Below, in pieces: positions 1 through 64,000 of a stretch of 64,000 nt of DNA; position 1 is the stretch's first letter; each line of letters starts with the position of its first letter. Source of the stretch: Sulfurimonas sp. HSL3-1 (GTDB lineage Bacteria; Campylobacterota; Campylobacteria; Campylobacterales; Sulfurimonadaceae); contig NZ_CP147920.1 in NCBI RefSeq assembly GCF_039645995.1, positions 62,001-126,000 on the forward strand. Direction: 5' to 3'. The translations under genes were made by a program, and so were the position numbers. The notes under the pieces are model-generated. The model was not told the DNA's origin. It was given only the letters and a program-made list of their open reading frames with translations, and did no database searches.

Positions 1-1980
1 GCGGGTCGCGTAGTGGTCGTCGGTCAGGTTGCGGCCGTAGAGCTTGGCGGTGGCGGTGGTGTTGCCGAAAACGAAGTCGCGGGCGATGTTGGCGTCGATG
101 CGCGTATAGTCCCCCAGGTCCAGGCCGGTCATCGTGCCTTTCGGGCTGCGCGAGCTGGAGTAGCCGTCGACGCGTTTGGCCGAGATGTTGAAACGGTAGG
201 CCTCGTAGCTGTGGCTCAGCAGGGCGCTGAAGGTGTTGCGCGGCATCGTGGCGCCGAGGCTCTCCGTGGTCACGCCTTCGGACGTCGTCGAATTCTCGAT
301 GATATGGGTCCATGCGAAGCGGTAGCTCGTCGTCTTGCCGATGCGCCCTTTGAGGAGAAATTCGACCCCTTTGCGGTGGGAATCCTGCTCGGTGTAGTAG
401 TAGTACTCGTTGCCGTCGCTGTCGGTGTAGGTATTGCCCGTCGCGGTTTTTTCATTGTCGATAGCGACATCGAAATAGGTGAGCGCCGGGACGAAGGCGC
501 GGGCGATGCCCGCCTCGAAACCGATCTCCCAGCGCTGCTGCCGTTCGCCGTGCAGCGTCGCGTTGTTTTCGGTCATCAGGTCGAAATCCCCGGAGGTCCC
601 TTCATTGCCGTAGAAGTAGCGCGCGCTCAGGCGGTAGCCGTCGGCGACGCTGACAAGCATGCCCGCCGTAAAGACGTTGGCGGGGGGAAGGTCCGTATTT
701 TTATTGGCATCCGGCGTCGCCAGTGCTTCGCTTTTGGCCGCCGTGGCGTGGTTGATGTGCTTGACGTCGTAGCGGTAGCCGGCGTCGAGGCAGAGCATCC
801 CGTCGAATAGGGAGTGTTCGGCGGCGACGGAGTAGCCGTTCACCGTCGTGTTGTAGCTGTTGTAGGCCTTGGAGAGGTTGGGACCGAACCCTTTGCTCTG
901 GGTCGACTGTCCGCCGAGATGCACGGTGGTGTCACCGAAGCGGGCGTTGTGCCGGAGGCTCAGGGTCTGGGTCTTCTCCTCGTAGTGACGCTGCGACGCC
1001 ACGGCGCTGTTGAAATATTCGTTGTGCTCCTCCTGGTCGTACGCGATCGTCGCCGCGGAGAAGAGCGTGATCTGGTTCTCGTTCCAGAGGACATTGCCGT
1101 CCAGGGAGAAGATGCGGGTCTGGACAGGGTCATAGTACCATTTCGCGCTGTCGGTCGTGCCGTCGACGGTGACGCCGCGCTGCATCTCGAAGCGGCCGCT
1201 ATCGATGTAGCCCATCATATTCAGGGAAAGTTTCCCGAGGGTGAGGCCGCCGTTGACCATTCCCGACACGGCCCTGCTGCCGTCGAACCACGAATCTTTG
1301 CTCGGGCGGTCGTGGCGGGAGGCCATCATCCCGACATAGCTGTTGTAGGGAGCGCCCTCGTCCAGCCGTGTTCCGACATAGATGTCCTGCCCGTTCGCCG
1401 CGGGCTGCGCGACGGCCTGTTCGTAGTAGGCGTGGAGCAGCCCTTCGGTGGTTTTCGGCCGTTTGGTGCGGATGACGATAAACCCGATATTGAGGCCCGA
1501 GCCGCTGTTCGAGGCGCCGATGCCGATGGACGGCGCCAGGGAGAGGGCCGTCGACGAGCGGACGATCTCGATCGATTCGATCGCGTTGACGGGGAGCTGC
1601 TGCAGCATCCGGTCACTGCTGGAGGGGAGAATGGCCCCGTCGACGATGTAGGTGATGCTGCCGCCGCCGCGCATGTTGACAAAGAAGGGGTGGCGGCGTC
1701 CCTGGTAGGTGAGGTCCAGTCCCGTCGCCATGTTCAGGAGTTCGAGGACGTTCTTGGCCTTGTAGGCTTCGATCTCCTTCTCATCCATCACCTCCGTGCC
1801 GAAGGCGGCGGATTTGGCGACGCGGTAGGGGTTGGTCGGACTGTCGATCTGCGTATCGTCGCGTTCGGCGGATTGGGAATAGGCCGATTCGGTCGCGGTG
1901 ACGGGGGCCAGATAGGTATCGTCGGCCGTGGCGGCGTGCTGCAGGAGGAGAAGTCCTGTGATGGCAAGGTTTTTTTTCAT
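1..1980 (-). CDS. TonB-dependent outer-membrane receptor (3' end outside window)
   Basis: Outer-membrane gated channel that uses TonB energy to import a scarce ligand. The N-terminus is a signal peptide (MKKNLAITGLLLL) followed by a possible TonB box around APVTATES, then a plug domain whose VNMRGGGS and YIVDGAI segments are typical. After that come alternating beta-barrel strands up to GRNLTDDHYATR, which normally sits just before the last strand of such receptors. About 660 codons are visible and the C-terminus is cut by the window edge. It starts 9 nt after the stop of the ATPase gene and is the last visible gene of the operon. Ligand specificity cannot be read from sequence. By context it may carry a molybdate or tungstate complex, or a siderophore-like chelate. 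Confidence 0.9.
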   Translation of the reverse strand, partial: MKKNLAITGLLLLQHAATADDTYLAPVTATESAYSQSAERDDTQIDSPTNPYRVAKSAAFGTEVMDEKEIEAYKAKNVLELLNMATGLDLTYQGRRHPFFVNMRGGGSITYIVDGAILPSSSDRMLQQLPVNAIESIEIVRSSTALSLAPSIGIGASNSGSGLNIGFIVIRTKRPKTTEGLLHAYYEQAVAQPAANGQDIYVGTRLDEGAPYNSYVGMMASRHDRPSKDSWFDGSRAVSGMVNGGLTLGKLSLNMMGYIDSGRFEMQRGVTVDGTTDSAKWYYDPVQTRIFSLDGNVLWNENQITLFSAATIAYDQEEHNEYFNSAVASQRHYEEKTQTLSLRHNARFGDTTVHLGGQSTQSKGFGPNLSKAYNSYNTTVNGYSVAAEHSLFDGMLCLDAGYRYDVKHINHATAAKSEALATPDANKNTDLPPANVFTAGMLVSVADGYRLSARYFYGNEGTSGDFDLMTENNATLHGERQQRWEIGFEAGIARAFVPALTYFDVAIDNEKTATGNTYTDSDGNEYYYYTEQDSHRKGVEFLLKGRIGKTTSYRFAWTHIIENSTTSEGVTTESLGATMPRNTFSALLSHSYEAYRFNISAKRVDGYSSSRSPKGTMTGLDLGDYTRIDANIARDFVFGNTTATAKLYGRNLTDDHYATR

Positions 1981-1988
1981 GGTTTTCC

Positions 1989-2789
1989 TTATGAACATGG
2001 GGTGTGGGATGGGGGATTGAAATGGGGGACGCACCAGCCCCGTTCGCGGTGGCGGATCACCTCCGCATCGACGTCGTAGACATGGCGCAGCATCCGGGGG
2101 GTGATGACCGCATCGGGATCGCCGTCGGCGATGATTTTGCCCCCGTGCATGACGACGACCCGGGTGGAGACCAGCAGCGCATGGTCGGGATAGTGCGTCG
2201 TCTTTAAAAAGGTGTAGCCCTCTGCCGCCAGCTCCGCGATCATCCGCAGCAGGCGCATCTGGTTGCCGTAATCAAGCCCGTTGACCGGTTCGTCCATGAT
2301 AAAGGTACGCACCTCCTGGGCGATGGCGCGCGCCAGCAGCACCATCTGTTTCTGGCCGCCGCTGAGCTGCCCGAAGGGGCGCGAAGCGAGGTCGGCGATG
2401 CCGACGCGCTCCAGCGCGGCGCGGGCGATGTCGCGGTCGCGCCTGGAGGGGTGGGCGAAAAAGCCCAGCTTCGACACCCGCCCCATCACGACCATCTCCT
2501 CCACGCTGTAGCCGAAGGGGACGTTGTGGTACTGCGGGATGTAGGCGACATGCGTCGCGATGTCGCGGTGGTTGTAGTTGTAGAGCGGTTCCCCGTGCAG
2601 GCGGATGTCGCCCCTGCCTTCGAGCAGCCGCAGCATAAGGCGGATGAGGGTACTCTTGCCGCAGCCGTTGGGCCCCAGCAGGCTCACGACCTCTCCGGGG
2701 TAGAGGGCGAGGTCGACGCCCTCCAAAACGGAATGTTTCGGATAGGCAAAAGAGAGATTTTTAACAGTATAGACAGGTTTCAGTTCCAT
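1989..2789 (-). CDS. ABC transporter ATP-binding protein, BtuD/FecE/MolC type
   Basis: Cytoplasmic ATPase of a type II (BtuCD-like) importer, 266 aa. Walker A GPNGCGKST lies at residues 39-47, the Q-loop at IPQ (about 86), signature LSGGQ at 142-146, Walker B FIMDEP at 163-168 and the switch His at about 199. The gene overlaps the end of the permease gene by 10 nt, so the two are translationally coupled. With the permease (2780-3805) and binding protein (6171-7169) it makes a complete importer. The family serves vitamin B12, haem, ferric siderophores and, in the MolBCA branch, molybdate/tungstate. The ModE-type boxes ahead of the operon favour the last, by inference. Confidence 0.93.
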   Translation of the reverse strand: MELKPVYTVKNLSFAYPKHSVLEGVDLALYPGEVVSLLGPNGCGKSTLIRLMLRLLEGRGDIRLHGEPLYNYNHRDIATHVAYIPQYHNVPFGYSVEEMVVMGRVSKLGFFAHPSRRDRDIARAALERVGIADLASRPFGQLSGGQKQMVLLARAIAQEVRTFIMDEPVNGLDYGNQMRLLRMIAELAAEGYTFLKTTHYPDHALLVSTRVVVMHGGKIIADGDPDAVITPRMLRHVYDVDAEVIRHRERGWCVPHFNPPSHTPCS

Positions 2790-3805
2790 GCGGCCCTCGC
2801 GTTTTTAAGTACGATGATGAAGACGGGGATGCCGATGAGCGAGGTGAGGATCCCGATGGGGATCTCGACGTTCATCGCCAGGCGGGAGACGGAATCGGCC
2901 AGGAGCATGAAGGCCCCTCCGACCAGGGCGCTCAGCGGCAGCAGCAGCGTATGCGACGGCCCCGCGGCCATGCGGACGATATGCGGGATGATGAGTCCCA
3001 CCCAGCCGATGATGCCCGCCATCACCACGGAGAGCGACGAGGCGAGCGTCGCCAGGATAATGGCGGTGAGGCGGATGCGTTTGACGTCGATGCCAAGCGC
3101 GCGCGCCTCCTCGTCGCCGAGGCTCAGCAGATCGAAATACTTGCCCATCACCAGCAGCGCCGCGATGGAGAGCCCCATCGGCACGGCGGCGAGCAGCACC
3201 TCGTCGAGTTCGGCCATGCTGAGCGAGCCCATCAGCCAGTAGACGATGGCCGGCAGCGTGCTGTAGGGGTCGGCGACGTATTTGACGACGGAGAGCAGCG
3301 CCGTGAAGAGCGAACCGCTGATGACCCCGCCGAGCACGAGCATGACGGTCGAGCGCGAACTGGTCACCATGGAGCCCACCATCACGGCGAAGGCGACGGC
3401 GACGAAGCCGAAGGCGAAGGCCAGGGCCTGCACGATCCACCACTGTTCGCTCAGCAGCATCCCCAGCGCCGCGCCGAAGGAGGCACCGGCGAGGACGCCC
3501 AGGATCCCCGGCGAGACGAGGGGGTTGACGAACATCGCCTGGAAGGCGGCGCCCGACGTCGCGAGCGCGGCGCCGATCAGGATGGCCAGAAGGATGCGCG
3601 GCAGACGGATCTGGAACAGGATGTTCTCAAGCAGGGCGAACTCCTCCTGCACGGCGCCGCCGAAGAGTTTGTACTTGACAAAGGCGAGCAGCGTTTCGGG
3701 CGCGATCGGGTACTGGCCCCAGGAGAGGGCCAGCAGCGCCGAGAGCAGGAGCAGCAGGGTGCCCCCGCCCAGAAAGAGCCAGTAGGAAGAGGTGCGCCTG
3801 GTCAA
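2780..3805 (-). CDS. FecCD/BtuC-family ABC transporter permease
   Basis: Inner-membrane permease of 341 aa with about ten hydrophobic segments. The PLVSPGILGVLAGASFGAALG segment is the family signature region, and GLIIPHIVRMAAG near residue 265 is the coupling-helix motif of FecCD permeases. The start is probably TTG, overlapping the upstream receptor stop codon (the TTGA tetranucleotide at 3805-3802), so translation is likely coupled. It would form the membrane dimer that receives substrate from the binding protein at 6171-7169. MolB of Haemophilus belongs to this same family, which is consistent with, but does not prove, an oxyanion substrate. Confidence 0.93.
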   Translation of the reverse strand: MTRRTSSYWLFLGGGTLLLLLSALLALSWGQYPIAPETLLAFVKYKLFGGAVQEEFALLENILFQIRLPRILLAILIGAALATSGAAFQAMFVNPLVSPGILGVLAGASFGAALGMLLSEQWWIVQALAFAFGFVAVAFAVMVGSMVTSSRSTVMLVLGGVISGSLFTALLSVVKYVADPYSTLPAIVYWLMGSLSMAELDEVLLAAVPMGLSIAALLVMGKYFDLLSLGDEEARALGIDVKRIRLTAIILATLASSLSVVMAGIIGWVGLIIPHIVRMAAGPSHTLLLPLSALVGGAFMLLADSVSRLAMNVEIPIGILTSLIGIPVFIIVLKNARAAWN

Positions 3806-6039
3806 AACGACAGACTCAGCGATCCGAAGACGGAGAGCGGCGCCCCCGTCTGGTAGGTGGAAGAGGTTCCCGTCGTCGCCAGGACGTTGTCCGCGGAGAT
3901 GATGGTCGCCACGTACTTCTCGTCGGTCAGGTTCGTCCCGCTGAGGCGGAAGACGGCGCTTTTGCTCCCCAGGAAACCGTTGATGCGGTAGGCGACGTCA
4001 AGGTCGAAGAGGGTGTAGGCATCGACGGTCTGGCTGTTCTGCAGGTCGCCGTAGCGTTTGGAGGTGTAGCGCACGCTCGGCGTGATCATCCAGCCGCCGA
4101 CGCTGTAGGAGAGGGCCGCCTTGGCCAGGACCTCCGGCGCGTCGGGGACCTGTTTACCCTCCGTGTCGATCGTCGTCGTCGGCGAGCTTTTGAAATCCTG
4201 CGTAAAGGCGTACTTGTTGTAGGAGAGCCCCGCGATGAACTCCAGCGATTCGCTGACCGGGCCCGAAGCGGAGAACTCCGCGCCGTAGCCCATCGCGTCG
4301 CCGACGTTGGCGGGGTAGTTGACGCCGTATTCGGGGTCGTAAACGTTGGCCTGCTTGTTCTTGACGAAGGAGACGAAGAGCACCGGGTTCAGCGCGACGC
4401 CGCCGACCATCGTCTTATAGCCCAGGTCGATGTTGTCGGAAGTCTCAAGCTCGAGCTTGTTCCACAGCTGCTGCAGGGTCACGTTCTTGGCGACGAAGTT
4501 GGCCCGGTTCTTGATGTAGGTCGGGAAGAGGTTGACGTCGAAGCCGTAGGTACGGGCGTAGGAGACGTAGAGCGTATTGAGCTCATCGAAGCGGTAGCCG
4601 GCATAGAGCGACGGGATCCACGTATGGAAGGTCTTCGCCTTGACGCTGGCCCACGGATCGAGGGTGCCCTGGGCGATCGCCGTGTCGTAGTTCTGGCTGG
4701 TGTTGGCATCGGTGCCGAAGGTGTAGCTTTTGAGGGACCCGATCTCGAAGCTCTGGTACTGGAGCCCGAGGTTGTAGTCAAAGCCGCCGAGGCTGCCGGA
4801 GAGCTCCGCGAAGGGGGCCTGGAGGGTGTGGTAGCCGGTGTCGGCGAGGGAGGCATACCCGTCAAAGACGAGGTCGCCGCCGACGGATTTGTACTTCAGG
4901 CGGTCCGTCGGCGGTCCCGGAGGCTGCTGCTTGTGGTACCAGTAGCCCAGCGTCGTCTTGAGGGCCTTGGAGAAGCGGTGGGTGTAGTCGGCGACGCCCC
5001 CGTAGAGGTCATGGTCGATCCGCCACTGGATGACCCGGTTTTTCGCAGGGTTCGCGTTGACACTGGAGTTCCAGTACTCCCCTTTGTCCGTTTTGTAGTA
5101 GGGTTTGATCGTCACCGTGTCGTCAGCGCTTGGGCGGAACTGTAGGGTCGCCAGGGCGGTTGTCGTATCGAAGTTCTGCTTGTTCCAGTCGTAGTAATCG
5201 ACGTCGTTGTCCGCCGTCGGGCGGGCGGAGGCGAAATCTTTGTTCCAGTAGCTCTCCAGGTCCTGGGCCTCGGTGTAGGAGAGGGCGTAGTAGTTGTGGT
5301 GGTCATCTTTGTTGTAGATGACGTAGGCTTCCGCGCTGAACATCTCCGAGGGGGTATAGGCGATCCCCGCCATGGCGTTGAAGCGCTCAAGCTCTCCGTC
5401 GCCTTTGTACTTGTCGTATCCGAGGTGGGAGAACGATCCGAAGAGGCGGACGTCCCCCATCTCCCCGCTGTCGAAGCGTGCAAAGGAGCGGGTGAAACTG
5501 TCCGAACCGAACGCCTGCGAGAGCATGGCGTTCGTCTGACGCCGCGGCGCGTTGACGTTCATGTCGACCTTGCCGATCAGGCTGGAGAAACCAATGTTCT
5601 TCTCCGGCGACAGGTACCCTTTGAGCAGGTCGATGGAGGCGACGTTCTCCATGTCGAGCATCTGTTTTCCGCCGCCGGGGTTGCTGGAGATCGGCATGCC
5701 GTTGATCATGTAGACGCCCCCCGGGCCCGACTGGGATTTGCCGCGGATGCGGATGGGGTCGTGGTAGGAGGGTTCGTTGGAACCGGACGTATCGGCGGGG
5801 GTATAGTTGACCGAAGGGGAGTACTGGATGATCGTAAAGGGGTTCATGTTCGCCTGGGTCCCGAGGGTCGTGATGCTCTTCTTTTCGAAGCGCTGATCGG
5901 AACCGTTGGTGTCGCCCTGGTAGAGGGTGTCGTCCAGGGCGCTGTCGGAGACGACGATGTGCTCGATATTGACGGGGTCGGCCCAGAGGGCGGAGGCGGC
6001 CATGACGGCAACGAGGGGGTAGGTGTAAACGGGTTTCAA
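3802..6039 (-). CDS. TonB-dependent receptor
   Basis: 745-aa outer-membrane receptor. I place the start at a TTG (6039-6037) because AAGGAG lies 7 nt upstream and the following residues (LKPVYTYPLVAVMAASALWA) form a signal peptide. The frame stays open further upstream but without family resemblance. A possible TonB box is EHIVVSDS. The plug contains PIRIRGKSQSGPGGVYMING, and the barrel ends with SLSLSF, whose final Phe is typical for outer-membrane insertion. It sits between the binding-protein gene and the permease, whose start overlaps its stop. The ligand is unknown and is inferred from context to be Mo/W related. Confidence 0.9.
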   Translation of the reverse strand: MKPVYTYPLVAVMAASALWADPVNIEHIVVSDSALDDTLYQGDTNGSDQRFEKKSITTLGTQANMNPFTIIQYSPSVNYTPADTSGSNEPSYHDPIRIRGKSQSGPGGVYMINGMPISSNPGGGKQMLDMENVASIDLLKGYLSPEKNIGFSSLIGKVDMNVNAPRRQTNAMLSQAFGSDSFTRSFARFDSGEMGDVRLFGSFSHLGYDKYKGDGELERFNAMAGIAYTPSEMFSAEAYVIYNKDDHHNYYALSYTEAQDLESYWNKDFASARPTADNDVDYYDWNKQNFDTTTALATLQFRPSADDTVTIKPYYKTDKGEYWNSSVNANPAKNRVIQWRIDHDLYGGVADYTHRFSKALKTTLGYWYHKQQPPGPPTDRLKYKSVGGDLVFDGYASLADTGYHTLQAPFAELSGSLGGFDYNLGLQYQSFEIGSLKSYTFGTDANTSQNYDTAIAQGTLDPWASVKAKTFHTWIPSLYAGYRFDELNTLYVSYARTYGFDVNLFPTYIKNRANFVAKNVTLQQLWNKLELETSDNIDLGYKTMVGGVALNPVLFVSFVKNKQANVYDPEYGVNYPANVGDAMGYGAEFSASGPVSESLEFIAGLSYNKYAFTQDFKSSPTTTIDTEGKQVPDAPEVLAKAALSYSVGGWMITPSVRYTSKRYGDLQNSQTVDAYTLFDLDVAYRINGFLGSKSAVFRLSGTNLTDEKYVATIISADNVLATTGTSSTYQTGAPLSVFGSLSLSF

Positions 6040-6067
6040 ATGGATTCTCCTTGGTTTATTCACGGTC

Positions 6068-6082
6068 CCGGGCAGAGCCCGG
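6068..6082 (-). other. Small GC-rich hairpin in the receptor leader
   Basis: CCGGGC-aga-GCCCGG forms a 6-bp perfect stem about 30 nt upstream of the receptor TTG start, within the 131-nt gap after the binding-protein gene. It has no T-tract. It could stabilise or attenuate the polycistronic mRNA inside the operon. I looked for a cobalamin-type riboswitch in this gap and did not find the conserved core. Confidence 0.4.
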
Positions 6083-6170
6083 ATACCTGTACGGATGCTG
6101 TTTTCTTCGTTGCGCACTGAGAGACCGTGTTTCGTCGAACGCAGCTGTTTGTCGGTTGCTCGCGACCCGG

Positions 6171-7169
6171 TCAGGGCGCCAGCAGGTCGTCTATCTCTTG
6201 TGCGCTCAGGTCGACGCCGAGAAACAGTTTGTAAAAGGCGGCAACGCGCGCTTTCAGATCGACGTCGTACGCCTCGGGGTGGAAAAGCGAGGCGAGCCAC
6301 TGGATGCCGATAACGCGCATGAACGACGGCGGACGGTCGACCCAGTTGAACGGCAGTGTTGGGACGAGGTAGATCCGTCCCGCTTTGACGGCGCGGAGCT
6401 GCTGCCACATCGGGTCCTCCACGAGGTCGCCGTAGACCATGGCGTGCTGGACGATGATCACCTCCGGATCGTAGGCCAGCAGGGTCTCGAAGTTGATCTT
6501 CTCCAGCCCGCGCAGGTTGCTCTGGCGGCATTTGTGGACGTTCTCGCCGCCGGCGAAGTTCATGGCGACGACGTGGAAGGAGGTGTCGCACTCGGTTGAG
6601 AGGCCGTCGAGCCCCTCGGCGTAGTAGTAGCGTGTCGGCTTGGTGCCGGCCAGGGAGGTGTTGATCTCGGCAATGACCGTGCGGGTATAGTCGGCCAGTT
6701 TCCGGCCGCGTTCGCCCGCGCCGATGGCGTCGCCGACGCGTTCCATGGCGTCGGGCATCGAGTCGATCTGCCGGAACGGTACGGTCATCGTCGGGACGCC
6801 CAGCTTCGTGATCTGGTCCGTCACGGTCTGCACGAGCATGTCGTCCTCCCAGATCAGTACAAGGTCCGGGCGGGCGGCGATGAGACTCTCGAGGTTGATG
6901 CGGCTGCCGCTGCCGTGGAACGAGCCGATGACGGGCAGCGCGAGAAAGCGCGCGTCGAGGTAGGCGGGATCGGCGCCGTTAAAGGGGTTCTTGGCCGCGA
7001 AGTTGAGGCCGATCATCTTGTCGGGGGCGAGGGCGTAGAGCAGGTAGTTCATCGGTGGCGATGAGCCGAAGACCTTTTGGACGGTCGCCTGATCTTCTTT
7101 CATATCGCTAAGCGCCTGGGGTACCGAGACGAGCACCGATATAAAGAGGGTAAGCAGAAGTCTGTTCAT
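6171..7169 (-). CDS. Periplasmic binding protein of type II ABC importer (BtuF/MolA-like)
   Basis: 332 aa with a signal peptide (MNRLLLTLFISVLVSVPQALS) and the Periplasmic_BP_2 fold typical of BtuF/FhuD/MolA. Recognisable segments are LLYALAPDKMIGLN, ESLIAARPDLVLIWEDD (the strand-turn motif seen in this fold), VIIVQHAM, and the WVDRPPSFMRVIGIQWLAS C-terminal helix entry. It delivers ligand to the permease/ATPase encoded just downstream. Predicted mature protein is soluble, not a lipoprotein (no lipobox Cys). Comparison of the binding-site residues with MolA (molybdate/tungstate) versus haem or cobalamin binders would be decisive; from the sequence alone I infer only that it is a metal or metal-chelate binder. 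Confidence 0.88.
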   Translation of the reverse strand: MNRLLLTLFISVLVSVPQALSDMKEDQATVQKVFGSSPPMNYLLYALAPDKMIGLNFAAKNPFNGADPAYLDARFLALPVIGSFHGSGSRINLESLIAARPDLVLIWEDDMLVQTVTDQITKLGVPTMTVPFRQIDSMPDAMERVGDAIGAGERGRKLADYTRTVIAEINTSLAGTKPTRYYYAEGLDGLSTECDTSFHVVAMNFAGGENVHKCRQSNLRGLEKINFETLLAYDPEVIIVQHAMVYGDLVEDPMWQQLRAVKAGRIYLVPTLPFNWVDRPPSFMRVIGIQWLASLFHPEAYDVDLKARVAAFYKLFLGVDLSAQEIDDLLAP

Positions 7170-7178
7170 GGTGGGTTC

Positions 7179-7979
7179 CTAAGAGTGTGAAAGTGAGAAG
7201 GTAATCGGGATCGTCAGATGGGTCAGCGATTCAAGAGAGGGAAAATCGCCGCTGAGATCCCATAGCGTTTGCAACGCTTTACGGTCCAGAATCGTACTGC
7301 CGCTGCTGCGTAAGATTTCCGCAGCAGCGACCGTACCGTTGGAAGCAAGTTTGAACGAAAGCGTTACCACCCCCTCGAGCCGCAGCCTTCTTGCGGCGGC
7401 GGGGTAGGTGATGGCGGATTCGATCATGGCACGTATCTGTCCCAGCACCGTTGCGTCCGGCCCGATTGGGTCAGCTTTTTTGTTGTTGTGTGCAAGCGGT
7501 GTCGCGCTTGACGCATTGTCTGGTGTGTGAGGAGAAGTTTCCGCGTGTGAGGCCGGGGCCACGGGCGGGGACGGAAGAGAGGCAAACGCCTCAGATAAAG
7601 CCGCATCGTCGGGTGTCTTTATCTCAGGGGTTTTGGGGAGAGGAACGGGGGTGTTCTTTGGCGCGGCCTTGACGGTTTCATGTGCCGGCGCCGTTGCCGT
7701 CTTCACCGGCGGTTTGGGACGTACAGCCGGTGTGGCAGGGAGGGGCTTTGCTTCCGGCACGGCGGCCGCTGCTGCGGCACGCGGTGCATAGTCGGCCAGG
7801 GAGATTGCCACTGTCTGCCGCTCGGCCGTGAGGAGGGGCGTCGAGGGGTGCGGTGCGTAGAAGAACGCGCCCACCAGGGCGGCGTGCATCAGCAGGGACG
7901 CACCCATCGCCTGCAGGCGGTGATGGCGGTCATTTTCATGTATCATATTTGATATAACGCTTGGCGCAAAAGAGTGCAT
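7179..7979 (-). CDS. tonB: Energy transducer TonB
   Basis: 266-aa inner-membrane protein linking proton motive force to the receptors of the same operon. A single N-terminal membrane segment (about residues 25-42, ASLLMHAALVGAFFYAPH) is followed by a long Pro/Lys/Ala-rich periplasmic spacer (KPKPPVKT-like repeats, about 70-170). The C-terminal TonB domain carries RRLRLEGVVTLSFKLASNG and DRKALQTL. The ATG at 7979 is preferred because GGAG precedes it by 8 nt; an ATG at 7946 has no ribosome binding site. It starts 3 nt after the globin stop. No exbB/exbD is adjacent, so those must come from elsewhere. Confidence 0.92.
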   Translation of the reverse strand: MHSFAPSVISNMIHENDRHHRLQAMGASLLMHAALVGAFFYAPHPSTPLLTAERQTVAISLADYAPRAAAAAAVPEAKPLPATPAVRPKPPVKTATAPAHETVKAAPKNTPVPLPKTPEIKTPDDAALSEAFASLPSPPVAPASHAETSPHTPDNASSATPLAHNNKKADPIGPDATVLGQIRAMIESAITYPAAARRLRLEGVVTLSFKLASNGTVAAAEILRSSGSTILDRKALQTLWDLSGDFPSLESLTHLTIPITFSLSHS

Positions 7980-7982
7980 CGT

Positions 7983-8555
7983 CTACTCCGCCGCCTTGCG
8001 GCCCGCGAGGGGTTCATAGGGGTAGCGCGTGATGGGGGTGACCGTCGTGCGGCGGTTGATCATGCGGATGGAGAGGGCTTCGATCCACTCCCAGAACTCC
8101 CGGGCGTGTTCGGCGGGCATGGCGCGCTCCGCCATCGCTTTGCGGTACATCATCAGCCAGATGTCGCGGGCTTTCTCGTCAACGATGAGGTGCAGGTGGC
8201 GCATCCGCAGCGCAGGGTGGCCGTGGGCATCGCTGAAGGCCTTCGCTCCGCCGAGGGCCTCGACGAAGAAGTCGGCGGCCTTTTCGGTAGCGGCGGCAAA
8301 GGCGTCGTCATCATCGGGGAACATCTCGCCCAGCACGGTCTTGCGCAGCAGGCCGTGGTGGTATCGGACGAGGTCGCGGATGTTATCTTCACCCCAGGCG
8401 CGGTAGAGCGCGTCGGAGGGGAAGGTGACCTCGGGATAGACGAAGTCGATCTTCGGATCGACCGTGCGCGGGGCGGCACCGGCCCCTTCAAACGGCCGGG
8501 TCCCGCACTGGTTGAAGCCGTGGATCGCCGTCCCTTTTTCTGTAAAGACGTTCAT
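7983..8555 (-). CDS. Truncated haemoglobin-like globin
   Basis: 190-aa cytoplasmic haem protein of the 2-over-2 globin family. Recognisable are VTFPSDALYRAWG (helix A/B), LVRYHHGLLRKTVL, and the proximal region GHPALRMRHLHLIVDEKARDIWL, whose R-H-L spacing and W-L motif resemble group II truncated haemoglobins with a proximal His. It has N- and C-terminal extensions. The ATG at 8555 is chosen over one at 8567 because GGAGGG lies 4-9 nt before it. It heads the TonB/ABC operon, 19 nt downstream of a ModE-type box. Possible roles are O2, NO or redox sensing or detoxification; a direct metal-uptake role is not known for the family. Confidence 0.75.
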   Translation of the reverse strand: MNVFTEKGTAIHGFNQCGTRPFEGAGAAPRTVDPKIDFVYPEVTFPSDALYRAWGEDNIRDLVRYHHGLLRKTVLGEMFPDDDDAFAAATEKAADFFVEALGGAKAFSDAHGHPALRMRHLHLIVDEKARDIWLMMYRKAMAERAMPAEHAREFWEWIEALSIRMINRRTTVTPITRYPYEPLAGRKAAE

Positions 8556-8564
8556 GTTTCCCTC

Positions 8565-8588
8565 CATTATGTTTTAAATGATATAACG
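8565..8588 (-). promoter_or_regulatory. Putative ModE box B (proximal)
   Basis: Forward strand reads CATTATGT-N8-ATATAACG. The right half is a perfect CGTTATAT on the minus strand and the left half matches 6 of 8. ModE of Escherichia coli binds near-palindromes with CGNTATAT and TATAACG-type halves separated by 6-8 bp. The site lies immediately upstream of the ribosome binding site of the globin gene, so occupancy would block transcription or its start. Confidence 0.6.
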
Positions 8589-8639
8589 ATGTTTCAACGT
8601 TTGATGCAGTTGGCGTTCTACAAAAAACGGAACATTTTG

Positions 8640-8663
8640 CGTTGTTTTTGGAATGATATAACG
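8640..8663 (-). promoter_or_regulatory. Putative ModE box A (distal)
   Basis: Forward strand reads CGTTGTTT-N8-ATATAACG, the same geometry as box B and again 6 of 8 in the left half with a perfect right half. It is 75 bp upstream of box B in the same intergenic space. Two boxes of equal architecture near a divergent-free promoter, with modE 3 kb away, are unlikely by chance. Confidence 0.6.
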
Positions 8664-8807
8664 AAAATGTCTTGTTTTGTCTTAAACGGTACTGTTTTTG
8701 TCGGTCGGCCGGAGAGAACCCTCTGGCCGGACAGCCGTATGATGTCGGTACGCTTTGAAAGTACTAAGGAAGCGGGTAATGAGGTGTTACCCAAGAGTCA
8801 CGGACTG

Positions 8808-8856
8808 CCCTGCAAGAAGGTTCGGCAGGGGGCGGCAACCGGTGCCGCAGCCCTGC
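8808..8856 (-). terminator. Overlapping alternative hairpins after the cytochrome operon
   Basis: The sequence directly after the stop codon at 8857 reads, in minus-strand order, GCAGGG (8856-8851), CCCTGC (8830-8825) and GCAGGG (8813-8808). The middle element can pair with either neighbour. The first pairing is extended by GCGGCA/TGCCGC into a strong stem of about 12 bp, which is probably the transcription end of the cytochrome operon. There is no clean U-tract. Between here and box A (8664-8807) I see only two more small hairpins, near 8706-8729 and 8774-8792, and no gene. Confidence 0.5.
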
Positions 8857-10056
8857 TTAGACAATCGTGTTTTTGAAAAGGGTGAACATGCCCCAGCCGA
8901 AATAGACCACACACCACAGCAGCACGATCGCGACAGTGGCGTTGGCCAGTTTGGTGACGATGGGGTCTTTACTGGCATCGAAGACCCCCTGGGTCTTCCC
9001 GACTTTCCAGGCCATGGTCAGAATCCAGCCGATCGCCGTAAAACCGAAGACGACGAAGGTCAGCAGGAACATGATGACCGAAGGCCAGTCGATGTTCATC
9101 GGGTAGTCGTAGATGTTGTACCCGAGCCCCGACATCAAATCAAACCGGATGTATTCCCGCAGGGCGGAGATCAGCAGCGCGGCGATAACCAGGACGCCGG
9201 TCGTGAAATAGCTGGTAATGTTGCTTCTGACCATCAGCAGCAAAACCACCACCGAGACGACGATGGCCAGGGAGAGCGGATTGAGCAGCAGCCCCTCCAG
9301 TAGCATCCATCCTGCAAAGAGCACGGCACTGGCCAGCAGCCCGAAGGTTGCAATCTTTTTGCCGAGATCCCGGACAAAAGAGATATATTCGGGCGTGAAA
9401 TCGTCACGGGTACTGACGAAATCACTGTAGTTGAGCAAGAAGATGCCCAGCGTCGGGGCCGACAGCGTGACGAGGAAGAGCAGCCGTACCGGGTTAAAGT
9501 GGAAATTAAGCCCGGAGGTGTCGATGACGCCACCCGGGGCGTACCACTCCATCCATTTGTCTGGCTGGATCGACTCGTAGGCGAAGACGTGCATCAGCAG
9601 CCCGGCAAAGACCAGGATGAGCAGGGAGATTACACCGATCAGGACACTGCCGGAGGAGCCCTTCTTGTTGGCGTAATAGAACCAGTAAAGCAGCATATAC
9701 CCTGCTAGCAGTGCATAGACGAAGACAAAGACCCAGACGCCCGAGAGCGAGTTGACAACGTACCAGTTGGGATCGTAGATGACCTGCGTAAAGAGCAGCG
9801 GTGCGATCCCCAGCAAGATCAGCAGCGAGACACTGAGCTTGGAGGTCTGCACCATATGGCCGGTCAGCAGTTTCCAGTTGGCACTGCTCTTCTGTTTTGT
9901 GGCGCCGACAATGGAGAGGGTCATCCCGCCGAGCGCCAGCAGGACGAAGGCGGCGTGCAGCGCCCAGGTCAGGACGTAGAGTCCTTGAAAGACCACCGGG
10001 TAAAAAGGAATACCGGCGGGATCACGCAAAATATTTAATGTTGTACCTAAATCCAT
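8857..10056 (-). CDS. Polytopic membrane protein, probable CydA' partner of the CydA-like cytochrome
   Basis: 399 aa with about ten membrane helices and no soluble domain. I do not recognise it by name. The segment FHFNPVRLLFLVTLSAPTLG aligns by eye with PHMFLRIGFMVLMSAVVGF in the upstream CydA-like protein, around the position of the CydA haem-ligand helix. The loop IAPLLFTQVIYDPNWYVV followed by a helix resembles the CydA region before the paired glutamates, which are absent here. I therefore infer a diverged, probably haem-poor CydA paralogue replacing CydB. It starts 11 nt after the upstream gene and is clearly co-transcribed. Confidence 0.55.
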   Translation of the reverse strand: MDLGTTLNILRDPAGIPFYPVVFQGLYVLTWALHAAFVLLALGGMTLSIVGATKQKSSANWKLLTGHMVQTSKLSVSLLILLGIAPLLFTQVIYDPNWYVVNSLSGVWVFVFVYALLAGYMLLYWFYYANKKGSSGSVLIGVISLLILVFAGLLMHVFAYESIQPDKWMEWYAPGGVIDTSGLNFHFNPVRLLFLVTLSAPTLGIFLLNYSDFVSTRDDFTPEYISFVRDLGKKIATFGLLASAVLFAGWMLLEGLLLNPLSLAIVVSVVVLLLMVRSNITSYFTTGVLVIAALLISALREYIRFDLMSGLGYNIYDYPMNIDWPSVIMFLLTFVVFGFTAIGWILTMAWKVGKTQGVFDASKDPIVTKLANATVAIVLLWCVVYFGWGMFTLFKNTIV

Positions 10057-10067
10057 CGCAAACCTCC

Positions 10068-11402
10068 TTAATTAACCTGTGTCGCGATCCAGGCGGCGAT
10101 CGCCTTGGTCTCGTCGTCGGGCAGTTTGATGGTCGGCATGTAGGGGATCGCCCCCTTTGCCAAAACGTCTTTCAGGAAGCTTTCGATCATCACGGCATCC
10201 TGTCCTATGAATTTCGCGATCAGCGGACGGTAGAGGCCCACTTTCTCCAGTGAATGGCAGTTTGAGCAGGCGAGCTTGGTCAGCAGTTCCCCCGCCTCGA
10301 GCTGATTCTCCGGTGTGATGGTCCGCAGCCGGTCGGGGATCCACGGATTGACTTTCAGCAGCCCGTGCTGCGCCACCGTCTCCACCTCGCTTTTGATCCC
10401 TTTGCCGGGAACATCGCGGGCGATGATCTGGTTACTGTAGACGTACTGGCCGGCAACGTAGGGCTTACGCATGCTTTCACGCAGCTTTTCACCCGGCCAC
10501 AGCCCGATCAGGCCGACGACTACGAGCATAGTGACGGCGAAGGGGCGGTTGATCGTCCGCGGTAAGGCAAAGGCGAGAAGAAGGTAGAGGGTGAAGACCA
10601 CGATGATGACGATCCGTGTCGTCAGGATATTCGGCAAGTAGATCCCCAGCAGGATGTGGGCGGTTTCGGGCATGGTGTTGATATACCACATAAAGCCGAC
10701 CATGGTGGCAAAGCCGCCGATCATCCCGATGACGGCGAGTTTGCGCGTCAGCTCTTTGGCCAGGGACTTGTCGTCCATGCTACTGGTGATAACGAAGCCG
10801 ACCACCGCCGACATCAGAACCATAAAGCCGATCCGCAGGAACATGTGCGGGAAGGTGTTGACCCCGAAGAAGGCGTCACTCGCCGATCCGGTCAGAAAGA
10901 ACGCTTCCGTACCGGGCCACATCATAAAGCTGATAATCCCGATGATCAGGAAGAGGGTCCCCAGCGAGGCGAGCGCGAACATATAGGTCAGTTTCAGGTG
11001 GGTTTTGCGGTCGATTTTGTCAATAAAGTAGACCAGGGCGAAGACCCCGATGACCTCGACGATGAAAAAGACCCACTCCGTGGCCCAGACCCAGACGAAG
11101 TTGTGGATCAGCGCGCTGATCCCCCTCGGGCTGGCTGCGGTTGCGGTGTACCAGATGCCCGGACCCGTGATGGAGCCGACGACATACGAAAAAATCAGCA
11201 AGAACATGCCGTACTTTTTCATGTAGACGTAGAGATCCGTGCGGTTCTCTTTATACGCCTTGTGCGAAAGAAAAGCAAAAAGAATCGCCGCACCCACGGA
11301 GGTGTGCGACGCCAGAATATGAATGGTACCGGTGATCCCCATCAACCAGGCGGAGCCGATGTCGGGGAAATAGAAAAGCGGAAACATGCCAATAAAATCC
11401 AT
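10068..11402 (-). CDS. CydA-family cytochrome subunit with C-terminal cytochrome c domain
   Basis: 444-aa inner-membrane protein. The N-terminal 330 residues are CydA-like: His28 in TIHILASHTSVG (haem-ligand position), a TEWVFFIVEV helix with two glutamates (7 residues apart, against 8 in E. coli CydA), and NTFPHMFLRIGFMVL as the second His helix. The Q-loop of canonical bd quinol oxidase is very short. The C-terminal 70 residues form a cytochrome c domain: CSNCH at 379-383 and a likely distal Met in PYMPTIKLPDDE. This architecture suggests electron entry from or exit to haem c rather than simple quinol oxidation. No cydB is present. The start has GAGGAGAAACGG before the ATG. Confidence 0.8.
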   Translation of the reverse strand: MDFIGMFPLFYFPDIGSAWLMGITGTIHILASHTSVGAAILFAFLSHKAYKENRTDLYVYMKKYGMFLLIFSYVVGSITGPGIWYTATAASPRGISALIHNFVWVWATEWVFFIVEVIGVFALVYFIDKIDRKTHLKLTYMFALASLGTLFLIIGIISFMMWPGTEAFFLTGSASDAFFGVNTFPHMFLRIGFMVLMSAVVGFVITSSMDDKSLAKELTRKLAVIGMIGGFATMVGFMWYINTMPETAHILLGIYLPNILTTRIVIIVVFTLYLLLAFALPRTINRPFAVTMLVVVGLIGLWPGEKLRESMRKPYVAGQYVYSNQIIARDVPGKGIKSEVETVAQHGLLKVNPWIPDRLRTITPENQLEAGELLTKLACSNCHSLEKVGLYRPLIAKFIGQDAVMIESFLKDVLAKGAIPYMPTIKLPDDETKAIAAWIATQVN

Positions 11403-11513
11403 CCGTTTCTCCTCAAACAGATAATCCCGGCAGAGGCAAGACGCCCCTACGGGATGATTCCATAGGTAGCACTCGGGTGGGTTCAGTACCCAAAATGCGC
11501 CTATTGGGAAAAA

Positions 11514-11567
11514 ACAACATTTGATTCGTCATAGGGATATGGCACAATAAAATGTTGTAACACAACA
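11514..11567. promoter_or_regulatory. Inverted-repeat array upstream of the cytochrome operon
   Basis: ACAACATTT (11514-11522) is the perfect reverse complement of AAATGTTGT (11550-11558), centre spacing 36 bp. The right copy also belongs to a compact dyad TGTTGT-N3-ACAACA (11553-11567). Three copies of one half-site in 54 bp, about 110-150 bp upstream of the cytochrome start, look like an operator for a dimeric regulator. The 362-bp gap 11403-11764 holds this array, the terminator below and nothing gene-like. Confidence 0.5.
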
Positions 11568-11568
11568 C

Positions 11569-11612
11569 AAACATACCCGTCTGTCATCGCCAAATTGTCG
11601 ACGGGTATGTTT
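11569..11612 (-). terminator. Terminator hairpin downstream of modE
   Basis: A 13-bp perfect stem (11569-11581 with 11600-11612, core ACATACCCGTC/GACGGGTATGT) with an 18-nt loop. On the minus strand it is followed by TTGTGTTGTG, a T-rich but imperfect tail. It lies about 150 nt after the modE stop and before the cytochrome promoter, so it should insulate the two units. Confidence 0.6.
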
Positions 11613-11764
11613 CTTCATCCAGTTAAAACTGCTTCCTCATTTAAAACAATCTTGAAGTATGGGAAACGGAAAATAATAATCAACTGATATTAATTTTGTG
11701 TTAAAGGCCGTTTGGAAATGAACGGTTTTGAGAAAAGAGAGTCTCCGGGGCGGGTGACGCCGGT

Positions 11765-12541
11765 TCAGGCCCCGATGATGATGTGGTTCTTTGCGACGGT
11801 GGCGTAGGCCTCCATTGCCGTTTCCAGGGCCTCGCTGGCGTCGAGGTCCGTCACGCCGATCAGTTTGGAGCCCCCTTCGAGCTGGAGGGTGATCTCCGCA
11901 TTTTCGCTGCTGCGCTGCAGGGAGGTGATCTTGCCTTTCAGGACATTGATGTCGTCGGAGGCCTCCGGTGGCGTCACGCTGATGGCGACGTCGCTGGATT
12001 TGATGATGGCGTAGGCGTCGCCCCCCTCTTCGAGCCCCATATTGCGTACTGACGTCGAGGTGATGACGGAATAGAGGGTATCGCCGCCGGGAAGCTGCAA
12101 CCGGAGTTCGGAACGCAGCCCGTGGGGCGTGATGGTGCCGACGCGGCAGGTAAGCTGGTTGCGCGCACTCGTTGTGAGGAAGGTGCGCGAGAGGATGCGT
12201 GCGAGCCGCTCGGGGTCGTCCCCTGCTTCGGCGAAGCGGTTGATGAATTCGCGGTGCAGCTCCGCGAAGCGCTTGTAGGTGGCAATGAGCTCGTAGGCGT
12301 GGGCGGTCAGGACCGTCCCCCCGCCGCCGCGGCCGCCGGTCGTTTTTTCGATGATGGGGCGGTCAGCGATGTCGTTCATGGCGTTGACCCGTTCCCAGGC
12401 GGCCTTGTAGCTCATCTTCATCGCCTTCGCCGCGGCGTGGATGGAGCCGGTCTGGGCGATCTTCTCGAGCAGCTCGATGCGCCCGTTGCCCAGGAAATTC
12501 CTGCCGTCCTTTCTCAGCCAGAAGCGTCCGTCTATTTGCAT
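11765..12541 (-). CDS. modE: Molybdate-responsive transcriptional regulator ModE
   Basis: 258 aa. The N-terminal winged helix (residues 1-110) contains GRIELLEKIAQTGSIHAAAK, MSYKAAWERVNAM and TGGRGGGGTVLT, all hallmarks of ModE. The C-terminus has two Mop/TOBE domains: SARNQLTCRVGTITPHG and DDINVLKGKITSLQRS, which bind molybdate or tungstate. The start ATG at 12541 is supported by AAAGG upstream and by the family N-terminus (MQIDGRFWLRKDG); longer readings are unrelated sequence. A TATAAT on the minus strand at 12622-12617 fits its promoter. Classical targets are the mod transporter and Mo enzymes; the two boxes at 8565-8663 are the visible candidates here. Confidence 0.95.
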   Translation of the reverse strand: MQIDGRFWLRKDGRNFLGNGRIELLEKIAQTGSIHAAAKAMKMSYKAAWERVNAMNDIADRPIIEKTTGGRGGGGTVLTAHAYELIATYKRFAELHREFINRFAEAGDDPERLARILSRTFLTTSARNQLTCRVGTITPHGLRSELRLQLPGGDTLYSVITSTSVRNMGLEEGGDAYAIIKSSDVAISVTPPEASDDINVLKGKITSLQRSSENAEITLQLEGGSKLIGVTDLDASEALETAMEAYATVAKNHIIIGA

Positions 12542-12629
12542 GATGTACCTTTCAACGGCATGGCGGGGAGAGAAATCGGCGGCATGGGGCTCCTTGGCGA
12601 ATGATTTGACGGGCTTATTATAACAGACG

Positions 12630-13676
12630 CTAACGTTCGGTTTGTCCGGCGGGAAGCGTGCAGGTGAAAGTGACGCGGTTTTCACGCTGGGTAACGGCAA
12701 TGGCGATCCGCTCCTCGTCGCAGAGTTTTTTGACGATGTGCAGGCCGATGCCGATGCCGCGTTCGCTCTCCTTGTAGAAACGGTCGAAAAGGTTGCGGGG
12801 CGAACGGATGGGCGCCGCGGCGGTATTGGTGATGCTGAAGGTGCGCTCCGAGAGCGCCAGCGAGACCTCGCCCTCCTTGACGTTGTATTTGCAGGCGTTG
12901 GAGAGGAGGTTGTCGACGATCCGGGTCAGGGCGTCGGGATTGGCGCGCATCGTCGTCGGTGCGAGTGCGGTGCGGAAGGTGAGCGCGGGGTAGAGATCTT
13001 GGAAAAAGGCCAGCCGCTCCGCCACGAGGCTGTCGAGCCGAAAAGTGTCGCGCTGCTGCGGCAGGCCGCCCTGGTACTCCTGGAGGTTGCGGTAGAGCAT
13101 GCCGATCAGCTTGGCGCTCTTTTCGATGCGCCGGACGGCTTTGTCCTCCCGGTTGAGCATCGAAGTGTTAATGAGAATAGCGCTGACGGGGGTATTGAGG
13201 TCGTGGATGATGTCCTTGATGAAACGGTCGGTCAGGGCCAGGGCGCTGCGCAGCGGGCGGAGGGTGTAGCGGGCGAACCCGAAGGCCATCGCCCCGACGA
13301 CGGCCGAGAGCAGCAGCATAAAGAGCAGGTAGCGGCCCAGAAGCGCGCCGGTCTGGGTCTTGAAGTCCGCTTTGGGATAGTAGATCTTGAGCAGGTAGCG
13401 CTGATTGGCCGGGAGGGGGAAGAGAGCGTAGAGCGTCTGGCCGTCCTCGCGCAGCTCCAGCAGGGGCGCTTCCGTCTGTTTGGGCACGAAATCGAGGGCA
13501 AATTTTTCGCCCTCGAAATTGAAATTGTAGTTCTTCATCTCCAGAAATAGCTGCTGTTTGAGGCTGCCGACATCCTCGCGGTAGTTGTGATAGAGCAGGA
13601 AACCGATCAGGATCTCGATGGTGACGAAGTAGAGTGCGAGGCTCTTGAAGAAGGATTCTCTCTCAGAGGCTTTCAA
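12630..13676 (-). CDS. Two-component sensor histidine kinase
   Basis: 348 aa, inner membrane. TM1 (about 10-30, FFKSLALYFVTIEILIGFLLY), a short extracytoplasmic sensor domain of about 85 residues, TM2 (RYLLFMLLLSAVVGAMAFGF), then the DHp helix with the phospho-acceptor His in FIKDIIHDLNTP, the N-box IVDNLLSNACKYN and the G-box GIGIGLHIVKKL. There is no obvious HAMP domain. The most plausible start is a TTG at 13676 that overlaps the regulator gene by 14 nt; the open frame upstream has no similarity. It is the last gene of the four-gene operon that starts at 15484. Confidence 0.88.
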   Translation of the reverse strand: MKASERESFFKSLALYFVTIEILIGFLLYHNYREDVGSLKQQLFLEMKNYNFNFEGEKFALDFVPKQTEAPLLELREDGQTLYALFPLPANQRYLLKIYYPKADFKTQTGALLGRYLLFMLLLSAVVGAMAFGFARYTLRPLRSALALTDRFIKDIIHDLNTPVSAILINTSMLNREDKAVRRIEKSAKLIGMLYRNLQEYQGGLPQQRDTFRLDSLVAERLAFFQDLYPALTFRTALAPTTMRANPDALTRIVDNLLSNACKYNVKEGEVSLALSERTFSITNTAAAPIRSPRNLFDRFYKESERGIGIGLHIVKKLCDEERIAIAVTQRENRVTFTCTLPAGQTER

Positions 13677-14298
13677 GACGGTACCCCACGCCGCGGACGT
13701 TGGTGATGTCGATGCCGAGCTGCTGCTTGAGGCGGCTGATATGAAAACGCAGCGCCTGGTCGGTGGGCTGCTCCAGCAGTTCCAGCAGTTCGCTCTTGTC
13801 GATGGTCTGGCCGACATTGGTGATGAGCAGGCGGAAGATCGCCGTCCGGATCTCCCCGAGGTCGACGCTGCGGTTGTGTTTGCTGACCCGCCCGTCGGCC
13901 GGGTTGAAGATGATCTCCCCGTAGCGGAGCTGCCGTTCGAGCTGGTGGGTGCGCGCTTTGATACGCAGCAGGAGTTCGTCGATGTCGAAGGGCTTTTTGA
14001 GGTAATCCTCCGCGCCCGCGGCGAACCCCTTGGTCATCGAGTCGATGTCCCGCAGGGCAGAGATGAAAATAGCCGGGGTGCGGTCCTCGGCGTCGCGCAG
14101 GGCGCTCAGCAGGTCAAAGCCGCTCAGCAGCGGGACGTTGATGTCGAAGAGGTAGAGGTCGAAGGGCGTCTCGAAGGCCGCGTCGGCGGCCGCTTCCCCG
14201 TCGGTCACCCAGGCGGTCTCAAAGCCGTTGCGCGTGAGCAGATCCTGCAGGGATTCGCCCAGTACCGGATCGTCTTCGAGCAGCAGAATCCGCGCCAT
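13663..14298 (-). CDS. OmpR/PhoB-family response regulator
   Basis: 211 aa. The receiver domain (1-115) shows the acidic pair LLEDD, the phosphorylatable Asp in LFDINVP, Ser/Thr in IFISALRD and the conserved Lys in DYLKKPF. The C-terminal winged-helix DNA-binding domain (about 125-211) ends with DITNVRGVGYRLESL, diagnostic of OmpR-type outputs. It is translationally coupled to the kinase gene. The signal is unknown, but co-transcription with two envelope proteins suggests an envelope-related input or output. Confidence 0.93.
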   Translation of the reverse strand: MARILLLEDDPVLGESLQDLLTRNGFETAWVTDGEAAADAAFETPFDLYLFDINVPLLSGFDLLSALRDAEDRTPAIFISALRDIDSMTKGFAAGAEDYLKKPFDIDELLLRIKARTHQLERQLRYGEIIFNPADGRVSKHNRSVDLGEIRTAIFRLLITNVGQTIDKSELLELLEQPTDQALRFHISRLKQQLGIDITNVRGVGYRLESL

Positions 14299-14306
14299 TC
14301 TCCCTC

Positions 14307-15131
14307 CTAGAAGCGGGCAAAGAGCATGATGCCGGCCGCGTGGTCGCTGGCCGAATCGCTCAGGCCCAGGCTGTAGTTCACCTTTAGTGAGAGTGTATCA
14401 TAAAGCGGGAAGATCCCCAGCACGGAGAGGGAGCGCAGGTCCGGGCTGTCGGGAATGTAGGACTCCGAATAGTCGTACGAGAAACTCACGCTGCTCGCCG
14501 GCGTGGGGTAGAAGGTGACGCCGGCGGAACCGAAGGCGATGTCGGGGTACTGGACGGTACTGCTGTCGCCCGTGACGGTATAGCCGTACTGCACGAAGGC
14601 GTCGAGTGCCGCAAAACGGTAAAGCCCCACCACGGAGCCGCCCCAGTCGTTCTCACCGGTGCCCGTCCCCTCCTCGGCGGTGGCGAGCTTGAGGTGTACC
14701 CCCGGCGTGAGAAAGAGCTTGTCGGTGAGGCCGAAGGCGTACCCGGCGCCCAGGAAGGTGTCGGAGAGGCCGCCGTCTTTGCTGTCGGCGACGGTCGGGT
14801 CCGCGGTGCCGTAGTGGTAGTAGCTGACAAGCCCCGTCAGGTAGAAGTCCCCCGCGTAGACGGCTGCCATCGCATCCGTCGAGAGGGAGTCGACGCGCTC
14901 CGTTCCGCCGTATTTTCCGGTGGCATAGCTCATTCCAAGCCCCGCAAGCAAAGAGACCCCCGTGCCTCCATTGCCGGAGGAACAGCCGTCCGCGTCCACC
15001 GTCATATCGAAGGCGGTGCCGGGACAGCGGTCCAGCGCGTCGGCGACGCCGTCAAGATCGCTGTCGCGTTCTGCGGGGGCCGCGAAGAGGGAGGCACCGA
15101 GCAGCCCCGTGATCAGCAGCAACCGTTTCAT
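14307..15131 (-). CDS. Outer-membrane beta-barrel protein with one thrombospondin type 3 calcium repeat
   Basis: 274 aa. A signal peptide (MKRLLLITGLLGASLFAAPA) is followed by a single DSDLDGVADALDRCPGT motif (residues 22-38), a TSP3-type Ca2+-binding repeat of the kind found in OmpA-like proteins. The remainder consists of amphipathic strands rich in Gly, Tyr and Ser and ends in LFARF with terminal Phe, as in outer-membrane barrels. There is no OmpA peptidoglycan domain. It overlaps the upstream small gene by 4 nt and precedes the regulator by 8 nt. Function unknown; a porin or adhesin-like role is possible. Confidence 0.72.
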   Translation of the reverse strand: MKRLLLITGLLGASLFAAPAERDSDLDGVADALDRCPGTAFDMTVDADGCSSGNGGTGVSLLAGLGMSYATGKYGGTERVDSLSTDAMAAVYAGDFYLTGLVSYYHYGTADPTVADSKDGGLSDTFLGAGYAFGLTDKLFLTPGVHLKLATAEEGTGTGENDWGGSVVGLYRFAALDAFVQYGYTVTGDSSTVQYPDIAFGSAGVTFYPTPASSVSFSYDYSESYIPDSPDLRSLSVLGIFPLYDTLSLKVNYSLGLSDSASDHAAGIMLFARF

Positions 15132-15484
15132 CGGCCCTGCTGTACCTGGCGGGGATGCATCTGCTGCTGTTGCATCTGTTGCATCTGCTGCTGCGTCTTG
15201 AGCTGTTGACGCATCTGCTGCTGCATGACGGCTTCGCTGCCGGCAGGTTTGCGCTGCAGCGCCGCTGTATCCTCATCCGTCTGCATCCGGCTCTGCAGGG
15301 CTTCGAGGGCCTCGCTGCGCTGCTGCTGGTTGAGCTCGCGCATCTTCAGTTTGAAGGCGTTCATCTTCTCGAACCGCTCCGCTTTCGGGGCGTTGATGAC
15401 CGCATCGATCAGGGTGTCGATCTCCTCCGTCTCCGCCGCAGTGAGCGCCGCACAGAGGGTCAGAATCGCTAGAAAGTACCGCAT
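15128..15484 (-). CDS. Small periplasmic Gln/Met-rich protein
   Basis: 118 aa with a signal peptide (MRYFLAILTLCAALTAA). The mature part is predicted helical, with ELNQQQRSEALEALQSRM and then a low-complexity Gln/Met tail (QQQMRQQLKTQQQMQQMQQ). I do not recognise a family. The Met/Gln tail could bind Cu(I) or act as a coiled-coil spacer, as in some periplasmic metal-stress proteins, but that is a guess. It is the first gene of the operon with the barrel protein and the two-component system. Confidence 0.7.
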   Translation of the reverse strand: MRYFLAILTLCAALTAAETEEIDTLIDAVINAPKAERFEKMNAFKLKMRELNQQQRSEALEALQSRMQTDEDTAALQRKPAGSEAVMQQQMRQQLKTQQQMQQMQQQQMHPRQVQQGR

Positions 15485-15539
15485 GTGTGCTCCTTTTGCC
15501 CGTAGTATCGCACAGAAGTGTGAGCGGCGCGTGAGTCGC

Positions 15540-16433
15540 TCAGCGGATTCGCCGCTTGTCGTCGTCGCGGCCGTATTCGCACTGGAAGGTCGTGTGGGTG
15601 ATCCCGAAGCGCTCCCGCAGGCGCTTTTCCAGGGCTTCGACCGTTTGCGTTACCCGGGAGAGGGGAAGATCCTCGGCGAAATCCAGGTGGGCTTCGAAGT
15701 GGACGGCATGGTCGCTGAGGCGCCAAAGGTGGACATGGTGGATGCCGGCGATGGCGGGATCGCCGCAGACGGTGTCGGCGACGGCATCGAGCTCGACGTC
15801 GGCAGGGGCGAACTGCATCAGCACCCCCGTGCTCTCCTTGATGAGCCCCGCGGAGGCGGCAATGAGGTAGACGGCGATGATGATGGAGATGAGCGGGTCG
15901 ATCCAATAGATATCCCACAGAGCGATGGCCACGCCGCCCAGCACGACGGCGACGGAGGTGAGCACGTCGCCGAGCAGGTGCAGGTAGGCGGCGCGGATGT
16001 TCATATTGCCCCGGGCGTCGGATTCGAGCAGGAAGATGCTGCCGCCGTTGACGACGATGCCCAGCAGCCCCATCCAGATTAGCCAGGAGGAGAGGACGGG
16101 TTCGGGGTAGAGCAGCCGCATGACGGAGGCATAGACGAGGTAGACACCGATGCCCGCAAGCACCGAGGCGTTAAAGAGCGCGGCCACGATCTCGGCCCGC
16201 TTGTAGCCGAAGGTCCTGCTGCTGTCGGCCTCTTTGTGGGAGATGCGGTGGGCGAACCAGCTGATCAGCAGGGCCATGACGTCGCTGAAGTTGTGCAGGG
16301 CGTCGCTGAGCAGGGCCAGGGAACCGGCAATAAGCCCTCCCGCCACCTGGGCGATTGTGATGAGGATATTGAGGGCGACGGCGATGAGCAGCTTCGTGCC
16401 GCTGATATCGTGGGAGTGGTGGTGGCCGCTCAT
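15540..16433 (-). CDS. Cation diffusion facilitator (CzcD/ZitB-like) metal exporter
   Basis: 297-aa inner-membrane antiporter exporting Zn2+, Cd2+ or Co2+ against H+. It has a His-rich N-terminus (MSGHHHSHD), six membrane helices, the TM2 metal site SLALLSDALHNFSDV (HxxxD) and the TM5 counterpart AAYLHLLGDVLTSVAV. This His/Asp arrangement is the zinc-type site. The cytoplasmic C-terminal domain contains GIHHVHLWRLSDHAVHFEAHL. It follows the sulfatase-like gene by 6 nt on the same strand. Confidence 0.93.
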   Translation of the reverse strand: MSGHHHSHDISGTKLLIAVALNILITIAQVAGGLIAGSLALLSDALHNFSDVMALLISWFAHRISHKEADSSRTFGYKRAEIVAALFNASVLAGIGVYLVYASVMRLLYPEPVLSSWLIWMGLLGIVVNGGSIFLLESDARGNMNIRAAYLHLLGDVLTSVAVVLGGVAIALWDIYWIDPLISIIIAVYLIAASAGLIKESTGVLMQFAPADVELDAVADTVCGDPAIAGIHHVHLWRLSDHAVHFEAHLDFAEDLPLSRVTQTVEALEKRLRERFGITHTTFQCEYGRDDDKRRIR

Positions 16434-16439
16434 CGGATG

Positions 16440-18395
16440 TTACTCTGCTTTGCCGGGTTCGGCTTTGAAACGCTTGTGCTGATAGAGGTCGTTGATGACA
16501 TGGATAAAGGCCGTCGTGTCGCGTTCGAGTTCCGTATCGTGCGCCGCGGGGGTCAGGTGGTCCTCTGCGGAGAGGTCGAAGGTCAACGCCGGGGTGTCGG
16601 GCTGGACGACGGCGAGTTTGTCACCGTTGCGCAGAGCGTACATGTCGTGGAACTGCATCAGCACCATCTCTTTTTCGGGGTCTTCGAAGATCGATTTGCC
16701 GAGGATGGGATAGGTCAGGTCGAGTCCGACGGCGTCGAGGGCCGTGGCCAGGACGTCGGGCTGGGTGGAGCGCTTGGAGACGCGCTGGGGTTTGATGCCG
16801 CCGCCGAGGAGCATCCCCATGATGCGGTATTTCGGCACGGGGACGAGGTCGTCGCCGTAGGTACGGACGTTGTGGTCGGCCAGGATCATGAAGACGGTGT
16901 CGTCGTAGTACCCTTCGCGCTTGGCGTCGTCGATGAGTTTCCCGATAGCGTAATCGGCGAACTTGATGGCGTTCTCGACGCTGTTCTTCGGTTTGCCGGG
17001 GATCAGGTCGATGCGCCCGCCGGGGAACTCGAACGGGGTGTGGTTGGTGGTACTGAAGAGCACCGAGACGAAGGGCTGCCCTTTGGCGTGCCACTTGGCG
17101 AACTCTTCGTTGGCGCGGACGACGAGGTCTTCGTCGCAGACGCCCCAGATGCCCGTGAAGGCGGGGTTCTTGAACTCGGGCTGATCGATCAGGACGTCAA
17201 AACCGTTGCCGTAGAACCAGCCGCGCATATTGTCGAAGTTGCTGGCCCCGCCGTAGATGAAGCTGCTGCGGTAGCCGTAGGGTTTGAGCAGGGAGGCGAC
17301 GGTAAAGAAATCCTCCTGGGACTTGTTGCGTTTGACGACCCCTTTGCCCGGCACGGGGAGAAAACCGGAGACGCTGCCGGCGATCCCCCGCACGCTGCGG
17401 GTGCCGTTGCTGTAGAGATGGTCGAAGAAGAGGGACTCTCCGGCGAGGCGGTCGATGTTGGGGGTGACCCCTTTCTCGCCGCCGAGGGCGCCGACGAACT
17501 GCGCGCCCAGGCTCTCCTGGAGGAAGATGACAAGGTTTTTCGGCTTGGCGGAGGGGAAGTGGGTCGGCTGGGTCCGCCGGAAAGGGTCCTCCATGTTGCC
17601 GACGGGGATGCGCAGCTGGCGGGAGACCCGCTCATAGGCCTCCTCCAGCGGCATCTTGCCGTATTTGCTCATGACGACGCCGTGCTTCTTCTGCGAATAG
17701 TAGGCGTAGCCGATGCTGTAGAGGCTGTTCTTCGTGATCTCGTTCACGACGTGCGAATCGGTGTAGACCGCGAGGGAGATATTGGCCGCGCGGTGGCTGA
17801 AGGAGGAGCGGATGCCGATGAAGAGCACGGCGACCAGCGGCAGCAGCAGAAGCAGGCGGAAGGGCCACTTGATCTCGAAGACGACCTCAAATGTCTTGCG
17901 CGTCAGGGTCCAGAAGAGGTACCCCGCCACGGACATCATGATGGCGGCGACGAGCAGCTTGAGCTTGTAGGTCGCCCAGATATTGCCGAACACCTCTTTG
18001 GGGTAATCGAGGTAGTTCAGGAAGATGTCGTTGGGACGGACGTCGAATTCGGCGAAGAAGGGGAAGGTCGCATTTTCGATAAAGAGGGCCACCAGCAGAA
18101 AAACGAGCAGATAGACCCGGATGAAGGTGCGGACGGGGCCGCCGAGAATCCGGGGCGCCGTAAAGAGCAGCAGGACCGGCAGCGCGAGGATGATACAGGC
18201 GACGATCGTATCCATCTGCAGCCCGAGCAGGAAGCTGAGCCACTGGCTGACCCCGGCATCGGCGATCCGGTCGTAATAGAGCGCGAATAAAAGGGCCCGT
18301 CCGCTAAAGAAGATGGCAATGAAAAGCAGGTAAAAAGCGAAGAGCTGGCGCAGCGATGCGACGATAGCCTGCTTTTGGGTGAGCGGTGGGTGCAT
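16440..18395 (-). CDS. LTA synthase-like phosphoglycerol transferase (alkaline phosphatase superfamily)
   Basis: 651 aa. Five N-terminal membrane helices (residues 10-210) anchor a periplasmic sulfatase-fold domain (about 270-600). Visible catalytic features are NLVIFLQESLGAQFVGAL (metal-binding Glu), the nucleophile region SNGTRSVRGIAGS (Thr), FIYGGASNFDNMRGWF, and VFMILADHNVRTYG (Asp-His metal ligands). In Gram-negatives such proteins add phosphoglycerol or phosphoethanolamine groups to periplasmic glycans or lipids. AAAGGG precedes the ATG, and a minus-strand TATAAT at about 18430 fits its promoter. Confidence 0.85.
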   Translation of the reverse strand: MHPPLTQKQAIVASLRQLFAFYLLFIAIFFSGRALLFALYYDRIADAGVSQWLSFLLGLQMDTIVACIILALPVLLLFTAPRILGGPVRTFIRVYLLVFLLVALFIENATFPFFAEFDVRPNDIFLNYLDYPKEVFGNIWATYKLKLLVAAIMMSVAGYLFWTLTRKTFEVVFEIKWPFRLLLLLPLVAVLFIGIRSSFSHRAANISLAVYTDSHVVNEITKNSLYSIGYAYYSQKKHGVVMSKYGKMPLEEAYERVSRQLRIPVGNMEDPFRRTQPTHFPSAKPKNLVIFLQESLGAQFVGALGGEKGVTPNIDRLAGESLFFDHLYSNGTRSVRGIAGSVSGFLPVPGKGVVKRNKSQEDFFTVASLLKPYGYRSSFIYGGASNFDNMRGWFYGNGFDVLIDQPEFKNPAFTGIWGVCDEDLVVRANEEFAKWHAKGQPFVSVLFSTTNHTPFEFPGGRIDLIPGKPKNSVENAIKFADYAIGKLIDDAKREGYYDDTVFMILADHNVRTYGDDLVPVPKYRIMGMLLGGGIKPQRVSKRSTQPDVLATALDAVGLDLTYPILGKSIFEDPEKEMVLMQFHDMYALRNGDKLAVVQPDTPALTFDLSAEDHLTPAAHDTELERDTTAFIHVINDLYQHKRFKAEPGKAE

Positions 18396-18544
18396 TCTTG
18401 TCCCTTTGGGTATTGTGAAATGAATTATAGAATAATAGCGGATTCAGATGAACGCGGGGAGGCGGGCGTTCGAGGCGCTACTGCCGCACCGTCCCCTCCG
18501 GTGAAAAATTCGCCGCGCTTATGGGCCGGTTGCCCTTCCTGGCG

Positions 18545-18550
18545 TATAAT
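18545..18550 (+). promoter_or_regulatory. -10 box for the MFS gene
   Basis: A perfect TATAAT lies 22 nt before the ATG at 18573. With the usual 6-nt discriminator the transcript would begin near 18557, which excludes the longer in-frame starts upstream and leaves AAAAGG as the ribosome binding site. Confidence 0.6.
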
Positions 18551-18572
18551 GCGCTCCACGAAAAGGCCGCTT

Positions 18573-19730
18573 ATGTATGATTCCGTCGCCCGCAATGTCA
18601 GACTCTCCCTGCTGCTGTTGGCAACGATGGGCGTCATGTCCGGGATCGCCATTGTCGCGGCCCTGCCGCTGATCAGCCACCACTTCGAGGCGGTTCCCCA
18701 CATCGAGTTTTTCTCGAAGCTGCTGCTGACGATCCCCTCCCTCGTCATTGCCGCCGTCGCCCCCTTCGCCGGGATGATCGTCGACCGCTTCGGGCGCCTG
18801 CGCCCCCTCTACCTTGGTATCGTGCTTTTCATTATCGGCGGCAGTTCCGGTTTCTACCTTCAGGATTTCGAAGCGATCCTCGCCGGGCGCGCCCTGCTGG
18901 GCTTTTCCGTCGCGCTGCTCATGACCGCCTCCACGGCCCTGATCGGTGACTATTTTGACGAAAAGGGGCGGCACCGTTTCATGTCGATACAGGGGATGGC
19001 CGTCGGGCTGGGCGGGATCGTCTTCATCATCTCCGGGGGGTACCTGGCCCAACTGGGCTGGAACTACCCCTTTGCCATCTACCTGCTGCCGCTGCTTTTC
19101 GTGCCGCTGCTGGTCACATCGCTGTACGAGCCGCGACGGATCCATACGCACGGCGAAGAGGCGGCGGCGGTTTCGCCGAAGCTGCTGCCGGTCTATCTCA
19201 GCGCCTTTTTCTCGATGCTGCTGTTTTACATGTTGCCGACGCAGATGCCCTACCTCGTCATCGACGAGCTGCACGGCACCCCCAGCAGCATCGGGCACTT
19301 CGTCGCCGTTGCCCTGCTCGTCAACGCCCTGACGGCGCGGCAGTACGCCCGGATCCGCGCGCGGTTCACTTACGCGCAGATCTTTGTCTTCATCTACCTC
19401 TTTTTCGGCACCGGTCTGCTGGTGATGTCGCAGGTGAGCTCCCCGCACCAGCTCTTTTTCGCCTCGGCCTTCATGGGGGTGGGCTTTGGGCTCGTGTTGG
19501 TCAATATCAACGCCTGGCTGCTCTCGCTGGTGCCGCCGCACCGCCGCGGCCGCGCGGTGGGGATGCTGACGATGAGCTTCTTCCTCGGGCAGTTCTTCTC
19601 CCCCATTTTCTTTCAGCCGCTGATCGCCCAGGCCGGGATCCAGGGGCTCTTTCTGATGATTGCGGGGGTGTCGTTCGCCACGGCGGCGGTGCTTTATGTC
19701 AAAACGTTTTTGAAAAAGGGTGCGGGATGA
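18573..19730 (+). CDS. Major facilitator superfamily transporter
   Basis: 385 aa with about twelve membrane helices. The intracellular loop 2-3 motif is GMIVDRFGRLRPLYLG, the classic MFS A-motif, and the later equivalent is SLVPPHRRGRAVGML. The frame is open upstream to 18375, but the perfect -10 at 18545 and AAAAGG six bases before ATG 18573 fix the start. The family includes drug and multidrug exporters; nothing in the neighbourhood identifies the substrate. It is monocistronic and convergent with the small DUF2892 gene. Confidence 0.88.
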   Translation: MYDSVARNVRLSLLLLATMGVMSGIAIVAALPLISHHFEAVPHIEFFSKLLLTIPSLVIAAVAPFAGMIVDRFGRLRPLYLGIVLFIIGGSSGFYLQDFEAILAGRALLGFSVALLMTASTALIGDYFDEKGRHRFMSIQGMAVGLGGIVFIISGGYLAQLGWNYPFAIYLLPLLFVPLLVTSLYEPRRIHTHGEEAAAVSPKLLPVYLSAFFSMLLFYMLPTQMPYLVIDELHGTPSSIGHFVAVALLVNALTARQYARIRARFTYAQIFVFIYLFFGTGLLVMSQVSSPHQLFFASAFMGVGFGLVLVNINAWLLSLVPPHRRGRAVGMLTMSFFLGQFFSPIFFQPLIAQAGIQGLFLMIAGVSFATAAVLYVKTFLKKGAG

Positions 19731-19777
19731 AGGAAAGAGAAGGGGAACGGATCACTGTTCCCCGATGACATCGGGGT

Positions 19778-19960
19778 TTAGATGATGTTGCACTGCCCGG
19801 TGAACTTGCACAGGGGACAGAAGTTCATGATGCCGGCGATGAGGGGGATGACGCCGAGGTAGAACCAGGGATTGCCGCTGTAGGCACCGTAGCCGATAAG
19901 GGCGACGCCCAAGGCGATACGGAAGGGGCGGCAGAATTTGCGGATCTTGATAACGTTCAT
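19778..19960 (-). CDS. Small DUF2892 (YgaP-type) membrane protein
   Basis: 60 aa: a basic N-terminus (MNVIKIRKFCRPFRIALGV), two short hydrophobic helices and a Cys-rich C-terminus (NFCPLCKFTGQC). DUF2892 proteins are often fused to or adjacent to rhodanese domains and are linked to sulfur trafficking; no rhodanese is next to this copy. GGAGC precedes the ATG. Confidence 0.8.
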   Translation of the reverse strand: MNVIKIRKFCRPFRIALGVALIGYGAYSGNPWFYLGVIPLIAGIMNFCPLCKFTGQCNII

Positions 19961-20089
19961 AGATTGCTCCGTTTTTTGCGGAATTATAGCGCAGGGGGTG
20001 GGATCGTAATATTAATTATTTCAATTAGTCATGCTGCTTTCAAGGTGCATCCCCTGTTCTCATGTAGGTTTTTTAGAGTTGCTCTGGGA

Positions 20090-20095
20090 TACAAT
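20090..20095 (+). promoter_or_regulatory. -10 box placing the start of mqnL at or next to the mRNA 5' end
   Basis: TACAAT ends 8 nt before the ATG at 20104 and there is no Shine-Dalgarno sequence, so the leader would be 0-3 nt long. Confidence 0.45.
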
Positions 20096-20103
20096 ACGGA
20101 ATT

Positions 20104-21906
20104 ATGAAGATTTTTGAGACGCTCTCCCCCTGGATCAGGACCATCGACGAACCCCTCGACGTCAACCTCGAGATCCCCCATATCGCCTATGCGGAGATCA
20201 AAAAGGCCGAGCCGAAGATTCTCGTGTTTACCCACCCCGTTGACAAAGCGCTCGGCAAGACCTACGACATGCCCGTCGTGATGAATATCTTTGCCAATGA
20301 CGCCGTCGTTGAGACGATTTTCGGCGCGACGCCCGACGCCATCGCGGCGAAGGTGCAGAAGGCGCTGAAACTGAAGCCGCCCAAATCGCTCTCGGACAAA
20401 CTGGAGACCTTCAAGTTCCTCTTTGACCTCCGCAACGTCTTCCCCAAGCGTCTGAAATCCGCCGGGGCCTGCCAGGCGCGGGAGATCGCGACGCTTTCCG
20501 AGCTGCCGATCCTCAAGACCTGGTCGGATGACGGCGGCAAGTTCATCACCATGGGACAGGTCTACACGCAGAGCCTCGACGGCGAGATCCACAACGTCGG
20601 TATGTACCGCCTGCAGGTCTACGACGACCACCGCCTGGGGATGCACTGGCAGATCCACAAGGACAGCAATCACCTTTTCCACCAATATAAGAAGGCGGGG
20701 CGGAAAATGCCCGTCTCCGTCGCCATCGGCGGCGACCCGCTCTACACCTGGTGCGGGACGGCTCCACTGCCCCACGGCATCTTCGAGCTGATGCTCTACG
20801 GTTTCATCCGCAACAAGCCCGCGCGGCTCGTGAAGTGCCGGACAAACCCGATCCACGTCCCGGAGGACGCGGACATCGTCATCGAAGGGTGGGTCGACCC
20901 GGAGGTGACGGAAATAGAGGGGATGTTCGGAGACCATACCGGTTACTATACCCTCAAAGAGCCCTACCCGGTGCTCGAAGTGAGCCGCATCACCGCGAAA
21001 AACGACCCGATGTTCTACGCGACCGTCGTCGGCAAGCCGCCGCTCGAAGATAAGTACATGGGACTGCCGACGGAGCGGATTTTCCTGCCGCTCTTGCAAA
21101 CGCAGGCGCCGGATCTCAAAGACTACAAGATGCCGGAGAACGGGGTGTTCCACAACCTGATCCTCTGCAAGATCGCCCCGCAGTACCCGGGCCACAGCCT
21201 GCAGATCATGCACGCGCTTTGGGGCGTAGGGCAGATGAGTTTCGTCAAGCACGCCCTCTTTGTCGACGAATCGGCCCCGGAACTGGGCGATTACGAGGCG
21301 CTGACACAGCATATTCTTGACCGCCTCAGCCCGGACGCCGTGACGATCACGACGGGGATCGTCGACGCCCTGGACCACTCCGCGAGCAGGCCCCTCATCG
21401 GCGGCAAGCTCGGCATCGACGCGACGGGCGGTGTCGTGGAACGCACCATCGACCTGCTCGATGACGCCGCGCTGCTGAAGAAAGTGAAAACGATCGACAG
21501 CGACGTTGTCGCGCTGAAGCAGTACATGACGCAGAGCGCGAACCCGGTGACGGTGATCCAGTACGAGAAGAAGCGCCCGGCGCGCGAACTCTTCGAGGCG
21601 CTGAAGCCGCTTAGCGGACACATTGCGATCGCCGTCTTCGTCGATACGTGCCAGAACGACGTAAACAACCCCTACATGCTGGTGTGGCGGGTGACGAACA
21701 ACATCGACGCGCAGCGCGATGTTTGGCTGGAGGAGATGATCGGTGTCGACGGGACCAACAAGGACCCGATGGACGGTTTTACACGCGAGTGGCCCGGCGA
21801 CGTCGTCTGCGACGCGGACGTGTTTGCCGACCTGCGCGCACGGGGTCTGATCGACCTCGACGACGAGACGGTGGACCGATACCAGTTGGTGGGAGAGAGT
21901 AAATGA
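20104..21906 (+). CDS. mqnL: Menaquinone biosynthesis decarboxylase, UbiD family
   Basis: 600 aa, matching the long SCO4490-type UbiD decarboxylase of the futalosine route, which removes the carboxyl group from a dihydroxynaphthoate intermediate using prenylated FMN. Recognisable are the FMN/metal region GQVYTQSLDGEIHNVGMYR, HWQIHKDSNHLFHQY, AIGGDPLYTW, and EGMFGDHTGYYTLKEPYPV with the catalytic Glu/Asp set. A UbiX-type flavin prenyltransferase must be elsewhere. The stop overlaps the next ATG (ATGA), implying coupling to the dioxygenase gene. The family assignment is firm, and the pathway follows from it. Confidence 0.92.
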   Translation: MKIFETLSPWIRTIDEPLDVNLEIPHIAYAEIKKAEPKILVFTHPVDKALGKTYDMPVVMNIFANDAVVETIFGATPDAIAAKVQKALKLKPPKSLSDKLETFKFLFDLRNVFPKRLKSAGACQAREIATLSELPILKTWSDDGGKFITMGQVYTQSLDGEIHNVGMYRLQVYDDHRLGMHWQIHKDSNHLFHQYKKAGRKMPVSVAIGGDPLYTWCGTAPLPHGIFELMLYGFIRNKPARLVKCRTNPIHVPEDADIVIEGWVDPEVTEIEGMFGDHTGYYTLKEPYPVLEVSRITAKNDPMFYATVVGKPPLEDKYMGLPTERIFLPLLQTQAPDLKDYKMPENGVFHNLILCKIAPQYPGHSLQIMHALWGVGQMSFVKHALFVDESAPELGDYEALTQHILDRLSPDAVTITTGIVDALDHSASRPLIGGKLGIDATGGVVERTIDLLDDAALLKKVKTIDSDVVALKQYMTQSANPVTVIQYEKKRPARELFEALKPLSGHIAIAVFVDTCQNDVNNPYMLVWRVTNNIDAQRDVWLEEMIGVDGTNKDPMDGFTREWPGDVVCDADVFADLRARGLIDLDDETVDRYQLVGESK

Positions 21907-22637
21907 AACTGAGTGATGCGCAGCTGGCGCAGTTTGAGCGCGACGGGTATATCTTGCTGCGCGGCTTTGCCGACAAGGCGCGCTGCGAGGCGATTCTGGC
22001 GGCGGCCAAAGAGGAGATCGAGGCGCGGACACCGCCGATTGAGACGGAAGGGGAGTATACGGGTTCGAACAACTCGACCCTTCGCCGCCTACGCCAGGTC
22101 TATGACCGCCGCGAGATTTTCCGTGAGTGGATGACGGACAAGGAGATCCGCCCGATGCTGGCGCAGGTGCTCCACGACACCCCGGTGCTGACCCTGGCGC
22201 ACCACAACTCCATTATGACGAAGATGCCCTCCAAAAGTACGGAGAGCCGCTGGCACCAGGACCGCCGCTACTGGCACTTTGAGAACGACAATCTGGTGAG
22301 CGTCTGGCTGGCGCTGGGCGATGAGCGGATGGAGAACGGGGTGCTGGAGTTTATTGACGGCAGCCACAAGCTTGAATACCGACCGGAACAGTTCGATACC
22401 GATACCAGCTTTCTGACGGGTCTGCCGGAAAACGACGCCCTTATTGCGAAGAAGGTGCATTATGACCTGCATGCAGGCGACGTCATCCTGTTTCACTGCC
22501 GGACCCTGCACCACGCCTACGACAACCAGACCGACGAACCCAAGATCGCCTTCGTCTATACGGTCAAGGGCGCTTCTACCAAGCCTGTTCCCGGTACCCG
22601 TTCCGCCGAGTATCCCGAGGTTGTGCTCGAGGTCTGA
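21903..22637 (+). CDS. PhyH-family Fe(II)/2-oxoglutarate dioxygenase
   Basis: 244 aa. The N-terminus FERDGYILLRGFADKARCE is the usual PhyH opening. The iron triad is HQD in SRWHQDRRYWHF and the distal His in FHCRTLHHAYDNQ, with a downstream basic residue for 2-oxoglutarate less clear. DNLVSVWLALGDERMENGVLEFIDGSH is the core-barrel signature. It is translationally coupled to mqnL, which is unusual. It may hydroxylate a quinone, a lipid or a small metabolite; nothing in the sequence decides this. Confidence 0.85.
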   Translation: MKLSDAQLAQFERDGYILLRGFADKARCEAILAAAKEEIEARTPPIETEGEYTGSNNSTLRRLRQVYDRREIFREWMTDKEIRPMLAQVLHDTPVLTLAHHNSIMTKMPSKSTESRWHQDRRYWHFENDNLVSVWLALGDERMENGVLEFIDGSHKLEYRPEQFDTDTSFLTGLPENDALIAKKVHYDLHAGDVILFHCRTLHHAYDNQTDEPKIAFVYTVKGASTKPVPGTRSAEYPEVVLEV

Positions 22638-22771
22638 TCAGCCTCTCCCTTCCTCTTCGGAGGCGGCGAACCGTGACGGCGGTGTCTGAAACGCGGCAAA
22701 ACGGTGTGGTCGATTACATCGGGTGTTCGTTGGGGAAAACGGGGTACAGGCGCGCCGGGGGCGCCGCGGCG

Positions 22772-23407
22772 TCATTTGACGCTGACGACGATCGGTGCGG
22801 AGGTTTTGTGAGCGCTTGAGATGTGGCACTCGCGTGTCGGGTAGACCGAAACGTTTGCGGCGACACGGTAGGTACCGCTGTTCATCGCCGTGATGTTATA
22901 GATCACTTCCGAGCCGTTCGGATGGGCACGCAGACACTCGACAGAGGGCGCATCCGTAGCGAATCCGAGACCGCTGAACGTGACCTGGACGCCGTGGGCA
23001 TCGCTTCCGGAGAGCGGAAAATCTTTTGCTTTGACGATAACGCGCAGGCTGACCGGTTCGCCGACGGCGACTTTCTCTTTGTCCGGAATAAGCTCCACCG
23101 TGTATTTTTCAAAAGGGCTGTCGGCAACGGGTGCCGGGGCGGCAAGCGTCGGCATGGATGCCGGCTCGGGTTCGGCGACCGGTGCCGGCTTCGCTTTGGC
23201 GACGGCTTTCGGTTTTTCCGGGGCGGGTTTCGGCGCCATCGGCAGCGGGACCGGTTCGACTTCCGGTGAATTGGGTTCATTGACAATGCCGAGAACTTCC
23301 GGTTCACCTACATTCTGCGCCGCCGGCTCCGCATTTTTCAGACATCCGCTAAAGAGCAGACTGACGGCCAGAAGGGACCCGGCATACCGCACATACTTTT
23401 GAATCAT
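22772..23407 (-). CDS. Proline-rich lipoprotein, paralogue 1
   Basis: 211 aa, lipoprotein signal with lipobox LLFSGC near residue 21, then a Pro/Ala/Lys-rich linker (about 35-90) and a C-terminal beta-domain of about 115 residues. That domain begins YTVELIPDKEKVAVGEPVSL and contains HGVQVTFSGLGFATD, VECLRAHPNGSEVIYNITA and YPTRECHISSAH, with two conserved Cys. It resembles an Ig-like or bacterial cohesin-like sandwich, but I do not recognise the family. The ATG at 23407 is chosen for its lipoprotein signal and the AAGGAAG upstream. It is a tandem paralogue of 23695-24282. Confidence 0.8.
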   Translation of the reverse strand: MIQKYVRYAGSLLAVSLLFSGCLKNAEPAAQNVGEPEVLGIVNEPNSPEVEPVPLPMAPKPAPEKPKAVAKAKPAPVAEPEPASMPTLAAPAPVADSPFEKYTVELIPDKEKVAVGEPVSLRVIVKAKDFPLSGSDAHGVQVTFSGLGFATDAPSVECLRAHPNGSEVIYNITAMNSGTYRVAANVSVYPTRECHISSAHKTSAPIVVSVK

Positions 23408-23462
23408 ATTCTTCCTTTTCTTTGATGAAATTGGGCCCGGTCCTCTCACCTCCCTGGCCCAC

Positions 23463-23519
23463 CAGAAACCTTCGAATTCTTACTTTATACATATTTATAT
23501 GCATATTTTAAAGGTTTCC
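23463..23519 (-). promoter_or_regulatory. Paired inverted-repeat arms upstream of lipoprotein 1
   Basis: CAGAAACCTT (23463-23472) and AAGGTTTCC (23511-23519) form inverted arms whose AGAAACC/GGTTTCC starts are 49 bp apart, with an A/T-rich stretch between them that can hold the promoter. The paralogue has the same pair at the same distance. The rest of the gap to 23694 holds only a dyad at 23658-23688. Confidence 0.5.
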
Positions 23520-23657
23520 AAAGGTCATTATTATATCACAGCGATAACATTTTATTGCAATATTTTAGAAAATTCTTGCGCTTTGCAGAAAAGGTGATAA
23601 AGAAGTAATATGAATAATCCTTTCGGATTCTGGAATAATGAAGGCTTATGGCTGCAG

Positions 23658-23688
23658 ACCGGCGAAGCAGTGCTCTGCCATCGCCGGT
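23658..23688. terminator. Hairpin between the two lipoprotein genes
   Basis: ACCGGCGA and TCGCCGGT form an 8-bp perfect stem, extended by an inner GCAG/CTGC, 6 nt past the stop of paralogue 2. The T-rich run (TTTTATTT) lies on the plus-strand side, so as a minus-strand terminator it lacks its U-tract. It probably marks the 3' end of paralogue 2 mRNA. Confidence 0.45.
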
Positions 23689-23694
23689 ACGCTT

Positions 23695-24282
23695 TTATTT
23701 GACGTTAACGGTCAGTGCGTTCGACTGTTTCGTTACGCGTGAAGCTTCGCAGTGGCGGGTAGGGTAGAAGGCGACGTTCGCGACGACATCGTAGGTGCCG
23801 GCGTTGGCCGCCGTCACGTTATAGATGATGTCCGAACCGTTGGGGTGGACCCGCAGACACTCGACCGCCGGCGGATTCGCCGCAAAATCGAGACCGCTGA
23901 AGGTGACGGTGACCCCGTGGGCCTCATGCCCAGTCAGCGGGAAGCCGTTGGCTTTGACGTGGACGTAGAGACTGACGTTCTTGCCGACGTCGAGACTGGT
24001 GTCATCCATGGAGACCTCGACATTGTAGAGGTCGCAGGGTTTGTCCTCTGCCGCTGCGTTCTTGGCCGCGGCCGGTTTTGCCTTTGCAACCGGTGCGGGT
24101 GCGGCTTTCGGTGCGGGAGCTGCAGCTTCCGCTTTAGCTGCCGCCGGCGCCGCGGCCTCCGCCACAGGCTGCTGCTTGGCGGCCGGTGCCGGTGCAGGCT
24201 CCGCGTTCTTGGACGCGGCACACCCTCCGATAAGCATACTGACAGCCAAAAGGCATCCTAACTGCTTCAAGCGATGGTTCAT
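23695..24282 (-). CDS. Alanine/proline-rich lipoprotein, paralogue 2
   Basis: 195 aa. Lipobox MLIGGC near residue 20, then an Ala/Pro/Lys linker (about 28-80) and a C-terminal domain of the same type as paralogue 1: NVEVSMDDTSLDVGKNVSL, HGVTVTFSGLDFAAN, VECLRVHPNGSDIIYNVTA and YPTRHCEASRVT. The ATG at 24282 has a strong AGGAGG. The shared pattern of VECLR-HPNGS and FYPTR-C shows duplication followed by linker divergence. It is probably an envelope-exposed or periplasmic binding module; substrate unknown. Confidence 0.8.
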   Translation of the reverse strand: MNHRLKQLGCLLAVSMLIGGCAASKNAEPAPAPAAKQQPVAEAAAPAAAKAEAAAPAPKAAPAPVAKAKPAAAKNAAAEDKPCDLYNVEVSMDDTSLDVGKNVSLYVHVKANGFPLTGHEAHGVTVTFSGLDFAANPPAVECLRVHPNGSDIIYNVTAANAGTYDVVANVAFYPTRHCEASRVTKQSNALTVNVK

Positions 24283-24334
24283 ACTCTTCCTCCTCCTTGG
24301 TTCGGTATGGCCCGGAGTGTCGGCCCCGGGAAAG

Positions 24335-24391
24335 CAGAAACCTTTAACAAGTTTCATTTGTGATAACTATTTTATAGTATTAAAAGTTTCC
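24335..24391 (-). promoter_or_regulatory. Paired inverted-repeat arms upstream of lipoprotein 2
   Basis: CAGAAACCTTTAA (24335-24347) and TTAAAAGTTTCC (24380-24391) form inverted arms, AGAAACC to AGTTTCC starts 49 bp apart, identical in spacing to the arms upstream of paralogue 1. A TATAAAAT-like -10 lies between them on the minus strand. Confidence 0.5.
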
Positions 24392-24514
24392 TAAGCCATT
24401 GTATCACAATTAAAACAGTTTATGACAATTATTCAAAAAACATTGCAAAAAGATGCATGATGGTAACAGTCGAAGGAGAGGGTGGAAGGTGGTTGCTGAT
24501 TGGATAAATAGGTG

Positions 24515-24539
24515 TTACTGCCGCCTAAACCGGCAGTAA
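24515..24539 (-). terminator. Hairpin at the end of the arsenic operon
   Basis: TTACTGCCG-N7-CGGCAGTAA is a perfect 9-bp stem about 60 nt after the mini-thioredoxin stop. There is no long U-tract. Apart from this and the lipoprotein arms, the 318-bp gap 24283-24600 shows nothing. Confidence 0.5.
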
Positions 24540-24600
24540 ACGGACGCTCGTCATGAACGTATTGACCGTTCTAATACGAAAAGGTGCTACCGGAAACGGC

Positions 24601-24831
24601 TTAGGCGATCATGGCCAGGATCTCGTCGACGCTCGGCACACGGCCCGTCGACTTCACCTCGCCGTCGATGACCAGCCCCGGGGTGCTCATAACCCCGTAG
24701 GCCATGATCTTCTGCAGGTCGCTGACCTTCTCTACCTGCAGGAATCTGCCGCTCTTGGCGACCGCCTGCTTCACTTTCGCTTCGAGTTCGTTGCACTTGG
24801 CACAGCCCGTGCCCAAAATTTCGATTTTCAT
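24601..24831 (-). CDS. Mini-thioredoxin (MTH895-like, redox-active disulfide protein)
   Basis: 76 aa, a compact thioredoxin fold: MKIEILGTGCAKCNELE with a CAKC active site at 10-13, then YGVMSTPGLVIDGEV with the cis-Pro (TPGL) and a terminal helix. Such small proteins are commonly encoded beside DUF318/ArsP-like permeases and are thought to relay electrons or bind metal. It is the last gene of the arsenic operon, 12 nt after the Tat-exported unknown. Confidence 0.88.
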   Translation of the reverse strand: MKIEILGTGCAKCNELEAKVKQAVAKSGRFLQVEKVSDLQKIMAYGVMSTPGLVIDGEVKSTGRVPSVDEILAMIA

Positions 24832-24843
24832 GGTTTTTCTCCT

Positions 24844-25827
24844 TTAATGGCTCTGTTTGATCGTATCGTAGAATGGCTCGACCGGGCCGGAAACGACGTA
24901 GGCGCCTACGGGGCCGGCTGCAGCGAGGAAGCGCGGGTCGAGGTGCGAATTCTCATGATCGTACATGTTCTCCCAGACGCCGTGCATGATATAGCTGCGG
25001 GTATTGCCGTCGGCAAACGCGTTTTGAAGGATCTCGGTCGTCACCGCTTTGCGGTAATAGCTGTTCTGCGCCGTACCCGCCTGGCCGTGGGGATACCGGT
25101 CATCATACGCCGCATCGTGAACGTCGGGCCGGAACGTCTGCTGCGCCGTGCCCAGCAGACGCGCGACTTTTTGATTGAAGGCTTCCCGGTTGGCATCCTT
25201 GATCATGACGTGGTTTTCAACGGTGACGTAGCGGCTTGTGACTTCGTCGGACTGGTGTTGCAGGAAGGTCTTGATCTCATCGGGGGTCGTATAGAGCTTT
25301 TGGCGGTCCCCTGCGGCAACGGTCGTGTAGATCCCTTCGTAATACTCAAGCTTGATCGGCGTTTTTGTCGGAGGCGTCGTCGGTTTGTAGGCAAAGAGCG
25401 ACGGGACGATCTGCTCGGCAAACCACGCCTGTACCTGGGAGGCGATCAGCGCATCGTAGGAGTCGAAGCGGATGAAGAGCGTATAGAAAAGAGGGAGTTT
25501 CGGGGAGGTGGGATGGCCGTCGCTGTCGGCGTATCCGCGGTCGAGCACCCCTTTGAGGTGGGCAGGGTAGTTGCGCACCATGGTCGACTCCCCCGTCATC
25601 TGTTTGAACGAGAAGCTCAAAAAGCCCTGTTTCCCCTTCAGGAGGGAGGTGAGTCCGTCGATATTGTTGAGCACCCTTTGCTTCTCGGGCATCGGGACGC
25701 GCAGCTCATAATAGAGCGTCACGGCACCCTCGGGTTTTTTCTCCGCGGACGCGGCATGGGAAGCGGCCGGGAAGATGGCTGCCCCGGCCATGACCGCACC
25801 CATGCCTAAAAAGTTTCGTCTTTCCAT
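24844..25827 (-). CDS. Tat-exported protein of unknown function in the arsenic operon
   Basis: 327 aa. The N-terminus MERRNFLGMGAVMAGAAIFPAASHA has a twin-arginine motif (RRNFLG), a hydrophobic core and an AxA cleavage site, so it is probably exported folded, possibly with a cofactor. Two similar halves of ferredoxin-like type are suggested by ELRVPMPEKQRVLNNIDGLTS (about 42-62) and VENHVMIKDANREAFNQKVA (about 200-220), each followed by a long helix/strand series. I do not recognise the family. Many antibiotic-monooxygenase-like or dye-peroxidase-like proteins have this general look. It lies between the permease and mini-thioredoxin genes with short gaps. Confidence 0.75.
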   Translation of the reverse strand: MERRNFLGMGAVMAGAAIFPAASHAASAEKKPEGAVTLYYELRVPMPEKQRVLNNIDGLTSLLKGKQGFLSFSFKQMTGESTMVRNYPAHLKGVLDRGYADSDGHPTSPKLPLFYTLFIRFDSYDALIASQVQAWFAEQIVPSLFAYKPTTPPTKTPIKLEYYEGIYTTVAAGDRQKLYTTPDEIKTFLQHQSDEVTSRYVTVENHVMIKDANREAFNQKVARLLGTAQQTFRPDVHDAAYDDRYPHGQAGTAQNSYYRKAVTTEILQNAFADGNTRSYIMHGVWENMYDHENSHLDPRFLAAAGPVGAYVVSGPVEPFYDTIKQSH

Positions 25828-25836
25828 AATGACTCC

Positions 25837-26781
25837 TTACAAGATGATATTGAACAGATAGCCGACGCCGATGATCCCGACGCCGATGATGGCGAAGAAA
25901 GTGGCAATGAGCCTGGTGTGCAGGATCTGTTTGAGGATGATCGCTTCGGGCAGGCTCAGCGCCGTGACGGCCATCATAAACGACAGCGCGGTGCCCAGCA
26001 GCATCCCTTTCTCTGTCAGGACCTCCACCAGCGGCATGACGCCGGCGGCCGAGGCATACATCGGGATGCCCATCACTGCCGCGACGGGAACCGCGTACCA
26101 GGCGTCGCCGCCGGCGTAGTCGGCGATGAACTCTGCGGGGACGAAGCCGTGGAACCATGCCCCGACGCCGACGCCGGCCATGACCCAGAGGTAGATTTTT
26201 CTAAAGATCTCCAGGGTCGCTTTCCAGGCGTCGCCGGTGCGCTGCTTGAGGTTCAGGGAGGTTGCCGCTACATGGAGGTCGCCCTGCATCACCGGCACGT
26301 CCAGCAGCACGTACCGTTCCGCGTTTGTCCGGCCGATCAGCCAGCCGCCGACGATCGCCACGGCCAGCCCGAAGCCGATGTACAGCGCCGTGATCTTCCA
26401 GCCGAAGAGCCCGAAGAGCATGGCAATGGCGATCTCGTTGTTCAGCGGGGCGGAGATGAGAAAGCTGAAGGTGACGCCGATGGGGATGCGCGCCTGCAGA
26501 AACCCCAGGAAAAGGGGAATGGCCGAACAGGTGCAGAAGGGGGTGATGATCCCGAAGAGTGCGGCCAGGATGTTGCCGGTGAACTCTTTTTTCCCGGCGA
26601 GGTAGGCGCGCACCATCTCCGTGTTCATCCAGGTGCGCAGGAACGACACGGCGAAGATGATGGTGATCAGCAGGAACCAGATCTTGACCGTATCGTAGAG
26701 GAAGAAGTGCAGCGCATCGGCGAACCGCCCCTGGAGGTGGAGCGTTTCGTAGACGAAGGCGCGGCTGAGATCATGCCACAT
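25837..26781 (-). CDS. ArsP/DUF318-family permease
   Basis: 314 aa with about eight membrane helices in two halves. The signature PFCTCSAIPLFLGFLQARIPIG and the SAPLNNEIAIAMLFG loop identify the UPF0718 family, which includes the trivalent organoarsenical exporter ArsP and other permeases suggested to move metals. The CTCS motif is a likely metal(loid) site. It abuts the arsC stop and so belongs to the same transcript. Co-location with ArsI, ArsR and ArsC supports export of arsenite or methylarsenite. No ArsB or Acr3 is present in the window. Confidence 0.85.
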   Translation of the reverse strand: MWHDLSRAFVYETLHLQGRFADALHFFLYDTVKIWFLLITIIFAVSFLRTWMNTEMVRAYLAGKKEFTGNILAALFGIITPFCTCSAIPLFLGFLQARIPIGVTFSFLISAPLNNEIAIAMLFGLFGWKITALYIGFGLAVAIVGGWLIGRTNAERYVLLDVPVMQGDLHVAATSLNLKQRTGDAWKATLEIFRKIYLWVMAGVGVGAWFHGFVPAEFIADYAGGDAWYAVPVAAVMGIPMYASAAGVMPLVEVLTEKGMLLGTALSFMMAVTALSLPEAIILKQILHTRLIATFFAIIGVGIIGVGYLFNIIL

Positions 26782-27189
26782 CTAGCAGAGCTCCGCTTTG
26801 ATGACGGGCAGCAGCTCCTGCTCGATCAGGTCGAGGGTCTTGGCGTACTCTTCTTCGGCTTTGCCCGAAGGGTCTTCAAAGCCGACGTGGATCGTCTTGA
26901 CCGCTTTGGGGAACATCGGGCAGCTCTCCTTGGCGTGGTCGCAGACGGTGACGACGAGGTCGAAGGCGTTATTCAGGACCGTTTCGATCACCTTGGAGTG
27001 GTACTCCTCTTTCCAGTACCCCTTGGATTCGAGCAGGGCCTGCGCGTTGGGGTTGACTTTGCCGCTGGCCTTGACGCCGGAGCTGAACGCCTCGACGCAG
27101 TCGCCGAGCTTGGCGTTGATCAGCGCTTCGGCCATAATAGAGCGGCAGCTGTTGCCGGTACAGAGGATCAATACTTTCTTTTTGCTCAT
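26782..27189 (-). CDS. arsC: Arsenate reductase, thioredoxin-coupled type
   Basis: 135 aa of the low-molecular-weight protein tyrosine phosphatase fold. The nucleophile loop is CTGNSCRS (Cys10, Cys15) and the disulfide relay cysteines are Cys83 and Cys90 in VTVCDHAKESCPMF, as in the Staphylococcus type (10, 82, 89). It reduces arsenate to arsenite with thioredoxin. The start codon sits in CTATGAGC. This is next to a second copy of the end of arsR, suggesting that the two genes once overlapped (see findings). Confidence 0.95.
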   Translation of the reverse strand: MSKKKVLILCTGNSCRSIMAEALINAKLGDCVEAFSSGVKASGKVNPNAQALLESKGYWKEEYHSKVIETVLNNAFDLVVTVCDHAKESCPMFPKAVKTIHVGFEDPSGKAEEEYAKTLDLIEQELLPVIKAELC

Positions 27190-27198
27190 AGTTTACAC

Positions 27199-27362
27199 CC
27201 TTGATCGGTTTTCATTATTCAATACGCAAAAGGAAATGAGTTCCTTTTGCTACGCTAACGCTGAGTTTACGCTGTCCTCGCAAGCTGCGGAATTCCGCTT
27301 TGCTTCATCAGCAGTAGGCTCACAGCGATCTTATCGCTTAAGTCCGCAACCTTGATCGGTTT
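27199..27362. repeat. Palindrome-rich insert flanked by 13-bp direct repeats at the arsR-arsC junction
   Basis: CCTTGATCGGTTT occurs at 27199-27211 and again at 27350-27362, 151 bp apart. The copies correspond to the end of arsR and to sequence just before arsC. The DNA between has three perfect palindromes: GCAAAAGGAA-N5-TTCCTTTTGC (27226-27250), GCGGAATTCCGC (about 27288-27299) and GCGAT-N3-ATCGC (about 27325-27337). There is no coding potential. It looks like a small non-autonomous mobile or repeat element, or a slippage duplication. Confidence 0.6.
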
Positions 27363-27663
27363 CGGAGAGTTTTTGCAGTTTCGGCAGGTCGATGCCGAGG
27401 TGCCGGATCTCCTCCAGCGCTTCGCTGCGGAAACGGTCCAGGGGGCTCCTGATGGCGTAGTAGGCCCAGGTCCCTTTGCGCTCGACCTTCAGGAACCCCG
27501 CCTCTTTGAGGATCTTGAGGTGGCGGGAGAGTCGCGATTGGATCATCTCCAGGGAGGATTGCAGGTCGCAGACGCAGAGCGGCCCGTGCTCGTCGAGGAA
27601 GCGCAGGATCAGCACCCGGGTCTCGTCGTTGAGGGCCGCGACGCTCTTCAAAAAGACATCCAT
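27331..27663 (-). CDS. arsR: ArsR-family metalloregulator
   Basis: 110-aa winged-helix repressor. It has LCVCDLQSSLEMIQSRLSRH (arsenite-binding Cys pair in CVC at the recognition-helix start, then the recognition helix), HLKILKEAGFLKVERKGTWAYY (the wing) and a C-terminal tail with one more Cys. The ATG at 27663 starts 2 nt after the arsI stop. The reading ends ETDQGCGLKR. The alternative junction copy would end ETDQGCKL with its stop overlapping the arsC start, so the current C-terminus may be altered by the insert. The predicted operator is at 28174-28193. Confidence 0.92.
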   Translation of the reverse strand: MDVFLKSVAALNDETRVLILRFLDEHGPLCVCDLQSSLEMIQSRLSRHLKILKEAGFLKVERKGTWAYYAIRSPLDRFRSEALEEIRHLGIDLPKLQKLSETDQGCGLKR

Positions 27664-27665
27664 GC

Positions 27666-28121
27666 TCAGCAGCCCCCGCCCGTCGACCATTTGCCGTTCT
27701 CGGAGAAGGTCGGCTGGCAGCAGCCCACCCCGCCGGTAAAGGCGTCGCCGCCGAAGACCTCGATCTGCTCCATCGTATGGTAGTTCTCCCAGATGACCTC
27801 CTGGGGGTCCTGGACCCAGTACTTGTTCGACGCGGCGTAGCAGCACTGCGCGCCGCTCTGTTTCTCGCCCGCAATGCCCGCGGCGATGAGACGGGCCTCG
27901 GTCTCGGCGACGGCTTCGTCACCGTCGAACTGCAGTCCCAGGTGGTTGAGGCCGCGTTTGCTTTTACCCGTGGAGATGGCAAAGTTGATGGCGGGGTCGT
28001 CGATGAGCCACTGCAGGTAATCCGCTTTTTCCTTCGTCGGTTCCGTGCCGAACAGGGCGGTATAGAACGCCCGGCTTTTGTCGAGATCGTCGACGGAGAT
28101 ATGGATGTGGAGACGTTTCAT
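27666..28121 (-). CDS. arsI: ArsI/CadI-type dioxygenase (C-As lyase)
   Basis: 151 aa of the vicinal oxygen chelate fold. Candidate iron ligands are a His in KRLHIHISV, His60 in RGLNHLGLQ and Glu112 in EVIWENY. The adjacent pair Cys93-Cys94 (GAQCCYA) matches the methylarsenite-binding pair of ArsI, and a further Cys pair is near the C-terminus (GVGCCQP). ArsI cleaves the C-As bond of methylarsenite. The ATG at 28121 is supported by AAAGGAG. First gene of the minus-strand arsenic operon. Confidence 0.88.
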   Translation of the reverse strand: MKRLHIHISVDDLDKSRAFYTALFGTEPTKEKADYLQWLIDDPAINFAISTGKSKRGLNHLGLQFDGDEAVAETEARLIAAGIAGEKQSGAQCCYAASNKYWVQDPQEVIWENYHTMEQIEVFGGDAFTGGVGCCQPTFSENGKWSTGGGC

Positions 28122-28151
28122 GATGGCTCCTTTCGCCGTTTGGATAGCAGC

Positions 28152-28180
28152 ATTGTAGCCAATCAATTTACAAATATCAA
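28152..28180 (-). promoter_or_regulatory. Promoter of the arsI-arsR-arsC operon
   Basis: On the minus strand TTGATA (28180-28175), a 17-bp spacer and TACAAT (28157-28152) form a near-consensus housekeeping promoter. The -35 box is inside the ArsR operator. Confidence 0.75.
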
Positions 28181-28193
28181 GATATATTGATCT
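28174..28193. promoter_or_regulatory. ArsR operator shared by two divergent promoters
   Basis: ATCAA (28176-28180)-N6-TTGAT (28187-28191), flanked by A/T, is the classic ArsR-family dyad. It covers the -35 of the arsI promoter and the -35 of the plus-strand promoter. Bound ArsR should therefore silence both operons until arsenite or antimonite is present. Confidence 0.75.
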
Positions 28194-28215
28194 ATTTATC
28201 TGAATGTGCTATAGT
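28187..28215 (+). promoter_or_regulatory. Promoter of the DUF4395-CcdA-thioredoxin operon
   Basis: TTGATC (28187-28192), a 17-bp spacer and TATAGT (28210-28215). The -35 overlaps the right arm of the ArsR operator. The leader before the GTG at 28272 contains AAGGAG. Confidence 0.7.
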
Positions 28216-28271
28216 TTCCCTCATTAAAAGGCGTCCGGACAGGATGCCTCTGTTTTACAAGGAGAAACAGC

Positions 28272-29012
28272 GTGGATATTAAAAGCTTCTTTGCCTATGG
28301 TGAAAAGGTGCCCGGCTATGAGGTGGGCGTGCTCAATGAAAGGGAGGCGCGCGCGGCGGCGGCGATCCTGTTTGTCGGCGCCTTCCTGGGACTGACGAAC
28401 GGGGTGATGCTGGGCACGGCGGTCTTTTCCAAATACTTCGTGACCTTCTTTGCCGTCGATTTTACGCTGCGTATCATCCAGCCGCGCTATGCGCCCAGCC
28501 TGATGCTGGGGCGTTTTTTCGTCCAGAACCAGAAGCCCGAGTACGTCGGGGCCGCCCAGAAGCGTTTCGCCTGGATCCTGGGCTTTCTGCTGGCATGGCC
28601 GATGTTCTACTACCTCGTCATCGACTTCCAGCCTAACCCGCTCAAGGTGCTGGTCTGTCTGATCTGTATGGCGCTGCTCTTTTTTGAAGCGGCCTTCTCC
28701 ATCTGCCTGGGGTGCAAGATCTTCGCATGGATCAAGCGCAAAGATCCGAAGTACTGTCCGGGCGGCGTTTGCGAAATCAACTTCAAAGAGCCCATCCAGA
28801 CCTTCTCGCCGGTGCAGAAGCTCATTCTCGCAGCCACCGTGCTGGTCATGGGGTACGGTACCTACGCCTATTTCGCCAAGCTGCCCGACCGGACGATCTT
28901 CGTCAAAAAGATGAAAATGCTGATGATGAGCCAGGCGGAGCTCGATGCGCTGCAGGCGGCGAAAGAGAAGGCGGAAGAGGACGCCTTCTTCAGCGACGAC
29001 GACGATTTCTGA
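28272..29012 (+). CDS. DUF4395 membrane protein
   Basis: 246 aa, starting at GTG with AAGGAGAAACAGC upstream. About five membrane helices with RIIQPRYAPSLMLGRFFVQNQKPEYVGAAQKRFAW between them, and ICLGCKIFAWIKRK, which carries one of the few cysteines; a Cys pair CPGGVC follows. The C-terminus is charged and predicted cytoplasmic. DUF4395 proteins are commonly found with thioredoxin-like partners. Here the gene is followed by a CcdA-like transporter and a thioredoxin lipoprotein, suggesting a membrane thiol-disulfide relay under arsenic control. Confidence 0.85.
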   Translation: MDIKSFFAYGEKVPGYEVGVLNEREARAAAAILFVGAFLGLTNGVMLGTAVFSKYFVTFFAVDFTLRIIQPRYAPSLMLGRFFVQNQKPEYVGAAQKRFAWILGFLLAWPMFYYLVIDFQPNPLKVLVCLICMALLFFEAAFSICLGCKIFAWIKRKDPKYCPGGVCEINFKEPIQTFSPVQKLILAATVLVMGYGTYAYFAKLPDRTIFVKKMKMLMMSQAELDALQAAKEKAEEDAFFSDDDDF

Positions 29013-29021
29013 TCCCGCCGG

Positions 29022-29729
29022 ATGATGCTTGAACAGAGCCTGGCCGAATGGGTCGGCCACTACGGCATAATCGCGCTAGCCGCCTCCTTCGGCATCGGCG
29101 TGCTGACCTCGCTGGCGCCCTGTTCCATCATTACGCTGCCGCTGCTCATCGGCAGTGTCCTCGGGCTCTCGGTGGAGATGACCCCGGGACAGAAACAGCG
29201 CTTTACGTTTTTTTACTCCCTGCTCTTTGTCACCGGCCTCGTCATCAGTTTCTCCCTGCTGATGCTGACGGTGGCCAAAGCCGGGGCGCTGCTGAGCGTT
29301 GCTCCCTTCTGGGCCTACGCACTTGCCGCCGCAGCGACCTTCCTGGTCGCGGCCTACGCCATGGGGTGGCTGGGGCAGATCGACAAGGCGCTTATCGCCG
29401 GCCGGCTGTTGAAGTTCAAGCTGGCGGGGGCGCTGCTGATCGGCATGATTTTCGGCCTGGTCAGCACACCGTGCGCTTCGGCGCCGCTGGCGGCCATCAT
29501 TACCGTGGCGGAACAGAGCGGCTGGGCCTACTCGTACGCCCTGGTGCTGCTCTTCGCGCTGGGGCACGGCATGCTGCTGCTGGTCGCGGGGCTCTCCCTC
29601 GGATTTGCCCAGCGCATGGCGTCGAGCCCGCTGCTGGCGAGGATCGCGAACGGGGTGAACACCCTCTTCATCCTGCTGCTCACCGCCATCGCGGTTTACC
29701 TGGCCTACCAGGCCTATCTTGTCTTTTAG
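29022..29729 (+). CDS. CcdA/DsbD-family thiol-disulfide electron transporter
   Basis: 235 aa with about six membrane helices. The two conserved cysteines sit in SLAPCSIITLP (helix 1) and VSTPCASAPLAAI (helix 4), the motif of CcdA/ScsB-type carriers that pass electrons from cytoplasmic thioredoxin to periplasmic partners. It lies 9 nt after the DUF4395 gene and 8 nt before the thioredoxin lipoprotein, which is its likely acceptor. The start could be either of two adjacent ATGs. Confidence 0.9.
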   Translation: MMLEQSLAEWVGHYGIIALAASFGIGVLTSLAPCSIITLPLLIGSVLGLSVEMTPGQKQRFTFFYSLLFVTGLVISFSLLMLTVAKAGALLSVAPFWAYALAAAATFLVAAYAMGWLGQIDKALIAGRLLKFKLAGALLIGMIFGLVSTPCASAPLAAIITVAEQSGWAYSYALVLLFALGHGMLLLVAGLSLGFAQRMASSPLLARIANGVNTLFILLLTAIAVYLAYQAYLVF

Positions 29730-29737
29730 GGAGTGAT

Positions 29738-30136
29738 ATGTTTCGAATGTTATTGCTGGGGTTTGCGCTGCTGCTCGGCGGATGCGGCCAGGAGAAAGCT
29801 TCCCATGAGACGATGCTGAACGTGACGCCGTATAAGCTGGCAGCTCCGAAGATGGGCCGCGGCCAGCCGGTGCTACTTGAACTGGGATCGACGTCGTGCC
29901 GCAGCTGTGAAGCGATGGCCCGCACGCTGTACACAATCAAAAAGCAGCACCCGCGCAGCGCCATCTACTTTATCGACATCCGGCGCGAACGCCAGGTGGC
30001 GGTGCAGTATGATGTCCGCATGATGCCGACCCAGGTGATCCTCGACGGCAGCGGGGAGGTCGTCTACCGGCATATCGGGCCTGCGGAAACGAAGGAGCTC
30101 ACCGAGACGCTCGCGCGCTTCGGCGTCCTGCGGTAG
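29738..30136 (+). CDS. Thioredoxin-fold lipoprotein
   Basis: 132 aa. A lipobox LLLGGC near residue 15 implies membrane anchoring on the periplasmic side. The active site is CRSC in ELGSTSCRSCEAMA, the cis-Pro in VRMMPTQVIL, and a final helix AETKELTETL. AGGGAG precedes the ATG. It probably takes electrons from the CcdA-like protein and reduces disulfides or metalloid-thiol adducts in the periplasm. Operon position places it under the ArsR operator. Confidence 0.88.
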   Translation: MFRMLLLGFALLLGGCGQEKASHETMLNVTPYKLAAPKMGRGQPVLLELGSTSCRSCEAMARTLYTIKKQHPRSAIYFIDIRRERQVAVQYDVRMMPTQVILDGSGEVVYRHIGPAETKELTETLARFGVLR

Positions 30137-30139
30137 CGT

Positions 30140-30703
30140 CTACTTCGCGAAAAACCAGTAAAACGCGAACATCAGCCCCGGGGTTTTCGCCCTCTTTTCA
30201 TCAAAAACAAAGGCGTTAGCCTCCGTGAGCGGGACCCACTCCAGCACGATCTCCTCCGTATGGATGCCGCCGCCGTCGTGGACGCGCATCGACTCGTCGA
30301 TTGCGGCAAAGTAGAGGTGCTGCTGGCCGCCGGAGATACCGACGTTGGTGAAGAAGGAGGTGATCTTTTCGATCTTTTCCGGCGGCACGTCGTAGCCGCA
30401 CTCCTCGTCGATCTCCTCCTTGGCGATCTGGAGGAGGGGGGCCTTCTTGTCGACGATCCCGGCGCAGAGTTCGTATGTGAACAAATGTTCAGGGTGGTTC
30501 ATGTGCACCGGGGGACGGAACTGTTTGACGAGGAGGAAGGCCTCCTTTTCCGTATGGTAGAGCAGAACGGCGACGCTGTCGTGGCTCTTGACGGCTTCCC
30601 AGCTCAGGTCGCGGCCGTTTTGCGTATAGAGGATGCGGACGGGGCGGACGAAGGCAGGGGCTTCCAGGGGGATGGTCTCAAAGCGGGTAATCTTGAATGG
30701 CAT
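30140..30703 (-). CDS. Nudix hydrolase (ADP-ribose/UDP-glucose pyrophosphatase type)
   Basis: 187 aa resembling NUDT14-like enzymes: N-terminal strand RPVRILYTQNGRDLSWEAVK, VKQFRPPVH, and a Nudix helix GIVDKKAPLLQIAKEEIDEE. The helix deviates from the consensus G-x5-E-x7-R-E-U-x-E-E: Ala replaces the first Glu and Lys the Arg, while the EEIDEE metal cluster is intact. TSFFTNVGISGGQQHLY follows, typical of the sugar-nucleotide branch. The minus-strand -10 box ends 6 nt before the ATG, so the mRNA may be leaderless. Confidence 0.88.
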   Translation of the reverse strand: MPFKITRFETIPLEAPAFVRPVRILYTQNGRDLSWEAVKSHDSVAVLLYHTEKEAFLLVKQFRPPVHMNHPEHLFTYELCAGIVDKKAPLLQIAKEEIDEECGYDVPPEKIEKITSFFTNVGISGGQQHLYFAAIDESMRVHDGGGIHTEEIVLEWVPLTEANAFVFDEKRAKTPGLMFAFYWFFAK

Positions 30704-30709
30704 GTTACA

Positions 30710-30715
30710 ATCATA
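30710..30715 (-). promoter_or_regulatory. -10 box for a leaderless Nudix mRNA
   Basis: TATGAT on the minus strand ends exactly 6 nt before the ATG at 30703, which makes the A of ATG the expected +1. No ribosome binding site is visible. Confidence 0.5.
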
Positions 30716-30810
30716 TAAAGCAAAACTTAAAATGAAACCAGCGTTTCAAAAGCGCTAGACATGTTGGCGTTTAGCGACTACAATGCCCCCATTATTCCAG
30801 AGGAGAAGCG

Positions 30811-31602
30811 ATGGTCCCGACACAAGAGGAGCTCGACGCGTTTGTCCGTGAACGGTTTTTCTGCCACTTCGGCCACGAGGATGAAACAGCACTCGCGCGC
30901 GCCGTGGAGGAGTACCGAGCCGTAAAGGCGTTCCGCGTCAATGAAAATATCCATGAAACCGGTCAGAAGCTTTCGGAAGAGGGGCACTATGTTATGCGCC
31001 TCTACGCGATGTTTTATATGGGGCAGATGCTCGACGCGCTCAAAATCGACCGCGAAGACCCCAACGTCATGGAAGACAGCGCCTGCGGAAACATCGGGAC
31101 GGCGGGGCGCATCGCGAAGATGTACACCGGGGCCGTGCCCGAAGACGAGCGGGAGCTGATGAGCGGCCGCTGGAACCCTGAGCCGCGCATGGCGACCTTC
31201 CCCAACAACGCAAAGACGCACGAGCCCGTCTTTGTCACGACGCAGCTCGACGCCGTCTGCAGCCACCACTTCATCCGTTTCGGGCAGGACCAGGCGGACA
31301 CGGGCTCCGTGGTCGTCGTCGGCTACATCCCGCGCGAGAAACTCGGCGGTATCAGCAAGATCAACCGCTTCGTCAACTGGTGCGCGCGCCGCGGCTGGCT
31401 GCAGGAGGATCTGACGCGCTACATCGGCAAGAAGATCATGCAGGTTTTCGAGACGGACTCCGTCTATGTCGGGCTTTTCAACCTCAAACACGGCTGTACG
31501 GCCTTTCGGGGGGCGTGCGACATCAACGCCTCTACTTCCACGACCTACGTGACGGGCACGTTCGAAAAAGACCGCAGCCTGATCCCGCTGAAGTTCCAGT
31601 GA
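30811..31602 (+). CDS. folE: GTP cyclohydrolase I
   Basis: 263 aa, converting GTP to dihydroneopterin triphosphate. Conserved features are the zinc/substrate loop DAVCSHHFIRF and GYIPREKLGGISKINRFVNWCARRGWLQEDLT. Downstream is KHGCTAFRGACD, which contains the zinc-ligand Cys, although the usual CMxMRGVxxP box is altered here. It has an N-terminal extension. AGAGGAG precedes the ATG and TACAAT at 30779-30784 is a possible -10. It is followed 10 nt later by queD, making a short pterin/queuosine unit. Confidence 0.85.
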   Translation: MVPTQEELDAFVRERFFCHFGHEDETALARAVEEYRAVKAFRVNENIHETGQKLSEEGHYVMRLYAMFYMGQMLDALKIDREDPNVMEDSACGNIGTAGRIAKMYTGAVPEDERELMSGRWNPEPRMATFPNNAKTHEPVFVTTQLDAVCSHHFIRFGQDQADTGSVVVVGYIPREKLGGISKINRFVNWCARRGWLQEDLTRYIGKKIMQVFETDSVYVGLFNLKHGCTAFRGACDINASTSTTYVTGTFEKDRSLIPLKFQ

Positions 31603-31612
31603 GGCGGACGGC

Positions 31613-32164
31613 ATGACGTGGATCATCGATAAACAGTTCGACTTCTGTTACGGCCACCGGGTCTGGTCGCAGAGCCTGGAGACGGAGTACAGCCTCGACG
31701 ACTGCCTGATGTGCCGTCATCTGCACGGTCACCAGGGGCGGATCAAAATTTTCCTTGCCGCGGAGACGTTGCAAAACGGGATGGTGACCGACTTCAAACA
31801 TCTCAACTGGTTCAAGCAGTGGCTTGACGCGACGCTGGACCACAAGTTCATCATCGACCGCAACGACCCGCTCTTTCCCGACATGATGTCGCACTACTGC
31901 GCAGACGGCAAAATGGACGACACCCGCTTTTTCCGCCACGACGAAGGGTATTGGACGCCGCGGCTGGAAGTTGTCGACGGCGAGATCGGGGCAATACGCG
32001 AAAAATACGAGGGGATGGTCATTGTCGACTTCGTTCCCACCAGCGAACAGCTGACGGCGTGGATGCTTGAAATCGTTCAGAAGAAGATGGCGCCGTTGGG
32101 CATCAGGGTGAACTCCGTCGAATTCTGGGAGACGCCGAAATCGCACTGTGAAATAAAAGCCTAG
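31613..32164 (+). CDS. queD: 6-carboxytetrahydropterin synthase QueD
   Basis: 183 aa of the 6-pyruvoyl-tetrahydropterin synthase fold. Zinc ligands are His in FDFCYGHRVW and the pair in CRHLHGHQGRI. VTDFKHLNWFKQWLD and LDHKFIIDRNDPLF follow, and the conserved Glu is in SVEFWETPKSH. It converts the FolE product to the queuosine precursor. QueE and QueC are not in the window. A loop of about 25 residues (about 105-130) is longer than usual. Confidence 0.92.
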   Translation: MTWIIDKQFDFCYGHRVWSQSLETEYSLDDCLMCRHLHGHQGRIKIFLAAETLQNGMVTDFKHLNWFKQWLDATLDHKFIIDRNDPLFPDMMSHYCADGKMDDTRFFRHDEGYWTPRLEVVDGEIGAIREKYEGMVIVDFVPTSEQLTAWMLEIVQKKMAPLGIRVNSVEFWETPKSHCEIKA

Positions 32165-32205
32165 CCGAAGGTGCACCCGGAGGGTGCGACAAAGAAGGAA
32201 AAACA

Positions 32206-32268
32206 CTGTATCCGGGAGTAAAAAGGAGTTTCAAAAACAGGAGGGTTCGTGAAAAAAACCGGATACAG
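32206..32268 (+). other. Long-armed inverted repeat enclosing a ribosome binding site
   Basis: CTGTATCCGG (32206-32215) and CCGGATACAG (32259-32268) are perfect 10-bp arms with a 43-nt loop. The loop carries AGGAGGG and a GTG start. It lies 40-100 nt after queD, beyond a smaller GCACCC-N3-GGGTGC hairpin (about 32171-32185). It could be a translation-control element or an sRNA fold. Confidence 0.4.
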
Positions 32269-32326
32269 CTATAGGCATCATAGCGCTTTGGACGCAATGT
32301 TGCCCCTGCTTTTTCCATTGGATTAA
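32249..32326 (+). CDS. Possible 25-residue small protein
   Basis: GTG start preceded at 3 nt by AGGAGGG, encoding MKKTGYSYRHHSALDAM and then PLLFPLD-like residues before TAA. No family is recognisable. The codons overlap the right arm of the inverted repeat, and an A/T-rich hairpin with a T6 tail (about 32320-32345) follows, so a complete tiny transcription unit is conceivable. The alternative is that this is only a leader-like structure. The remaining gap to 32426 shows nothing. Confidence 0.3.
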   Translation: MKKTGYSYRHHSALDAMLPLLFPLD

Positions 32327-32426
32327 AAAAATTAATCTTTTTTCAGGTTTCTACGCCAGCGCAGAGTACGGCGGGCGTTTGAAAGCCGGAGAGATCCGGC
32401 ATCAGGCGGTGTGCCTGTAACCTTCC

Positions 32427-32819
32427 TCAGGCGAGCTGGGCAGAGACGCTGCGCAAGACGGCTTCGGCCTTGGCGGGATCGCCGGCGTATTTGCGGATAT
32501 GCACGCCGTATTCGGCCATGGCCGCCGCCGTGTTCTTGCAGGCACGGCTGACAACGATGAAATCGCAGTCTTCGATCGCGGCACCCATTTTGAAGTGCTC
32601 TTTGACGTGTTCTTCGTCATCGTGGTCGTGATCGCACTGGTGATCTTCGTCCGCATGCTCATGGTCGAGGTCGGTGCGGGGGTTGGCCCGCAGCCCTTCG
32701 AGTTCGAAGGCGCGGAACATGCCGGCGCCCTTGACGGTGTAGACGGCAAAAAAGGGTGTATGTCCGGCATTGCCGAAAAACTGCAGGGTATCGTCTTTGA
32801 CGGGAACGGCGACTTTCAT
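32427..32819 (-). CDS. NifX/NifB-type iron-molybdenum cofactor-binding domain protein with His-rich insert
   Basis: 130 aa. The fold begins MKVAVPVKDDTLQFFGNAGH and continues FFAVYTVKGAGMFRAFEL, ending with GAAIEDCDFIVVSRACKNTAAAMAEYGVHIRKY, as in dinitrogenase FeMo-cofactor biosynthesis domains. Residues 50-75 are a hydrophilic insert with seven His, many Asp/Glu and one Cys, likely to bind a metal. No nif genes are present; stand-alone members are widespread. AAGGAG supports the ATG at 32819. It is divergent from the RND gene. Confidence 0.85.
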   Translation of the reverse strand: MKVAVPVKDDTLQFFGNAGHTPFFAVYTVKGAGMFRAFELEGLRANPRTDLDHEHADEDHQCDHDHDDEEHVKEHFKMGAAIEDCDFIVVSRACKNTAAAMAEYGVHIRKYAGDPAKAEAVLRSVSAQLA

Positions 32820-32872
32820 AAGGGGCTCCTTACGCAATAAAGTTAATTTTCGAAAATTATAACCGAAAATGC

Positions 32873-32902
32873 TTGACCAGCGGCAAACGGCGGCGATATA
32901 AT
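32873..32902 (+). promoter_or_regulatory. Promoter of the RND operon, probably leaderless
   Basis: TTGACC (32873-32878), an 18-bp spacer and a perfect TATAAT (32897-32902). The -10 ends 5 nt before the ATG at 32908, so transcription should start at or inside the start codon. Confidence 0.65.
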
Positions 32903-32907
32903 CGCGT

Positions 32908-35900
32908 ATGCTGAAAATCATCGAGTATTTTATTCGCAACAAACGGCTCAACTACGTGCTGTTGCTCTTCGTGCTTTTTATGGGCGTCAACGCCTACGTC
33001 TCCATCCCCAAGGAGCTCTTCCCGCTGGTGACCCTGGACCGGGTGACAATCAGCGGGGGGTATGCGGGGAGCAGCGCGGACAACCTCGACAAGATGGCCG
33101 TGCGCGATATCGAGGATGCGCTGGGCAGTATCGACGGCATCGAGAAGATCGAAACCGTCATCAAACCCGGCAGCTTCGCGATCGTCCTGACGCTGCAGGA
33201 GGGGGCGAATGAAAACGACGCGCTCAACAAGGCCAAAGACGCCATCGCCAAAAGCCGGCAGTACCTCCCGTCGGACATGGTCGAACCGGTGGCAACGCTG
33301 GCGGTGCACAACCGCCCCCTCGTCTCCCTCTCGCTCTCCAGCGATACGCTGACGCACGGGGAGCTGGTCGAGGCGGCCAAGGAGATCAAGACCCGTTTCG
33401 CCCGCTACCCGAACATCAGCGAAGTGGTGATGTACGGGGATTCGGACGAGGAGGTCTCCGTCCGCCTCGACTCGCAGGCGATCGAAGCCCTTGGGCTCAG
33501 CCGCAGCGCCGTGACGTCCGCCATTGCCAACCTTTCGTACATCTATCCCATCGGGAACATCGAACAGAAAGGGGACTTCGTCTTCCTCTCCACCGTCCAC
33601 GGCAAGTCTGACGTCGCGGCGTGGGAGACGACGATGCTCGGCGTCGGGGGCAAATACGTCCGTCTGGGGGAGATCGCCCGCATCGTGATCGAACACCCCC
33701 AGGATACGACGATCTCGACCTTCAACGGCCGCCCCAACATCACGCTCAATCTTTCCAAGGGGGACTACGGCAACGCCATATCCCTCTCCCGGGAGCTTGT
33801 GCATTTTGCGAAGACGATGCAGAGCGACTATCCGCAGATCCATTTTGACTTCTACCACGACACTTCCAAGCCGGTGCAGAGCCGCCTGGAGACGGTGCTC
33901 TCCAACCTGATGTTCGGGTTGATACTCGTTTTCCTCTCCATGGCGCTGCTGATCAACGTCCGCATCGCCTCCATCGTTGCGTTGGGGATCCCCTTTTCGT
34001 TCGCGATCGGCATCGTCTTCATCTATGTCCTGGGCTACTCCATCAACATCGTCTCCCTGCTCGGTGCGCTCATCGTGATCGGGATCGTCGTCGACGACGC
34101 CATCGTCGTCTCCGAGAACATCCAGCGCCACCTCAACGAGGGGATGGAGCGCCATGCCGCCGTGATGGCGGGGCTGCGGGAGATGATCCTGCCGGTGACC
34201 CTGGCGACGGTGACGACTGTTGTCGCCTTTTTGCCGCTCTTTATGCTCAGCGGGGAGATCTCCAAGTTCATCATCCTCATTCCCATCATGGTCATTATGA
34301 TCCTGATGGGCTCGCTGATCGAGAGCTTCCTCTTTTTGCCGCTGCATGCGGAGGAGGTGCTAAAGAAGCAGAAGAACATGGTCGACTGGACGCGTATCCA
34401 GAACGGCTATGAAACGATCCTGCACGGGCTGATCCGCTATAAAAAGAGCGTCCTCGCACTCTTCCTGGTCACGGTACCCCTGCTGACGTTCCTGACGGTC
34501 AAGAGCATGCAGTTCCAGTTCTTCCCGGAGTTTGACGGCTCGTTCCTGTATGTCACGGGTAAACTCGACATCAATACCCCGATCGAAGAGACAGCCGCCA
34601 TTGCGCAGGACGTCGAACGGCGCATCTTGGCGGAGGGGGAGCGTTTCTTCGCCAAGTCGGTGTCGACGGTGACGGGTTCGCGGGTCTCCATGGCCGGGGA
34701 TGCGGAAACCGGGGAACACGTCTTCCTCGTCACGATGGAGCTCTACGACATGGCGCCCAATAACGTTTTCGATCGTTACCTGGCCCCGCTGCTGAACTTC
34801 TCTTTTGATTACGACGACCCGGAGAAGCGGCGGACGAAACACACCTATGAACTCGTCGACGATCTCGAGGCGCTCGTCGCGCCGCTGCGGCAGCAGTATG
34901 CCTTCGAGGAGCTGGGCGTTCGGGAACAGCGGGCCGGGGTCGTGCGCATCGATGTCCAGGTCAACTTCTCCGGGGCGGACGAAGCGAAAACGGTCGCGGC
35001 GATGGAGCAGGTGCAGTCGGCGCTGGAGAAGGTCAAAGGGGTCGTCTCCGTCAGCAACAACCTCGAACCGGGGATGCGGGAGATCCGGCTGCGCGTCAAC
35101 GACTACGGCGAGCGGCTGGGGCTGAGCGAAGCGGAAGTGGCCCGCACCCTTTCGGCCTATTTCCTCGACAACCGCAGGGCGATGACTTTCAACGAGAGCG
35201 GAGTCATGGAGATCAAGACCCGTGCCCTGGAGAAGGACCGTCTGAGTACGCTGGAACGGTTCCAGTACCCCCTGGCCGACGGTACTTACGTCAATCTCGG
35301 CGATATTGTCGCTTTTGAGAGCCGCCGGGACTTCAACCAGATTGAAAAACGCGACGGCACGGTAGTGAAGACGGTCTTCGCGAAGGTCAACAAGCGGGTC
35401 ACGACCCCGTCGCAGGTCCTGAAGCAGATCGCTCCGGTACTGGACGCGGTACGTGAAACGGGGGTGAAGGCGGAACTGTTCGGGGAGCAGGAGCGCAACG
35501 ACCAGCTGGCATCGGATATGAAGCGTGCCGTTGCCGTCGCTCTCTTTTTGATGCTGATCACCCTGCTGTTCATCTTCCCGAAGATCAAGTACGCGCTTAT
35601 TGTCATGTCGGTGATTCCCCTCTCCATCCTCGGGGCGCTGGTGGGCCACAAGCTGATGGGGATGAACCTGACTATGCCGGGGGTCATCGGGCTGCTGGGA
35701 CTGGCCGGAGTCGTCATCAACGACGGGATCATCATGCTCGACTTCCTGCACGGCACCCACGATACGCGCGCGTTCTATGAGCGGGCGAAGATGCGCCTGC
35801 GGCCGATCCTGATCACCTCCATCACGACCTTCCTCGGCCTCTTTACGCTGATTTTCTATGCGACCGGGCAGGCCGTGATCCTGCAGCCGATTGCCGTCTC

Positions 35901-36030
35901 CATCGGTTTCGGCCTGCTGTGGGGCACGGTGCTGAACCTGCTGTACGTGCCGACGCTCTACGCCGTCATCAACGGCATCGGCCCCACCCCGGCATCACCG
36001 CCATCGGGGCAGAGACATGCTACTATTTGA
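32908..36030 (+). CDS. RND-family efflux transporter
   Basis: 1040 aa, AcrB/MdtB-like inner-membrane pump. Twelve membrane helices surround two large periplasmic loops (about 35-330 and 535-850). The proton-relay motif GIVVDDAIVVSENIQRHL is in TM4, and IGLLGLAGVVINDGIIMLD is in the second half. The start is the first codon after a consensus promoter. The adaptor gene follows after 9 nt, and no TolC-type outer-membrane gene is adjacent. It may export drugs, bile-like amphiphiles or metals; the DD pair indicates the drug-type rather than the heavy-metal (CusA) branch. Confidence 0.93.
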   Translation: MLKIIEYFIRNKRLNYVLLLFVLFMGVNAYVSIPKELFPLVTLDRVTISGGYAGSSADNLDKMAVRDIEDALGSIDGIEKIETVIKPGSFAIVLTLQEGANENDALNKAKDAIAKSRQYLPSDMVEPVATLAVHNRPLVSLSLSSDTLTHGELVEAAKEIKTRFARYPNISEVVMYGDSDEEVSVRLDSQAIEALGLSRSAVTSAIANLSYIYPIGNIEQKGDFVFLSTVHGKSDVAAWETTMLGVGGKYVRLGEIARIVIEHPQDTTISTFNGRPNITLNLSKGDYGNAISLSRELVHFAKTMQSDYPQIHFDFYHDTSKPVQSRLETVLSNLMFGLILVFLSMALLINVRIASIVALGIPFSFAIGIVFIYVLGYSINIVSLLGALIVIGIVVDDAIVVSENIQRHLNEGMERHAAVMAGLREMILPVTLATVTTVVAFLPLFMLSGEISKFIILIPIMVIMILMGSLIESFLFLPLHAEEVLKKQKNMVDWTRIQNGYETILHGLIRYKKSVLALFLVTVPLLTFLTVKSMQFQFFPEFDGSFLYVTGKLDINTPIEETAAIAQDVERRILAEGERFFAKSVSTVTGSRVSMAGDAETGEHVFLVTMELYDMAPNNVFDRYLAPLLNFSFDYDDPEKRRTKHTYELVDDLEALVAPLRQQYAFEELGVREQRAGVVRIDVQVNFSGADEAKTVAAMEQVQSALEKVKGVVSVSNNLEPGMREIRLRVNDYGERLGLSEAEVARTLSAYFLDNRRAMTFNESGVMEIKTRALEKDRLSTLERFQYPLADGTYVNLGDIVAFESRRDFNQIEKRDGTVVKTVFAKVNKRVTTPSQVLKQIAPVLDAVRETGVKAELFGEQERNDQLASDMKRAVAVALFLMLITLLFIFPKIKYALIVMSVIPLSILGALVGHKLMGMNLTMPGVIGLLGLAGVVINDGIIMLDFLHGTHDTRAFYERAKMRLRPILITSITTFLGLFTLIFYATGQAVILQPIAVSIGFGLLWGTVLNLLYVPTLYAVINGIGPTPASPPSGQRHATI

Positions 36031-36039
36031 GAGGAGAAA

Positions 36040-36753
36040 ATGATGAGAAATGGTTTTTTAATGATACTGCTGGCGGCACTGCCGTTGGCGGCGGGAAGTT
36101 ACAAGGCGAAAGTGGAGCCCTATGACGCGCACACGGTGAGTACGGAGGTTTCGGGGCGTATCGTCAAGCTCGATCAGCGCGACGAGCTCAAAACCCTCAA
36201 CAAGGTCGTGATCGAGATCGACCATGCGCTCGACGATATCCAGCTTGCAAACGACCGCCGGAAACTGAAGCTGCTGCAAGAGCAGATCGCCGTCAAGCAG
36301 TCGCAGTACGACAGCATCAAAGATCTGGCGAGCCAGAACCGCTTTACGAAGGACCAGTACAAGACGGAGCTGCTCGCGCTGAAGATGCAGGCGGAAGACC
36401 TGCAAAGCGTCATCGCCCAGCTGGAAGATACGATCGCCAAAAAGCGCATCGCGCTCCACGGGCAGTACCTCAAGACCCTCTATGTGCGCCAGGGCGAATA
36501 CGTCGCCCCGGGCACGAAGCTGATGAAGGTCGAGGACCACGGCGGCGGACGGCTGGTGCTCTACATCGACGCGGCGGACCGCGCGATCCTGGACGGGGCG
36601 AAGGTGACGGTAGAGGGGAGCAGCGGCTGGAAGATCGAAAAAGCGGCGACGAGTACGGATGAAACCTACGTCTCCTACTACCGCGTCGATCTCGTCAAGC
36701 GCGGCAACGTGCCGCTGGGCGGTGTTGTTTCCGTTACCATCGAAAAGCCCTGA
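36040..36753 (+). CDS. Periplasmic adaptor (HlyD/membrane-fusion-like) protein
   Basis: 237 aa, signal peptide MRNGFLMILLAALPLAAGS, a biotinyl-lipoyl-like half (YDAHTVSTEVSGRIVKLDQ), then a long coiled coil from about 65 to 135 (LANDRRKLKLLQEQIAVKQSQ) and a second lipoyl half (YLKTLYVRQGEYVAPGTKLMKV). It is shorter than canonical AcrA because the beta-barrel domain is reduced. It should connect the RND pump to an outer-membrane channel. Either of two adjacent ATGs (36040, 36043) can be the start. Confidence 0.85.
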   Translation: MMRNGFLMILLAALPLAAGSYKAKVEPYDAHTVSTEVSGRIVKLDQRDELKTLNKVVIEIDHALDDIQLANDRRKLKLLQEQIAVKQSQYDSIKDLASQNRFTKDQYKTELLALKMQAEDLQSVIAQLEDTIAKKRIALHGQYLKTLYVRQGEYVAPGTKLMKVEDHGGGRLVLYIDAADRAILDGAKVTVEGSSGWKIEKAATSTDETYVSYYRVDLVKRGNVPLGGVVSVTIEKP

Positions 36754-36757
36754 ATTG

Positions 36758-37246
36758 ATGCATATCGTTCCTGTGACCACGCCGGAGCAGGCGGCCCTCT
36801 GCGCCTCCCTGGCCGAGACGATCTGGCGGGAGTTTTACACGCCGATCATCGGGGCGGAGCAGGTCGAGTATATGCTGCGCTCCTTTCAGTCCGCCGATGC
36901 CATCAATGCGCAGATGCAAAACGGGTATCACTACACGCTGCTCTATGACGGCGAGACGGCAGTGGGGTACTGCGCCACCGTCCCCGAAGACGATGTGCTC
37001 AAGGTGAGCAAACTCTACGTGCTTCAAACGCAGCGGGGAAAGGGCGGCGGGCGCCTGATGCTGGAGCACTGCGCGGCGGAAGCGAAGGCGGGCGGCTTCA
37101 AACGGCTGCTGCTCACCGTCAACCGCCACAACCCTTCCGTTGCGTTTTACGAGCATGAGGGGTTTACGAATGCCGGCCCCCTGGTCCAGGGGATCGGCGG
37201 CGGGTTCGTCATGGACGATTATGTGATGGTCCGTCCGGTCCGGTGA
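36758..37246 (+). CDS. GNAT-family N-acetyltransferase
   Basis: 162 aa. Acetyl-CoA-binding motif A is VSKLYVLQTQRGKGGGRLMLEHC (Q-x-x-G-x-G/A pattern), followed by FKRLLLTVNRHNPSVAFYEHEGF, the usual GNAT ending. The ATG at 36758 is 4 nt after the adaptor stop, so it is part of the RND transcript; an upstream in-frame extension lies inside the adaptor gene and is rejected. Substrate unknown. Confidence 0.88.
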   Translation: MHIVPVTTPEQAALCASLAETIWREFYTPIIGAEQVEYMLRSFQSADAINAQMQNGYHYTLLYDGETAVGYCATVPEDDVLKVSKLYVLQTQRGKGGGRLMLEHCAAEAKAGGFKRLLLTVNRHNPSVAFYEHEGFTNAGPLVQGIGGGFVMDDYVMVRPVR

Positions 37247-37277
37247 GACGACGGTATGAAACAGAAGGAGAGAATGT

Positions 37278-37730
37278 ATGATTAAAGAGGTAACGGCGGT
37301 TGGGCTGGCAGTGGCGGCGGCGATTGGCCTGGGGGCGTGCAGCAAAAAGGCCCCCGACTGCGACGCAGAGGAAGTCGTCGCGTATTTGAAGCATGACGAC
37401 GGCGTCCTGAAGGGTTTCATCGAGCGGCGTTACGAACTTACCAAAGTCGTCGACGGCGGACTGGAAGGGAACCGGCGCGAGTGCAGCGCCGTCCTGACGA
37501 CGACGGTGACCCTCAAAGAGGACCTGGAAACTATTATGGAAGAGGCGCAGAAAACAAGCAAAAGCGAAGGGATATCGGGCCAGCTGATGGTCGGAAGCTA
37601 CCTGATGGGACTGTCGCTTCTGGGGCTGCAGAAAAAAGGGGATACGAGCGTCGACGAGAGCGCGTTGACCTACACGACCGCCTACACGGAAAAAGGGGAG
37701 TCCGTTATCACCGTGACAAAGGTGCAGTAG
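37278..37730 (+). CDS. Small lipoprotein of unknown function
   Basis: 150 aa with a lipobox in GLGACSKK (Cys about 21). The mature part has DCDAEEVVAYL, NRRECSAVLTTTVTL and a central hydrophobic helix (QLMVGSYLMGLSLLGLQ, about 107-123) before a charged end. No family recognised. AGAAGGAG precedes the ATG. The gene is the last plus-strand gene before the tRNA. Confidence 0.75.
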   Translation: MIKEVTAVGLAVAAAIGLGACSKKAPDCDAEEVVAYLKHDDGVLKGFIERRYELTKVVDGGLEGNRRECSAVLTTTVTLKEDLETIMEEAQKTSKSEGISGQLMVGSYLMGLSLLGLQKKGDTSVDESALTYTTAYTEKGESVITVTKVQ

Positions 37731-37804
37731 CCTTTGCGGTTGTCAACGGGTAAACGTGTTTTAGAAAAATAATTTTGTTGTCAGAAAAACGTATTGTAGG
37801 AAAA

Positions 37805-37880
37805 TGGTGGACCCTACCGGGATCGAACCGGTGACCTCTTCGCTGCCAGCGAAGCGCTCTCCCAGCTGAGCTAAGGGCCC
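37805..37880 (-). tRNA. tRNA-Ala(GGC)
   Basis: 76 nt including an encoded CCA. The acceptor stem GGGCCCT/AGGGTCC contains the G3-U70 wobble pair that identifies alanine tRNAs. The D arm is GCTC-AGCTGGGA-GAGC, the anticodon arm CTTCG-CTGGCAG-CGAAG with anticodon GGC, and the T arm carries GGTTCGATCC. A minus-strand TATAAT at 37907-37902 is the likely -10. In the rest of this 303-bp gap (37731-38033) I see only a hairpin near 38004-38020. Confidence 0.97.
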
Positions 37881-37901
37881 GGGAGATTTTTAAGAGGCAA
37901 A

Positions 37902-37907
37902 ATTATA
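37902..37907 (-). promoter_or_regulatory. -10 box of tRNA-Ala
   Basis: TATAAT on the minus strand, 22 nt upstream of the first tRNA base. No good -35 match is evident. Confidence 0.5.
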
Positions 37908-38033
37908 CTTGCCGCTGACTTAAGGAAGTTTGAAACCAGGTATGAGTGCGGTTTAACTGCACGCGAGCTCCCCGCTGAGGGGAACAAAGTGTTAACGTAG
38001 AAGCAGGGGCTTTGCTCCTGTTTTGTATCGAAG

Positions 38034-39023
38034 TTATAAAATCGAGTATTTCGCCGCCTCGGCGCGGGCGGCGAGGGGGGTCGTCGTGACGGTTTCGCCG
38101 TTCACGTCGAGCGTATAGCTCTCTTCCGGCGAGGTTTTGCAGTAGGTGAGGATGCTGCGGGCGGCGAAAGCGCGGTCGCTCTCGCTGGCATTTTTACTCA
38201 GCAGGACGTGCGGCCCTGGGATGCCGACGGTTTCGATGTGGATGAATTTCGCATTGTCGATCTCCTGCAGTTTGACGTTCTCCTCCTGGTCGCGGCCGAT
38301 GACCATCTTGGCGCCCTCGGGCAGACGGAAGTGGCGGCCCCATTTGAGCACCGGAATGTCCGGGACGTCGAACTGTTCGTCGAACTTGATGTAGTCGCGG
38401 ATCTTGATGGCGAAGTTCGCATCGGTCAGCAGGCAGCCGCCGCCCGGGCTCTCAAAATCTTCGAGGCCGAACTGTTCGGCGAGCTCCATCTGGCGTTCGC
38501 GGCTGCGGCCGAGGATCCCTTCGAGTTTGTCGCGGTCGACCCACCCCTCCTCTTCGGCGATCGTCGGCGCCAGGCGTTTGGCGCTCATGGGGCGCAGGAG
38601 AAGGCCGTCGACGTTGGCTTCGTTGAGGACCTTGATGAGCGCGTCTTTGTTCTGGCTCATCGGGCGCTGGCCGAGGACCTCGCCGCTGATGAGGAAGCTC
38701 GCGCCTTCGGCTTCCATGATGCGTTTGGCGACTTCGAACATCTTCGCGTGGCAGTCGATGCAGGGGTTGAAGTGCTTGCCGTAGCCGTGCTTGGGGTCGA
38801 ACAAAACGGTCTGGAGGTACTCGCTCTGGATGTCGATGATGCGCAGTTCCGCGCCGACCTGGTCACACATGTTCTGCATATGGGCACGGCGGTCTTTGGT
38901 GGCCCCGAAACCGGTATTGATGTTACAGGCGATGACGTCGATCCCCTGGTCGATGATGAGCTTCATGGCAAGCGTAGAGTCGAGCCCGCCGGAGAAAAGC
39001 GCGATGGCTTTGCGTTTTGACAT
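38034..39023 (-). CDS. PP-loop ATP pyrophosphatase, MnmA/ThiI-like thiolation family
   Basis: 329 aa. The N-terminal PP-loop is ALFSGGLDSTLAMKL (residues 8-22). Conserved further on are FNPCIDCHAKMF (CxxC), LISGEVLGQRPMSQ, LLRPMSAKRLAPT and ESPGGGCLLTD, which together suggest a tRNA or cofactor sulfur-insertion enzyme with a C-terminal NFACT-R2-like domain (about 215-329). The exact substrate is unclear. It is preceded by a hairpin with T-run near 38004-38024. It is encoded just downstream of dnaG on the same strand. Confidence 0.82.
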   Translation of the reverse strand: MSKRKAIALFSGGLDSTLAMKLIIDQGIDVIACNINTGFGATKDRRAHMQNMCDQVGAELRIIDIQSEYLQTVLFDPKHGYGKHFNPCIDCHAKMFEVAKRIMEAEGASFLISGEVLGQRPMSQNKDALIKVLNEANVDGLLLRPMSAKRLAPTIAEEEGWVDRDKLEGILGRSRERQMELAEQFGLEDFESPGGGCLLTDANFAIKIRDYIKFDEQFDVPDIPVLKWGRHFRLPEGAKMVIGRDQEENVKLQEIDNAKFIHIETVGIPGPHVLLSKNASESDRAFAARSILTYCKTSPEESYTLDVNGETVTTTPLAARAEAAKYSIL

Positions 39024-39061
39024 TGGTAATTCCTTGGTAAGGCACAGGAGCGGGAGCGCGC

Positions 39062-40720
39062 CTAGGCGTCTACTCCCACCAGTTCACCTTTTTTGAGTTT
39101 CGCAATTTTACCAAGAATCTGACGGTTTAAGAAGTATTTTTTATCGCTGGGAATGGAAGGGTCGCGCATGACGGCCTGCCGGCGATGCTCGTAATATTTG
39201 CGCAGAAAGATCAGCAGTTCGCTTTTGAGGGTCTCGTCGTCGGGGAAAACGGGGACGGCTTCGTCCATGACGATGTGAATAAGCTCCGGCTGATTGCTGT
39301 CGCCCTGCAGGGCCGTGGCGAACTCCCGGGCGTGAAAACGCAGCATCTGCGGCGCGATGAAATCGAGCAGCGCATCGACGACGCCGGGACGCTCCAGGAC
39401 CGTTTTGATGAGGGAGAGCTCCCACAGGTCGCGGTGGGATGAGGGTGCTGCGACGGCGACGGTGGGCGCGGCCGTGCGTACCGGCTGGCTCCCGACGCGC
39501 ACCAGCCCGGGAGAGATGCCCATGCGCGCGGCGAGGTGGCGTTTGTACTCCTCCTGCATCAGCGGGGAGAGGGTCTTGAGGTAGGCGGTCGTCTCCGCGA
39601 GGGCCTGCTCCTTCGCGCGCGGGTTGGCCAGGTCGTACTGCCCCAGCGTCGTCTCCAGGACGAAATCGATGAAGGGGCGGGGTTGCCGGAACATCGCGCC
39701 GAGCTCCTCGACGCGCCCCTCCTTGACCATGTCCGCCGGGTCGCGCCCCCCTTCGAAAAGAACGACGCCGCCGTCGAAGCCCGCGGCGCTGAGCAGTTTC
39801 GAGGCCTTGAGCGCGGCGTTGCGCCCCGCCGCGTCCCCGTCGTAGGCCATGATGACGCGCGGTTCGCCCTTGCGAAGCAGCGGCAGGTGTTCGCTGGTGA
39901 GCGCCGTCCCCAGGGTCGCCACGGCCTGGGTGAAGCCGGCCTGGTGCAGCATGATTACGTCGAGGTACCCTTCGGTGACGATCATCTCTTTGCGCTTGTG
40001 GATGCTCTCCCTGGCGTGGTTGTAGGCGTAGAGCAGGCGGGATTTGTTGAAGAGTTTCGTCTGCGGGGAGTTGACGTACTTGGCCTGGTGGCCGGTGATG
40101 GTACGGCCGCCGAAGCCGACGATGGCACCGTTGGGGGCGTGAATGGGAAAGGTGATCCGCTCGATGAAGCGGGCGTATTCGCGTCCCTCGCTTTCGCCTG
40201 CGACCCCCAGCTCGACCGCTTCGGCCATGGAGAACTGGTTCTGCTTGATAAAGCCCAGGGTCAGGTGCGAAGCGGGGGCGTATCCGATGCCGAAGTGCTC
40301 GATGCTCGACTCATAGATGCCGCGATCGTGCAGGTACTGCATCGCCGTGGGCGTCTTGTCCAGCAGGCTGCGGTACCAGTCGTTGAGCTTCTCCATCAGC
40401 TGGGAGCGCTGCTGGCGCGGCTCGCCCTGGGTATAGGCGAGACTGTAGTTGTACTGGCCGGCGAGCTTCTCGATCGCTTCGGGGTAGGTAAGCTTTTCGT
40501 ACTCCATAACGAACTTGATGGCGTCCCCGCTCGCCTGGCAGCCGAAACAGTGGTAGAACTGTTTGGAAGGGCTCACGGAGAAGCTCGGACTCTTTTCGTC
40601 GTGGAAGGGACAGAGCCCCTTGTAGTTGGCGCCGGCTTTCTTCAGTTCGACATAGTTACCGATGACGTCGACGATGTCGATCCGGGATTTGAGCCCGTCG
40701 ATGGAGTCCTGGGAAATCAT
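39062..40720 (-). CDS. dnaG: DNA primase
   Basis: 552 aa. The N-terminal CHC2 zinc finger is LCPFHDEKSPSFSVSPSKQF with CFGC (residues 36-65). The TOPRIM core shows IVTEGYLDVIMLHQAGF (catalytic Glu) and VIMAYDGDAAGRNAALKA (Asp-Asp). The C-terminal helicase-binding domain is divergent. It makes RNA primers for replication. The start is the ATG at 40720, directly after a minus-strand -10, so the mRNA may be leaderless. Confidence 0.97.
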   Translation of the reverse strand: MISQDSIDGLKSRIDIVDVIGNYVELKKAGANYKGLCPFHDEKSPSFSVSPSKQFYHCFGCQASGDAIKFVMEYEKLTYPEAIEKLAGQYNYSLAYTQGEPRQQRSQLMEKLNDWYRSLLDKTPTAMQYLHDRGIYESSIEHFGIGYAPASHLTLGFIKQNQFSMAEAVELGVAGESEGREYARFIERITFPIHAPNGAIVGFGGRTITGHQAKYVNSPQTKLFNKSRLLYAYNHARESIHKRKEMIVTEGYLDVIMLHQAGFTQAVATLGTALTSEHLPLLRKGEPRVIMAYDGDAAGRNAALKASKLLSAAGFDGGVVLFEGGRDPADMVKEGRVEELGAMFRQPRPFIDFVLETTLGQYDLANPRAKEQALAETTAYLKTLSPLMQEEYKRHLAARMGISPGLVRVGSQPVRTAAPTVAVAAPSSHRDLWELSLIKTVLERPGVVDALLDFIAPQMLRFHAREFATALQGDSNQPELIHIVMDEAVPVFPDDETLKSELLIFLRKYYEHRRQAVMRDPSIPSDKKYFLNRQILGKIAKLKKGELVGVDA

Positions 40721-40726
40721 AAGGGC

Positions 40727-40732
40727 ATTTTA
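40727..40732 (-). promoter_or_regulatory. -10 box for a leaderless dnaG mRNA
   Basis: TAAAAT on the minus strand ends 6 nt (GCCCTT) before the ATG, so +1 should coincide with the start codon. Confidence 0.5.
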
Positions 40733-40825
40733 GCGCAATGTAGCCCGTTGGGGGCTTCGAGATGAGTTGAAACTAAAGGATAATTTTTCTCCTTAACTGT
40801 AAGCATTGGAAAAGAGCCAACGTTC

Positions 40826-40831
40826 TATAAT
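40826..40831 (+). promoter_or_regulatory. -10 box and structured leader of the desulforubrerythrin gene
   Basis: TATAAT about 97 nt before the ATG at 40928. The intervening leader contains a stem (CCGGGC/GCCCGG near 40862-40880) and ends in AGAAGGAACAG before the start codon. An oxygen or peroxide regulator could act here, but I see no recognisable box. Confidence 0.45.
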
Positions 40832-40927
40832 GGTGACTGTTTTGATCGTCTTGAGGCCGGCGCCGGGCCGTTTTGCCCGGAGTGCCATTGCGCGGCGGGG
40901 AGACCGCCGGGAGAGAAGGAACAGAAG

Positions 40928-41575
40928 ATGAAACAGTACGAGACCTATAAATGCAGCGTTTGCGGGAATGAAGTGGAAGTACAGCATGTCGGCGGGGGCA
41001 CCCTGACCTGCTGCGGCGAGGAGATGGCGTGTGTCACCGATAACCTGACGGCCGTCAACCTGATGAAGGCCTATGCCGGGGAGTCGATGGCGCGCAACAA
41101 GTATGACCTCTTTGCCGACATCGCCCGCGATGAAGGGTGGCATGCGATCGAGCGCCATTTCCGCGAAGCGGCGCTCAACGAGATGTGGCATGCCAGGGCC
41201 GAATACAAGGCCTATCACAAGATGATGGAGGGTCAGGAGCTCGAAGCCACCATGAAGAACCTCGAGACGGGGATGGAGGGGGAACACTACGAACATACGG
41301 AGATGTACCCCAACTTCGCCGCGATCGCCGAGGAGGAGGGGCACAAGGCCCTCGCCCGGCTTTTCAACGCCATCGCCAAGGTCGAGGTGGAGCATGAACG
41401 CGAATACGCCGCGCTGAAACAGGCGATGATTGATGACGGCTTTTTTGCGAGCGCGGACGAGGAGATCTGGGTCTGCGAGGTTTGCGGTCACATCCACCGC
41501 GGCAAGAAGCCGCCGAAAGCGTGTCCGCTCTGCGGGGTGCCGCAGGAGTATTTCAAACGTGAACATCTTTACTGA
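40928..41575 (+). CDS. Desulforubrerythrin (peroxide reductase)
   Basis: 215 aa with three modules: an N-terminal desulforedoxin-type Fe(SCys)4 site (Cys9, Cys12, Cys28, Cys29), a ferritin-like diiron four-helix bundle with EXXH motifs (AGESMARNKYDLF, ALNEMWHARAEY, EVEHEREYAALK) and a C-terminal rubredoxin (VCEVCGHIHRG and CPLCGVP). This architecture is known as desulforubrerythrin in Campylobacter. It reduces H2O2 with electrons entering through the rubredoxin-like sites. GAAGGAACAG precedes the ATG. Confidence 0.93.
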   Translation: MKQYETYKCSVCGNEVEVQHVGGGTLTCCGEEMACVTDNLTAVNLMKAYAGESMARNKYDLFADIARDEGWHAIERHFREAALNEMWHARAEYKAYHKMMEGQELEATMKNLETGMEGEHYEHTEMYPNFAAIAEEEGHKALARLFNAIAKVEVEHEREYAALKQAMIDDGFFASADEEIWVCEVCGHIHRGKKPPKACPLCGVPQEYFKREHLY

Positions 41576-41589
41576 AACGGCAAAAACCG

Positions 41590-42462
41590 ATGCGTAATCT
41601 GATGATGCTGATGGCGCTGGCGGTAACGCTCGCGGCGATGGAACCAGTGGTGACGGGCGAATGGCTCGTTAAGCACGCGGGGGATAAAAACCTCGTGATT
41701 GTGGATGTTTCCGCGCCGGAAGCTTATGAAGAGGGGCACATTCCCGGGGCCCGCAATGCGTCTATCGAGCTCTGGCGTCATGGGGTTGGCAAGCACGCCG
41801 AGGTGCGCAGCGCCGCGGAGCTGCAGGCACAGATGCGCCGCCTGGGGATCGGCAGCGATTCCAAAGTCGTCGTCTACTCCCACCACCTCGATAACAAGGA
41901 CCTGCTGCGCGCGACCTACGTGCTCTGGGCGATGGAGTATGCCGGGTTTAAAAAGAGCGCCCTGCTTGACGGCGGCCTTTCCGCCTACACCGCCGCGGGC
42001 GGGAAGCTCTCCGATACGGCGACGGCGGAGGGTTCCGGCGACGTTACCGTCGCGACCGACGCCGGGATGATCGCAACGCTCGATGAGGTGAAAGCCTCCC
42101 GGGGGAAAGTTGCGATGATCGACTCGCGCCCGGCGGTGTTCTACTTCGGGGCCGAGAAGCAGGGGGTGCTGAAGCGCGCCGGGCACATCAGCGGGGCGCA
42201 CAGCTACTTCTGGCGTTACAACGTGACGCCGAACAACCGTCTCAAGCCGAAAGTGGAGCTCTCGGCGATGCTGGAAGAGGGGCTGGGACTTGATAAGGAC
42301 GCACCGCTCATCGTCTACTGCACCGGCGGGCTGGAGGCGTCGATGAACTACTTCGTCGTGCACCGCGTGCTCGGGTTTGCACAGGCGAAACTCTATGATG
42401 CGTCGATGAAAGAGTGGGCCAACCGCGACGACACGCCGATGCGCGTTTTCGTCTGGGAATAA
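41590..42462 (+). CDS. Periplasmic thiosulfate/3-mercaptopyruvate sulfurtransferase
   Basis: 290 aa, a two-domain rhodanese with a signal sequence (MRNLMMLMALAVTLAAM). The N-terminal domain is inactive (VVVYSHHLDNKD in place of a Cys loop). The C-terminal active loop is VYCTGGLEASMNYFVVHR with catalytic Cys in CTGGLEA. VMIDSRPAVFYFGAEKQ and GHISGAHSYFWRYNV match TST/SseA. It follows the desulforubrerythrin gene by 14 nt. The likely role is cyanide/thiosulfate sulfur transfer in the periplasm of a sulfur-active bacterium. Confidence 0.9.
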   Translation: MRNLMMLMALAVTLAAMEPVVTGEWLVKHAGDKNLVIVDVSAPEAYEEGHIPGARNASIELWRHGVGKHAEVRSAAELQAQMRRLGIGSDSKVVVYSHHLDNKDLLRATYVLWAMEYAGFKKSALLDGGLSAYTAAGGKLSDTATAEGSGDVTVATDAGMIATLDEVKASRGKVAMIDSRPAVFYFGAEKQGVLKRAGHISGAHSYFWRYNVTPNNRLKPKVELSAMLEEGLGLDKDAPLIVYCTGGLEASMNYFVVHRVLGFAQAKLYDASMKEWANRDDTPMRVFVWE

Positions 42463-42470
42463 GGGGCCCT

Positions 42471-42499
42471 TTGCATTCGGATGCGGATTGTGTTATACT
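42471..42499 (+). promoter_or_regulatory. Housekeeping promoter of rpsU
   Basis: TTGCAT (42471-42476), a 17-bp spacer and TATACT (42494-42499). The leader of about 30 nt ends in AAAGTAGGTGATGTGA before the ATG at 42535. Confidence 0.8.
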
Positions 42500-42534
42500 T
42501 CGCGTCCAAATTTTAAAGAAAGTAGGTGATGTGA

Positions 42535-42747
42535 ATGCCAGGTATCGTTCTTCGTCAAGATGACAACTTCGATGCTGCGTACCGTCGCTTCAAAAAGCAG
42601 ACTGACCGTAACCTCGTCGTTACGGAAGCGCGTGCTCGCCGTTTCCACGAAACGGAAACCGAGAAGCGTAAAAAAGAGAAAATTGCAGCTCGCAAGAAAA
42701 TGCTCAAACGTCTGTATATGATGCGTCGTTACGAGTCACGCCTCTAA
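42535..42747 (+). CDS. rpsU: 30S ribosomal protein S21
   Basis: 70 aa, basic. [21 protein letters not shown] and a long Lys/Arg helix ending MMRRYESRL are characteristic. S21 sits in the 30S platform near the anti-Shine-Dalgarno region and affects initiation. It has its own strong promoter and an intrinsic terminator, so it is monocistronic. Confidence 0.97.
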
Positions 42748-42752
42748 TCCCG

Positions 42753-42770
42753 AAAGCCTCCGGGCTTTTT
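42753..42770 (+). terminator. Intrinsic terminator of rpsU
   Basis: AAAGCC-tccg-GGCTTT followed by TT, immediately after the stop codon. Confidence 0.75.
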
Positions 42771-42783
42771 GGATACTCCCACA

Positions 42784-43167
42784 ATGAACCTCCTCCTTAT
42801 TGACAAACAGGGCCTTGCCACGTACGCCAGAGAAGAGCTCCTGCACGACCAGTACCACCACCATGTCGATTACGTCTATACCTTCGAGGACTTCAAAGCC
42901 AAGTATGCCGTCGGCAGATACAACATTGTCATCGTCGATTTCGCCCTCGAGGCCGGTGTGGAAGCGCTGAAACTGATGGACACGCTCGACCCGAAGCAGC
43001 GGGTCATCATCCTCAGCGCCAGCGACGACTACAGCGAACACAAAGGGTGCGCCTACTGCGTGGAGCACCACAACCGCCGCCGCCTGAAAGAGCCCGTCAG
43101 TATCGCGGATCTCGCCAATCTCATCAAGAATTTCGACTATACCACCTGCGCCCATTACCACGAGTAG
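42784..43167 (+). CDS. Receiver-like protein of unknown function
   Basis: 127 aa. The pattern MNLLLIDKQGLATYAREELLH, YNIVIVDFALEAG, RVIILSASDDYSE and VSIADLANLIKNF follows the alpha/beta order of a response-regulator receiver, with an Asp at the VIVDFA position and Lys near ERRRLKEP. A Cys-containing CAYCVEHHNR loop is extra. There is no output domain. The ATG is 6 nt after a weak GATACT, so it may be leaderless; no ribosome binding site is visible. Confidence 0.65.
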   Translation: MNLLLIDKQGLATYAREELLHDQYHHHVDYVYTFEDFKAKYAVGRYNIVIVDFALEAGVEALKLMDTLDPKQRVIILSASDDYSEHKGCAYCVEHHNRRRLKEPVSIADLANLIKNFDYTTCAHYHE

Positions 43168-43228
43168 GACACCGCTCTTTTTTAGCTCCCTTCGTTACAA
43201 TTAGGCATCTGATTTTAAGGATCTTACG

Positions 43229-44392
43229 ATGCTGTTTACCGCGCCGTTAAAAAGCAATTCCGTTCGTATCATGCTGCTGGGTTCGGGTGAACTCGGCAAA
43301 GAGGTCGCCATCGAGGCGCAGCGCCTGGGGATCGAGGTGATTGCCGTCGACCGTTACGAAGGCGCACCCGCCCACCTGGTCGCGCACCGCTCCCACGTTG
43401 TGAACATGCAGGACACCGAGGCGGTGCTGGAGCTGATCCGCTCCGAGATGCCCGACTTTATCCTTCCCGAGATCGAGGCGATCAGCATCGATGCGCTGTT
43501 CAAGGCCGAAGCGGAAGGGTTCCATGTCATCCCGAACGCCGAAGCGGTCAACAAAACGATGAACCGCAAGAACATCCGCAAGTTCGCCGCGGAGGAGCTG
43601 GGGCTCAAAACGGGGCCGTACGAGTTCGTCAAAACCCGCGAAGAGCTGGAAGCGGCGGCGGGCCGCCTCGGGTACCCCTGCGTCGTCAAGCCGGTCATGA
43701 GCTCCTCGGGCCACGGCCAGAGCGTCATGAAGAGCGAAGCGGACCTGGACCGCTCCTGGGAGATGGCCAAAGAGGCGCGCGGCGATGCGAGCGAGCTCAT
43801 TGTCGAAGCCTTTATCGCCTTTGACTACGAGATCACGATGCTCACGGCGCGCAACGGGTTCGAGACGGTCTTCTGCGAGCCCATCGGCCATATTCAGCGC
43901 GACGGCGACTACGTCTTCAGCTGGCAGCCGATGCAGATGAGTGACGTGGCCAAGGAGCGGGCACAGGCGATTGCCAAGGCGATTACCGACGGCCTCGGCG
44001 GTCGCGGCATCTTCGGCGTCGAACTCTTTATCCAGGGCGACGAGGTCTACTTCAGCGAAGTGAGTCCGCGCCCGCACGACACGGGCATGGTCACCCTCAT
44101 CACCCAGAGCCAGAGCGAGTTCGCCCTGCACCTGCGCGCCGTCCTCGGTCTGCCGCTGGGCTTCACCTTTTACGGCGGCGGCGCCTCGGCGGCGTACAAG
44201 GCGACGGCGGAATCCTTCGCCCCGGTCGTCGATGTCGACGATACGCTCTTTGATGACAACAGCTATGTGCGCGTCTTCGGCAAGCCCGAGTCGCACCCGG
44301 GCCGCCGCCTCGCCGTCGCCCTGGTCTATGACGAGCCGGAGGCCGCGCTGGCCAAGGCACGGACCATTATCGAGAAAGTAAGCGACCACTGA
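43229..44392 (+). CDS. purT: Formate-dependent phosphoribosylglycinamide formyltransferase
   Basis: 387 aa of the ATP-grasp superfamily. The N-terminus [22 protein letters not shown] and the ATP-grasp core [19 protein letters not shown] are clear. [28 protein letters not shown] then provides the Glu/Asn metal ligands. It makes FGAR from GAR, formate and ATP. TACAAT near 43197 is a possible -10 and AAGGATC precedes the ATG. purN at 59280 is the folate-dependent alternative. Confidence 0.97.
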
Positions 44393-45321
44393 TGAAAATC
44401 GTTTTGCTCGATACCCTCACCTTCGGCGAGACGGACCTCGGCGGTTTTAACGCATTCGGCGAGGTCGAAGCCTTCGAGACGACGGCGCCGGAAGAGACGG
44501 CGGAGCGCATCGCAAACGCCGACGTTATCGTCACAAACAAGGTCGTTATCACCGAGGAGATGATGGCCGCGGTCCCGACGCTGAAACTGATCTGCGTGGC
44601 GGCGACGGGGACGAACAACGTCGATATTCCCGCCGCCGAAGCGCGCGGCATCGCCGTCAAAAACGTTGCAGGCTACTCGACCGATTCCGTTATCCAGCAC
44701 ACCTTCTCCATGCTCTTTTACCTCCTGGGCCACAGCCGTTACTACGACAGCTACGTCAAAAACGGCGACTGGGCGCGCAGTGAGGTTTTCACCCATGTCG
44801 GCCGCCCTTTCCACGAGATCAAGGGCAAGACCTGGGGGATCATCGGGCTGGGCGAGATCGGCCGGGGTGTCGCTGCCGTTGCCAAGGCCTTCGGGGCGGA
44901 GGTGCGCTACTACTCCACCTCCGGCAAAAATGCCAACGGCGACTATGAAAAAGTGACCCTGAGCCGCCTGCTCGAGGAGAGCGATATCGTCTCGATCCAC
45001 GCGCCGCTCAACGCCGCGACCCGGGGGCTGATCGGCCACTCCGAGCTGCTCATCATGAAAGACGGGGCGACGCTGCTCAACCTCGGCCGCGGCGGGATCG
45101 TCGACGAGCGCGCCCTCGCGGCCATCATCGACGCCAAACCGCTCTATGTCGGCCTCGACGTCCTTGAAACAGAGCCGATGAGCGCGGGCCATCCGCTGAT
45201 GGAAATAGAGTACAAAGAGCGCCTCTACATCACCCCGCACATCGCCTGGACCTCCGTCGAGGCGCGCGATGCGCTGATCGCCAAGGTCATTGACAACATC
45301 CGCACCTTCGTCGATGCCTGA
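44392..45321 (+). CDS. D-2-hydroxyacid dehydrogenase (NAD-dependent)
   Basis: 309 aa. The NAD site is TWGIIGLGEIGRGVAAVAKAF, with catalytic Arg in NAATRGLIG/NLGRGGIVDERALA and His in LYITPHIAWTS. It resembles hydroxypyruvate/glycerate or lactate dehydrogenases. It overlaps the purT stop by one nt (TGATG arrangement), so the two genes are coupled. The physiological substrate is not clear. Confidence 0.9.
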   Translation: MKIVLLDTLTFGETDLGGFNAFGEVEAFETTAPEETAERIANADVIVTNKVVITEEMMAAVPTLKLICVAATGTNNVDIPAAEARGIAVKNVAGYSTDSVIQHTFSMLFYLLGHSRYYDSYVKNGDWARSEVFTHVGRPFHEIKGKTWGIIGLGEIGRGVAAVAKAFGAEVRYYSTSGKNANGDYEKVTLSRLLEESDIVSIHAPLNAATRGLIGHSELLIMKDGATLLNLGRGGIVDERALAAIIDAKPLYVGLDVLETEPMSAGHPLMEIEYKERLYITPHIAWTSVEARDALIAKVIDNIRTFVDA

Positions 45322-45730
45322 CATTTACGGCCCTTTGGGGTTGTTCCTTTCCGCTTTTCTCGCCGCAACGCTATTCCCTTTCAGTTCCGAAGCTGCCTTC
45401 GCTGCCGCCCTGTCGGCCGGGATGGAGGTTCCGACGGCGCTGACGGCGGCCTCCGCGGGGAACATCCTTGCGATCCTGGTCAACTATCTGCTCGGCTTCT
45501 GGCTCTACGAAAAGAGCCATACGAAACTGGAAGCGAGCAAAACGGGGCGCAAGGCGCTCGCGGTGGGGCACCGCTACGGCTATGCGGCCCTGCTGCTGAG
45601 CTGGCTGCCGATCATCGGGGACCCGCTGACCCTCGTCGCGGGGCTGGTGCGGCTGAACATCGTCTGGTTTACCCTTATTGCCGGGACGCTGCGGGTCGCG
45701 CGCTATTGGCTCATCGCGCAGGCGTTCTAG
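45314..45730 (+). CDS. YqaA-type DedA-like membrane protein
   Basis: 138 aa with three or four helices. FSSEAAFAAALSAG, the short charged loop YEKSHTKLEASKTGRKA and SWLPIIGDPLTLVAGLVRL are typical of the SNARE-associated/VTT (DedA-like) YqaA group, thought to move lipids or act as proton-coupled carriers. The ATG at 45314 overlaps the dehydrogenase stop by 8 nt. Confidence 0.88.
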   Translation: MPDIYGPLGLFLSAFLAATLFPFSSEAAFAAALSAGMEVPTALTAASAGNILAILVNYLLGFWLYEKSHTKLEASKTGRKALAVGHRYGYAALLLSWLPIIGDPLTLVAGLVRLNIVWFTLIAGTLRVARYWLIAQAF

Positions 45731-46290
45731 CGCCGTTTGCGCAGATGCCACCAGGAGTGGATGTCCGTCTCCGGGGCGTCGAGAGTCAGCGTGATGGCGA
45801 TATTTTCTATGGCTTCAAGCATAAGCACTGCCACGGCGACGTAAAAGGGCCAGGAGAGGTCAAAGACGAGCAGGGCGAAGATCCCGAGGCTCATCAGTAT
45901 GGCGGAGAGTTTCGTGATCCAGGTGTGGTAGCTGGCAAACCGTTTGAATTTCAGGATGCTTGCCACGGCGGGCAGGATAAAAACGGCGACGGCCAGGAGA
46001 ATGACGGGGGCCTCGCGCTCGATGCGTTCGGGCCACTGCAGCCAGGCTCCCAGGGTGACGGCCATATAGGTGGCGTAATCGCCGTAGCTGTCGAGCTTCG
46101 CCCCCAGTACGCTTGTCTGGTGGAGCAGGCGGGCCAGGAAGCCGTCGAGGGCATCGGAAACGAGCATAAGCGAGAGGATCGTAAAGAAGGGGACGGCACT
46201 CTCCGCGAGTCCCGAGAGAACGAGAAGCGGGGCACAGGCCAGACGGAAGAGACTGAGAGTGTTGGGGATGGTCCATAGCGGTGTCTTCAT
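45727..46290 (-). CDS. CDP-alcohol phosphatidyltransferase family protein
   Basis: 187 aa with about six helices. The full signature DG-x2-AR-x8-G-x3-D-x3-D is present in DGFLARLLHQTSVLG and AKLDSYGD. Such enzymes make phosphatidylglycerol phosphate or related phospholipids. It is convergent with the YqaA gene, the two stops overlapping. The ATG at 46290 is chosen because a perfect TATAAT ends 7 nt upstream; the ATG at 46299 lies inside this -10 and is unlikely. Confidence 0.88.
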   Translation of the reverse strand: MKTPLWTIPNTLSLFRLACAPLLVLSGLAESAVPFFTILSLMLVSDALDGFLARLLHQTSVLGAKLDSYGDYATYMAVTLGAWLQWPERIEREAPVILLAVAVFILPAVASILKFKRFASYHTWITKLSAILMSLGIFALLVFDLSWPFYVAVAVLMLEAIENIAITLTLDAPETDIHSWWHLRKRR

Positions 46291-46297
46291 GGTTACC

Positions 46298-46303
46298 ATT
46301 ATA
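46298..46303 (-). promoter_or_regulatory. -10 box for a leaderless phosphatidyltransferase mRNA
   Basis: TATAAT on the minus strand ends 7 nt before the ATG at 46290. There is no Shine-Dalgarno sequence. Confidence 0.5.
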
Positions 46304-46353
46304 GTGAAACGGCCGGCAAATATGATACTATGTGAAAAAGCAAGGAGGCGACG

Positions 46354-46701
46354 ATGGCGGACGACCAAAACAAAAATGAAGAGGAGATGCCGCATTTCAT
46401 GCAGCGGCAGTACGGCAAGTCGGCGTCGACGCTGGAGGCGTCCCACGAGGAGCTCTCCGACGTACGCAAGCAGATGATCCGCTTTGCCCTTGAGTTTCCC
46501 ATTCGCGACATCCGTACCTATTCGGGCTACAAGGGAGATCTGCTCGTCGAGATCACGACGGGCAACGATGACATTCTCCCCGAGCTCAAAGCCCATGCGG
46601 AGTCCCTGGGCATGGAAGTCGTCGTCAAAGAGCGGTATGACACCCGCATCCACGAAGTCTTCTGCATCGTACCCGACGAAAATATCTACCGACTAAAGTA
46701 G
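46354..46701 (+). CDS. Small conserved protein of unknown function
   Basis: 115 aa, acidic N-terminus (MADDQNKNEEEMPHFMQRQYG) and an alpha/beta C-terminal half (YKGDLLVEITTGNDDILPEL, HAESLGMEVVVKERYDTRIH). I do not recognise it. AAGGAGG gives a strong start. It is convergent with the thioredoxin gene. Confidence 0.75.
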   Translation: MADDQNKNEEEMPHFMQRQYGKSASTLEASHEELSDVRKQMIRFALEFPIRDIRTYSGYKGDLLVEITTGNDDILPELKAHAESLGMEVVVKERYDTRIHEVFCIVPDENIYRLK

Positions 46702-46702
46702 G

Positions 46703-47056
46703 CTACTTTCCGAACAGCCGGGCCAGGAGCCCTTTCCCCTGCGCTTTCTCGATCATGCGGATATAGCGCGCCGGCGCGGCGGCACCCAGTTCATAATCCT
46801 TTACCATCTTGTCTTTCGCCCCGATGCTGACGCAGAACGGGACGCTGCGGATCTCGTATTTGGCGGCGAGTTTCGGGTTGCGGGTGACATCGACTTTGGC
46901 GATCACCGCTTTGCCCTCAAAATGCTTCTCCAGGGCGGGCAGTTGTGCCAGTACCTGCTGGCAGGGGCCGCAGGTCGGGGAGTAGAAGTCGATAAACAGC
47001 GGTTGGTCCATGTCCGCGACGAATTGCGAGTAGGTGGTATCGGTCAGTTCAAGCAT
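46703..47056 (-). CDS. Thioredoxin family protein
   Basis: 117 aa. The active site CGPC lies in FIDFYSPTCGPCQQVLAQL, the cis-Pro in EIRSVPFCVSIG, and an additional Cys follows the Pro. It has a charged C-terminal extension (AQGKGLLARLFGK). AAAGGAG precedes the ATG at 47056, and the longer open frame upstream runs over the transporter gene. It is likely co-transcribed with the AEC carrier. Confidence 0.92.
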   Translation of the reverse strand: MLELTDTTYSQFVADMDQPLFIDFYSPTCGPCQQVLAQLPALEKHFEGKAVIAKVDVTRNPKLAAKYEIRSVPFCVSIGAKDKMVKDYELGAAAPARYIRMIEKAQGKGLLARLFGK

Positions 47057-47073
47057 AGCTTCTCCTTTGACAG

Positions 47074-47988
47074 TCAGATGGTCAGCCACGGCACGTAGCG
47101 CATGGCGGCGAAGATGATCCCCAGGAAGAGGACGGAGGTGATGAAGACGAGGGCCGTCAATGCCTTGGGGCGGCAGTCGTACAGCGATGCCAGGTTGACG
47201 TTGGCGACGGCGAGGGGCATCAGCATCTCCATGAAGAGGATGCCTTTGACCATTTCGGGCAGGTTCGTCAGCGACAAAATGGCGTAGGTGACGGCGGGGA
47301 CGGCGAGGAACTTCAGGCCGTTCACCCAGCCGATCAGCACGCGGTTGAGTTCGGTGATCTTCGTGTCGTAGAGGTAGATGCCGAACAGCACGAGCTGCAT
47401 CACCATCGACGCGTAGGCACCCATCGTTAGCGTCTCCTCGACCGTCCCGGAGGGGCGGTAGCCGCCGAGGTTCAGGGCGATGGCGACGAGGGCGGCCCAA
47501 AGCACGGGAAGTTTGACGATGTTCAGCAGCGAATCACGTACGCTGAAATTGCCGCGCGAGTAGTAGTAGACGCCGAAGGTGTAGACGAAAAAGACGTTGG
47601 CGAGGTTGATGATGGTCGTATAGGGGACGCTCTCCTCGCCGAAGAGCGCAATGCCCAGCGGGATGCCGAGGTTGCCCGTATTGCCGATCAGCGCGGCGAC
47701 CGTGGCGATGGAACGCTCCTTCACGTCGGCAAAGAGCAGCCGCGAGGCGAACATTGTCACGGCGACGAGGGAGAGGGTGATGCCGATGTAGAGCAGCGGC
47801 GTCTGCAGCAGCGTCGTGTCTATGGGGCGTTTGAGCAGCCCCCACAGCGTCAGAAAAATCTGCAGGAAGTAGACTGAGAGCAGGGTGATGGTGCGCTCGT
47901 CGATCTGCTCTTTGAAACTGCGTTTGGCCAGGTAGCCCACGCCGATAAAGAGGTAGATCCCCAGCACCGAGACGATGGCGGAATTCAT
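47074..47988 (-). CDS. AEC (auxin efflux carrier-like) family permease
   Basis: 304 aa with about ten helices in two inverted halves. Helix-break motifs are LIGNTGNLGIPLGIALFGE and MEMLMPLAVANVNLASLYD. Bacterial members carry malonate, malate or amino-acid-like acids. The ATG at 47988 follows a minus-strand TACAAT by 6 nt, so the transcript is probably leaderless, and its promoter is back to back with that of the DUF3108 gene. Confidence 0.88.
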   Translation of the reverse strand: MNSAIVSVLGIYLFIGVGYLAKRSFKEQIDERTITLLSVYFLQIFLTLWGLLKRPIDTTLLQTPLLYIGITLSLVAVTMFASRLLFADVKERSIATVAALIGNTGNLGIPLGIALFGEESVPYTTIINLANVFFVYTFGVYYYSRGNFSVRDSLLNIVKLPVLWAALVAIALNLGGYRPSGTVEETLTMGAYASMVMQLVLFGIYLYDTKITELNRVLIGWVNGLKFLAVPAVTYAILSLTNLPEMVKGILFMEMLMPLAVANVNLASLYDCRPKALTALVFITSVLFLGIIFAAMRYVPWLTI

Positions 47989-47994
47989 GCCGTG

Positions 47995-48000
47995 ATTGTA
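47995..48000 (-). promoter_or_regulatory. -10 box for leaderless AEC transporter mRNA
   Basis: TACAAT on the minus strand, 6 nt before the ATG at 47988. It is one base away from the opposite-strand TATAAT at 48002. Confidence 0.55.
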
Positions 48001-48001
48001 C

Positions 48002-48007
48002 TATAAT
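48002..48007 (+). promoter_or_regulatory. -10 box for leaderless DUF3108 mRNA
   Basis: Perfect TATAAT, 6 nt (GTGCGT) before the ATG at 48014, divergent from the AEC -10 box. There are only 25 bp between the two start codons, so no leader is possible on either side. Confidence 0.6.
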
Positions 48008-48013
48008 GTGCGT

Positions 48014-48829
48014 ATGAAAAGTCTGCTGTTGCTGTTTGTTTTTTTATCGGCGTTGATGGGTTCGGAGGCGGAGACGACCCGCTACAAGGTGATGCTTTCG
48101 CTCTTCGGGAAGGTCGGGGAGGCGAAGATCACCATCGCCGAGCGCGGGGATGAGTACCGTATGATCGTCGAGGATTACGCTACGGGGCTGGCCGCGGAAA
48201 TCTCCGGGCATGAGCGGGACCGTTTTGTCAGCCGGGGGCGCATTGTAGACGGCCTGTACGTTTCCGATACCTTCGAGCTCTACCAGACGAACGACAAAAC
48301 GACCGAATCCAACGTATATGTTTTCGACCACGAGGCCGAAACCGTGACGCGTTTCCAGGACAAGAACGAGACGGTGACGGAGACGACCTTCGACGCGATG
48401 AGCATGCGCCTGGTGGAGAAGCAGACCCAGAAAATCAAGCGCAAGACAGAGGTCCTCGATTTCTACAGCCCCTATGATGCCCTCTCCGTCGTGCTGAACA
48501 TTCCCTCCTTGCTCAAAGATCGGACGCGGGTGGAGATCAAACCCGTCGGTCTGGCCAAGAAGGAACGCAAAATGTATATCGGCAGACCGGAAGCGTCCGC
48601 CCTGAGTGAACTGCAGGAGACCTTCCATACGCCGACGATCCGGCGGATCGTGCAGCTCGATTCTTTCGAGCTTGAAGACGAGGACGAATACGGCGTTTTG
48701 ATCGGATACAACGCGCAGGGCGGCATCGATGAGGTGGTCACCAAGGAGACCTACTTCCTTATCGGGTTCGGCCGGATCGAAAAGATCGGCGCGTCCCGCC
48801 GCAGCGTTGCGGAAATCTTTGACGAATAG
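48014..48829 (+). CDS. DUF3108 periplasmic protein
   Basis: 271 aa, signal peptide MKSLLLLFVFLSALMGSEA, then beta-rich sequence TTRYKVMLSLFGKVGEAKITI and DFYSPYDALSVVLNIPSLL, which match the DUF3108 family. The function of the family is unknown; it is periplasmic and of about this length. Its start is fixed by the promoter. Confidence 0.8.
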   Translation: MKSLLLLFVFLSALMGSEAETTRYKVMLSLFGKVGEAKITIAERGDEYRMIVEDYATGLAAEISGHERDRFVSRGRIVDGLYVSDTFELYQTNDKTTESNVYVFDHEAETVTRFQDKNETVTETTFDAMSMRLVEKQTQKIKRKTEVLDFYSPYDALSVVLNIPSLLKDRTRVEIKPVGLAKKERKMYIGRPEASALSELQETFHTPTIRRIVQLDSFELEDEDEYGVLIGYNAQGGIDEVVTKETYFLIGFGRIEKIGASRRSVAEIFDE

Positions 48830-48908
48830 GAAAGCGGTTTTCTTTAAATCGGACGCAACGCTTCCTAGGTTATGATGCGCGGTAAATTGCGGCCTTTAAA
48901 GGAGCGGA

Positions 48909-50495
48909 ATGGTTGATGTATTAGTAGTCGGCGGCGGCGGTGCGGGCATGGCGGCAGCACTCTCCGCCAAAGAGGCGGGGGCAACGGTGGCGGTGCTCGG
49001 CAAGAGTTACCCCACGCGGTCGCAGACCTGTATGGCGCAGGGGGGCATCAACGCGGCGCTGGGCCACACGGGCGAAGACAGCGTCGAGGCGCACATCGCC
49101 GACACGCTCAAGTCCGCCCAGGGACTGGCCGACGAGGCGGCCGTCGCGGCGCTCTGCAGCGAGGGGATCGAGGCGCTGCACTGGCTGGATGCGATCGGGG
49201 TGCCCTTCAGCCGTAACGACGATGCGCAGATCGCCCAGCGGCGTCTGGGCGGCGCCTCCGCTCCGCGGGCCTGTTATGCCCAGGACTACAGCGGACTGAA
49301 GATCCTGCATACGCTTTTTGACCAGTGCAACCGCGCGGGTATCCCCTTCTACAACGAACGCTTTCTGCTCGACATCATCGTGGAAGGCAATAGGGCCTGC
49401 GGCGTGAAGGTGCTCGATGTCCGCAGCGGCGAGGTCGAGGTGTACATGGCCGGGGCAGTGATCCTCGCGACCGGCGGCTACAGTAAGCTCTACGGCCGCC
49501 ACTCGACCAATGCCGCCGGCAGCAGCGGCGACGGCCATGCGGCGGCGCTGCGGGCCGGCGCGCGGCTTAGCGACATGGAGTTCGTGCAGTTCCACCCGAC
49601 GGGCCTGGCGGGCTCCTCCATCCTCATTTCCGAAAGTGCGCGCGGCGCGGGCGGTTACCTGCTCAACGGCAAAGGGGAGCGCTTTATTGACGAGTGCCTT
49701 CCCCGCGACCGTGTGGCGCGGGCCATCCACGACCAGATCATGGCGGGCGAGAGGGTCACCCTCGACATCCGCCACCTCGGGGAAGCGTTTATCGACGGTG
49801 AACTTCCCCAGGAGCGCAAGCTCGCGCAGCGCTACGAAGGGGTCGACCCGGTCACCGAACCCATTCCGATCAAGCCGGTCGCCCACTACACGATGGGGGG
49901 CATCGAGGTCAGTGCGGATTCGCAGACTGCTGTTGCGGGACTCTTCGCCGCGGGCGAATGCGCCAACCACCGTGTTCATGGCGCGAACCGTCTCGGCGGC
50001 AACTCCCTGCTGGAGCTGATCGTTTTCGGCCGTCAGGCGGGGGCGAATGCAGCCGCCGCAGCGCAGAGCGGCAACAGGGATGCACCGGCGGCTGCGGTGG
50101 AGGCCCCGGAGCTGGAAGCGTGCTTCAATGAGGCCCCGGAGGTCGATTTTTATACCCGCCGCGACAGCCTGGCGACGCTCTTTTACGAGCAGGTCGGCCT
50201 GGTGCGCAATGCCGAAGGTCTGCAGGGGGCCCTGGATGCGGTCAAGACGATGCAGGCGGAACTGCCGAAGATGGGCGTTGCGGACCGCAGCGGGGCCTAC
50301 AACACCAACCGGACGGATTTCCTGGAGTTCGTCAACCTGCTGACCGTGGCCGAAGCGGTGGCAGAGGGAGCGCTGCGCCGGGAAGAGAGCCGGGGGGCAC
50401 ACTTCCGCGGCGATTTCCCGGAAGCGGATGCCGCCCTGGCCGTGCATTCGCTCAGCTGCATCAAAGAGGAGGGACTATGTTTCGATTTCCAATGA
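48909..50495 (+). CDS. sdhA: SdhA/FrdA-like flavoprotein
   Basis: 528 aa, shorter than typical SdhA. The Rossmann motif is DVLVVGGGGAGMAAALSA. The flavin-attachment region reads TRSQTCMAQGGINAAL, with Gln where classical enzymes have the covalent-FAD His (RSHT). Catalytic residues appear in FVQFHPTGLAGSSILISE, the SARGAGGYLLNG loop (Arg) and PVAHYTMGGIEV (His). It should interconvert fumarate and succinate. AAAGGAGCGG precedes the ATG, and TATGAT near 48873 is a possible -10. Its stop overlaps the microprotein gene. Confidence 0.9.
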   Translation: MVDVLVVGGGGAGMAAALSAKEAGATVAVLGKSYPTRSQTCMAQGGINAALGHTGEDSVEAHIADTLKSAQGLADEAAVAALCSEGIEALHWLDAIGVPFSRNDDAQIAQRRLGGASAPRACYAQDYSGLKILHTLFDQCNRAGIPFYNERFLLDIIVEGNRACGVKVLDVRSGEVEVYMAGAVILATGGYSKLYGRHSTNAAGSSGDGHAAALRAGARLSDMEFVQFHPTGLAGSSILISESARGAGGYLLNGKGERFIDECLPRDRVARAIHDQIMAGERVTLDIRHLGEAFIDGELPQERKLAQRYEGVDPVTEPIPIKPVAHYTMGGIEVSADSQTAVAGLFAAGECANHRVHGANRLGGNSLLELIVFGRQAGANAAAAAQSGNRDAPAAAVEAPELEACFNEAPEVDFYTRRDSLATLFYEQVGLVRNAEGLQGALDAVKTMQAELPKMGVADRSGAYNTNRTDFLEFVNLLTVAEAVAEGALRREESRGAHFRGDFPEADAALAVHSLSCIKEEGLCFDFQ

Positions 50496-50617
50496 TCTGT
50501 TCGGATGATGTTGATGAGGATTTCCTCGAGGAGGAACCGGAGGAGTGGGAGGACGCCGTGTGCGAAGACCCCTACTGGGACGAAGAGGATGACAACGAAG
50601 TGGAGTGGTGCGACTGA
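50477..50617 (+). CDS. 46-residue hyperacidic microprotein between sdhA and sdhB
   Basis: Starts at ATG 50477 with GGAGGG 3 nt upstream, inside the last codons of sdhA in another frame, and its TGA (50615-50617) overlaps the sdhB ATG. The product opens MFRFPMICSDDVDEDF and ends NEVEWCD. I count 22 Asp/Glu, one Arg and three Cys in 46 residues, and no membrane segment. No family recognised. The strong ribosome binding site and double coupling argue for real translation in stoichiometric proximity to the flavoprotein and iron-sulfur subunits. Confidence 0.65.
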   Translation: MFRFPMICSDDVDEDFLEEEPEEWEDAVCEDPYWDEEDDNEVEWCD

Positions 50618-51315
50618 TGAAAATAGCGGTAAAAAGAGGTGACGAAACCGTCACCTATGACGTCGATTTCGATGGAACGCTGCTGGAGCTTCTCACCCAT
50701 ATCAAGACGCACGTCGACCCGACCCTGACCTTTGCCTCGGGCTGCCGCTCCAGCGTCTGCGGCAGCTGCGCCGTGCGGGTCAACGGCACCGAAGCCCTCG
50801 CCTGCAGCCACAAGCCTGCCGACGGCGATCTCATCGAACCGCTGCGCAATGCCGAGGTGCTCCGTGACCTCGTTGTCAATATGGACCGTCCTCTGGCGTT
50901 CAATGCCGGGGCGCAGGCCTGGATCGACCCGGTCAGCGGCGCGATCCGCATGGGGCACGCGGAGGAGAAGGCGAATGAGCTGCAAAGCGACTGTATCCTC
51001 TGCGGCTCCTGCTACAGCGCCTGCCCCGTCTACGCCGTCAAGCCGGATTTCGAGGGGCCGTTTGCCCTGACGCGCAGCTGGCGCTATGTCAGCGACGCCC
51101 GGACGGCGGATGTGCGCGGCAAGCTCGAGGCCGTCCAGCAAAACGGCATCTGGGACTGTACGCTCTGCAACGAGTGCGTCCCCGTCTGCCCCCAGGGGAT
51201 CGCCCCCAAGCAGGACATCAACATGCTGCGCTCCAAAAGCGGCATGGAGGGGTTCATGGACCCGAACATGATGGGCGGTTTCGGGGGCCTGGACTTCGGA
51301 GCGCCGAGTTTTTAA
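50617..51315 (+). CDS. sdhB: SdhB/FrdB-like iron-sulfur protein
   Basis: 232 aa. The N-terminal ferredoxin domain binds [2Fe-2S] via GCRSSVCGSCAVRVNG and a later Cys. The C-terminal domain has CILCGSCYSACPVY for [4Fe-4S] and CTLCNECVPVCPQG, whose four cysteines suggest a second [4Fe-4S] in place of the usual [3Fe-4S], as in type E enzymes. The C-terminus is Gly/Met-rich (MDPNMMGGFGGLDFG). The ATG overlaps the microprotein stop; a GTG 12 nt upstream is possible but weaker. No membrane anchor gene is adjacent. Confidence 0.92.
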   Translation: MKIAVKRGDETVTYDVDFDGTLLELLTHIKTHVDPTLTFASGCRSSVCGSCAVRVNGTEALACSHKPADGDLIEPLRNAEVLRDLVVNMDRPLAFNAGAQAWIDPVSGAIRMGHAEEKANELQSDCILCGSCYSACPVYAVKPDFEGPFALTRSWRYVSDARTADVRGKLEAVQQNGIWDCTLCNECVPVCPQGIAPKQDINMLRSKSGMEGFMDPNMMGGFGGLDFGAPSF

Positions 51316-51368
51316 CCTTTCTTCCCCGTCGGCAGCCCCCGCGGCCAAACCCCTTAAGCTCATTTTGT

Positions 51369-51374
51369 TATAAT
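51369..51374 (+). promoter_or_regulatory. -10 box upstream of the YajQ-family gene
   Basis: TATAAT, 28 nt before the ATG at 51403, with AGAGGTG in between. It ends the sdh unit and starts the next. Confidence 0.55.
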
Positions 51375-51402
51375 CGGTTTGAATAACAAACAGAGGTGTT
51401 AT

Positions 51403-51903
51403 ATGGCAGCGAAAGAGCACAGTTTCGATATTTCGGCCAAGATCGATATGCAGGCGTTCAAAGATGCTATTGTCCAGGCCGAGCGCGAGGTGGCGACCCG
51501 CTATGACTTCAAGGGGCTCACCGCCGATATCGACTACAGCGAAAAAGCCAAAACATTGACGTTAGTAAGCGCCAGCGACAACAAACTCGAGGCCCTGGAG
51601 GACATCGTCATCGGCAAACTGCTCAAACGGGGGCTGACGTCGAACGTCCTGGATAAGCAGGGCGTCGAGGATAGCAGCGGCGGTAACCGCAAAACGGTCT
51701 TCAAAGTCGTCGACTACATCGAGGCCAAAGAGGCGAAAAAGATCGCCGCCGAGATCAAGAACCTCAAACTGAAGGTGACGGCGCAGATCGAGGGGGATCA
51801 CATCCGGGTCAAAGGCAAGCAGCTTGATGACCTCCAAAAGGTGATCCGTGCGATCCGCGGGATGGAGTGGGATGCTCCGCTCGTCTTTGAAAACATGCGC
51901 TGA
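51403..51903 (+). CDS. YajQ-family nucleotide-binding protein
   Basis: 166 aa, two ferredoxin-like halves: HSFDISAKIDMQAFKDAIVQA, ATRYDFKGLTADIDYSEKAKTL and KVTAQIEGDHIRVKGKQLDDLQKVI. YajQ proteins bind cyclic di-GMP or nucleic acid in the cytoplasm. It is followed after 12 nt by a helix-turn-helix/coiled-coil gene on the same transcript. Confidence 0.95.
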   Translation: MAAKEHSFDISAKIDMQAFKDAIVQAEREVATRYDFKGLTADIDYSEKAKTLTLVSASDNKLEALEDIVIGKLLKRGLTSNVLDKQGVEDSSGGNRKTVFKVVDYIEAKEAKKIAAEIKNLKLKVTAQIEGDHIRVKGKQLDDLQKVIRAIRGMEWDAPLVFENMR

Positions 51904-51915
51904 AAGGAGCGAGTG

Positions 51916-52626
51916 ATGTCCAAGATGACGGTCGCGGAGGCGGCGGAACATTTTAAGGTCTCCAAAGAGGCGATCCACAACCGGATCCGCCGCGGTACCC
52001 TCAACAGCATTATCGAGAACGGCGTGAAGTACGTTCTGCTCGCCGAGGCCAAGCCGGCACCGGCAGCGGACAGCCGTTTCCATGATTACATCGAGAAAGA
52101 GAACGAGCGTCTCAAGACGAAGAACGAGCAGCTCGAGGCGGAAGTGAACCGCCTCCGCGATCAGCGCGAAGCGATGCTGATCGCCGAGCGCGAAAAAGTC
52201 GAGCAGATCTACAAGGAGCGCGACGAGCAGCTCAAGAACGTGCTGCAGGTCTTCGCGTCGAAACTGCTGCCCGAACAGGCGGCCGCGGCCGTCGTCGAGG
52301 AGGCGGTCTCCGCGGAGATCGTCGAAGCCGCCCCCGAAGTGCTTGGCGAAGAGGAGTTCGAAGACGGCGTCATTGACGAGAGCACTGATGAGGATGTTGT
52401 GGAGGAGGCGGCAACGGACAGCGCTGACCCGTTCGCGGACGACGACTTCGACGATCTCGTCTCCCTCAAAGACTTCATGAAGTTAAAGGGGTACGGCAAA
52501 AAGCACCGCAAACGTGTCAAAGAGCGTTTCGAATCCCGGGCCGAGGAGGATACCCGCATCCTCACGCGCGGCGGCAAGCTGCACCTGCGTCCCTACCACT
52601 ACGACTACAGCGACCTGCTGAAATAG
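51916..52626 (+). CDS. Helix-turn-helix plus coiled-coil protein (DUF3972-like)
   Basis: 236 aa. An N-terminal excisionase/MerR-like HTH (MTVAEAAEHFKVSKEAIHNR) is followed by a long coiled coil (about 55-115), then an acidic stretch of some 60 residues and a basic C-terminal patch (KKHRKRVKERFESR). DUF3972 members in Campylobacterota have this order. AAAGGAGCGAGTG precedes the ATG. It could be a nucleoid-associated or regulatory protein; no function is assigned. Confidence 0.75.
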   Translation: MSKMTVAEAAEHFKVSKEAIHNRIRRGTLNSIIENGVKYVLLAEAKPAPAADSRFHDYIEKENERLKTKNEQLEAEVNRLRDQREAMLIAEREKVEQIYKERDEQLKNVLQVFASKLLPEQAAAAVVEEAVSAEIVEAAPEVLGEEEFEDGVIDESTDEDVVEEAATDSADPFADDDFDDLVSLKDFMKLKGYGKKHRKRVKERFESRAEEDTRILTRGGKLHLRPYHYDYSDLLK

Positions 52627-52660
52627 ATGCGCGCCTCTTCCGGCGCCGTTTCTCCCGTTT

Positions 52661-53371
52661 TCAATCCGAAAGGTAATAGCTGACCGTCGAGACGACACGG
52701 ACCTTTTTGATATAGGGCGTGGAGCTGTCGCGGTCCGTGATGGAGAACTGTCCTTGCCGGGCGGTTTTGATCTTGCCCAGGCGGCTGGCGGAGTCCTTGG
52801 CGAACTTCTCGGCCACGACGCGGGCATTCTTCGTCGCCTCTTCGATCATGGAGGGCTTGAGGCTGTTGAGTCCGGTATAGAGGAACTGGGTACGGTGCTC
52901 GTAGTTCTGGCCGGAGAGCGCGATGCCGTCTTTGCCCAGGTTGACGATCTCTTTCATGCTCTGTCGGACGGCGTCGATCCGCTCGGTATAGACGGTGACG
53001 ACCGTTGCGGCCGTGTAACGAAAAGCGATATTGGCCGAATTGCCGTAGTTTTGGGCTTGACGGTCGACGATGGAGGGCGGCGAGACGGTGATCTCACCCT
53101 CGCTGAAGCCGTGCGCCTTCAAAAAGGCGGTGACGGCAGCGCTTTTGCGCTCGACGGTCGTATAGAGTGTCCCGAGGTCGTTGCCCGCCTCCTCGAACTT
53201 GATGGGCCAGATCGCCTTGTCTGCGGTGACCTCCCGTTCGGCCAGCCCTTTGACGGTGACGACCCGCTCCATCCCCTTGACGGTCAGTGCGGCGGTGGAG
53301 AGCAGGTAGCCGAAAAGCCCGAGCCCGAGAAAGATAAAGAGGCCGAGGATGGCGGCGGTCGATTTTTGCAT
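52661..53371 (-). CDS. SIMPL-domain protein (DUF541)
   Basis: 236 aa. A membrane anchor or uncleaved signal (AAILGLFIFLGLGLFGYLLS, about 6-25) precedes the SIMPL domain: VVTVKGLAEREVTADKAIWPI, AFLKAHGFSEGEITVSPPSI, AVRQSMKEIVNLGKDGI and ATKNARVVAEKFAKDS. These oligomeric periplasmic proteins form rings in some pathogens and have been linked to oxidative stress. AAGGAGAAG precedes the ATG. It is downstream of the helicase. Confidence 0.88.
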   Translation of the reverse strand: MQKSTAAILGLFIFLGLGLFGYLLSTAALTVKGMERVVTVKGLAEREVTADKAIWPIKFEEAGNDLGTLYTTVERKSAAVTAFLKAHGFSEGEITVSPPSIVDRQAQNYGNSANIAFRYTAATVVTVYTERIDAVRQSMKEIVNLGKDGIALSGQNYEHRTQFLYTGLNSLKPSMIEEATKNARVVAEKFAKDSASRLGKIKTARQGQFSITDRDSSTPYIKKVRVVSTVSYYLSD

Positions 53372-53392
53372 GATCTTCTCCTTGGGGAGCGG

Positions 53393-56200
53393 CTATGTCC
53401 GGAATTTTCGCTCTTTGGTACGGCTTGCAGTGCGTTTTTCGCGGTTGAGGCGGCGGAAACAGCTCTGGCAGATGGCGTATTCCGAGTTGAGCGGCAGCGG
53501 TTTTGTGCACTGGCGGCAGCGGGGGACGAACTCGCTCTTCTTCAAGGACGTTTCGATGAACCGGTTGAGGGTGCTGCGCCATTCTCGGGCCTTGTCAGTA
53601 TCAACGAAGGCGTCGGCGAAGCGGTAGGCGAGCCAGAGGTAGAGCGAGATCTCCTTGACCCGGTCCTCGGCTTCGAGGAGCTCGTCGGTCGTGAGGGCGT
53701 ATTCGCCCAGGTGCGCGGGGGGAATATAGGCGATCGGCTTGGCCTGGGCCAGCGAACGCACGTAGCGCTCGTAGGCCGCGACGATATAGGGTGACTTGAG
53801 CGTCAGCGGCGCGGCGGCGAGGTGGAACTTCGCCGTCAGGTCGAGCTCATAGCGGTCGACGATGGCGGCCGCTTCGAGCATGGACTCGAGGTTGGCGGCG
53901 CGGAAGGGTCCGGTGAACTGCATGTTCTTGACGAAGAAGGTGAGGATCTCCGCGAGCGACTCCTCCTCCAAAATCCCCGCGACGAGCTTGATGTGCTCCA
54001 GGTTGGCCATGACGTTGAAAGGGACCGTCACGGGGCGGGCGGGTTTGTGGAACTGCTTGTGGATCATGGAGAGGACATCGGGGCGGATCGCGCCGACGTG
54101 CCCCTTCTCCTTGATGCCGTAGCGGCCCGCCCGCCCGCTGATCTGGTGGATCTCCGAAGCGGTCAGCGGGCGCTGGTTCTCGCCGTCGAACTTGTCGCCC
54201 CGGGAGAAGAGGATCGTCTGGATGGGGAGGTTGAGCCCCATGGCGATGGCGTCGGTGGCGACGAGGACCTCCGTCTCTCCTTCGCGGAAACGGCGCGCCT
54301 CCTCCCGCCGCACTTCGGGGGAGAGATTGCCGTAGACGACGCTGACGCGGAAGTGCTGGGCGAGCTGCTGCTTGAGCCGCAGCACCTCCTTGCGCGAAAA
54401 GGCGATGACGGCGGTGGCGGGCTGGATATGGGTGACGGGGGTGGCATGGGTCATCAGCTCCAGCGGGTTCTTGCGTTCGCAATGCACGATCTCCAGCGGT
54501 TCGCCGAGGTAGTCGGCCAGCTTCTGCACCGCGTCGACGGCATTCTCCGAACCGGTCATGATGACGGTCTTGGCGGGGGCGCCGATGATGGCGTTCGCCC
54601 AGGCCCATCCCCGGTCCCGGTCGCCGAGCATCTGGACCTCGTCGATGACGCAGACGTCGACGTCCGTGTTGAAATCGAGCATCTCGATGGTGGAGCTGAT
54701 ATGCGTCGCTTCCTCGTCGATAAGCTGCTCCTCCCCGGTGATGAGCGAGGCCCCGATACCGTGTTCGCGCAGGGACTCGTACCCCTCAAGTGCCAGCAGC
54801 CGCAGGGGGGCGAGATAGTAGCCGGTGTCGGCTTTTTCCAGTGCCTGCATCGCCCGCCAGGTCTTCCCGCTGTTGGTCGGGCCGGTGTAAAAGATGAGCT
54901 TGCGGCGCAGTTCGCGGGCAAGGGGGAAGAGGTTTTTGAAGTCGCGGATGGTGCGGCCCAGTAGCTCCTGGCGCTGGCGCTTCAAGAGGGCGTCGTGGAT
55001 GTGGCGTTCCCAGTGAAAAAGGGTTTTGCGCCAGAGTTTTGAATTGATGCCCAGGTGGTCGCCGAGGTCTTCGGCGAGCTCCCCTTCCAGCCACTGCAGG
55101 ATCTCATCGCGGGAGGGGCTCAATAGTTTTGCCAGTTCGGCGCACTCGTCGGCGAGGGTCTGTAGCTGCGACGTAAAGGCGTCCCGTTCGTTTTGAAGCG
55201 CCGTATCGAGCCCGCCGGTCACCTCGACCGGTTCGCCCCGCCAGACGGCGGCGAGGACGGGGTCGCGAAGCAACGAGAGATGGGCTTCGTGCTCGACGGG
55301 GTGTTTGAACCCCTCCGGGGTGAAGCCGTCGCGAATGCCCAAAACGATCTCCTCATCCGTCTGCAGCATCGTGCTGAGCGGGGTCTGCCGCTCCAGGACG
55401 GTGCGCAGGAGGCTGTCGGGCAGCGGTGGGAGGGTAAGGCGGCCGTCGGGCGGCGCGCTTTTGAGGGTCTGGACGATCTGCTCGGGGCTCAGGTAGGGGT
55501 GGGAAGCGTCGAGAGAGGAGAGGAATACGGTCAGTTCGGCCTGCTTCTGCCGCGTCACGTCCGCCTTGGCCGCCGTGATCTCCGTGACCAGCTCCGCCTC
55601 GTCGCTGTCGTTGAGGTAGGTGAAGGAGAAGGCGGGGGTCTTCAGGGGGTGGATCTTGCGGAACTGCTCCCCGAAGAGGTCGTAATCGAGCAGAGCGTTG
55701 AACTCGAAGCGGTCGTCAAGGTCGAAACGCCCCTCGCACGCTTTTTCGATGCGGGCGCGTTTCTGCTCGAAGCGCAGGTGCGCGAGCTTCGCCTCCATCT
55801 TTTCGGGCGTGATCTTCTTCGTGCGCACTTCGATGAAGCTGTTGTGCAGGGCGCGGGCCTCGGAGGGGGTGACGTCCATCGTCTCCAAAATCGCATCGAT
55901 CTTTTCGCTGCGTTCGACGGAGGGTTCTTTGGTGTTGGGGGAGGGGTAGACACGCCCCTCGGCGGTAAAGAAGGCCGTGATCGCCTGCCGGAGGTCGATA
56001 TCGGCATCGCTCCAGAGGCGCCGGAGCGTCCGGACAAGCTCCTCGCGCTCCCAGCTCTCGGGGATGTATCCAAGCGTCTGGACGAGCTCGCCAAGGGTCG
56101 CCGTGTCGACGCGTTCGATCCCTTCGTCAAATCCGTCCCCGTCGAAATAGCGGCGGATGGAGGCGTTAAGGCGGGTCAGCTTCTTTTTCTTTTTTGCCAT
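53393..56200 (-). CDS. SUV3-like DExH/D RNA helicase with C-terminal zinc tail
   Basis: 935 aa. The helicase core lies at roughly 460-800: Walker A FYTGPTNSGKTWRAMQ, Walker B VCVIDEVQMLGDRDRGWAW (DEVQ box), SAT-like MTGSEN, and the C-terminal ring AIAMGLNLPIQTILFSRGDKF and HQISGRAGRYGIKEKGHVGA. This is close to mitochondrial SUV3/Hef-like family helicases, which unwind RNA for decay. The N-terminal 450 residues are mostly helical and unique to this group. The C-terminus carries CRQCTKPLPLNSEYAICQSC, a zinc finger. The ATG at 56200 follows TACAAT by 5 nt. Confidence 0.85.
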   Translation of the reverse strand: MAKKKKKLTRLNASIRRYFDGDGFDEGIERVDTATLGELVQTLGYIPESWEREELVRTLRRLWSDADIDLRQAITAFFTAEGRVYPSPNTKEPSVERSEKIDAILETMDVTPSEARALHNSFIEVRTKKITPEKMEAKLAHLRFEQKRARIEKACEGRFDLDDRFEFNALLDYDLFGEQFRKIHPLKTPAFSFTYLNDSDEAELVTEITAAKADVTRQKQAELTVFLSSLDASHPYLSPEQIVQTLKSAPPDGRLTLPPLPDSLLRTVLERQTPLSTMLQTDEEIVLGIRDGFTPEGFKHPVEHEAHLSLLRDPVLAAVWRGEPVEVTGGLDTALQNERDAFTSQLQTLADECAELAKLLSPSRDEILQWLEGELAEDLGDHLGINSKLWRKTLFHWERHIHDALLKRQRQELLGRTIRDFKNLFPLARELRRKLIFYTGPTNSGKTWRAMQALEKADTGYYLAPLRLLALEGYESLREHGIGASLITGEEQLIDEEATHISSTIEMLDFNTDVDVCVIDEVQMLGDRDRGWAWANAIIGAPAKTVIMTGSENAVDAVQKLADYLGEPLEIVHCERKNPLELMTHATPVTHIQPATAVIAFSRKEVLRLKQQLAQHFRVSVVYGNLSPEVRREEARRFREGETEVLVATDAIAMGLNLPIQTILFSRGDKFDGENQRPLTASEIHQISGRAGRYGIKEKGHVGAIRPDVLSMIHKQFHKPARPVTVPFNVMANLEHIKLVAGILEEESLAEILTFFVKNMQFTGPFRAANLESMLEAAAIVDRYELDLTAKFHLAAAPLTLKSPYIVAAYERYVRSLAQAKPIAYIPPAHLGEYALTTDELLEAEDRVKEISLYLWLAYRFADAFVDTDKAREWRSTLNRFIETSLKKSEFVPRCRQCTKPLPLNSEYAICQSCFRRLNREKRTASRTKERKFRT

Positions 56201-56205
56201 AAGCC

Positions 56206-56211
56206 ATTGTA
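56206..56211 (-). promoter_or_regulatory. -10 box for leaderless helicase mRNA
   Basis: TACAAT on the minus strand ends 5 nt (GGCTT) before the ATG at 56200, with no ribosome binding site. Confidence 0.5.
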
Positions 56212-56272
56212 GCGGCTTGCGGGTAAAATCCGTTATAGTTTCTGCCATGATTCTATGCATGAGGAGACCCGG

Positions 56273-56491
56273 ATGCACGAAGAGATCAAATTCGTTCTCG
56301 ACCACGAAACGGTCGAAGCGCTTCAGACCTACAGCGCTCTGCTGAAAAAAGAGCCCGCCGTCATTATCAAGGAGGCCCTACAGGGGTATTTCGAAGCGGC
56401 CGAACAGCAGCTCCTGCACAAAGCCGCGCAGGAGACGGACCCGATGACGGACCTCGATTACGATGAGTTCTGGGACGGGGTGGACCTCTAG
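56273..56491 (+). CDS. Small helical protein, possibly a ribbon-helix-helix antitoxin-like regulator
   Basis: 72 aa. A short strand (KFVLDHETVEALQTYSAL) followed by helices (KKEPAVIIKEALQGYFEAAE) is reminiscent of CopG/Arc proteins, and the C-terminus is acidic (DPMTDLDYDEFWDGVDL). GAGGAG six bases before the ATG at 56273 favours this start over the ATG at 56255. No toxin partner gene follows; the next gene has its own promoter region. Confidence 0.7.
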   Translation: MHEEIKFVLDHETVEALQTYSALLKKEPAVIIKEALQGYFEAAEQQLLHKAAQETDPMTDLDYDEFWDGVDL

Positions 56492-56512
56492 GGCCGTTCC
56501 GACGGCCCTTTT
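56491..56512 (+). terminator. Intrinsic terminator
   Basis: GGGCCGT-tccg-ACGGCCC followed by TTTT, starting on the last base of the stop codon. Confidence 0.85.
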
Positions 56513-56514
56513 AT

Positions 56515-56564
56515 GAAAGAAACCGGATGGTGTCAGAATAACATGCGACACTAACGTTTCTTTC
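56515..56564. promoter_or_regulatory. Nested dyad upstream of the rhodanese-like gene
   Basis: GAAAGAAAC (56515-56523) and GTTTCTTTC (56556-56564) are perfect 9-bp arms. Inside them GTGTC (56530-56534) and GACAC (56547-56551) form a second, nearly concentric dyad. The inner A/T-rich region can hold a -10. It is a likely operator or a structured 5' element for the gene starting at 56590. Confidence 0.45.
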
Positions 56565-56589
56565 AACCCGCCCCTGCTAGAGTGTCGCC

Positions 56590-56913
56590 ATGAGTGAATT
56601 TCCCCTGGAATGGACGCAGGAAGAGTACCTGCGCGAAAAGAAGCGTCTCGAGGCCGAAGGTGTCAAGGTCCTGTTGATCGACACGATCCTCAACCCCATC
56701 GACCATGCCGAGACGGTCACATACAATCCGCCGATGCTGGAGCAGGAGCCGGAGGGCTCCGTTTTCGTCTTCTACTGCGATACGGGCAAGGCTTCCAAGG
56801 AGCGTCTGCCGGAGTTCCGCAAACGGTTCCCCGGCAAGCACTGCATCTCCCTGCGGGGCGGGCGCGGCTACTGGCGCAAATACCTTCAGGTTAAAGACAA
56901 TGCTGACGCGTGA
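56590..56913 (+). CDS. Single-domain rhodanese-like protein
   Basis: 107 aa. Acidic helices at the N-terminus (WTQEEYLREKKRLEAEG), then strand VKVLLIDTILNPIDHAE, and a loop VFVFYCDTGKASKERLPEF with Cys in the rhodanese active-site position CDTGKAS. It is short for a rhodanese but has the right order of strands. It overlaps the next gene by 14 nt, so the two are coupled. Confidence 0.7.
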   Translation: MSEFPLEWTQEEYLREKKRLEAEGVKVLLIDTILNPIDHAETVTYNPPMLEQEPEGSVFVFYCDTGKASKERLPEFRKRFPGKHCISLRGGRGYWRKYLQVKDNADA

Positions 56914-57217
56914 ACACGTCGACGCCTTTCTTACCTGCCTGGACGAGGAGCGCTACTACGACGCCCACGAGGCCCTGGAAGATATCTGGTTCCCCGTGCG
57001 CTCGCAGAAGACGCCGGAGATCCTGCTGCTCAAAGGGCTGATCAATGCCAGCGTCAGTTTTGAGCTGCACAAGCGCGGCCGGCCGCACAAATCGCCCGGC
57101 CCGTGGGGCGTCTATCTGAAGTACCGTGCGCATCTGCCGCAGATCGGCGGGCAGAACCCGCTCTATTTCGAGCTGGACGATGCCGTCCATGCCGTCCAAA
57201 GGAGACTCGGTGCCTGA
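56900..57217 (+). CDS. DUF309-family protein
   Basis: 105 aa: MLTREHVDAFLTCLDEERYYDAHEALEDIWF and LLKGLINASVSFELHKRG are the helical DUF309 signature (E-A-H-E-xxE-xxW). The fold is a small helical bundle. Function unknown. It starts inside the rhodanese-like gene and ends inside the flavoprotein gene, overlapping it by 8 nt. Confidence 0.82.
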   Translation: MLTREHVDAFLTCLDEERYYDAHEALEDIWFPVRSQKTPEILLLKGLINASVSFELHKRGRPHKSPGPWGVYLKYRAHLPQIGGQNPLYFELDDAVHAVQRRLGA

Positions 57218-57827
57218 TTTTGCCGATGCAATGGCCTTCCGCCACGCCTGTAAACGTTTTTCGGAACAGAAGATCCCCGAAGCGACCTTTGAACAGGTCC
57301 TCGAATTCGGTCGGATGTCCCCCTCGTCGTTCGGGATGGAGCCGTGGCGCTTTCTCGTGGTGGCGGACACGGCCCTACGCGAGGCCCTGCGCCCGCTCTG
57401 CTGGAACCAGCCCCAGATCACCGAATCCAGCCACCTGCTCATTATCACGGCGGACAACGAGTGCATCAAACCGGGCACGGCGTACGTCCGCGCGATGTTT
57501 GCGCGGCGGGGACTGCCCGAGGAGGCGTTCGAGCGCTACCTCGGCGTCTACGCCGACCATATGGGGCCGCAGTTCCACAGCCGCGAAGCGATCGAAGCGT
57601 GGACGCACAAGCAGTGCTACCTGGCCGCGGCGAACATGATGACGGGGGCGGCATCGCTGCAGATCGACAGCTGTCCCATCGAAGGGTTTGAAAAGGCGAA
57701 GGTCGAAGCGCTGCTTGCCCTGGAGCCCGCCCGCTCCGTCGCCCTGATCGTCGCCTTCGGCTACCGCCTGAACCCGCAGCCCGAGCATTATCGTCTCGAT
57801 CTCGACGCTGTCGTCGAGCGGCGGTAA
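57210..57827 (+). CDS. Nitroreductase-family NAD(P)H oxidoreductase
   Basis: 205 aa. FMN-binding features are FRHACKRFSEQKIP, MSPSSFGMEPWRFLVV and AAANMMTGAASLQIDSCPIEGF, with a C-terminal AFGYRLNPQPEHYRL. Start codon GTG at 57210 preceded by AGGAGA. It belongs to the NfsB-like group acting on quinones or nitro compounds. Fourth gene of a tight four-gene run from 56273 or three-gene run from 56590. Confidence 0.88.
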   Translation: MPDFADAMAFRHACKRFSEQKIPEATFEQVLEFGRMSPSSFGMEPWRFLVVADTALREALRPLCWNQPQITESSHLLIITADNECIKPGTAYVRAMFARRGLPEEAFERYLGVYADHMGPQFHSREAIEAWTHKQCYLAAANMMTGAASLQIDSCPIEGFEKAKVEALLALEPARSVALIVAFGYRLNPQPEHYRLDLDAVVERR

Positions 57828-57891
57828 CCCCGCGTACCCCCCGATCCGTTTTTAGCCGAATCGGCTATAATATGCTAAAAACGGAATCCCC

Positions 57892-59283
57892 ATGCAGAAC
57901 CTATTCGACGAAGTAGACTCCCTGGACAGACGCTGTTACGACGCCTATGGACTCAGCGAAGAGCTGTTGATGGAGCATGCCGCCGAAGCAATGGCGGGTG
58001 CAGTCAGGGAGCGCTTCGGCGCGGGCAGCCGCGTCGTGATTGTCTGCGGCCCGGGCAACAACGGCGCCGACGGATTGGCGCTGGCCCGCCTGCTGCATGG
58101 GGGCTACCACGTCGAAGTCGTGCTGCCGCTGGAGGTAAAATCGCCGATGGCCCGCCTGCAGCACGAGCGATTGCAGAAACTGGGGGTCCCCGTCGTCGAC
58201 GCGATTACCCCCTGCGATGTGCTCGTTGACGCCATCTTCGGCAGCGGGCTGGGACGGCCGCTGGGCAGCGGGATCATCGGGCTGATCAAGCTGATGAACG
58301 CCCTGGGGGCGTTCAAGCTCGCCTGCGATATACCGACGGGACTGCGCAGCGGAGGGAGTTGCGATACGGCGGTCTTCCGTGCCGACCTGACGGTGACGAT
58401 GGGCGCGCTTAAGCGCGGCATGTTCAGCGACGCGGCCAAAAACGCGGTGGGCGAGATCACGGTGGCCGAGCTCGGCGTGTCGCGCAGCCTTTATGAAAAA
58501 GAGACGCCCTGGATACTGCTGGAGCGCGGCGACCTGCGCCTGCCGCTGCGCGAAAACGCCGATGTGCACAAAGGGAGTTTCGGACATCTCGGCGTCGTCT
58601 GCGGCGAAAAGAGCGGGGCGGCCATTATTGCCGGCAAGGCGGCCCTGCGCTTCGGCGCGGGGCTGGTGACCCTGCTCTCGAACGAAGAGGTCGCCATCCC
58701 CTATGAACTGATGCAGTCGCATCTGCGCCCCGCTACGGTCAACGCCGTCGCCATCGGGATGGGGCTGGGGCAGGAGTTTGCCGAACAGGAACTGCGGGAG
58801 CGGATCGACAATGACATCCCCCTGGTCTGCGACGCGGATATCTTCGCGCACCCGATGCTGGGGGAACTCCTGAAGCGCAAGCGCATCGTCCTTACTCCGC
58901 ACCCCAAAGAGTTTACGACCCTGCTGAGCCGCACCGGCATTGCCACGACCGATGTGCGGGGCCTGCAGCAAGACCGCTTCAAATTTGTCGAAGCCTTCTG
59001 CCGTGCCTATCCCGATGCGGTGCTGCTGCTCAAGGGTGCCAACGTCATTATCGGACAGGGGGATCAGTTCTATGTCAATCCCCACGGCACCAACGCCCTG
59101 GCCAAGGGCGGCAGCGGTGACGTCCTTTCGGGTTTTATCGGGGCGCTGCTGGCCCAGGGATACACACCGCTGGATGCCGCGATCCACGCCTCGTTGGCGC
59201 ACACGGAGGCGGCGCGGCGCTTTGAGGGGCAGCGGTATGCCCTGACGCCGGACGACCTGATCGAAGGGGTCTGCTGCCTATGA
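57892..59283 (+). CDS. nnr: Bifunctional NAD(P)H-hydrate epimerase/dehydratase
   Basis: 463 aa. The N-terminal YjeF_N epimerase domain (1-210) contains MEHAAEAMAGAVRERFG, VVIVCGPGNNGADGLALARLL and ILVDAIFGSGLGRPL-like sequence. The C-terminal ADP-dependent dehydratase (about 225-463) shows GHLGVVCGEKSGAAIIAGKA and NPHGTNALAKGGSGDVLSGFI. It repairs damaged NAD(P)HX. TATAAT lies 20 nt before the ATG. Its stop overlaps the purN start (ATGA). Confidence 0.96.
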   Translation: MQNLFDEVDSLDRRCYDAYGLSEELLMEHAAEAMAGAVRERFGAGSRVVIVCGPGNNGADGLALARLLHGGYHVEVVLPLEVKSPMARLQHERLQKLGVPVVDAITPCDVLVDAIFGSGLGRPLGSGIIGLIKLMNALGAFKLACDIPTGLRSGGSCDTAVFRADLTVTMGALKRGMFSDAAKNAVGEITVAELGVSRSLYEKETPWILLERGDLRLPLRENADVHKGSFGHLGVVCGEKSGAAIIAGKAALRFGAGLVTLLSNEEVAIPYELMQSHLRPATVNAVAIGMGLGQEFAEQELRERIDNDIPLVCDADIFAHPMLGELLKRKRIVLTPHPKEFTTLLSRTGIATTDVRGLQQDRFKFVEAFCRAYPDAVLLLKGANVIIGQGDQFYVNPHGTNALAKGGSGDVLSGFIGALLAQGYTPLDAAIHASLAHTEAARRFEGQRYALTPDDLIEGVCCL

Positions 59284-59873
59284 AGCCGCGCGTCGTCATT
59301 TTGTTCAGCGGGGAGGGAACGAACCTCCAGAAACTGCTGGAGGCTCTCCCCTCCCACGGCATTGAGATCGCCGCCGCGATTACGAACCGGCCGCAGGCCC
59401 CCGGCATAAAGCGGGCGGAAGCGTTCGGAGTTCCGGTGGAGGTGATCGATCATACGCTTTATGAAAGCCGCGAAGCGTTTGATGCCGTGCTCGTTGAGCG
59501 GATCGAGAAGTACGGCCCCCACCTCACGGTGACGGCGGGCTTTATGCGCATTCTGACCCCCGTCTTCACCGACCGCATCCGCGCCGTCAACATCCACCCC
59601 TCGCTGCTACCCAAGTACAAAGGGGCGCGGGCGATCGAACAGGCCTACGAGAGCGGGGACACCGTCTGCGGCGTCAGCGTCCACTGGGTGACGGGGGAGC
59701 TCGACAGCGGTACCGTGATCGCCCAGTCCTCCTTCGAACGCACGGAAACGATGGATGCCGCCGCCTTTGAAGCGGCCGTCCACGACCTCGAGTACGAGCT
59801 GCTCCCCCGGACCGTCGCGGCACTGCTCTGGGACGGGGAGGGATTAGAGGGTACCGTTAGGGCTTTAGCGTAA
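59280..59873 (+). CDS. purN: Phosphoribosylglycinamide formyltransferase (folate-dependent)
   Basis: 197 aa. It begins RVVILFSGEGTNLQKLLEAL. The catalytic triad region is RAVNIHPSLLPKYKGARAI (Asn-His) and VTGELDSGTVIAQSSFERTE (Asp). It uses 10-formyl-THF to make FGAR. The window thus has both GAR transformylases (see purT at 43229). It is translationally coupled to nnr. Confidence 0.96.
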   Translation: MKPRVVILFSGEGTNLQKLLEALPSHGIEIAAAITNRPQAPGIKRAEAFGVPVEVIDHTLYESREAFDAVLVERIEKYGPHLTVTAGFMRILTPVFTDRIRAVNIHPSLLPKYKGARAIEQAYESGDTVCGVSVHWVTGELDSGTVIAQSSFERTETMDAAAFEAAVHDLEYELLPRTVAALLWDGEGLEGTVRALA

Positions 59874-59942
59874 GATACGTTATAGATTAGCTGTGTTATA
59901 ACCCGGCAGCATTTGGGCGATTTGCCCATCAGGAGAGAGAAT

Positions 59943-60722
59943 ATGAGCGATACACTGAAAATCGGAAAATATGAGTTCAACAGCCGCCTGATCGTGGGCA
60001 GCGGGAAGTACAAAGATTTCGAGACGACGAAGGAGGCGACGCTGGCCTCGGGGTCGGAGCTGATCACCGTGGCCGTGCGCCGTCTGAACATTACGGACCC
60101 GAACAAGGAGAACCTGCGCGACACCTTTAAAGGGACAGGCGTGCAGTTCCTGCCCAACTCCGCGGGGTGTACGACGGCCGAGGAGGCGATCACGACCTTC
60201 CGCCTGACCCGCGAGGCGACGGGCATCGACCTGATCAAGCTCGAGGTCATCGGCGACACGCAAAAGACCCTCTACCCGGATGTGCTTGAGACGATCAAAG
60301 CGTGCGAGGTCCTGGCCAAGGACGGTTTTACAATCATGGCCTACACCTCCGACGACCCGATCATGGCCAAGCGCCTCGAAGATGCCGGCGCGCACGCCAT
60401 CATGCCGCTGGCCGCGCCCATCGGTTCGGGCCTGGGGATCCAGAACCGCTACAACGTCGTCTTTGTCCGCGAAGCGGTCAGCGTTCCGGTCATCGTCGAT
60501 GCCGGGATCGGCTGCGCGTCCGATGCGGCGGCGGCGATGGAACTGGGGGCTGAAGGGGTTCTTACCAACACGGCGATCGCCCAGGCGAATGACCCGATGA
60601 CGATGGCGGTGGCGATGAAGCATGCCGTCATGGCGGGCCGGATGAGCTACCTTGCCGGGCGTATCCCGAAGCGTCCGTATGCGACGGCGTCATCTCCGAT
60701 CGACGGGATGATCCAGTTCTAA
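59943..60722 (+). CDS. thiG: Thiazole synthase ThiG
   Basis: 259 aa TIM barrel. [21 protein letters not shown], the Schiff-base Lys in [35 protein letters not shown] and [20 protein letters not shown] are diagnostic. It makes the thiazole of thiamine with ThiS and an iminoglycine donor. The ATG at 59943 has GGAGAGAGAAT upstream; an earlier in-frame ATG is less likely. thiS, thiF and thiH are not nearby. Confidence 0.97.
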
Positions 60723-60776
60723 GGGAACTACAGTCCTCCTCCACGCGTCAGTATATCTTTCTACATCTCTGTTCCC

Positions 60777-60804
60777 CTTCTTTTTTGCGCATACAAAAAA
60801 GAAG
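60777..60804. terminator. A/T-rich perfect hairpin between thiG and ackA
   Basis: CTTCTTTTTTG-cgcata-CAAAAAAGAAG, an 11-bp perfect stem with the T-run inside the ascending arm. It probably acts as a bidirectional terminator for the convergent thiG and ackA transcripts. Confidence 0.6.
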
Positions 60805-60930
60805 CCGAACCGGGAAGAAAAAAGTATGAAGAGGCTGCCGCGCCGTATAACTTCCTAAATGACTTTCAAATGTCACTGTTGTGTTGGGTGTTCCATGGGT
60901 GACAATTAACCGCAGTATTTGTGTATGTCC

Positions 60931-62124
60931 CTATCTTCCCTGGGTGAGGTAGGGCAGGCACTGCCGTGCGATGGAGTGCTCCTCGTCCGTGGGGATGACG
61001 TGCAGCTGGCTGCAGCTCCCTTCGGCGTGGAATGCGCCTCCCTCATCCGTCAGATTCTCATTTTTCATCTTATCGGTCTCGATGCCCAGGATATGCAGCC
61101 CTTTGCAGACGGCATGGCGGACGGCGCTGCTGTGTTCGCCGATGCCGCCGGTAAAGACAATGGCATCCACGCGGTCAAGCAGCACGGCGTAGGCGCCGAT
61201 GTATTTGCGGATGCGGCGGACGAAGAGTTCGAAGGCGAGCAGGGCCTCGGGCTCCTCGTCGCGCATCCGGTTTTCGATATCGCGCATATCGTTGGTCCCT
61301 GCGATTCCCTTGAGGCCGCATTCACGGTTGAGGAGGGTGTCGAGTTCCTCCGCATCCATACCCGTTTCGCGCGACAGATAGGCGAGCAGGCCCGGGTCGA
61401 TGTCGCCGCTGCGCGTTCCCATGACGAGCCCTTCGAGGGGGGTGAAGCCCATCGACGTATCGATGCTGCGGCCGTTGCGGATGGCGCAGGCGCTGGCCCC
61501 GTTGCCCAGGTGGAGGGTAATGAGGTTGACGGCGTCGAGGGATTTGCCCATCCGCGCTGCGCATTCGGCGGCGACGTAGGCGTGGGAGGTGCCGTGAAAG
61601 CCGTAGCGCCGGACGGAGAGCTCGCTATAGAAACGCTCCGGAAGGGCGTAGCGGAAGGCGGCGGGGGGCATCGTGTGGTGAAACGCCGTGTCGAAGACCG
61701 CGATCTGCGGGACATGGGGGGCGAGGTTCCGCATGGCCCGGATCCCTTTGGCGTTGGCCGGGTTGTGCAGGGGGGCCAGCGGGCTGAGGCCTTCGATGGC
61801 TTCCAGGACCGTGTCGTCGATGCGGACGGGACCGCTGAAACGCTCGCCGCCGTGCACGACACGGTGGCCTATTCCCTCCAGCGTGTCGAAACTGTCGATG
61901 AACCCGTTGTCGATGAGCAGATCGCGGACGGTGGCAAGCGCGGCATCGTGGTCGGCGACGGGAAGGTCGCGGCGGACGTGCTCCTGGCATCCGTGAAGGA
62001 TGGCGTGGGCGTCGCCGCGGCCGATATTTTCCACGAGGCCCGAGACGATCACCTGTTCTGAGCGCATTTCAAAGAGTTTGAACTTCACCGACGAACTGCC
62101 GGCGTTGATGACGAGGATCTTCAC
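60931..62124 (-). CDS. ackA: Acetate kinase
   Basis: 397 aa. It begins MKILVINAGSSSVKFKLFEM (ASKHA phosphate loop) and has GHRVVHGGERFSG, DTAFHHTMPPAAFRYALPE, RYGFHGTSHAYVAAECA and MGTRSGDIDPGLLAYL, plus GIGEHSSAVRHAVCKGL. It interconverts acetate and acetyl phosphate with ATP. Its start overlaps the pta stop by 4 nt, the usual pta-ackA coupling, here in the order pta then ackA. The gap 60723-60930 shows only the hairpin above. Confidence 0.98.
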   Translation of the reverse strand: MKILVINAGSSSVKFKLFEMRSEQVIVSGLVENIGRGDAHAILHGCQEHVRRDLPVADHDAALATVRDLLIDNGFIDSFDTLEGIGHRVVHGGERFSGPVRIDDTVLEAIEGLSPLAPLHNPANAKGIRAMRNLAPHVPQIAVFDTAFHHTMPPAAFRYALPERFYSELSVRRYGFHGTSHAYVAAECAARMGKSLDAVNLITLHLGNGASACAIRNGRSIDTSMGFTPLEGLVMGTRSGDIDPGLLAYLSRETGMDAEELDTLLNRECGLKGIAGTNDMRDIENRMRDEEPEALLAFELFVRRIRKYIGAYAVLLDRVDAIVFTGGIGEHSSAVRHAVCKGLHILGIETDKMKNENLTDEGGAFHAEGSCSQLHVIPTDEEHSIARQCLPYLTQGR

Positions 62125-64000
62125 GACGGCGTCTCCTGGGCCTGGATGGCGGTAATGGCGACGGTGTTGACGATGTCGGCGACGCTGCAGCCGCGGCTGA
62201 GGTCGTTGACCGGGCGGTTCAAACCCTGCAACACGGGACCGATGGCGACGGCGCCCGCCGAACGCTGGACGGCCTTGTAGGTGTTGTTGCCGGTGTTGAG
62301 GTCGGGAAAGATGAATACGGTCGCCTGTCCTGCCACCGTACTGCCGGGCATCTTCTGCGCTCCGACCTCCGGGTCGATGGCCGCATCGTACTGGATGGGA
62401 CCGTCCACGGCAAGGTCGGGACGCTGTTCCCGGACGAGCTTTGTCGCTTCGCGTACTTTTTCAACGTCGCTCCCCACCCCGGAGTCCCCGGTGGAGTAAG
62501 AGAGCATCGCCACGCGTGGTTCGATGCCGAAGCGTCGGGCCGTCTCCGCCGACGCGATCGCGATTTCCGCCAGTTGGGCCGCATCGGGGTCCGGGTTGAC
62601 GGCGCAGTCGGCATAGACGAGGACCCGGGTGTCGAAGCACATGAAAAAGCAGCTCGATACGATGTTCTGTCCCGGCGCCGTTTTGATCGCCTGCAGGGCC
62701 GGGAGGATCGTTTCGCGGGTCGTATGCGTGGCCCCGCTGACCATGCCGTCGCACTCCCCCTGCGCCACCATCATCGTGGCAAAAAGGGTCGGGTTGCCCA
62801 GGGCGTCGTAGGCGGCGTCGAGGGAGACGCCTTTATGGGCGCGCAGTTTGGCATAGGCTTTGGCCAGGCGGCGTTTTTGCTGTTCGTCTTCGGGGTCGAC
62901 GATGGTCGCATTGCGCAGGTCGAGCCCCAGGGCGGCGGCGCGGGCCGCAATATGCTCCGCTGAACCCAAAAGGGCGATGCCGACGGCCCGCCGGCGCAGC
63001 AGGATGTCGGCGGCCCGGAGGATGCGGTCGTCGGAGGTCTCCGGCAGGATGATCGTCTTGCGATCCCCCGCAGCCCGGGCGAAGAGACGGTGTTCGAACA
63101 TGGCCGGGGTGACGATCCCGGTTGACGCCGCGGCCAGCTTGGTCTCAATCAGGTCCGCATCGACGTTCTGGTTGAAGACCCCCAGCGCCGTGGCGATCTT
63201 CTTCGGCGACGCGGCATCGATGCGGGCGGGGAAGGCGCGCACCATCTGGGCGACCTCGACCGTCTCTTTCGGGAGGTGCAGCAGCGGTATCTGCATGGCG
63301 TCAAGGCCCTTGAGGAGCTCAATGACACTCTGTGCGGGGGGTGTTTCGCCTGTCAGGAGCACGGCGCTGACCGCCGGAAAATTCCCGGCGTAGTTTGCGG
63401 CCGTCGCGCCGAGGATGATATCGGCGCGGTCCGAGGGGGTGATGATGAGGTCGTCGGCCCTGATATGCGTCAGGAAATGTTCCAGGTGCATGGCGGCGAT
63501 GCGGGGCTGGGCAATAAGGCGGTGAAGCTGTTCGTTGGTGCCGATCAGGATCTCCGCGCCCAGCCCTTCGGCAAGCTGGTAGACGTTGGGACGGTCGAGC
63601 GTCGTGACCTCGGGCAGCAGGACGACCGGCTCAGGGATGCTCGGGCAGATGTTCTGGTCTCGGCGGTGGGCCTCGTAGAGCACGGCGTCGCAGCGGTTGG
63701 CAAAAAGCATCAGAAGCGAGCCACCCTGTTTCTTGATGGCGTAGCTCCAGAGCCGCAGCGCCTCCTTGAGGCCGCTCTCATCCATGCCGCGGGCCGGGAC
63801 GACACCGACGACGGGCGCAGCAAGGTTCTTGGCGATCTCGACGTTGAGGTCAAAGTCGATCAGCTGGGAGAGCGCATCGTCGACCACCCCCTGGCAGAGA
63901 ACGAAGTCATAGGTTTCCAGCAGGGCGTCATGGCGCTCGATGATGGTTTCGATCAGGTGGTCGATCTTTCCTTCGGAGAGCAGAGTCTCGGCCTCGGAGA
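62121..64000 (-). CDS. pta: Phosphate acetyltransferase (5' end outside window)
   Basis: At least 626 residues visible; the frame is open to the window edge. An N-terminal P-loop/BioD-like domain (SEGKIDHLIETIIERHDALLET region) is followed by a DRTGG domain (RADDLIITPSDRADIILGA). The catalytic PTA_PTB domain comes last, with MFEHRLFARAAGDRKTIILPE, QGECDGMVSGATHTTRETILP, GPIQYDAAIDPEVGAQKMPGS and NTGNNTYKAVQRSAG. It transfers acetyl groups between CoA and phosphate. Internal ATGs are not used as starts because family sequence continues before them. Confidence 0.97.
   Translation of the reverse strand, partial: SEAETLLSEGKIDHLIETIIERHDALLETYDFVLCQGVVDDALSQLIDFDLNVEIAKNLAAPVVGVVPARGMDESGLKEALRLWSYAIKKQGGSLLMLFANRCDAVLYEAHRRDQNICPSIPEPVVLLPEVTTLDRPNVYQLAEGLGAEILIGTNEQLHRLIAQPRIAAMHLEHFLTHIRADDLIITPSDRADIILGATAANYAGNFPAVSAVLLTGETPPAQSVIELLKGLDAMQIPLLHLPKETVEVAQMVRAFPARIDAASPKKIATALGVFNQNVDADLIETKLAAASTGIVTPAMFEHRLFARAAGDRKTIILPETSDDRILRAADILLRRRAVGIALLGSAEHIAARAAALGLDLRNATIVDPEDEQQKRRLAKAYAKLRAHKGVSLDAAYDALGNPTLFATMMVAQGECDGMVSGATHTTRETILPALQAIKTAPGQNIVSSCFFMCFDTRVLVYADCAVNPDPDAAQLAEIAIASAETARRFGIEPRVAMLSYSTGDSGVGSDVEKVREATKLVREQRPDLAVDGPIQYDAAIDPEVGAQKMPGSTVAGQATVFIFPDLNTGNNTYKAVQRSAGAVAIGPVLQGLNRPVNDLSRGCSVADIVNTVAITAIQAQETPS

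Follow-up and report, generated by a model that had tools for sequence, protein, structure and literature searches.

A candidate ModE-controlled, TonB-dependent operon for molybdenum or tungsten acquisition in Sulfurimonas sp. HSL3-1

A 64,000-nucleotide stretch of the Sulfurimonas sp. HSL3-1 genome (contig NZ_CP147920.1, positions 62,001 to 126,000; hereafter the window) carries the first part of an operon that, judged from its sequence and that of its relatives, very probably encodes a ModE-controlled, TonB-dependent system for the acquisition of molybdenum (Mo) or tungsten (W), in whichever form. The chances appear evenly balanced that the substrate is a Mo/W metallophore or some other complex of organic or thio type, whose ligand would be opened or recycled by an LLM/luciferase-like monooxygenase, methyltransferases and ModD.

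In the window, the operon consists of seven minus-strand genes headed by a bacterial globin gene (Table 1). All seven same-strand genes listed in a preliminary description of this DNA were recovered from open reading frames and Pfam profiles. Most neighbouring genes overlap or are separated by a few bases; the exception is a gap of about 130 bp between the genes for the binding protein BP1 and receptor 1, provided that the likely TTG start of the latter, which is preceded by AAGGAGA, holds. For receptor 2, the best Met codons are at 1998 or 1980, giving a full-length protein of about 680-700 residues. The operon is longer than the window and extends to the left, into the adjoining stretch (L016), where all genes are again on the minus strand. 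These include two further binding proteins, ExbB, ExbD, a second TonB, a third receptor, the LLM enzyme and two methyltransferases. The operon thus holds a complete TonB-ExbB-ExbD set, TonB being assigned by profile and tonB2, exbB and exbD from their translations and from homologues in related loci. A FecCD-type permease and its cognate ATPase are both present, as expected of a MolBCA-type importer. A promoter scan returned no sigma-70-like site.

Table 1. Features of the operon and its surroundings (window positions unless marked as genome coordinates)
Feature	Coordinates	Strand	Support or remark
modE, molybdate-responsive regulator	11765..12541 (ORF from 12700; likely start 12541)	-	TIGR00637, PRK10676 profile, two Mop domains
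ModE-type box 1	8640..8663		CGTTGTTTTTGGAATGATATAACG; 2 mismatches to CGTTATAT-N8-ATATAACG
ModE-type box 2, overlaps globin start	8565..8588		CATTATGTTTTAAATGATATAACG; 2 mismatches
Bacterial globin, operon gene 1	7983..8567	-	PF01152, E=1.5e-15
Weak third ModE-like site at tonB start, uncertain	7936..7959		One perfect half-site ATATAACG; 3 mismatches to relaxed pattern
TonB protein 1	7179..7979	-	PF03544, TIGR01352
Periplasmic binding protein BP1, Peripla_BP_2	6171..7169	-	PF01497
TonB-dependent receptor 1	3802..6039 (ORF 6591-3802; likely TTG start 6039)	-	PF00593 and PF07715 (plug plus barrel)
FecCD/BtuC-type permease	2780..3805	-	PF01032, E=5e-80
ABC ATPase	1989..2789	-	PF00005
TonB-dependent receptor 2	1..2034, continues beyond left edge	-	Plug domain; completed from L016
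BP2, second binding protein	genome 60886-61926	-	
BP3, third binding protein	genome 59892-60902	-	
ExbB	genome 59465-59956	-	Translation and homologues in related loci
ExbD	genome 59049-59468	-	Translation and homologues in related loci
TonB2	genome ~59052 down to 58333	-	Translation and homologues in related loci
Third ModE-like box, before methyltransferase	genome 58295-58318		
Methyltransferase	genome 57644-58285	-	PF08241
LLM/luciferase-like monooxygenase	genome 56608-57633	-	PF00296
TonB-dependent receptor 3	genome 54641-56611	-	PF00593, PF07715
Methyltransferase 2	genome 53029-53823	-	

A search of the 2.5-Mb genome, a single contig, revealed the FecCD permease of the operon as the sole one above the cut-off, together with 11 TonB receptors bearing the PF00593 barrel, four molybdopterin-domain proteins and nifD. 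Beside modE, a separate two-gene unit (8857-11402) encodes a larger protein with a weak cytochrome bd subunit I score (20 bits) and a cytochrome c domain at its end, and a smaller one without Pfam match; the position of the larger gene beside modE is kept within the genus.

The regulatory assignment is based on the boxes that precede the globin gene. In concert with molybdate or tungstate, ModE acts as a repressor of uptake operons. A ModE possessing both a DNA-binding domain and Mop domains is encoded in the genome, its gene lying about 3.2 kb upstream from that of the globin. Both the modE gene and the pair of boxes had been announced in the preliminary description and were found as such. 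The consensus of E. coli-type ModE sites, ATCGNTATATA-N6-TATATANCGAT, that is CGnTATATA-N6-TATATAnCG (PMC545781), has a spacing identical to that of the pattern used here. By chance, 0.03 sites with at most 3 mismatches were expected in the window, and when the mod region of E. coli K-12 was scanned as a positive control, exactly one site was retrieved, upstream of modA (CGTTATATTGTCGCCTACATAACG). Over the whole Sulfurimonas genome, a pattern search returned only five 24-mers with at most 2 mismatches: three in the uptake locus and two before the modABC operon, which reads OprD-like porin, two Mop proteins, ModA, a TOBE/Mop protein, ModD, ModB and ModC. Three further genomes of the genus were sampled; all of them have matching sets of sites and keep box 1, and in these, as in the present genome, modE adjoins the operon. 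The OprD-like porin that heads the modABC operon (6372-7865 of L017; genome C1:1762371-1763864), downstream of tandem ModE boxes, is itself a candidate for a second ModE-controlled outer-membrane route.

The comparison was then extended to the phylum. Homologues of the binding protein were present in 117 of 397 Campylobacterota genomes; 80 loci were taken, and the 40 closest formed groups A and B (20 each). In these 40 orthologous loci, 94 boxes with a spacing of 8 were counted and at least one box was present in 39, compared with 0-4 hits per group at other spacings (4 to 12) and means of 0.65 and 0.25 for permuted half-sites in groups A and B, respectively. All boxes but one (93/94) lie outside genes mapped by homology. 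modA, modB, modD or modE is adjacent in 35 of the 40 loci. Stand-alone modABC operons of relatives (L155, L156, L160) also have these boxes in front of them, which ties the motif to the classical target of ModE. The recurring parts of the module are the binding protein, receptor, FecCD permease and ATPase, as well as methyltransferases, TonB and ExbBD; the globin is found in 13/20 loci of each group and the LLM enzyme in 11/20 (group A) and 14/20 (group B). Furthermore, nifD occurs in 29 of the 39 box-bearing genomes versus 44 of the 358 others (Fisher p ~4e-16, a statistic that ignores phylogeny). Boxes before orthologous operons, as well as clustered modABC, modD and modE genes, are features of much of the phylum and, as described below, of Proteobacteria.

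Not all members of the family share this arrangement. Campylobacter-type homologues (e.g. L091-L101) and Helicobacteraceae-like homologues (L116-L122) are devoid of ModE boxes, and a de novo palindrome search before the Campylobacter-type operons yielded nothing consistent. These box-less members suggest that the family may carry other cargo or other metals too. In the Helicobacteraceae-like loci L116-L121, the binding protein and FecCD permease are accompanied by a receptor and, in several, by a methyltransferase, possibly for another metal. Sulfurospirillum-type genomes (L070-L078, L080, L081) contain several ModE paralogues, with up to six matches, one paralogue being located inside the module and divergent from exbBD-tonB. 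In a sister genome (G304), a perfect ModE box with a second one in tandem (L154, 8521-8646) has no known mod gene adjacent.

Outside the phylum, a plasmid-collection search detected alpha- and gammaproteobacterial homologues. In E. coli, an operon located between treA and ymgE encodes a binding protein, a FecCD permease, an ATPase, a class I SAM methyltransferase, ModD and a TonB receptor, every one of which is homologous to a protein of the window module or to the ModD of the Sulfurimonas genome itself. This operon, annotated as an iron transporter and absent from K-12, occurs in 2,102 of 5,426 complete genomes (~39%) and is nearly always chromosomal. About 25 bp before the start of its binding-protein gene lies a box, CGATATATATGTAAATATATAGCG or CGCTATATGTGTAAGTATATAGCG in the four sequences inspected, with 0-1 mismatches to CGnTATATA-N6-TATATAnCG versus 2 for the known modA operator. 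A plasmid copy of this "iron ABC transporter" operon with its near-perfect box is found on pMY504-2 (L164, 7959-14385), although it is chromosomal in most strains. Proteus mirabilis keeps the E. coli gene order, with boxes before the binding-protein and receptor genes, and in Ensifer, Rhizobium and Shinella boxes are found at or near the binding-protein gene. modA, Mop/TOBE, glp/moeA or msrP genes adjoin the module in Shinella, Indioceanicola, Rhizobium, Ketogulonicigenium and Azospirillum, and the Bartonella homologue has receptors and an LLM enzyme nearby.

To situate BP1, its predicted structure, profile scores and phylogeny were compared with those of characterised binding proteins. The AlphaFold model shows a confident Peripla_BP_2-type fold (pLDDT 88), whose nearest solved structure in a fold search is 4PAG from Sulfurospirillum deleyianum. 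Locus L081, in which the module layout matches that of the window, with modE and ModE boxes, encodes a binding protein (9672-10694) that shares 100% sequence identity with 4PAG. Profile scores against characterised PDB relatives placed MolA first (108 bits), ahead of IsdE (68), BtuF (63) and HmuT-type proteins (53). The fold search alone did not separate MolA from haem, B12 or siderophore binders, all of which match with similar TM-scores. In the tree, the binding proteins of the module and the proteobacterial ones form a single clade (100/99 support) that excludes MolA, BtuF, FhuD, FepB and FecB, while MolA pairs weakly with 4hn9. The earlier assignment of BP1 to the BtuF/MolA-like proteins, on the MolA branch, was thus not upheld, and neither does BP1 group with BtuF, FhuD, FepB or FecB. 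By its separate clade, BP1 does not share the descent of MolA, though its work may be similar. Within Campylobacterota, Y-x-A and one cysteine are invariant, and a second cysteine and F-x-W-x-x-RPPSFM nearly so. The proteobacterial proteins mostly lack both cysteines and the Arg, and the absence of the two cysteines there counts against the preferred reading.

The order of the genes, the boxes with their statistics and conservation, and the linkage to mod genes are direct observations; from them we infer ModE binding, the direction of regulation, the substrate and the processing of a chelate to be as follows. When intracellular Mo or W is low, ModE would leave its boxes and the operon would be transcribed. 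The outer-membrane receptors, powered by the operon's own TonB-ExbB-ExbD, would then bring the substrate into the periplasm, where one of the three binding proteins would hand it to the single FecCD-type permease and its ATPase for transfer to the cytoplasm. This scheme follows the general behaviour of such parts: import across the outer membrane is energised by TonB receptors together with ExbBD, and a FecCD permease paired with its ATPase acts as an importer. The substrate would probably be a Mo/W chelate and not the bare oxyanion. In the cytoplasm, the LLM flavin monooxygenase, the SAM methyltransferases and, often in relatives, ModD may release or recycle the ligand, and the globin may supply or buffer O2 for ligand processing.

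The most serious alternative is that free molybdate or tungstate is imported as by MolBCA, the receptors only raising the outer-membrane flux and the accessory enzymes being incidental. This possibility, which we consider doubtful but far from negligible, draws on MolA being the closest characterised relative of BP1 by profile, on the transport of molybdate by MolBC-A (PMC4031551) and on alphaproteobacterial versions (such as L161, L165 and L168) that have no annotated receptor within 8 kb. However, BP1 falls outside the MolA branch, and molybdate is small. Three points favour a complexed form: the usual ligands of TonB receptors are large and scarce; a ModE-boxed porin is already part of the modABC operon; and organic-chemistry enzymes (LLM enzyme, methyltransferase and ModD) are repeatedly found alongside the transporter in different phyla. 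Of the outer-to-inner-membrane oxyanion route proposed at the outset, the route for Mo or W is supported by the boxes and the mod linkage; as to the form of the cargo, the accessory enzymes fit a Mo/W complex at least as well as the free oxyanion.

That the operon imports an iron-siderophore, haem or cobalamin, as database labels of its homologues would have it, with a secondary ModE link such as the coordination of Mo-Fe enzymes, is improbable. Pfam and NCBIfam do assign its proteins to iron/haem/B12-type families, the receptor profiles lean to siderophores, haem or B12, and the permease is the only FecCD protein of the genome. Nevertheless, the NCBIfam models for haem, B12 and iron systems all score below their cut-offs, BP1 lies apart from BtuF, FhuD, FepB and FecB, and ModE boxes and mod genes accompany the module in several independent lineages. 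A haem importer was rejected on the family models (IsdE, 36 of 299 bits; TonB-hemin, 36 and 103 of 317 bits), and a BtuFCD cobalamin importer on B12 models below cut-off and the lack of a B12 riboswitch; a search in and near the locus found riboswitches of neither the B12 nor the Moco type. A scan with the E. coli-type Fur-box consensus gave no match upstream of the operon and none scoring well at the other receptor genes either. With 11 TonB receptors encoded in the genome and no second FecCD permease above the cut-off, this permease could nonetheless serve several substrates, including iron complexes. Finally, another scarce metal complex (nickel or vanadium), with ModE-linked regulation in some lineages only, is very improbable: the clade does include the box-less Helicobacteraceae-like members (L116-L119) and TonB/FecCD nickel systems exist in Helicobacter, but physical linkage with modABC, modD, modE and ModE boxes belongs specifically to the biology of Mo/W.

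Compared with known systems, the proposed Mo/W system shares with MolBCA of Haemophilus influenzae (HI1470-1472), whose cargo is molybdate or tungstate, a FecCD/BtuCD-type importer and a Peripla_BP_2 binding protein, but the latter belongs to a separate clade. In the parts of the MolBCA literature consulted (PMC4031551), receptor, TonB-ExbBD, methyltransferase, LLM and ModD components are not described, and a Mo-dependent regulator proper to MolBCA is given as unknown. With the ModABC/ModE regulon of E. coli, Azotobacter and Campylobacterota it has in common the box consensus, spacing and neighbourhood, although it belongs to a different transporter superfamily and has outer-membrane receptors. 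The Fhu, Fec, Fep and Btu systems offer the same set of receptor, TonB-ExbBD, binding protein, FecCD permease and ATPase, but differ by the ModE-type control, the mod linkage and the clade of the binding proteins. The nearest physiological precedent found is that of Azotobacter vinelandii, in which operons for TonB siderophore receptors and ABC transporters are induced under lack of Mo and V via VnfA1 (PMC9542535); these are activated by VnfA1 and not through ModE boxes. Uptake of methylolanthanin and other metallophores (PMC11317620) is similar in principle, as the dedicated uptake of a non-iron metal complex, but concerns another metal and other genes, and no metallophore biosynthesis genes were identified for the present system.

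Porins are the generally assumed route of molybdate across the outer membrane. We found no description of a ModE-controlled, TonB-dependent Mo/W system in the open-licence literature; the survey of ModE sites by Studholme and Pau (2003) could contain a hint. If the proposed function is correct, it would explain a large family labelled as iron transporters, including those of 39% of complete E. coli genomes and of Proteus, place ModD in a context and assign the orphan structure 4PAG; in its metallophore version, it would provide ModD, the "iron" operon found in many E. coli strains and 4PAG with a function. The deposition of 4PAG names nothing more specific than an ABC transporter solute-binding protein; its origin in a ModE-boxed locus of this type makes for a testable ligand prediction. 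E. coli would be a direct test bed, K-12 being a strain without the operon in which ModE has been studied in depth. In Campylobacterota, the system would tie nitrogen fixation and anaerobic respiration to the scarcity of Mo.

Follow-up and report, generated by a model that had tools for sequence, protein, structure and literature searches.

Between the sdhA and sdhB genes of Sulfurimonas sp. HSL3-1 lies a short, hyperacidic reading frame. This locus raises the question of whether the frame is a gene and, if so, what its product might do for the enzyme encoded on either side. To our knowledge, neither the electron donor nor the assembly of the two-subunit fumarate reductase has been settled in sulfur-oxidising Campylobacterota.

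A hyperacidic frame at the sdhA-sdhB junction

The window analyzed here is the whole stretch of 64,000 nucleotides in which the two genes are found. On its plus strand, the frame runs from ATG to TGA at 50477..50617, and its 46-residue translation is MFRFPMICSDDVDEDFLEEEPEEWEDAVCEDPYWDEEDDNEVEWCD, followed by the stop. Asp and Glu account for 22 of the 46 residues, R3 is the sole basic residue, and Cys is present at positions 8, 29, and 45. A Shine-Dalgarno-like GGAGGG, read directly at 50468..50473 (plus strand), is placed within sdhA, 3 nt 5′ of the ATG. The ATG (50477) is also within sdhA, and the overlap between the two frames is 19 nt. At the other end, the TGA (50615-50617) and the sdhB ATG (50617) have one base in common. 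Thus, the preliminary description of this frame was borne out in all its details, from coordinates, length, and composition to the GGAGGG and the overlaps.

On the plus strand of the 64-kb window, no other 46-residue stretch with at least 22 acidic residues was found. On the minus strand, five overlapping 46-residue stretches near 34.0-34.1 kb likewise have 22 acidic residues, and a frame there (about 33970-34137) matches the microprotein in acidity (22 of 46 residues). Since this region is equally acidic, acidity by itself is no proof of a gene.

Conservation of the microprotein among relatives

The sdhA-sdhB junctions were gathered from about 90 loci. The gap contains a short acidic frame with the same end residues in several other genera of the family as well as in the window's genus, where six genomes have it (counting that of the window). 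With a 13-member profile, matches were obtained in 30 of 200 genomes of the window's family (5 of 18 genera; E-values down to 3e-21). The best matches were located directly 3′ of sdhA in all 30 genomes; sdhB then follows in 29 of them, and the contig ends too soon in the other. Only one second match was obtained with this profile, a fragment of 20 codons where a contig begins (G148). When a broader profile was used against 397 genomes of the phylum, matches appeared only in the window's family and in two genomes of a second family, whose microprotein is likewise encoded directly between sdhA and sdhB. A look into the same gap of relatives had been suggested in the preliminary description, and it is in this gap that the homologues of the 30 family genomes were found. 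Among the carriers is the cultured Sulfuricurvum kujiense DSM 16994 (genome G085); a plasmid search with its microprotein gave no match.

In relatives without the microprotein, sdhA and sdhB mostly abut or have unrelated sequence between them. One genome placed in the window's genus (L080, genome G002) has much more divergent SdhA and SdhB (about 50% identity) and a shortened SdhA tail, and the microprotein is absent. In another genome (L081, 553-1828; G053), about 1.28 kb without an acidic microprotein separates sdhA and sdhB. Four Nitratifractor-type genomes (L034, L036, L037, and L038) possess a gap of repeat-like sequence, 186-307 nt before sdhB; these gaps are mutually similar, give CATTCATCATTC-like translations, and lack the acidic frame. 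The locus L013 (391-516, reverse strand) retains the acidic frame but has none of the usual start codons for it, and a single TAG separates this frame from the sdhA end, with which it is in phase; this may reflect decay, an assembly error, or an unusual start.

Translational coupling at both ends had also been proposed. Such coupling is typical, but it is not universal: in some relatives the microprotein is retained although its start is separate or SdhB begins only after 12-135 nt. Three loci (L006 at 1386-1500, L055, and L065) have an extra 115-135 nt between the microprotein stop and the SdhB match. An ATG or GTG at the overlapping start is present in all relatives with such a start. Since 10 of the 13 relatives with this SdhA tail but without the microprotein have it as well, it was given little weight as independent evidence of start selection.

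The microprotein outside the SdhA overlap was analyzed by the Nei-Gojobori method. Within the window's genus, dN/dS was about 0.1-0.2, and the shifted frames were without such a pattern. Pairs in other genera gave about 0.02-0.33; with a small number of sites and dS near saturation in some cases, individual ratios are rough. Within the family, the most constant part of the microprotein is its extreme C-terminus, also where the coupling to SdhB is gone. Here, E(R/K)E(W/Y)CD is near-constant, while its codons vary (TGC/TGT, GAC/GAT, and AGA/AGG/CGC/CGG); the W-C-D codons of the window are at 50606..50614 (plus strand). All aligned members of the family have the terminal Cys-Asp, and one (L010) adds a final Glu. 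The codon variation of the tail was observed also in members whose SdhB match starts 12, 19, 115, 124, or 135 nt further on. Even at a distance from SdhB, the tail is thus retained while its codons change synonymously, which points to selection on the peptide, not on a coupling signal alone.

These results bear on the possibility that the peptide is functionless and that the overlap signals alone matter. Most members do have the TGATG overlap with sdhB and the overlap with sdhA. However, the protein-level constraint, the conserved motifs, and the tail retained where coupling is gone are contrary to this explanation, and the region has neither unusual RNA folding (z -0.44) nor an Rfam family. 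A frame for coupling alone is largely refuted by the codon constraint and is hardly credible. On the same folding and Rfam results, an RNA element in the microprotein region was rejected. A chance frame is ruled out by the homologues, which occur only at the sdhA-sdhB junction, together with the codon constraint. Neither a broken frame nor missing codon constraint, which the preliminary description had named as grounds against its proposal, was found wherever the microprotein gene is present. Judged from these comparisons, the microprotein is almost certainly a genuine, selectively maintained protein, and its function is very probably tied to this SdhAB.

In the unrooted SdhA plus SdhB tree (69 loci), microprotein presence needs seven changes, compared with 23 when the labels are shuffled; such counts on an unrooted tree do not by themselves tell gain from loss. 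The microprotein was found in early branches of the family, in nested genera, and in the second family. Thus, the simplest reading is an old gene that was lost several times. Such losses would mean that the microprotein is accessory and not obligatory.

The preliminary description knew of no described counterpart, and the searches of Pfam, NCBIfam, PDB, and the literature brought up none. The Pfam search with 28 members (E up to 5) gave weak coiled-coil or chance matches only, the NCBIfam and PDB profile searches gave no real match, and the literature searches yielded no description of the microprotein.

The accompanying SdhA and SdhB

The sdhA gene (48909..50495, plus strand) encodes a flavoprotein subunit of 528 residues with matches to PF00890 (E 2.9e-100) and PF02910 (E 5e-24). 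Its TIGR01812 score of 551 bits is just short of the cut-off of 567. In the alignment to 1nek chain A, the covalent-FAD His of E. coli SdhA is replaced by Gln39 (49023..49025, plus strand), and Gln occupies this place in the SdhA of every relative readable there. The active-site residues His229, Arg266, His326, and Arg361 are kept. The FAD of this SdhA is predicted to be non-covalent. The sdhB gene (50617..51315, plus strand) encodes an iron-sulfur subunit of 232 residues from its ATG, with a TIGR00384 score of 164 bits (cut-off 88) and twelve conserved Cys. No gene for a membrane subunit or anchor was found beside sdhB; the next frame is a different gene. An SdhA and an SdhB without an adjoining membrane subunit and with the catalytic residues present are the features of a two-subunit soluble fumarate reductase, and the partner of the microprotein is probably such an enzyme.

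Dedicated assembly factors were searched for in 60 relatives. PF03937 (SdhE / Sdh5) was absent from all of them, with E. coli and Caulobacter as responding controls, and PF07896 (SDHAF4) was likewise absent, with Caulobacter as the responding control. The Gln in place of His, together with the absence of SdhE and SDHAF4, argues against a role in flavinylation and points to the cytoplasmic fumarate reductase with two subunits that serves the reductive TCA cycle. Covalent flavinylation had been among the roles first proposed for the microprotein; with Gln at the FAD-His place and Sdh5/SdhE missing, it is effectively excluded. The microprotein resembles SdhE (SDHAF2, Sdh5) as a small SdhA accessory protein, but it has no match to the PF03937 profile, and SdhE promotes covalent flavinylation, for which this SdhA lacks the usual His.

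A passage of PMC4674564 describes a similar two-subunit copy and, citing Sievert et al. 2008, the proposal that it is located in the cytoplasm and belongs to the reductive TCA cycle. The microprotein would accompany this enzyme of autotrophic Campylobacterota, whereas that passage of PMC4674564 contains no mention of a small third gene. The 8-methylmenaquinol:fumarate reductase (MfrABE/SdhABE) of the same phylum has related flavoprotein and iron-sulfur subunits. However, the scores here are far under the cut-offs (NF042982, 422 of 1100 bits; NF042952, 126 of 600 bits), and no Cys-rich SdhE-type membrane subunit is encoded downstream.

The third-cluster motif of SdhB is CTLCNEC (residues 181-187; 51157..51177, plus strand), with an additional Cys at 184 that all relatives read have in common. 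In general, such a Cys favours a [4Fe-4S] third cluster, which is more sensitive to oxygen, instead of the usual [3Fe-4S]. The motif suggests that this cluster differs in type from that of classical complex II. A stable third subunit or lid might cap the third cluster, which would be exposed at the place of the membrane anchor in classical complex II, and insulate it from oxygen or tune donor access. The missing anchor gene, the additional Cys with the more oxygen-sensitive cluster that it would favour, and a tight gene order suggesting similar product amounts agree with such a subunit. Nevertheless, the twelve Cys are also found in many relatives that have no microprotein, and an AlphaFold2 model of a microprotein-SdhB fusion (G019) gave a well-formed SdhB, a microprotein pLDDT of mostly 38-61, and no ordered contact. 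We regard the third subunit as somewhat unlikely.

Another possibility is a peptide that would use its Cys and acidic residues to take up iron or a cluster for transfer to SdhB. The internal CCED motif and the near-terminal Cys are present in most members, carboxylates are many, and the gene is directly 5′ of sdhB. The (C)CED codons of the window (C29-E30-D31, 50561..50569, plus strand) are at least 90% conserved among 28 members, including the second-family form. However, the number of Cys varies: the window's protein has a single Cys in this motif (CED), L025 lacks the motif, and in the second-family form the Cys-Asp end is absent. That form (L072 and L074) retains GGNCCED, but its N-terminal part is exchanged for a helix-rich stretch predicted to be coiled-coil-like. 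No match to known Fe-S carriers was obtained in Pfam or PDB. A metal or iron-sulfur handling peptide is quite unlikely. Fe-S delivery, as proposed in the preliminary description, is weakened, since the C-terminal Cys alone is constant within the family.

Proposed role in assembly

Tentatively, and at somewhat short of even confidence, we propose that the microprotein is an assembly, holding, or protective factor for SdhA/SdhB. The reasons are the location of every match, in all genomes that have one, at sdhA-sdhB and nowhere else, the dN/dS range of about 0.02-0.33, the C-terminus that stays constant even where SdhB coupling is gone, the absence of SdhE and SDHAF4 from the 60 relatives, the kept active-site residues with a predicted non-covalent FAD, and the precedent of SDHAF4 combined with a microprotein that AlphaFold2 leaves unstructured.

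Mitochondrial SDHAF4 is disordered and inserts its C-terminal Asp-Phe, which is strictly conserved in its homologues, into the SDHA active site; the Asp acts as a dicarboxylate mimic, and FAD is kept from solvent exposure during assembly (PMC10784507). Like SDHAF4 / Sdh8 (DUF1674, PF07896), the microprotein is small, of the disordered type, and most strongly conserved at an extreme C-terminus that includes Asp, and it is tied to a complex II flavoprotein, as SDHAF4 is (PMC10784507). In contrast, the PF07896 profile is matched neither by the window microprotein nor, among the families listed at E up to 5, by the 28 members, the family microproteins end in Cys-Asp and not Asp-Phe, and the microprotein is hyperacidic, is encoded between sdhA and sdhB, and has a partner SdhA without the covalent-FAD His. 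The likeness would be one of working in a similar way, an analogy and not homology.

In the proposed mechanism, the microprotein would be made between SdhA and SdhB off the same message and would be largely unstructured when alone. Its constant C-terminal tail might bind SdhA soon after synthesis, or the interface of SdhA with SdhB, and so shield the non-covalently held flavin and the regions that bind the clusters while the heterodimer is still being put together. The step that is most speculative concerns the C-terminal Asp, which resembles succinate through its side chain together with the end carboxylate; it would occupy the SdhA dicarboxylate site, much like the penultimate Asp of SDHAF4 in the case of SDHA. 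Such a succinate mimic is unlikely. Equally doubtful is the full reading, in which an undescribed co-translated family would both chaperone the assembly of the reductive-TCA fumarate reductase and plug its active site, with the C-terminal Asp as succinate mimic; this family would be a convergent counterpart of SDHAF4 for a complex II enzyme that lacks covalent flavin.

An AlphaFold2 model of an SdhA-microprotein fusion (G030) gave a well-formed SdhA, a microprotein pLDDT of about 30, and no ordered contact. In G030, a single TAA separates sdhA from the microprotein, and both are read in the same phase; read-through of this stop was a test device and makes no claim about the organism. The low pLDDT over the microprotein is consistent with disorder. 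Against the assembly role, no docking was seen in either fusion, although the SdhA fusion is a weak test because its microprotein part had no related alignment rows; microprotein rows had been placed wrongly, within SdhA, and were omitted. Furthermore, SdhA (net charge -22) and SdhB (-9) are themselves acidic; charge would be no help to binding, and charge complementarity with either subunit was rejected. The second-family form without the Cys-Asp end, the added Glu of L010, and the many enzyme relatives without any microprotein also count against it.

The same C-terminal chemistry and the intact SdhA active site would suit a regulator of the finished enzyme, in which the acidic tail is a reversible inhibitor of the dicarboxylate site and fits fumarate reduction to the demand of carbon fixation. 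However, if inhibitor and enzyme are made together, some signal would have to release the inhibitor, and no such signal is known; nor was docking seen in the SdhA fusion, with the limit on its alignment given above. This regulator is very unlikely. Between assembly and inhibition, both named in the preliminary description, assembly or holding is tentatively favoured.

The microprotein gene would be a conserved accessory gene added to the two-subunit fumarate reductase that has been proposed for carbon fixation in sulfur-oxidising Campylobacterota. Since S. kujiense is a cultured carrier, the assembly of a complex II relative without covalent FAD, SdhE, or SDHAF4 would be directly testable.
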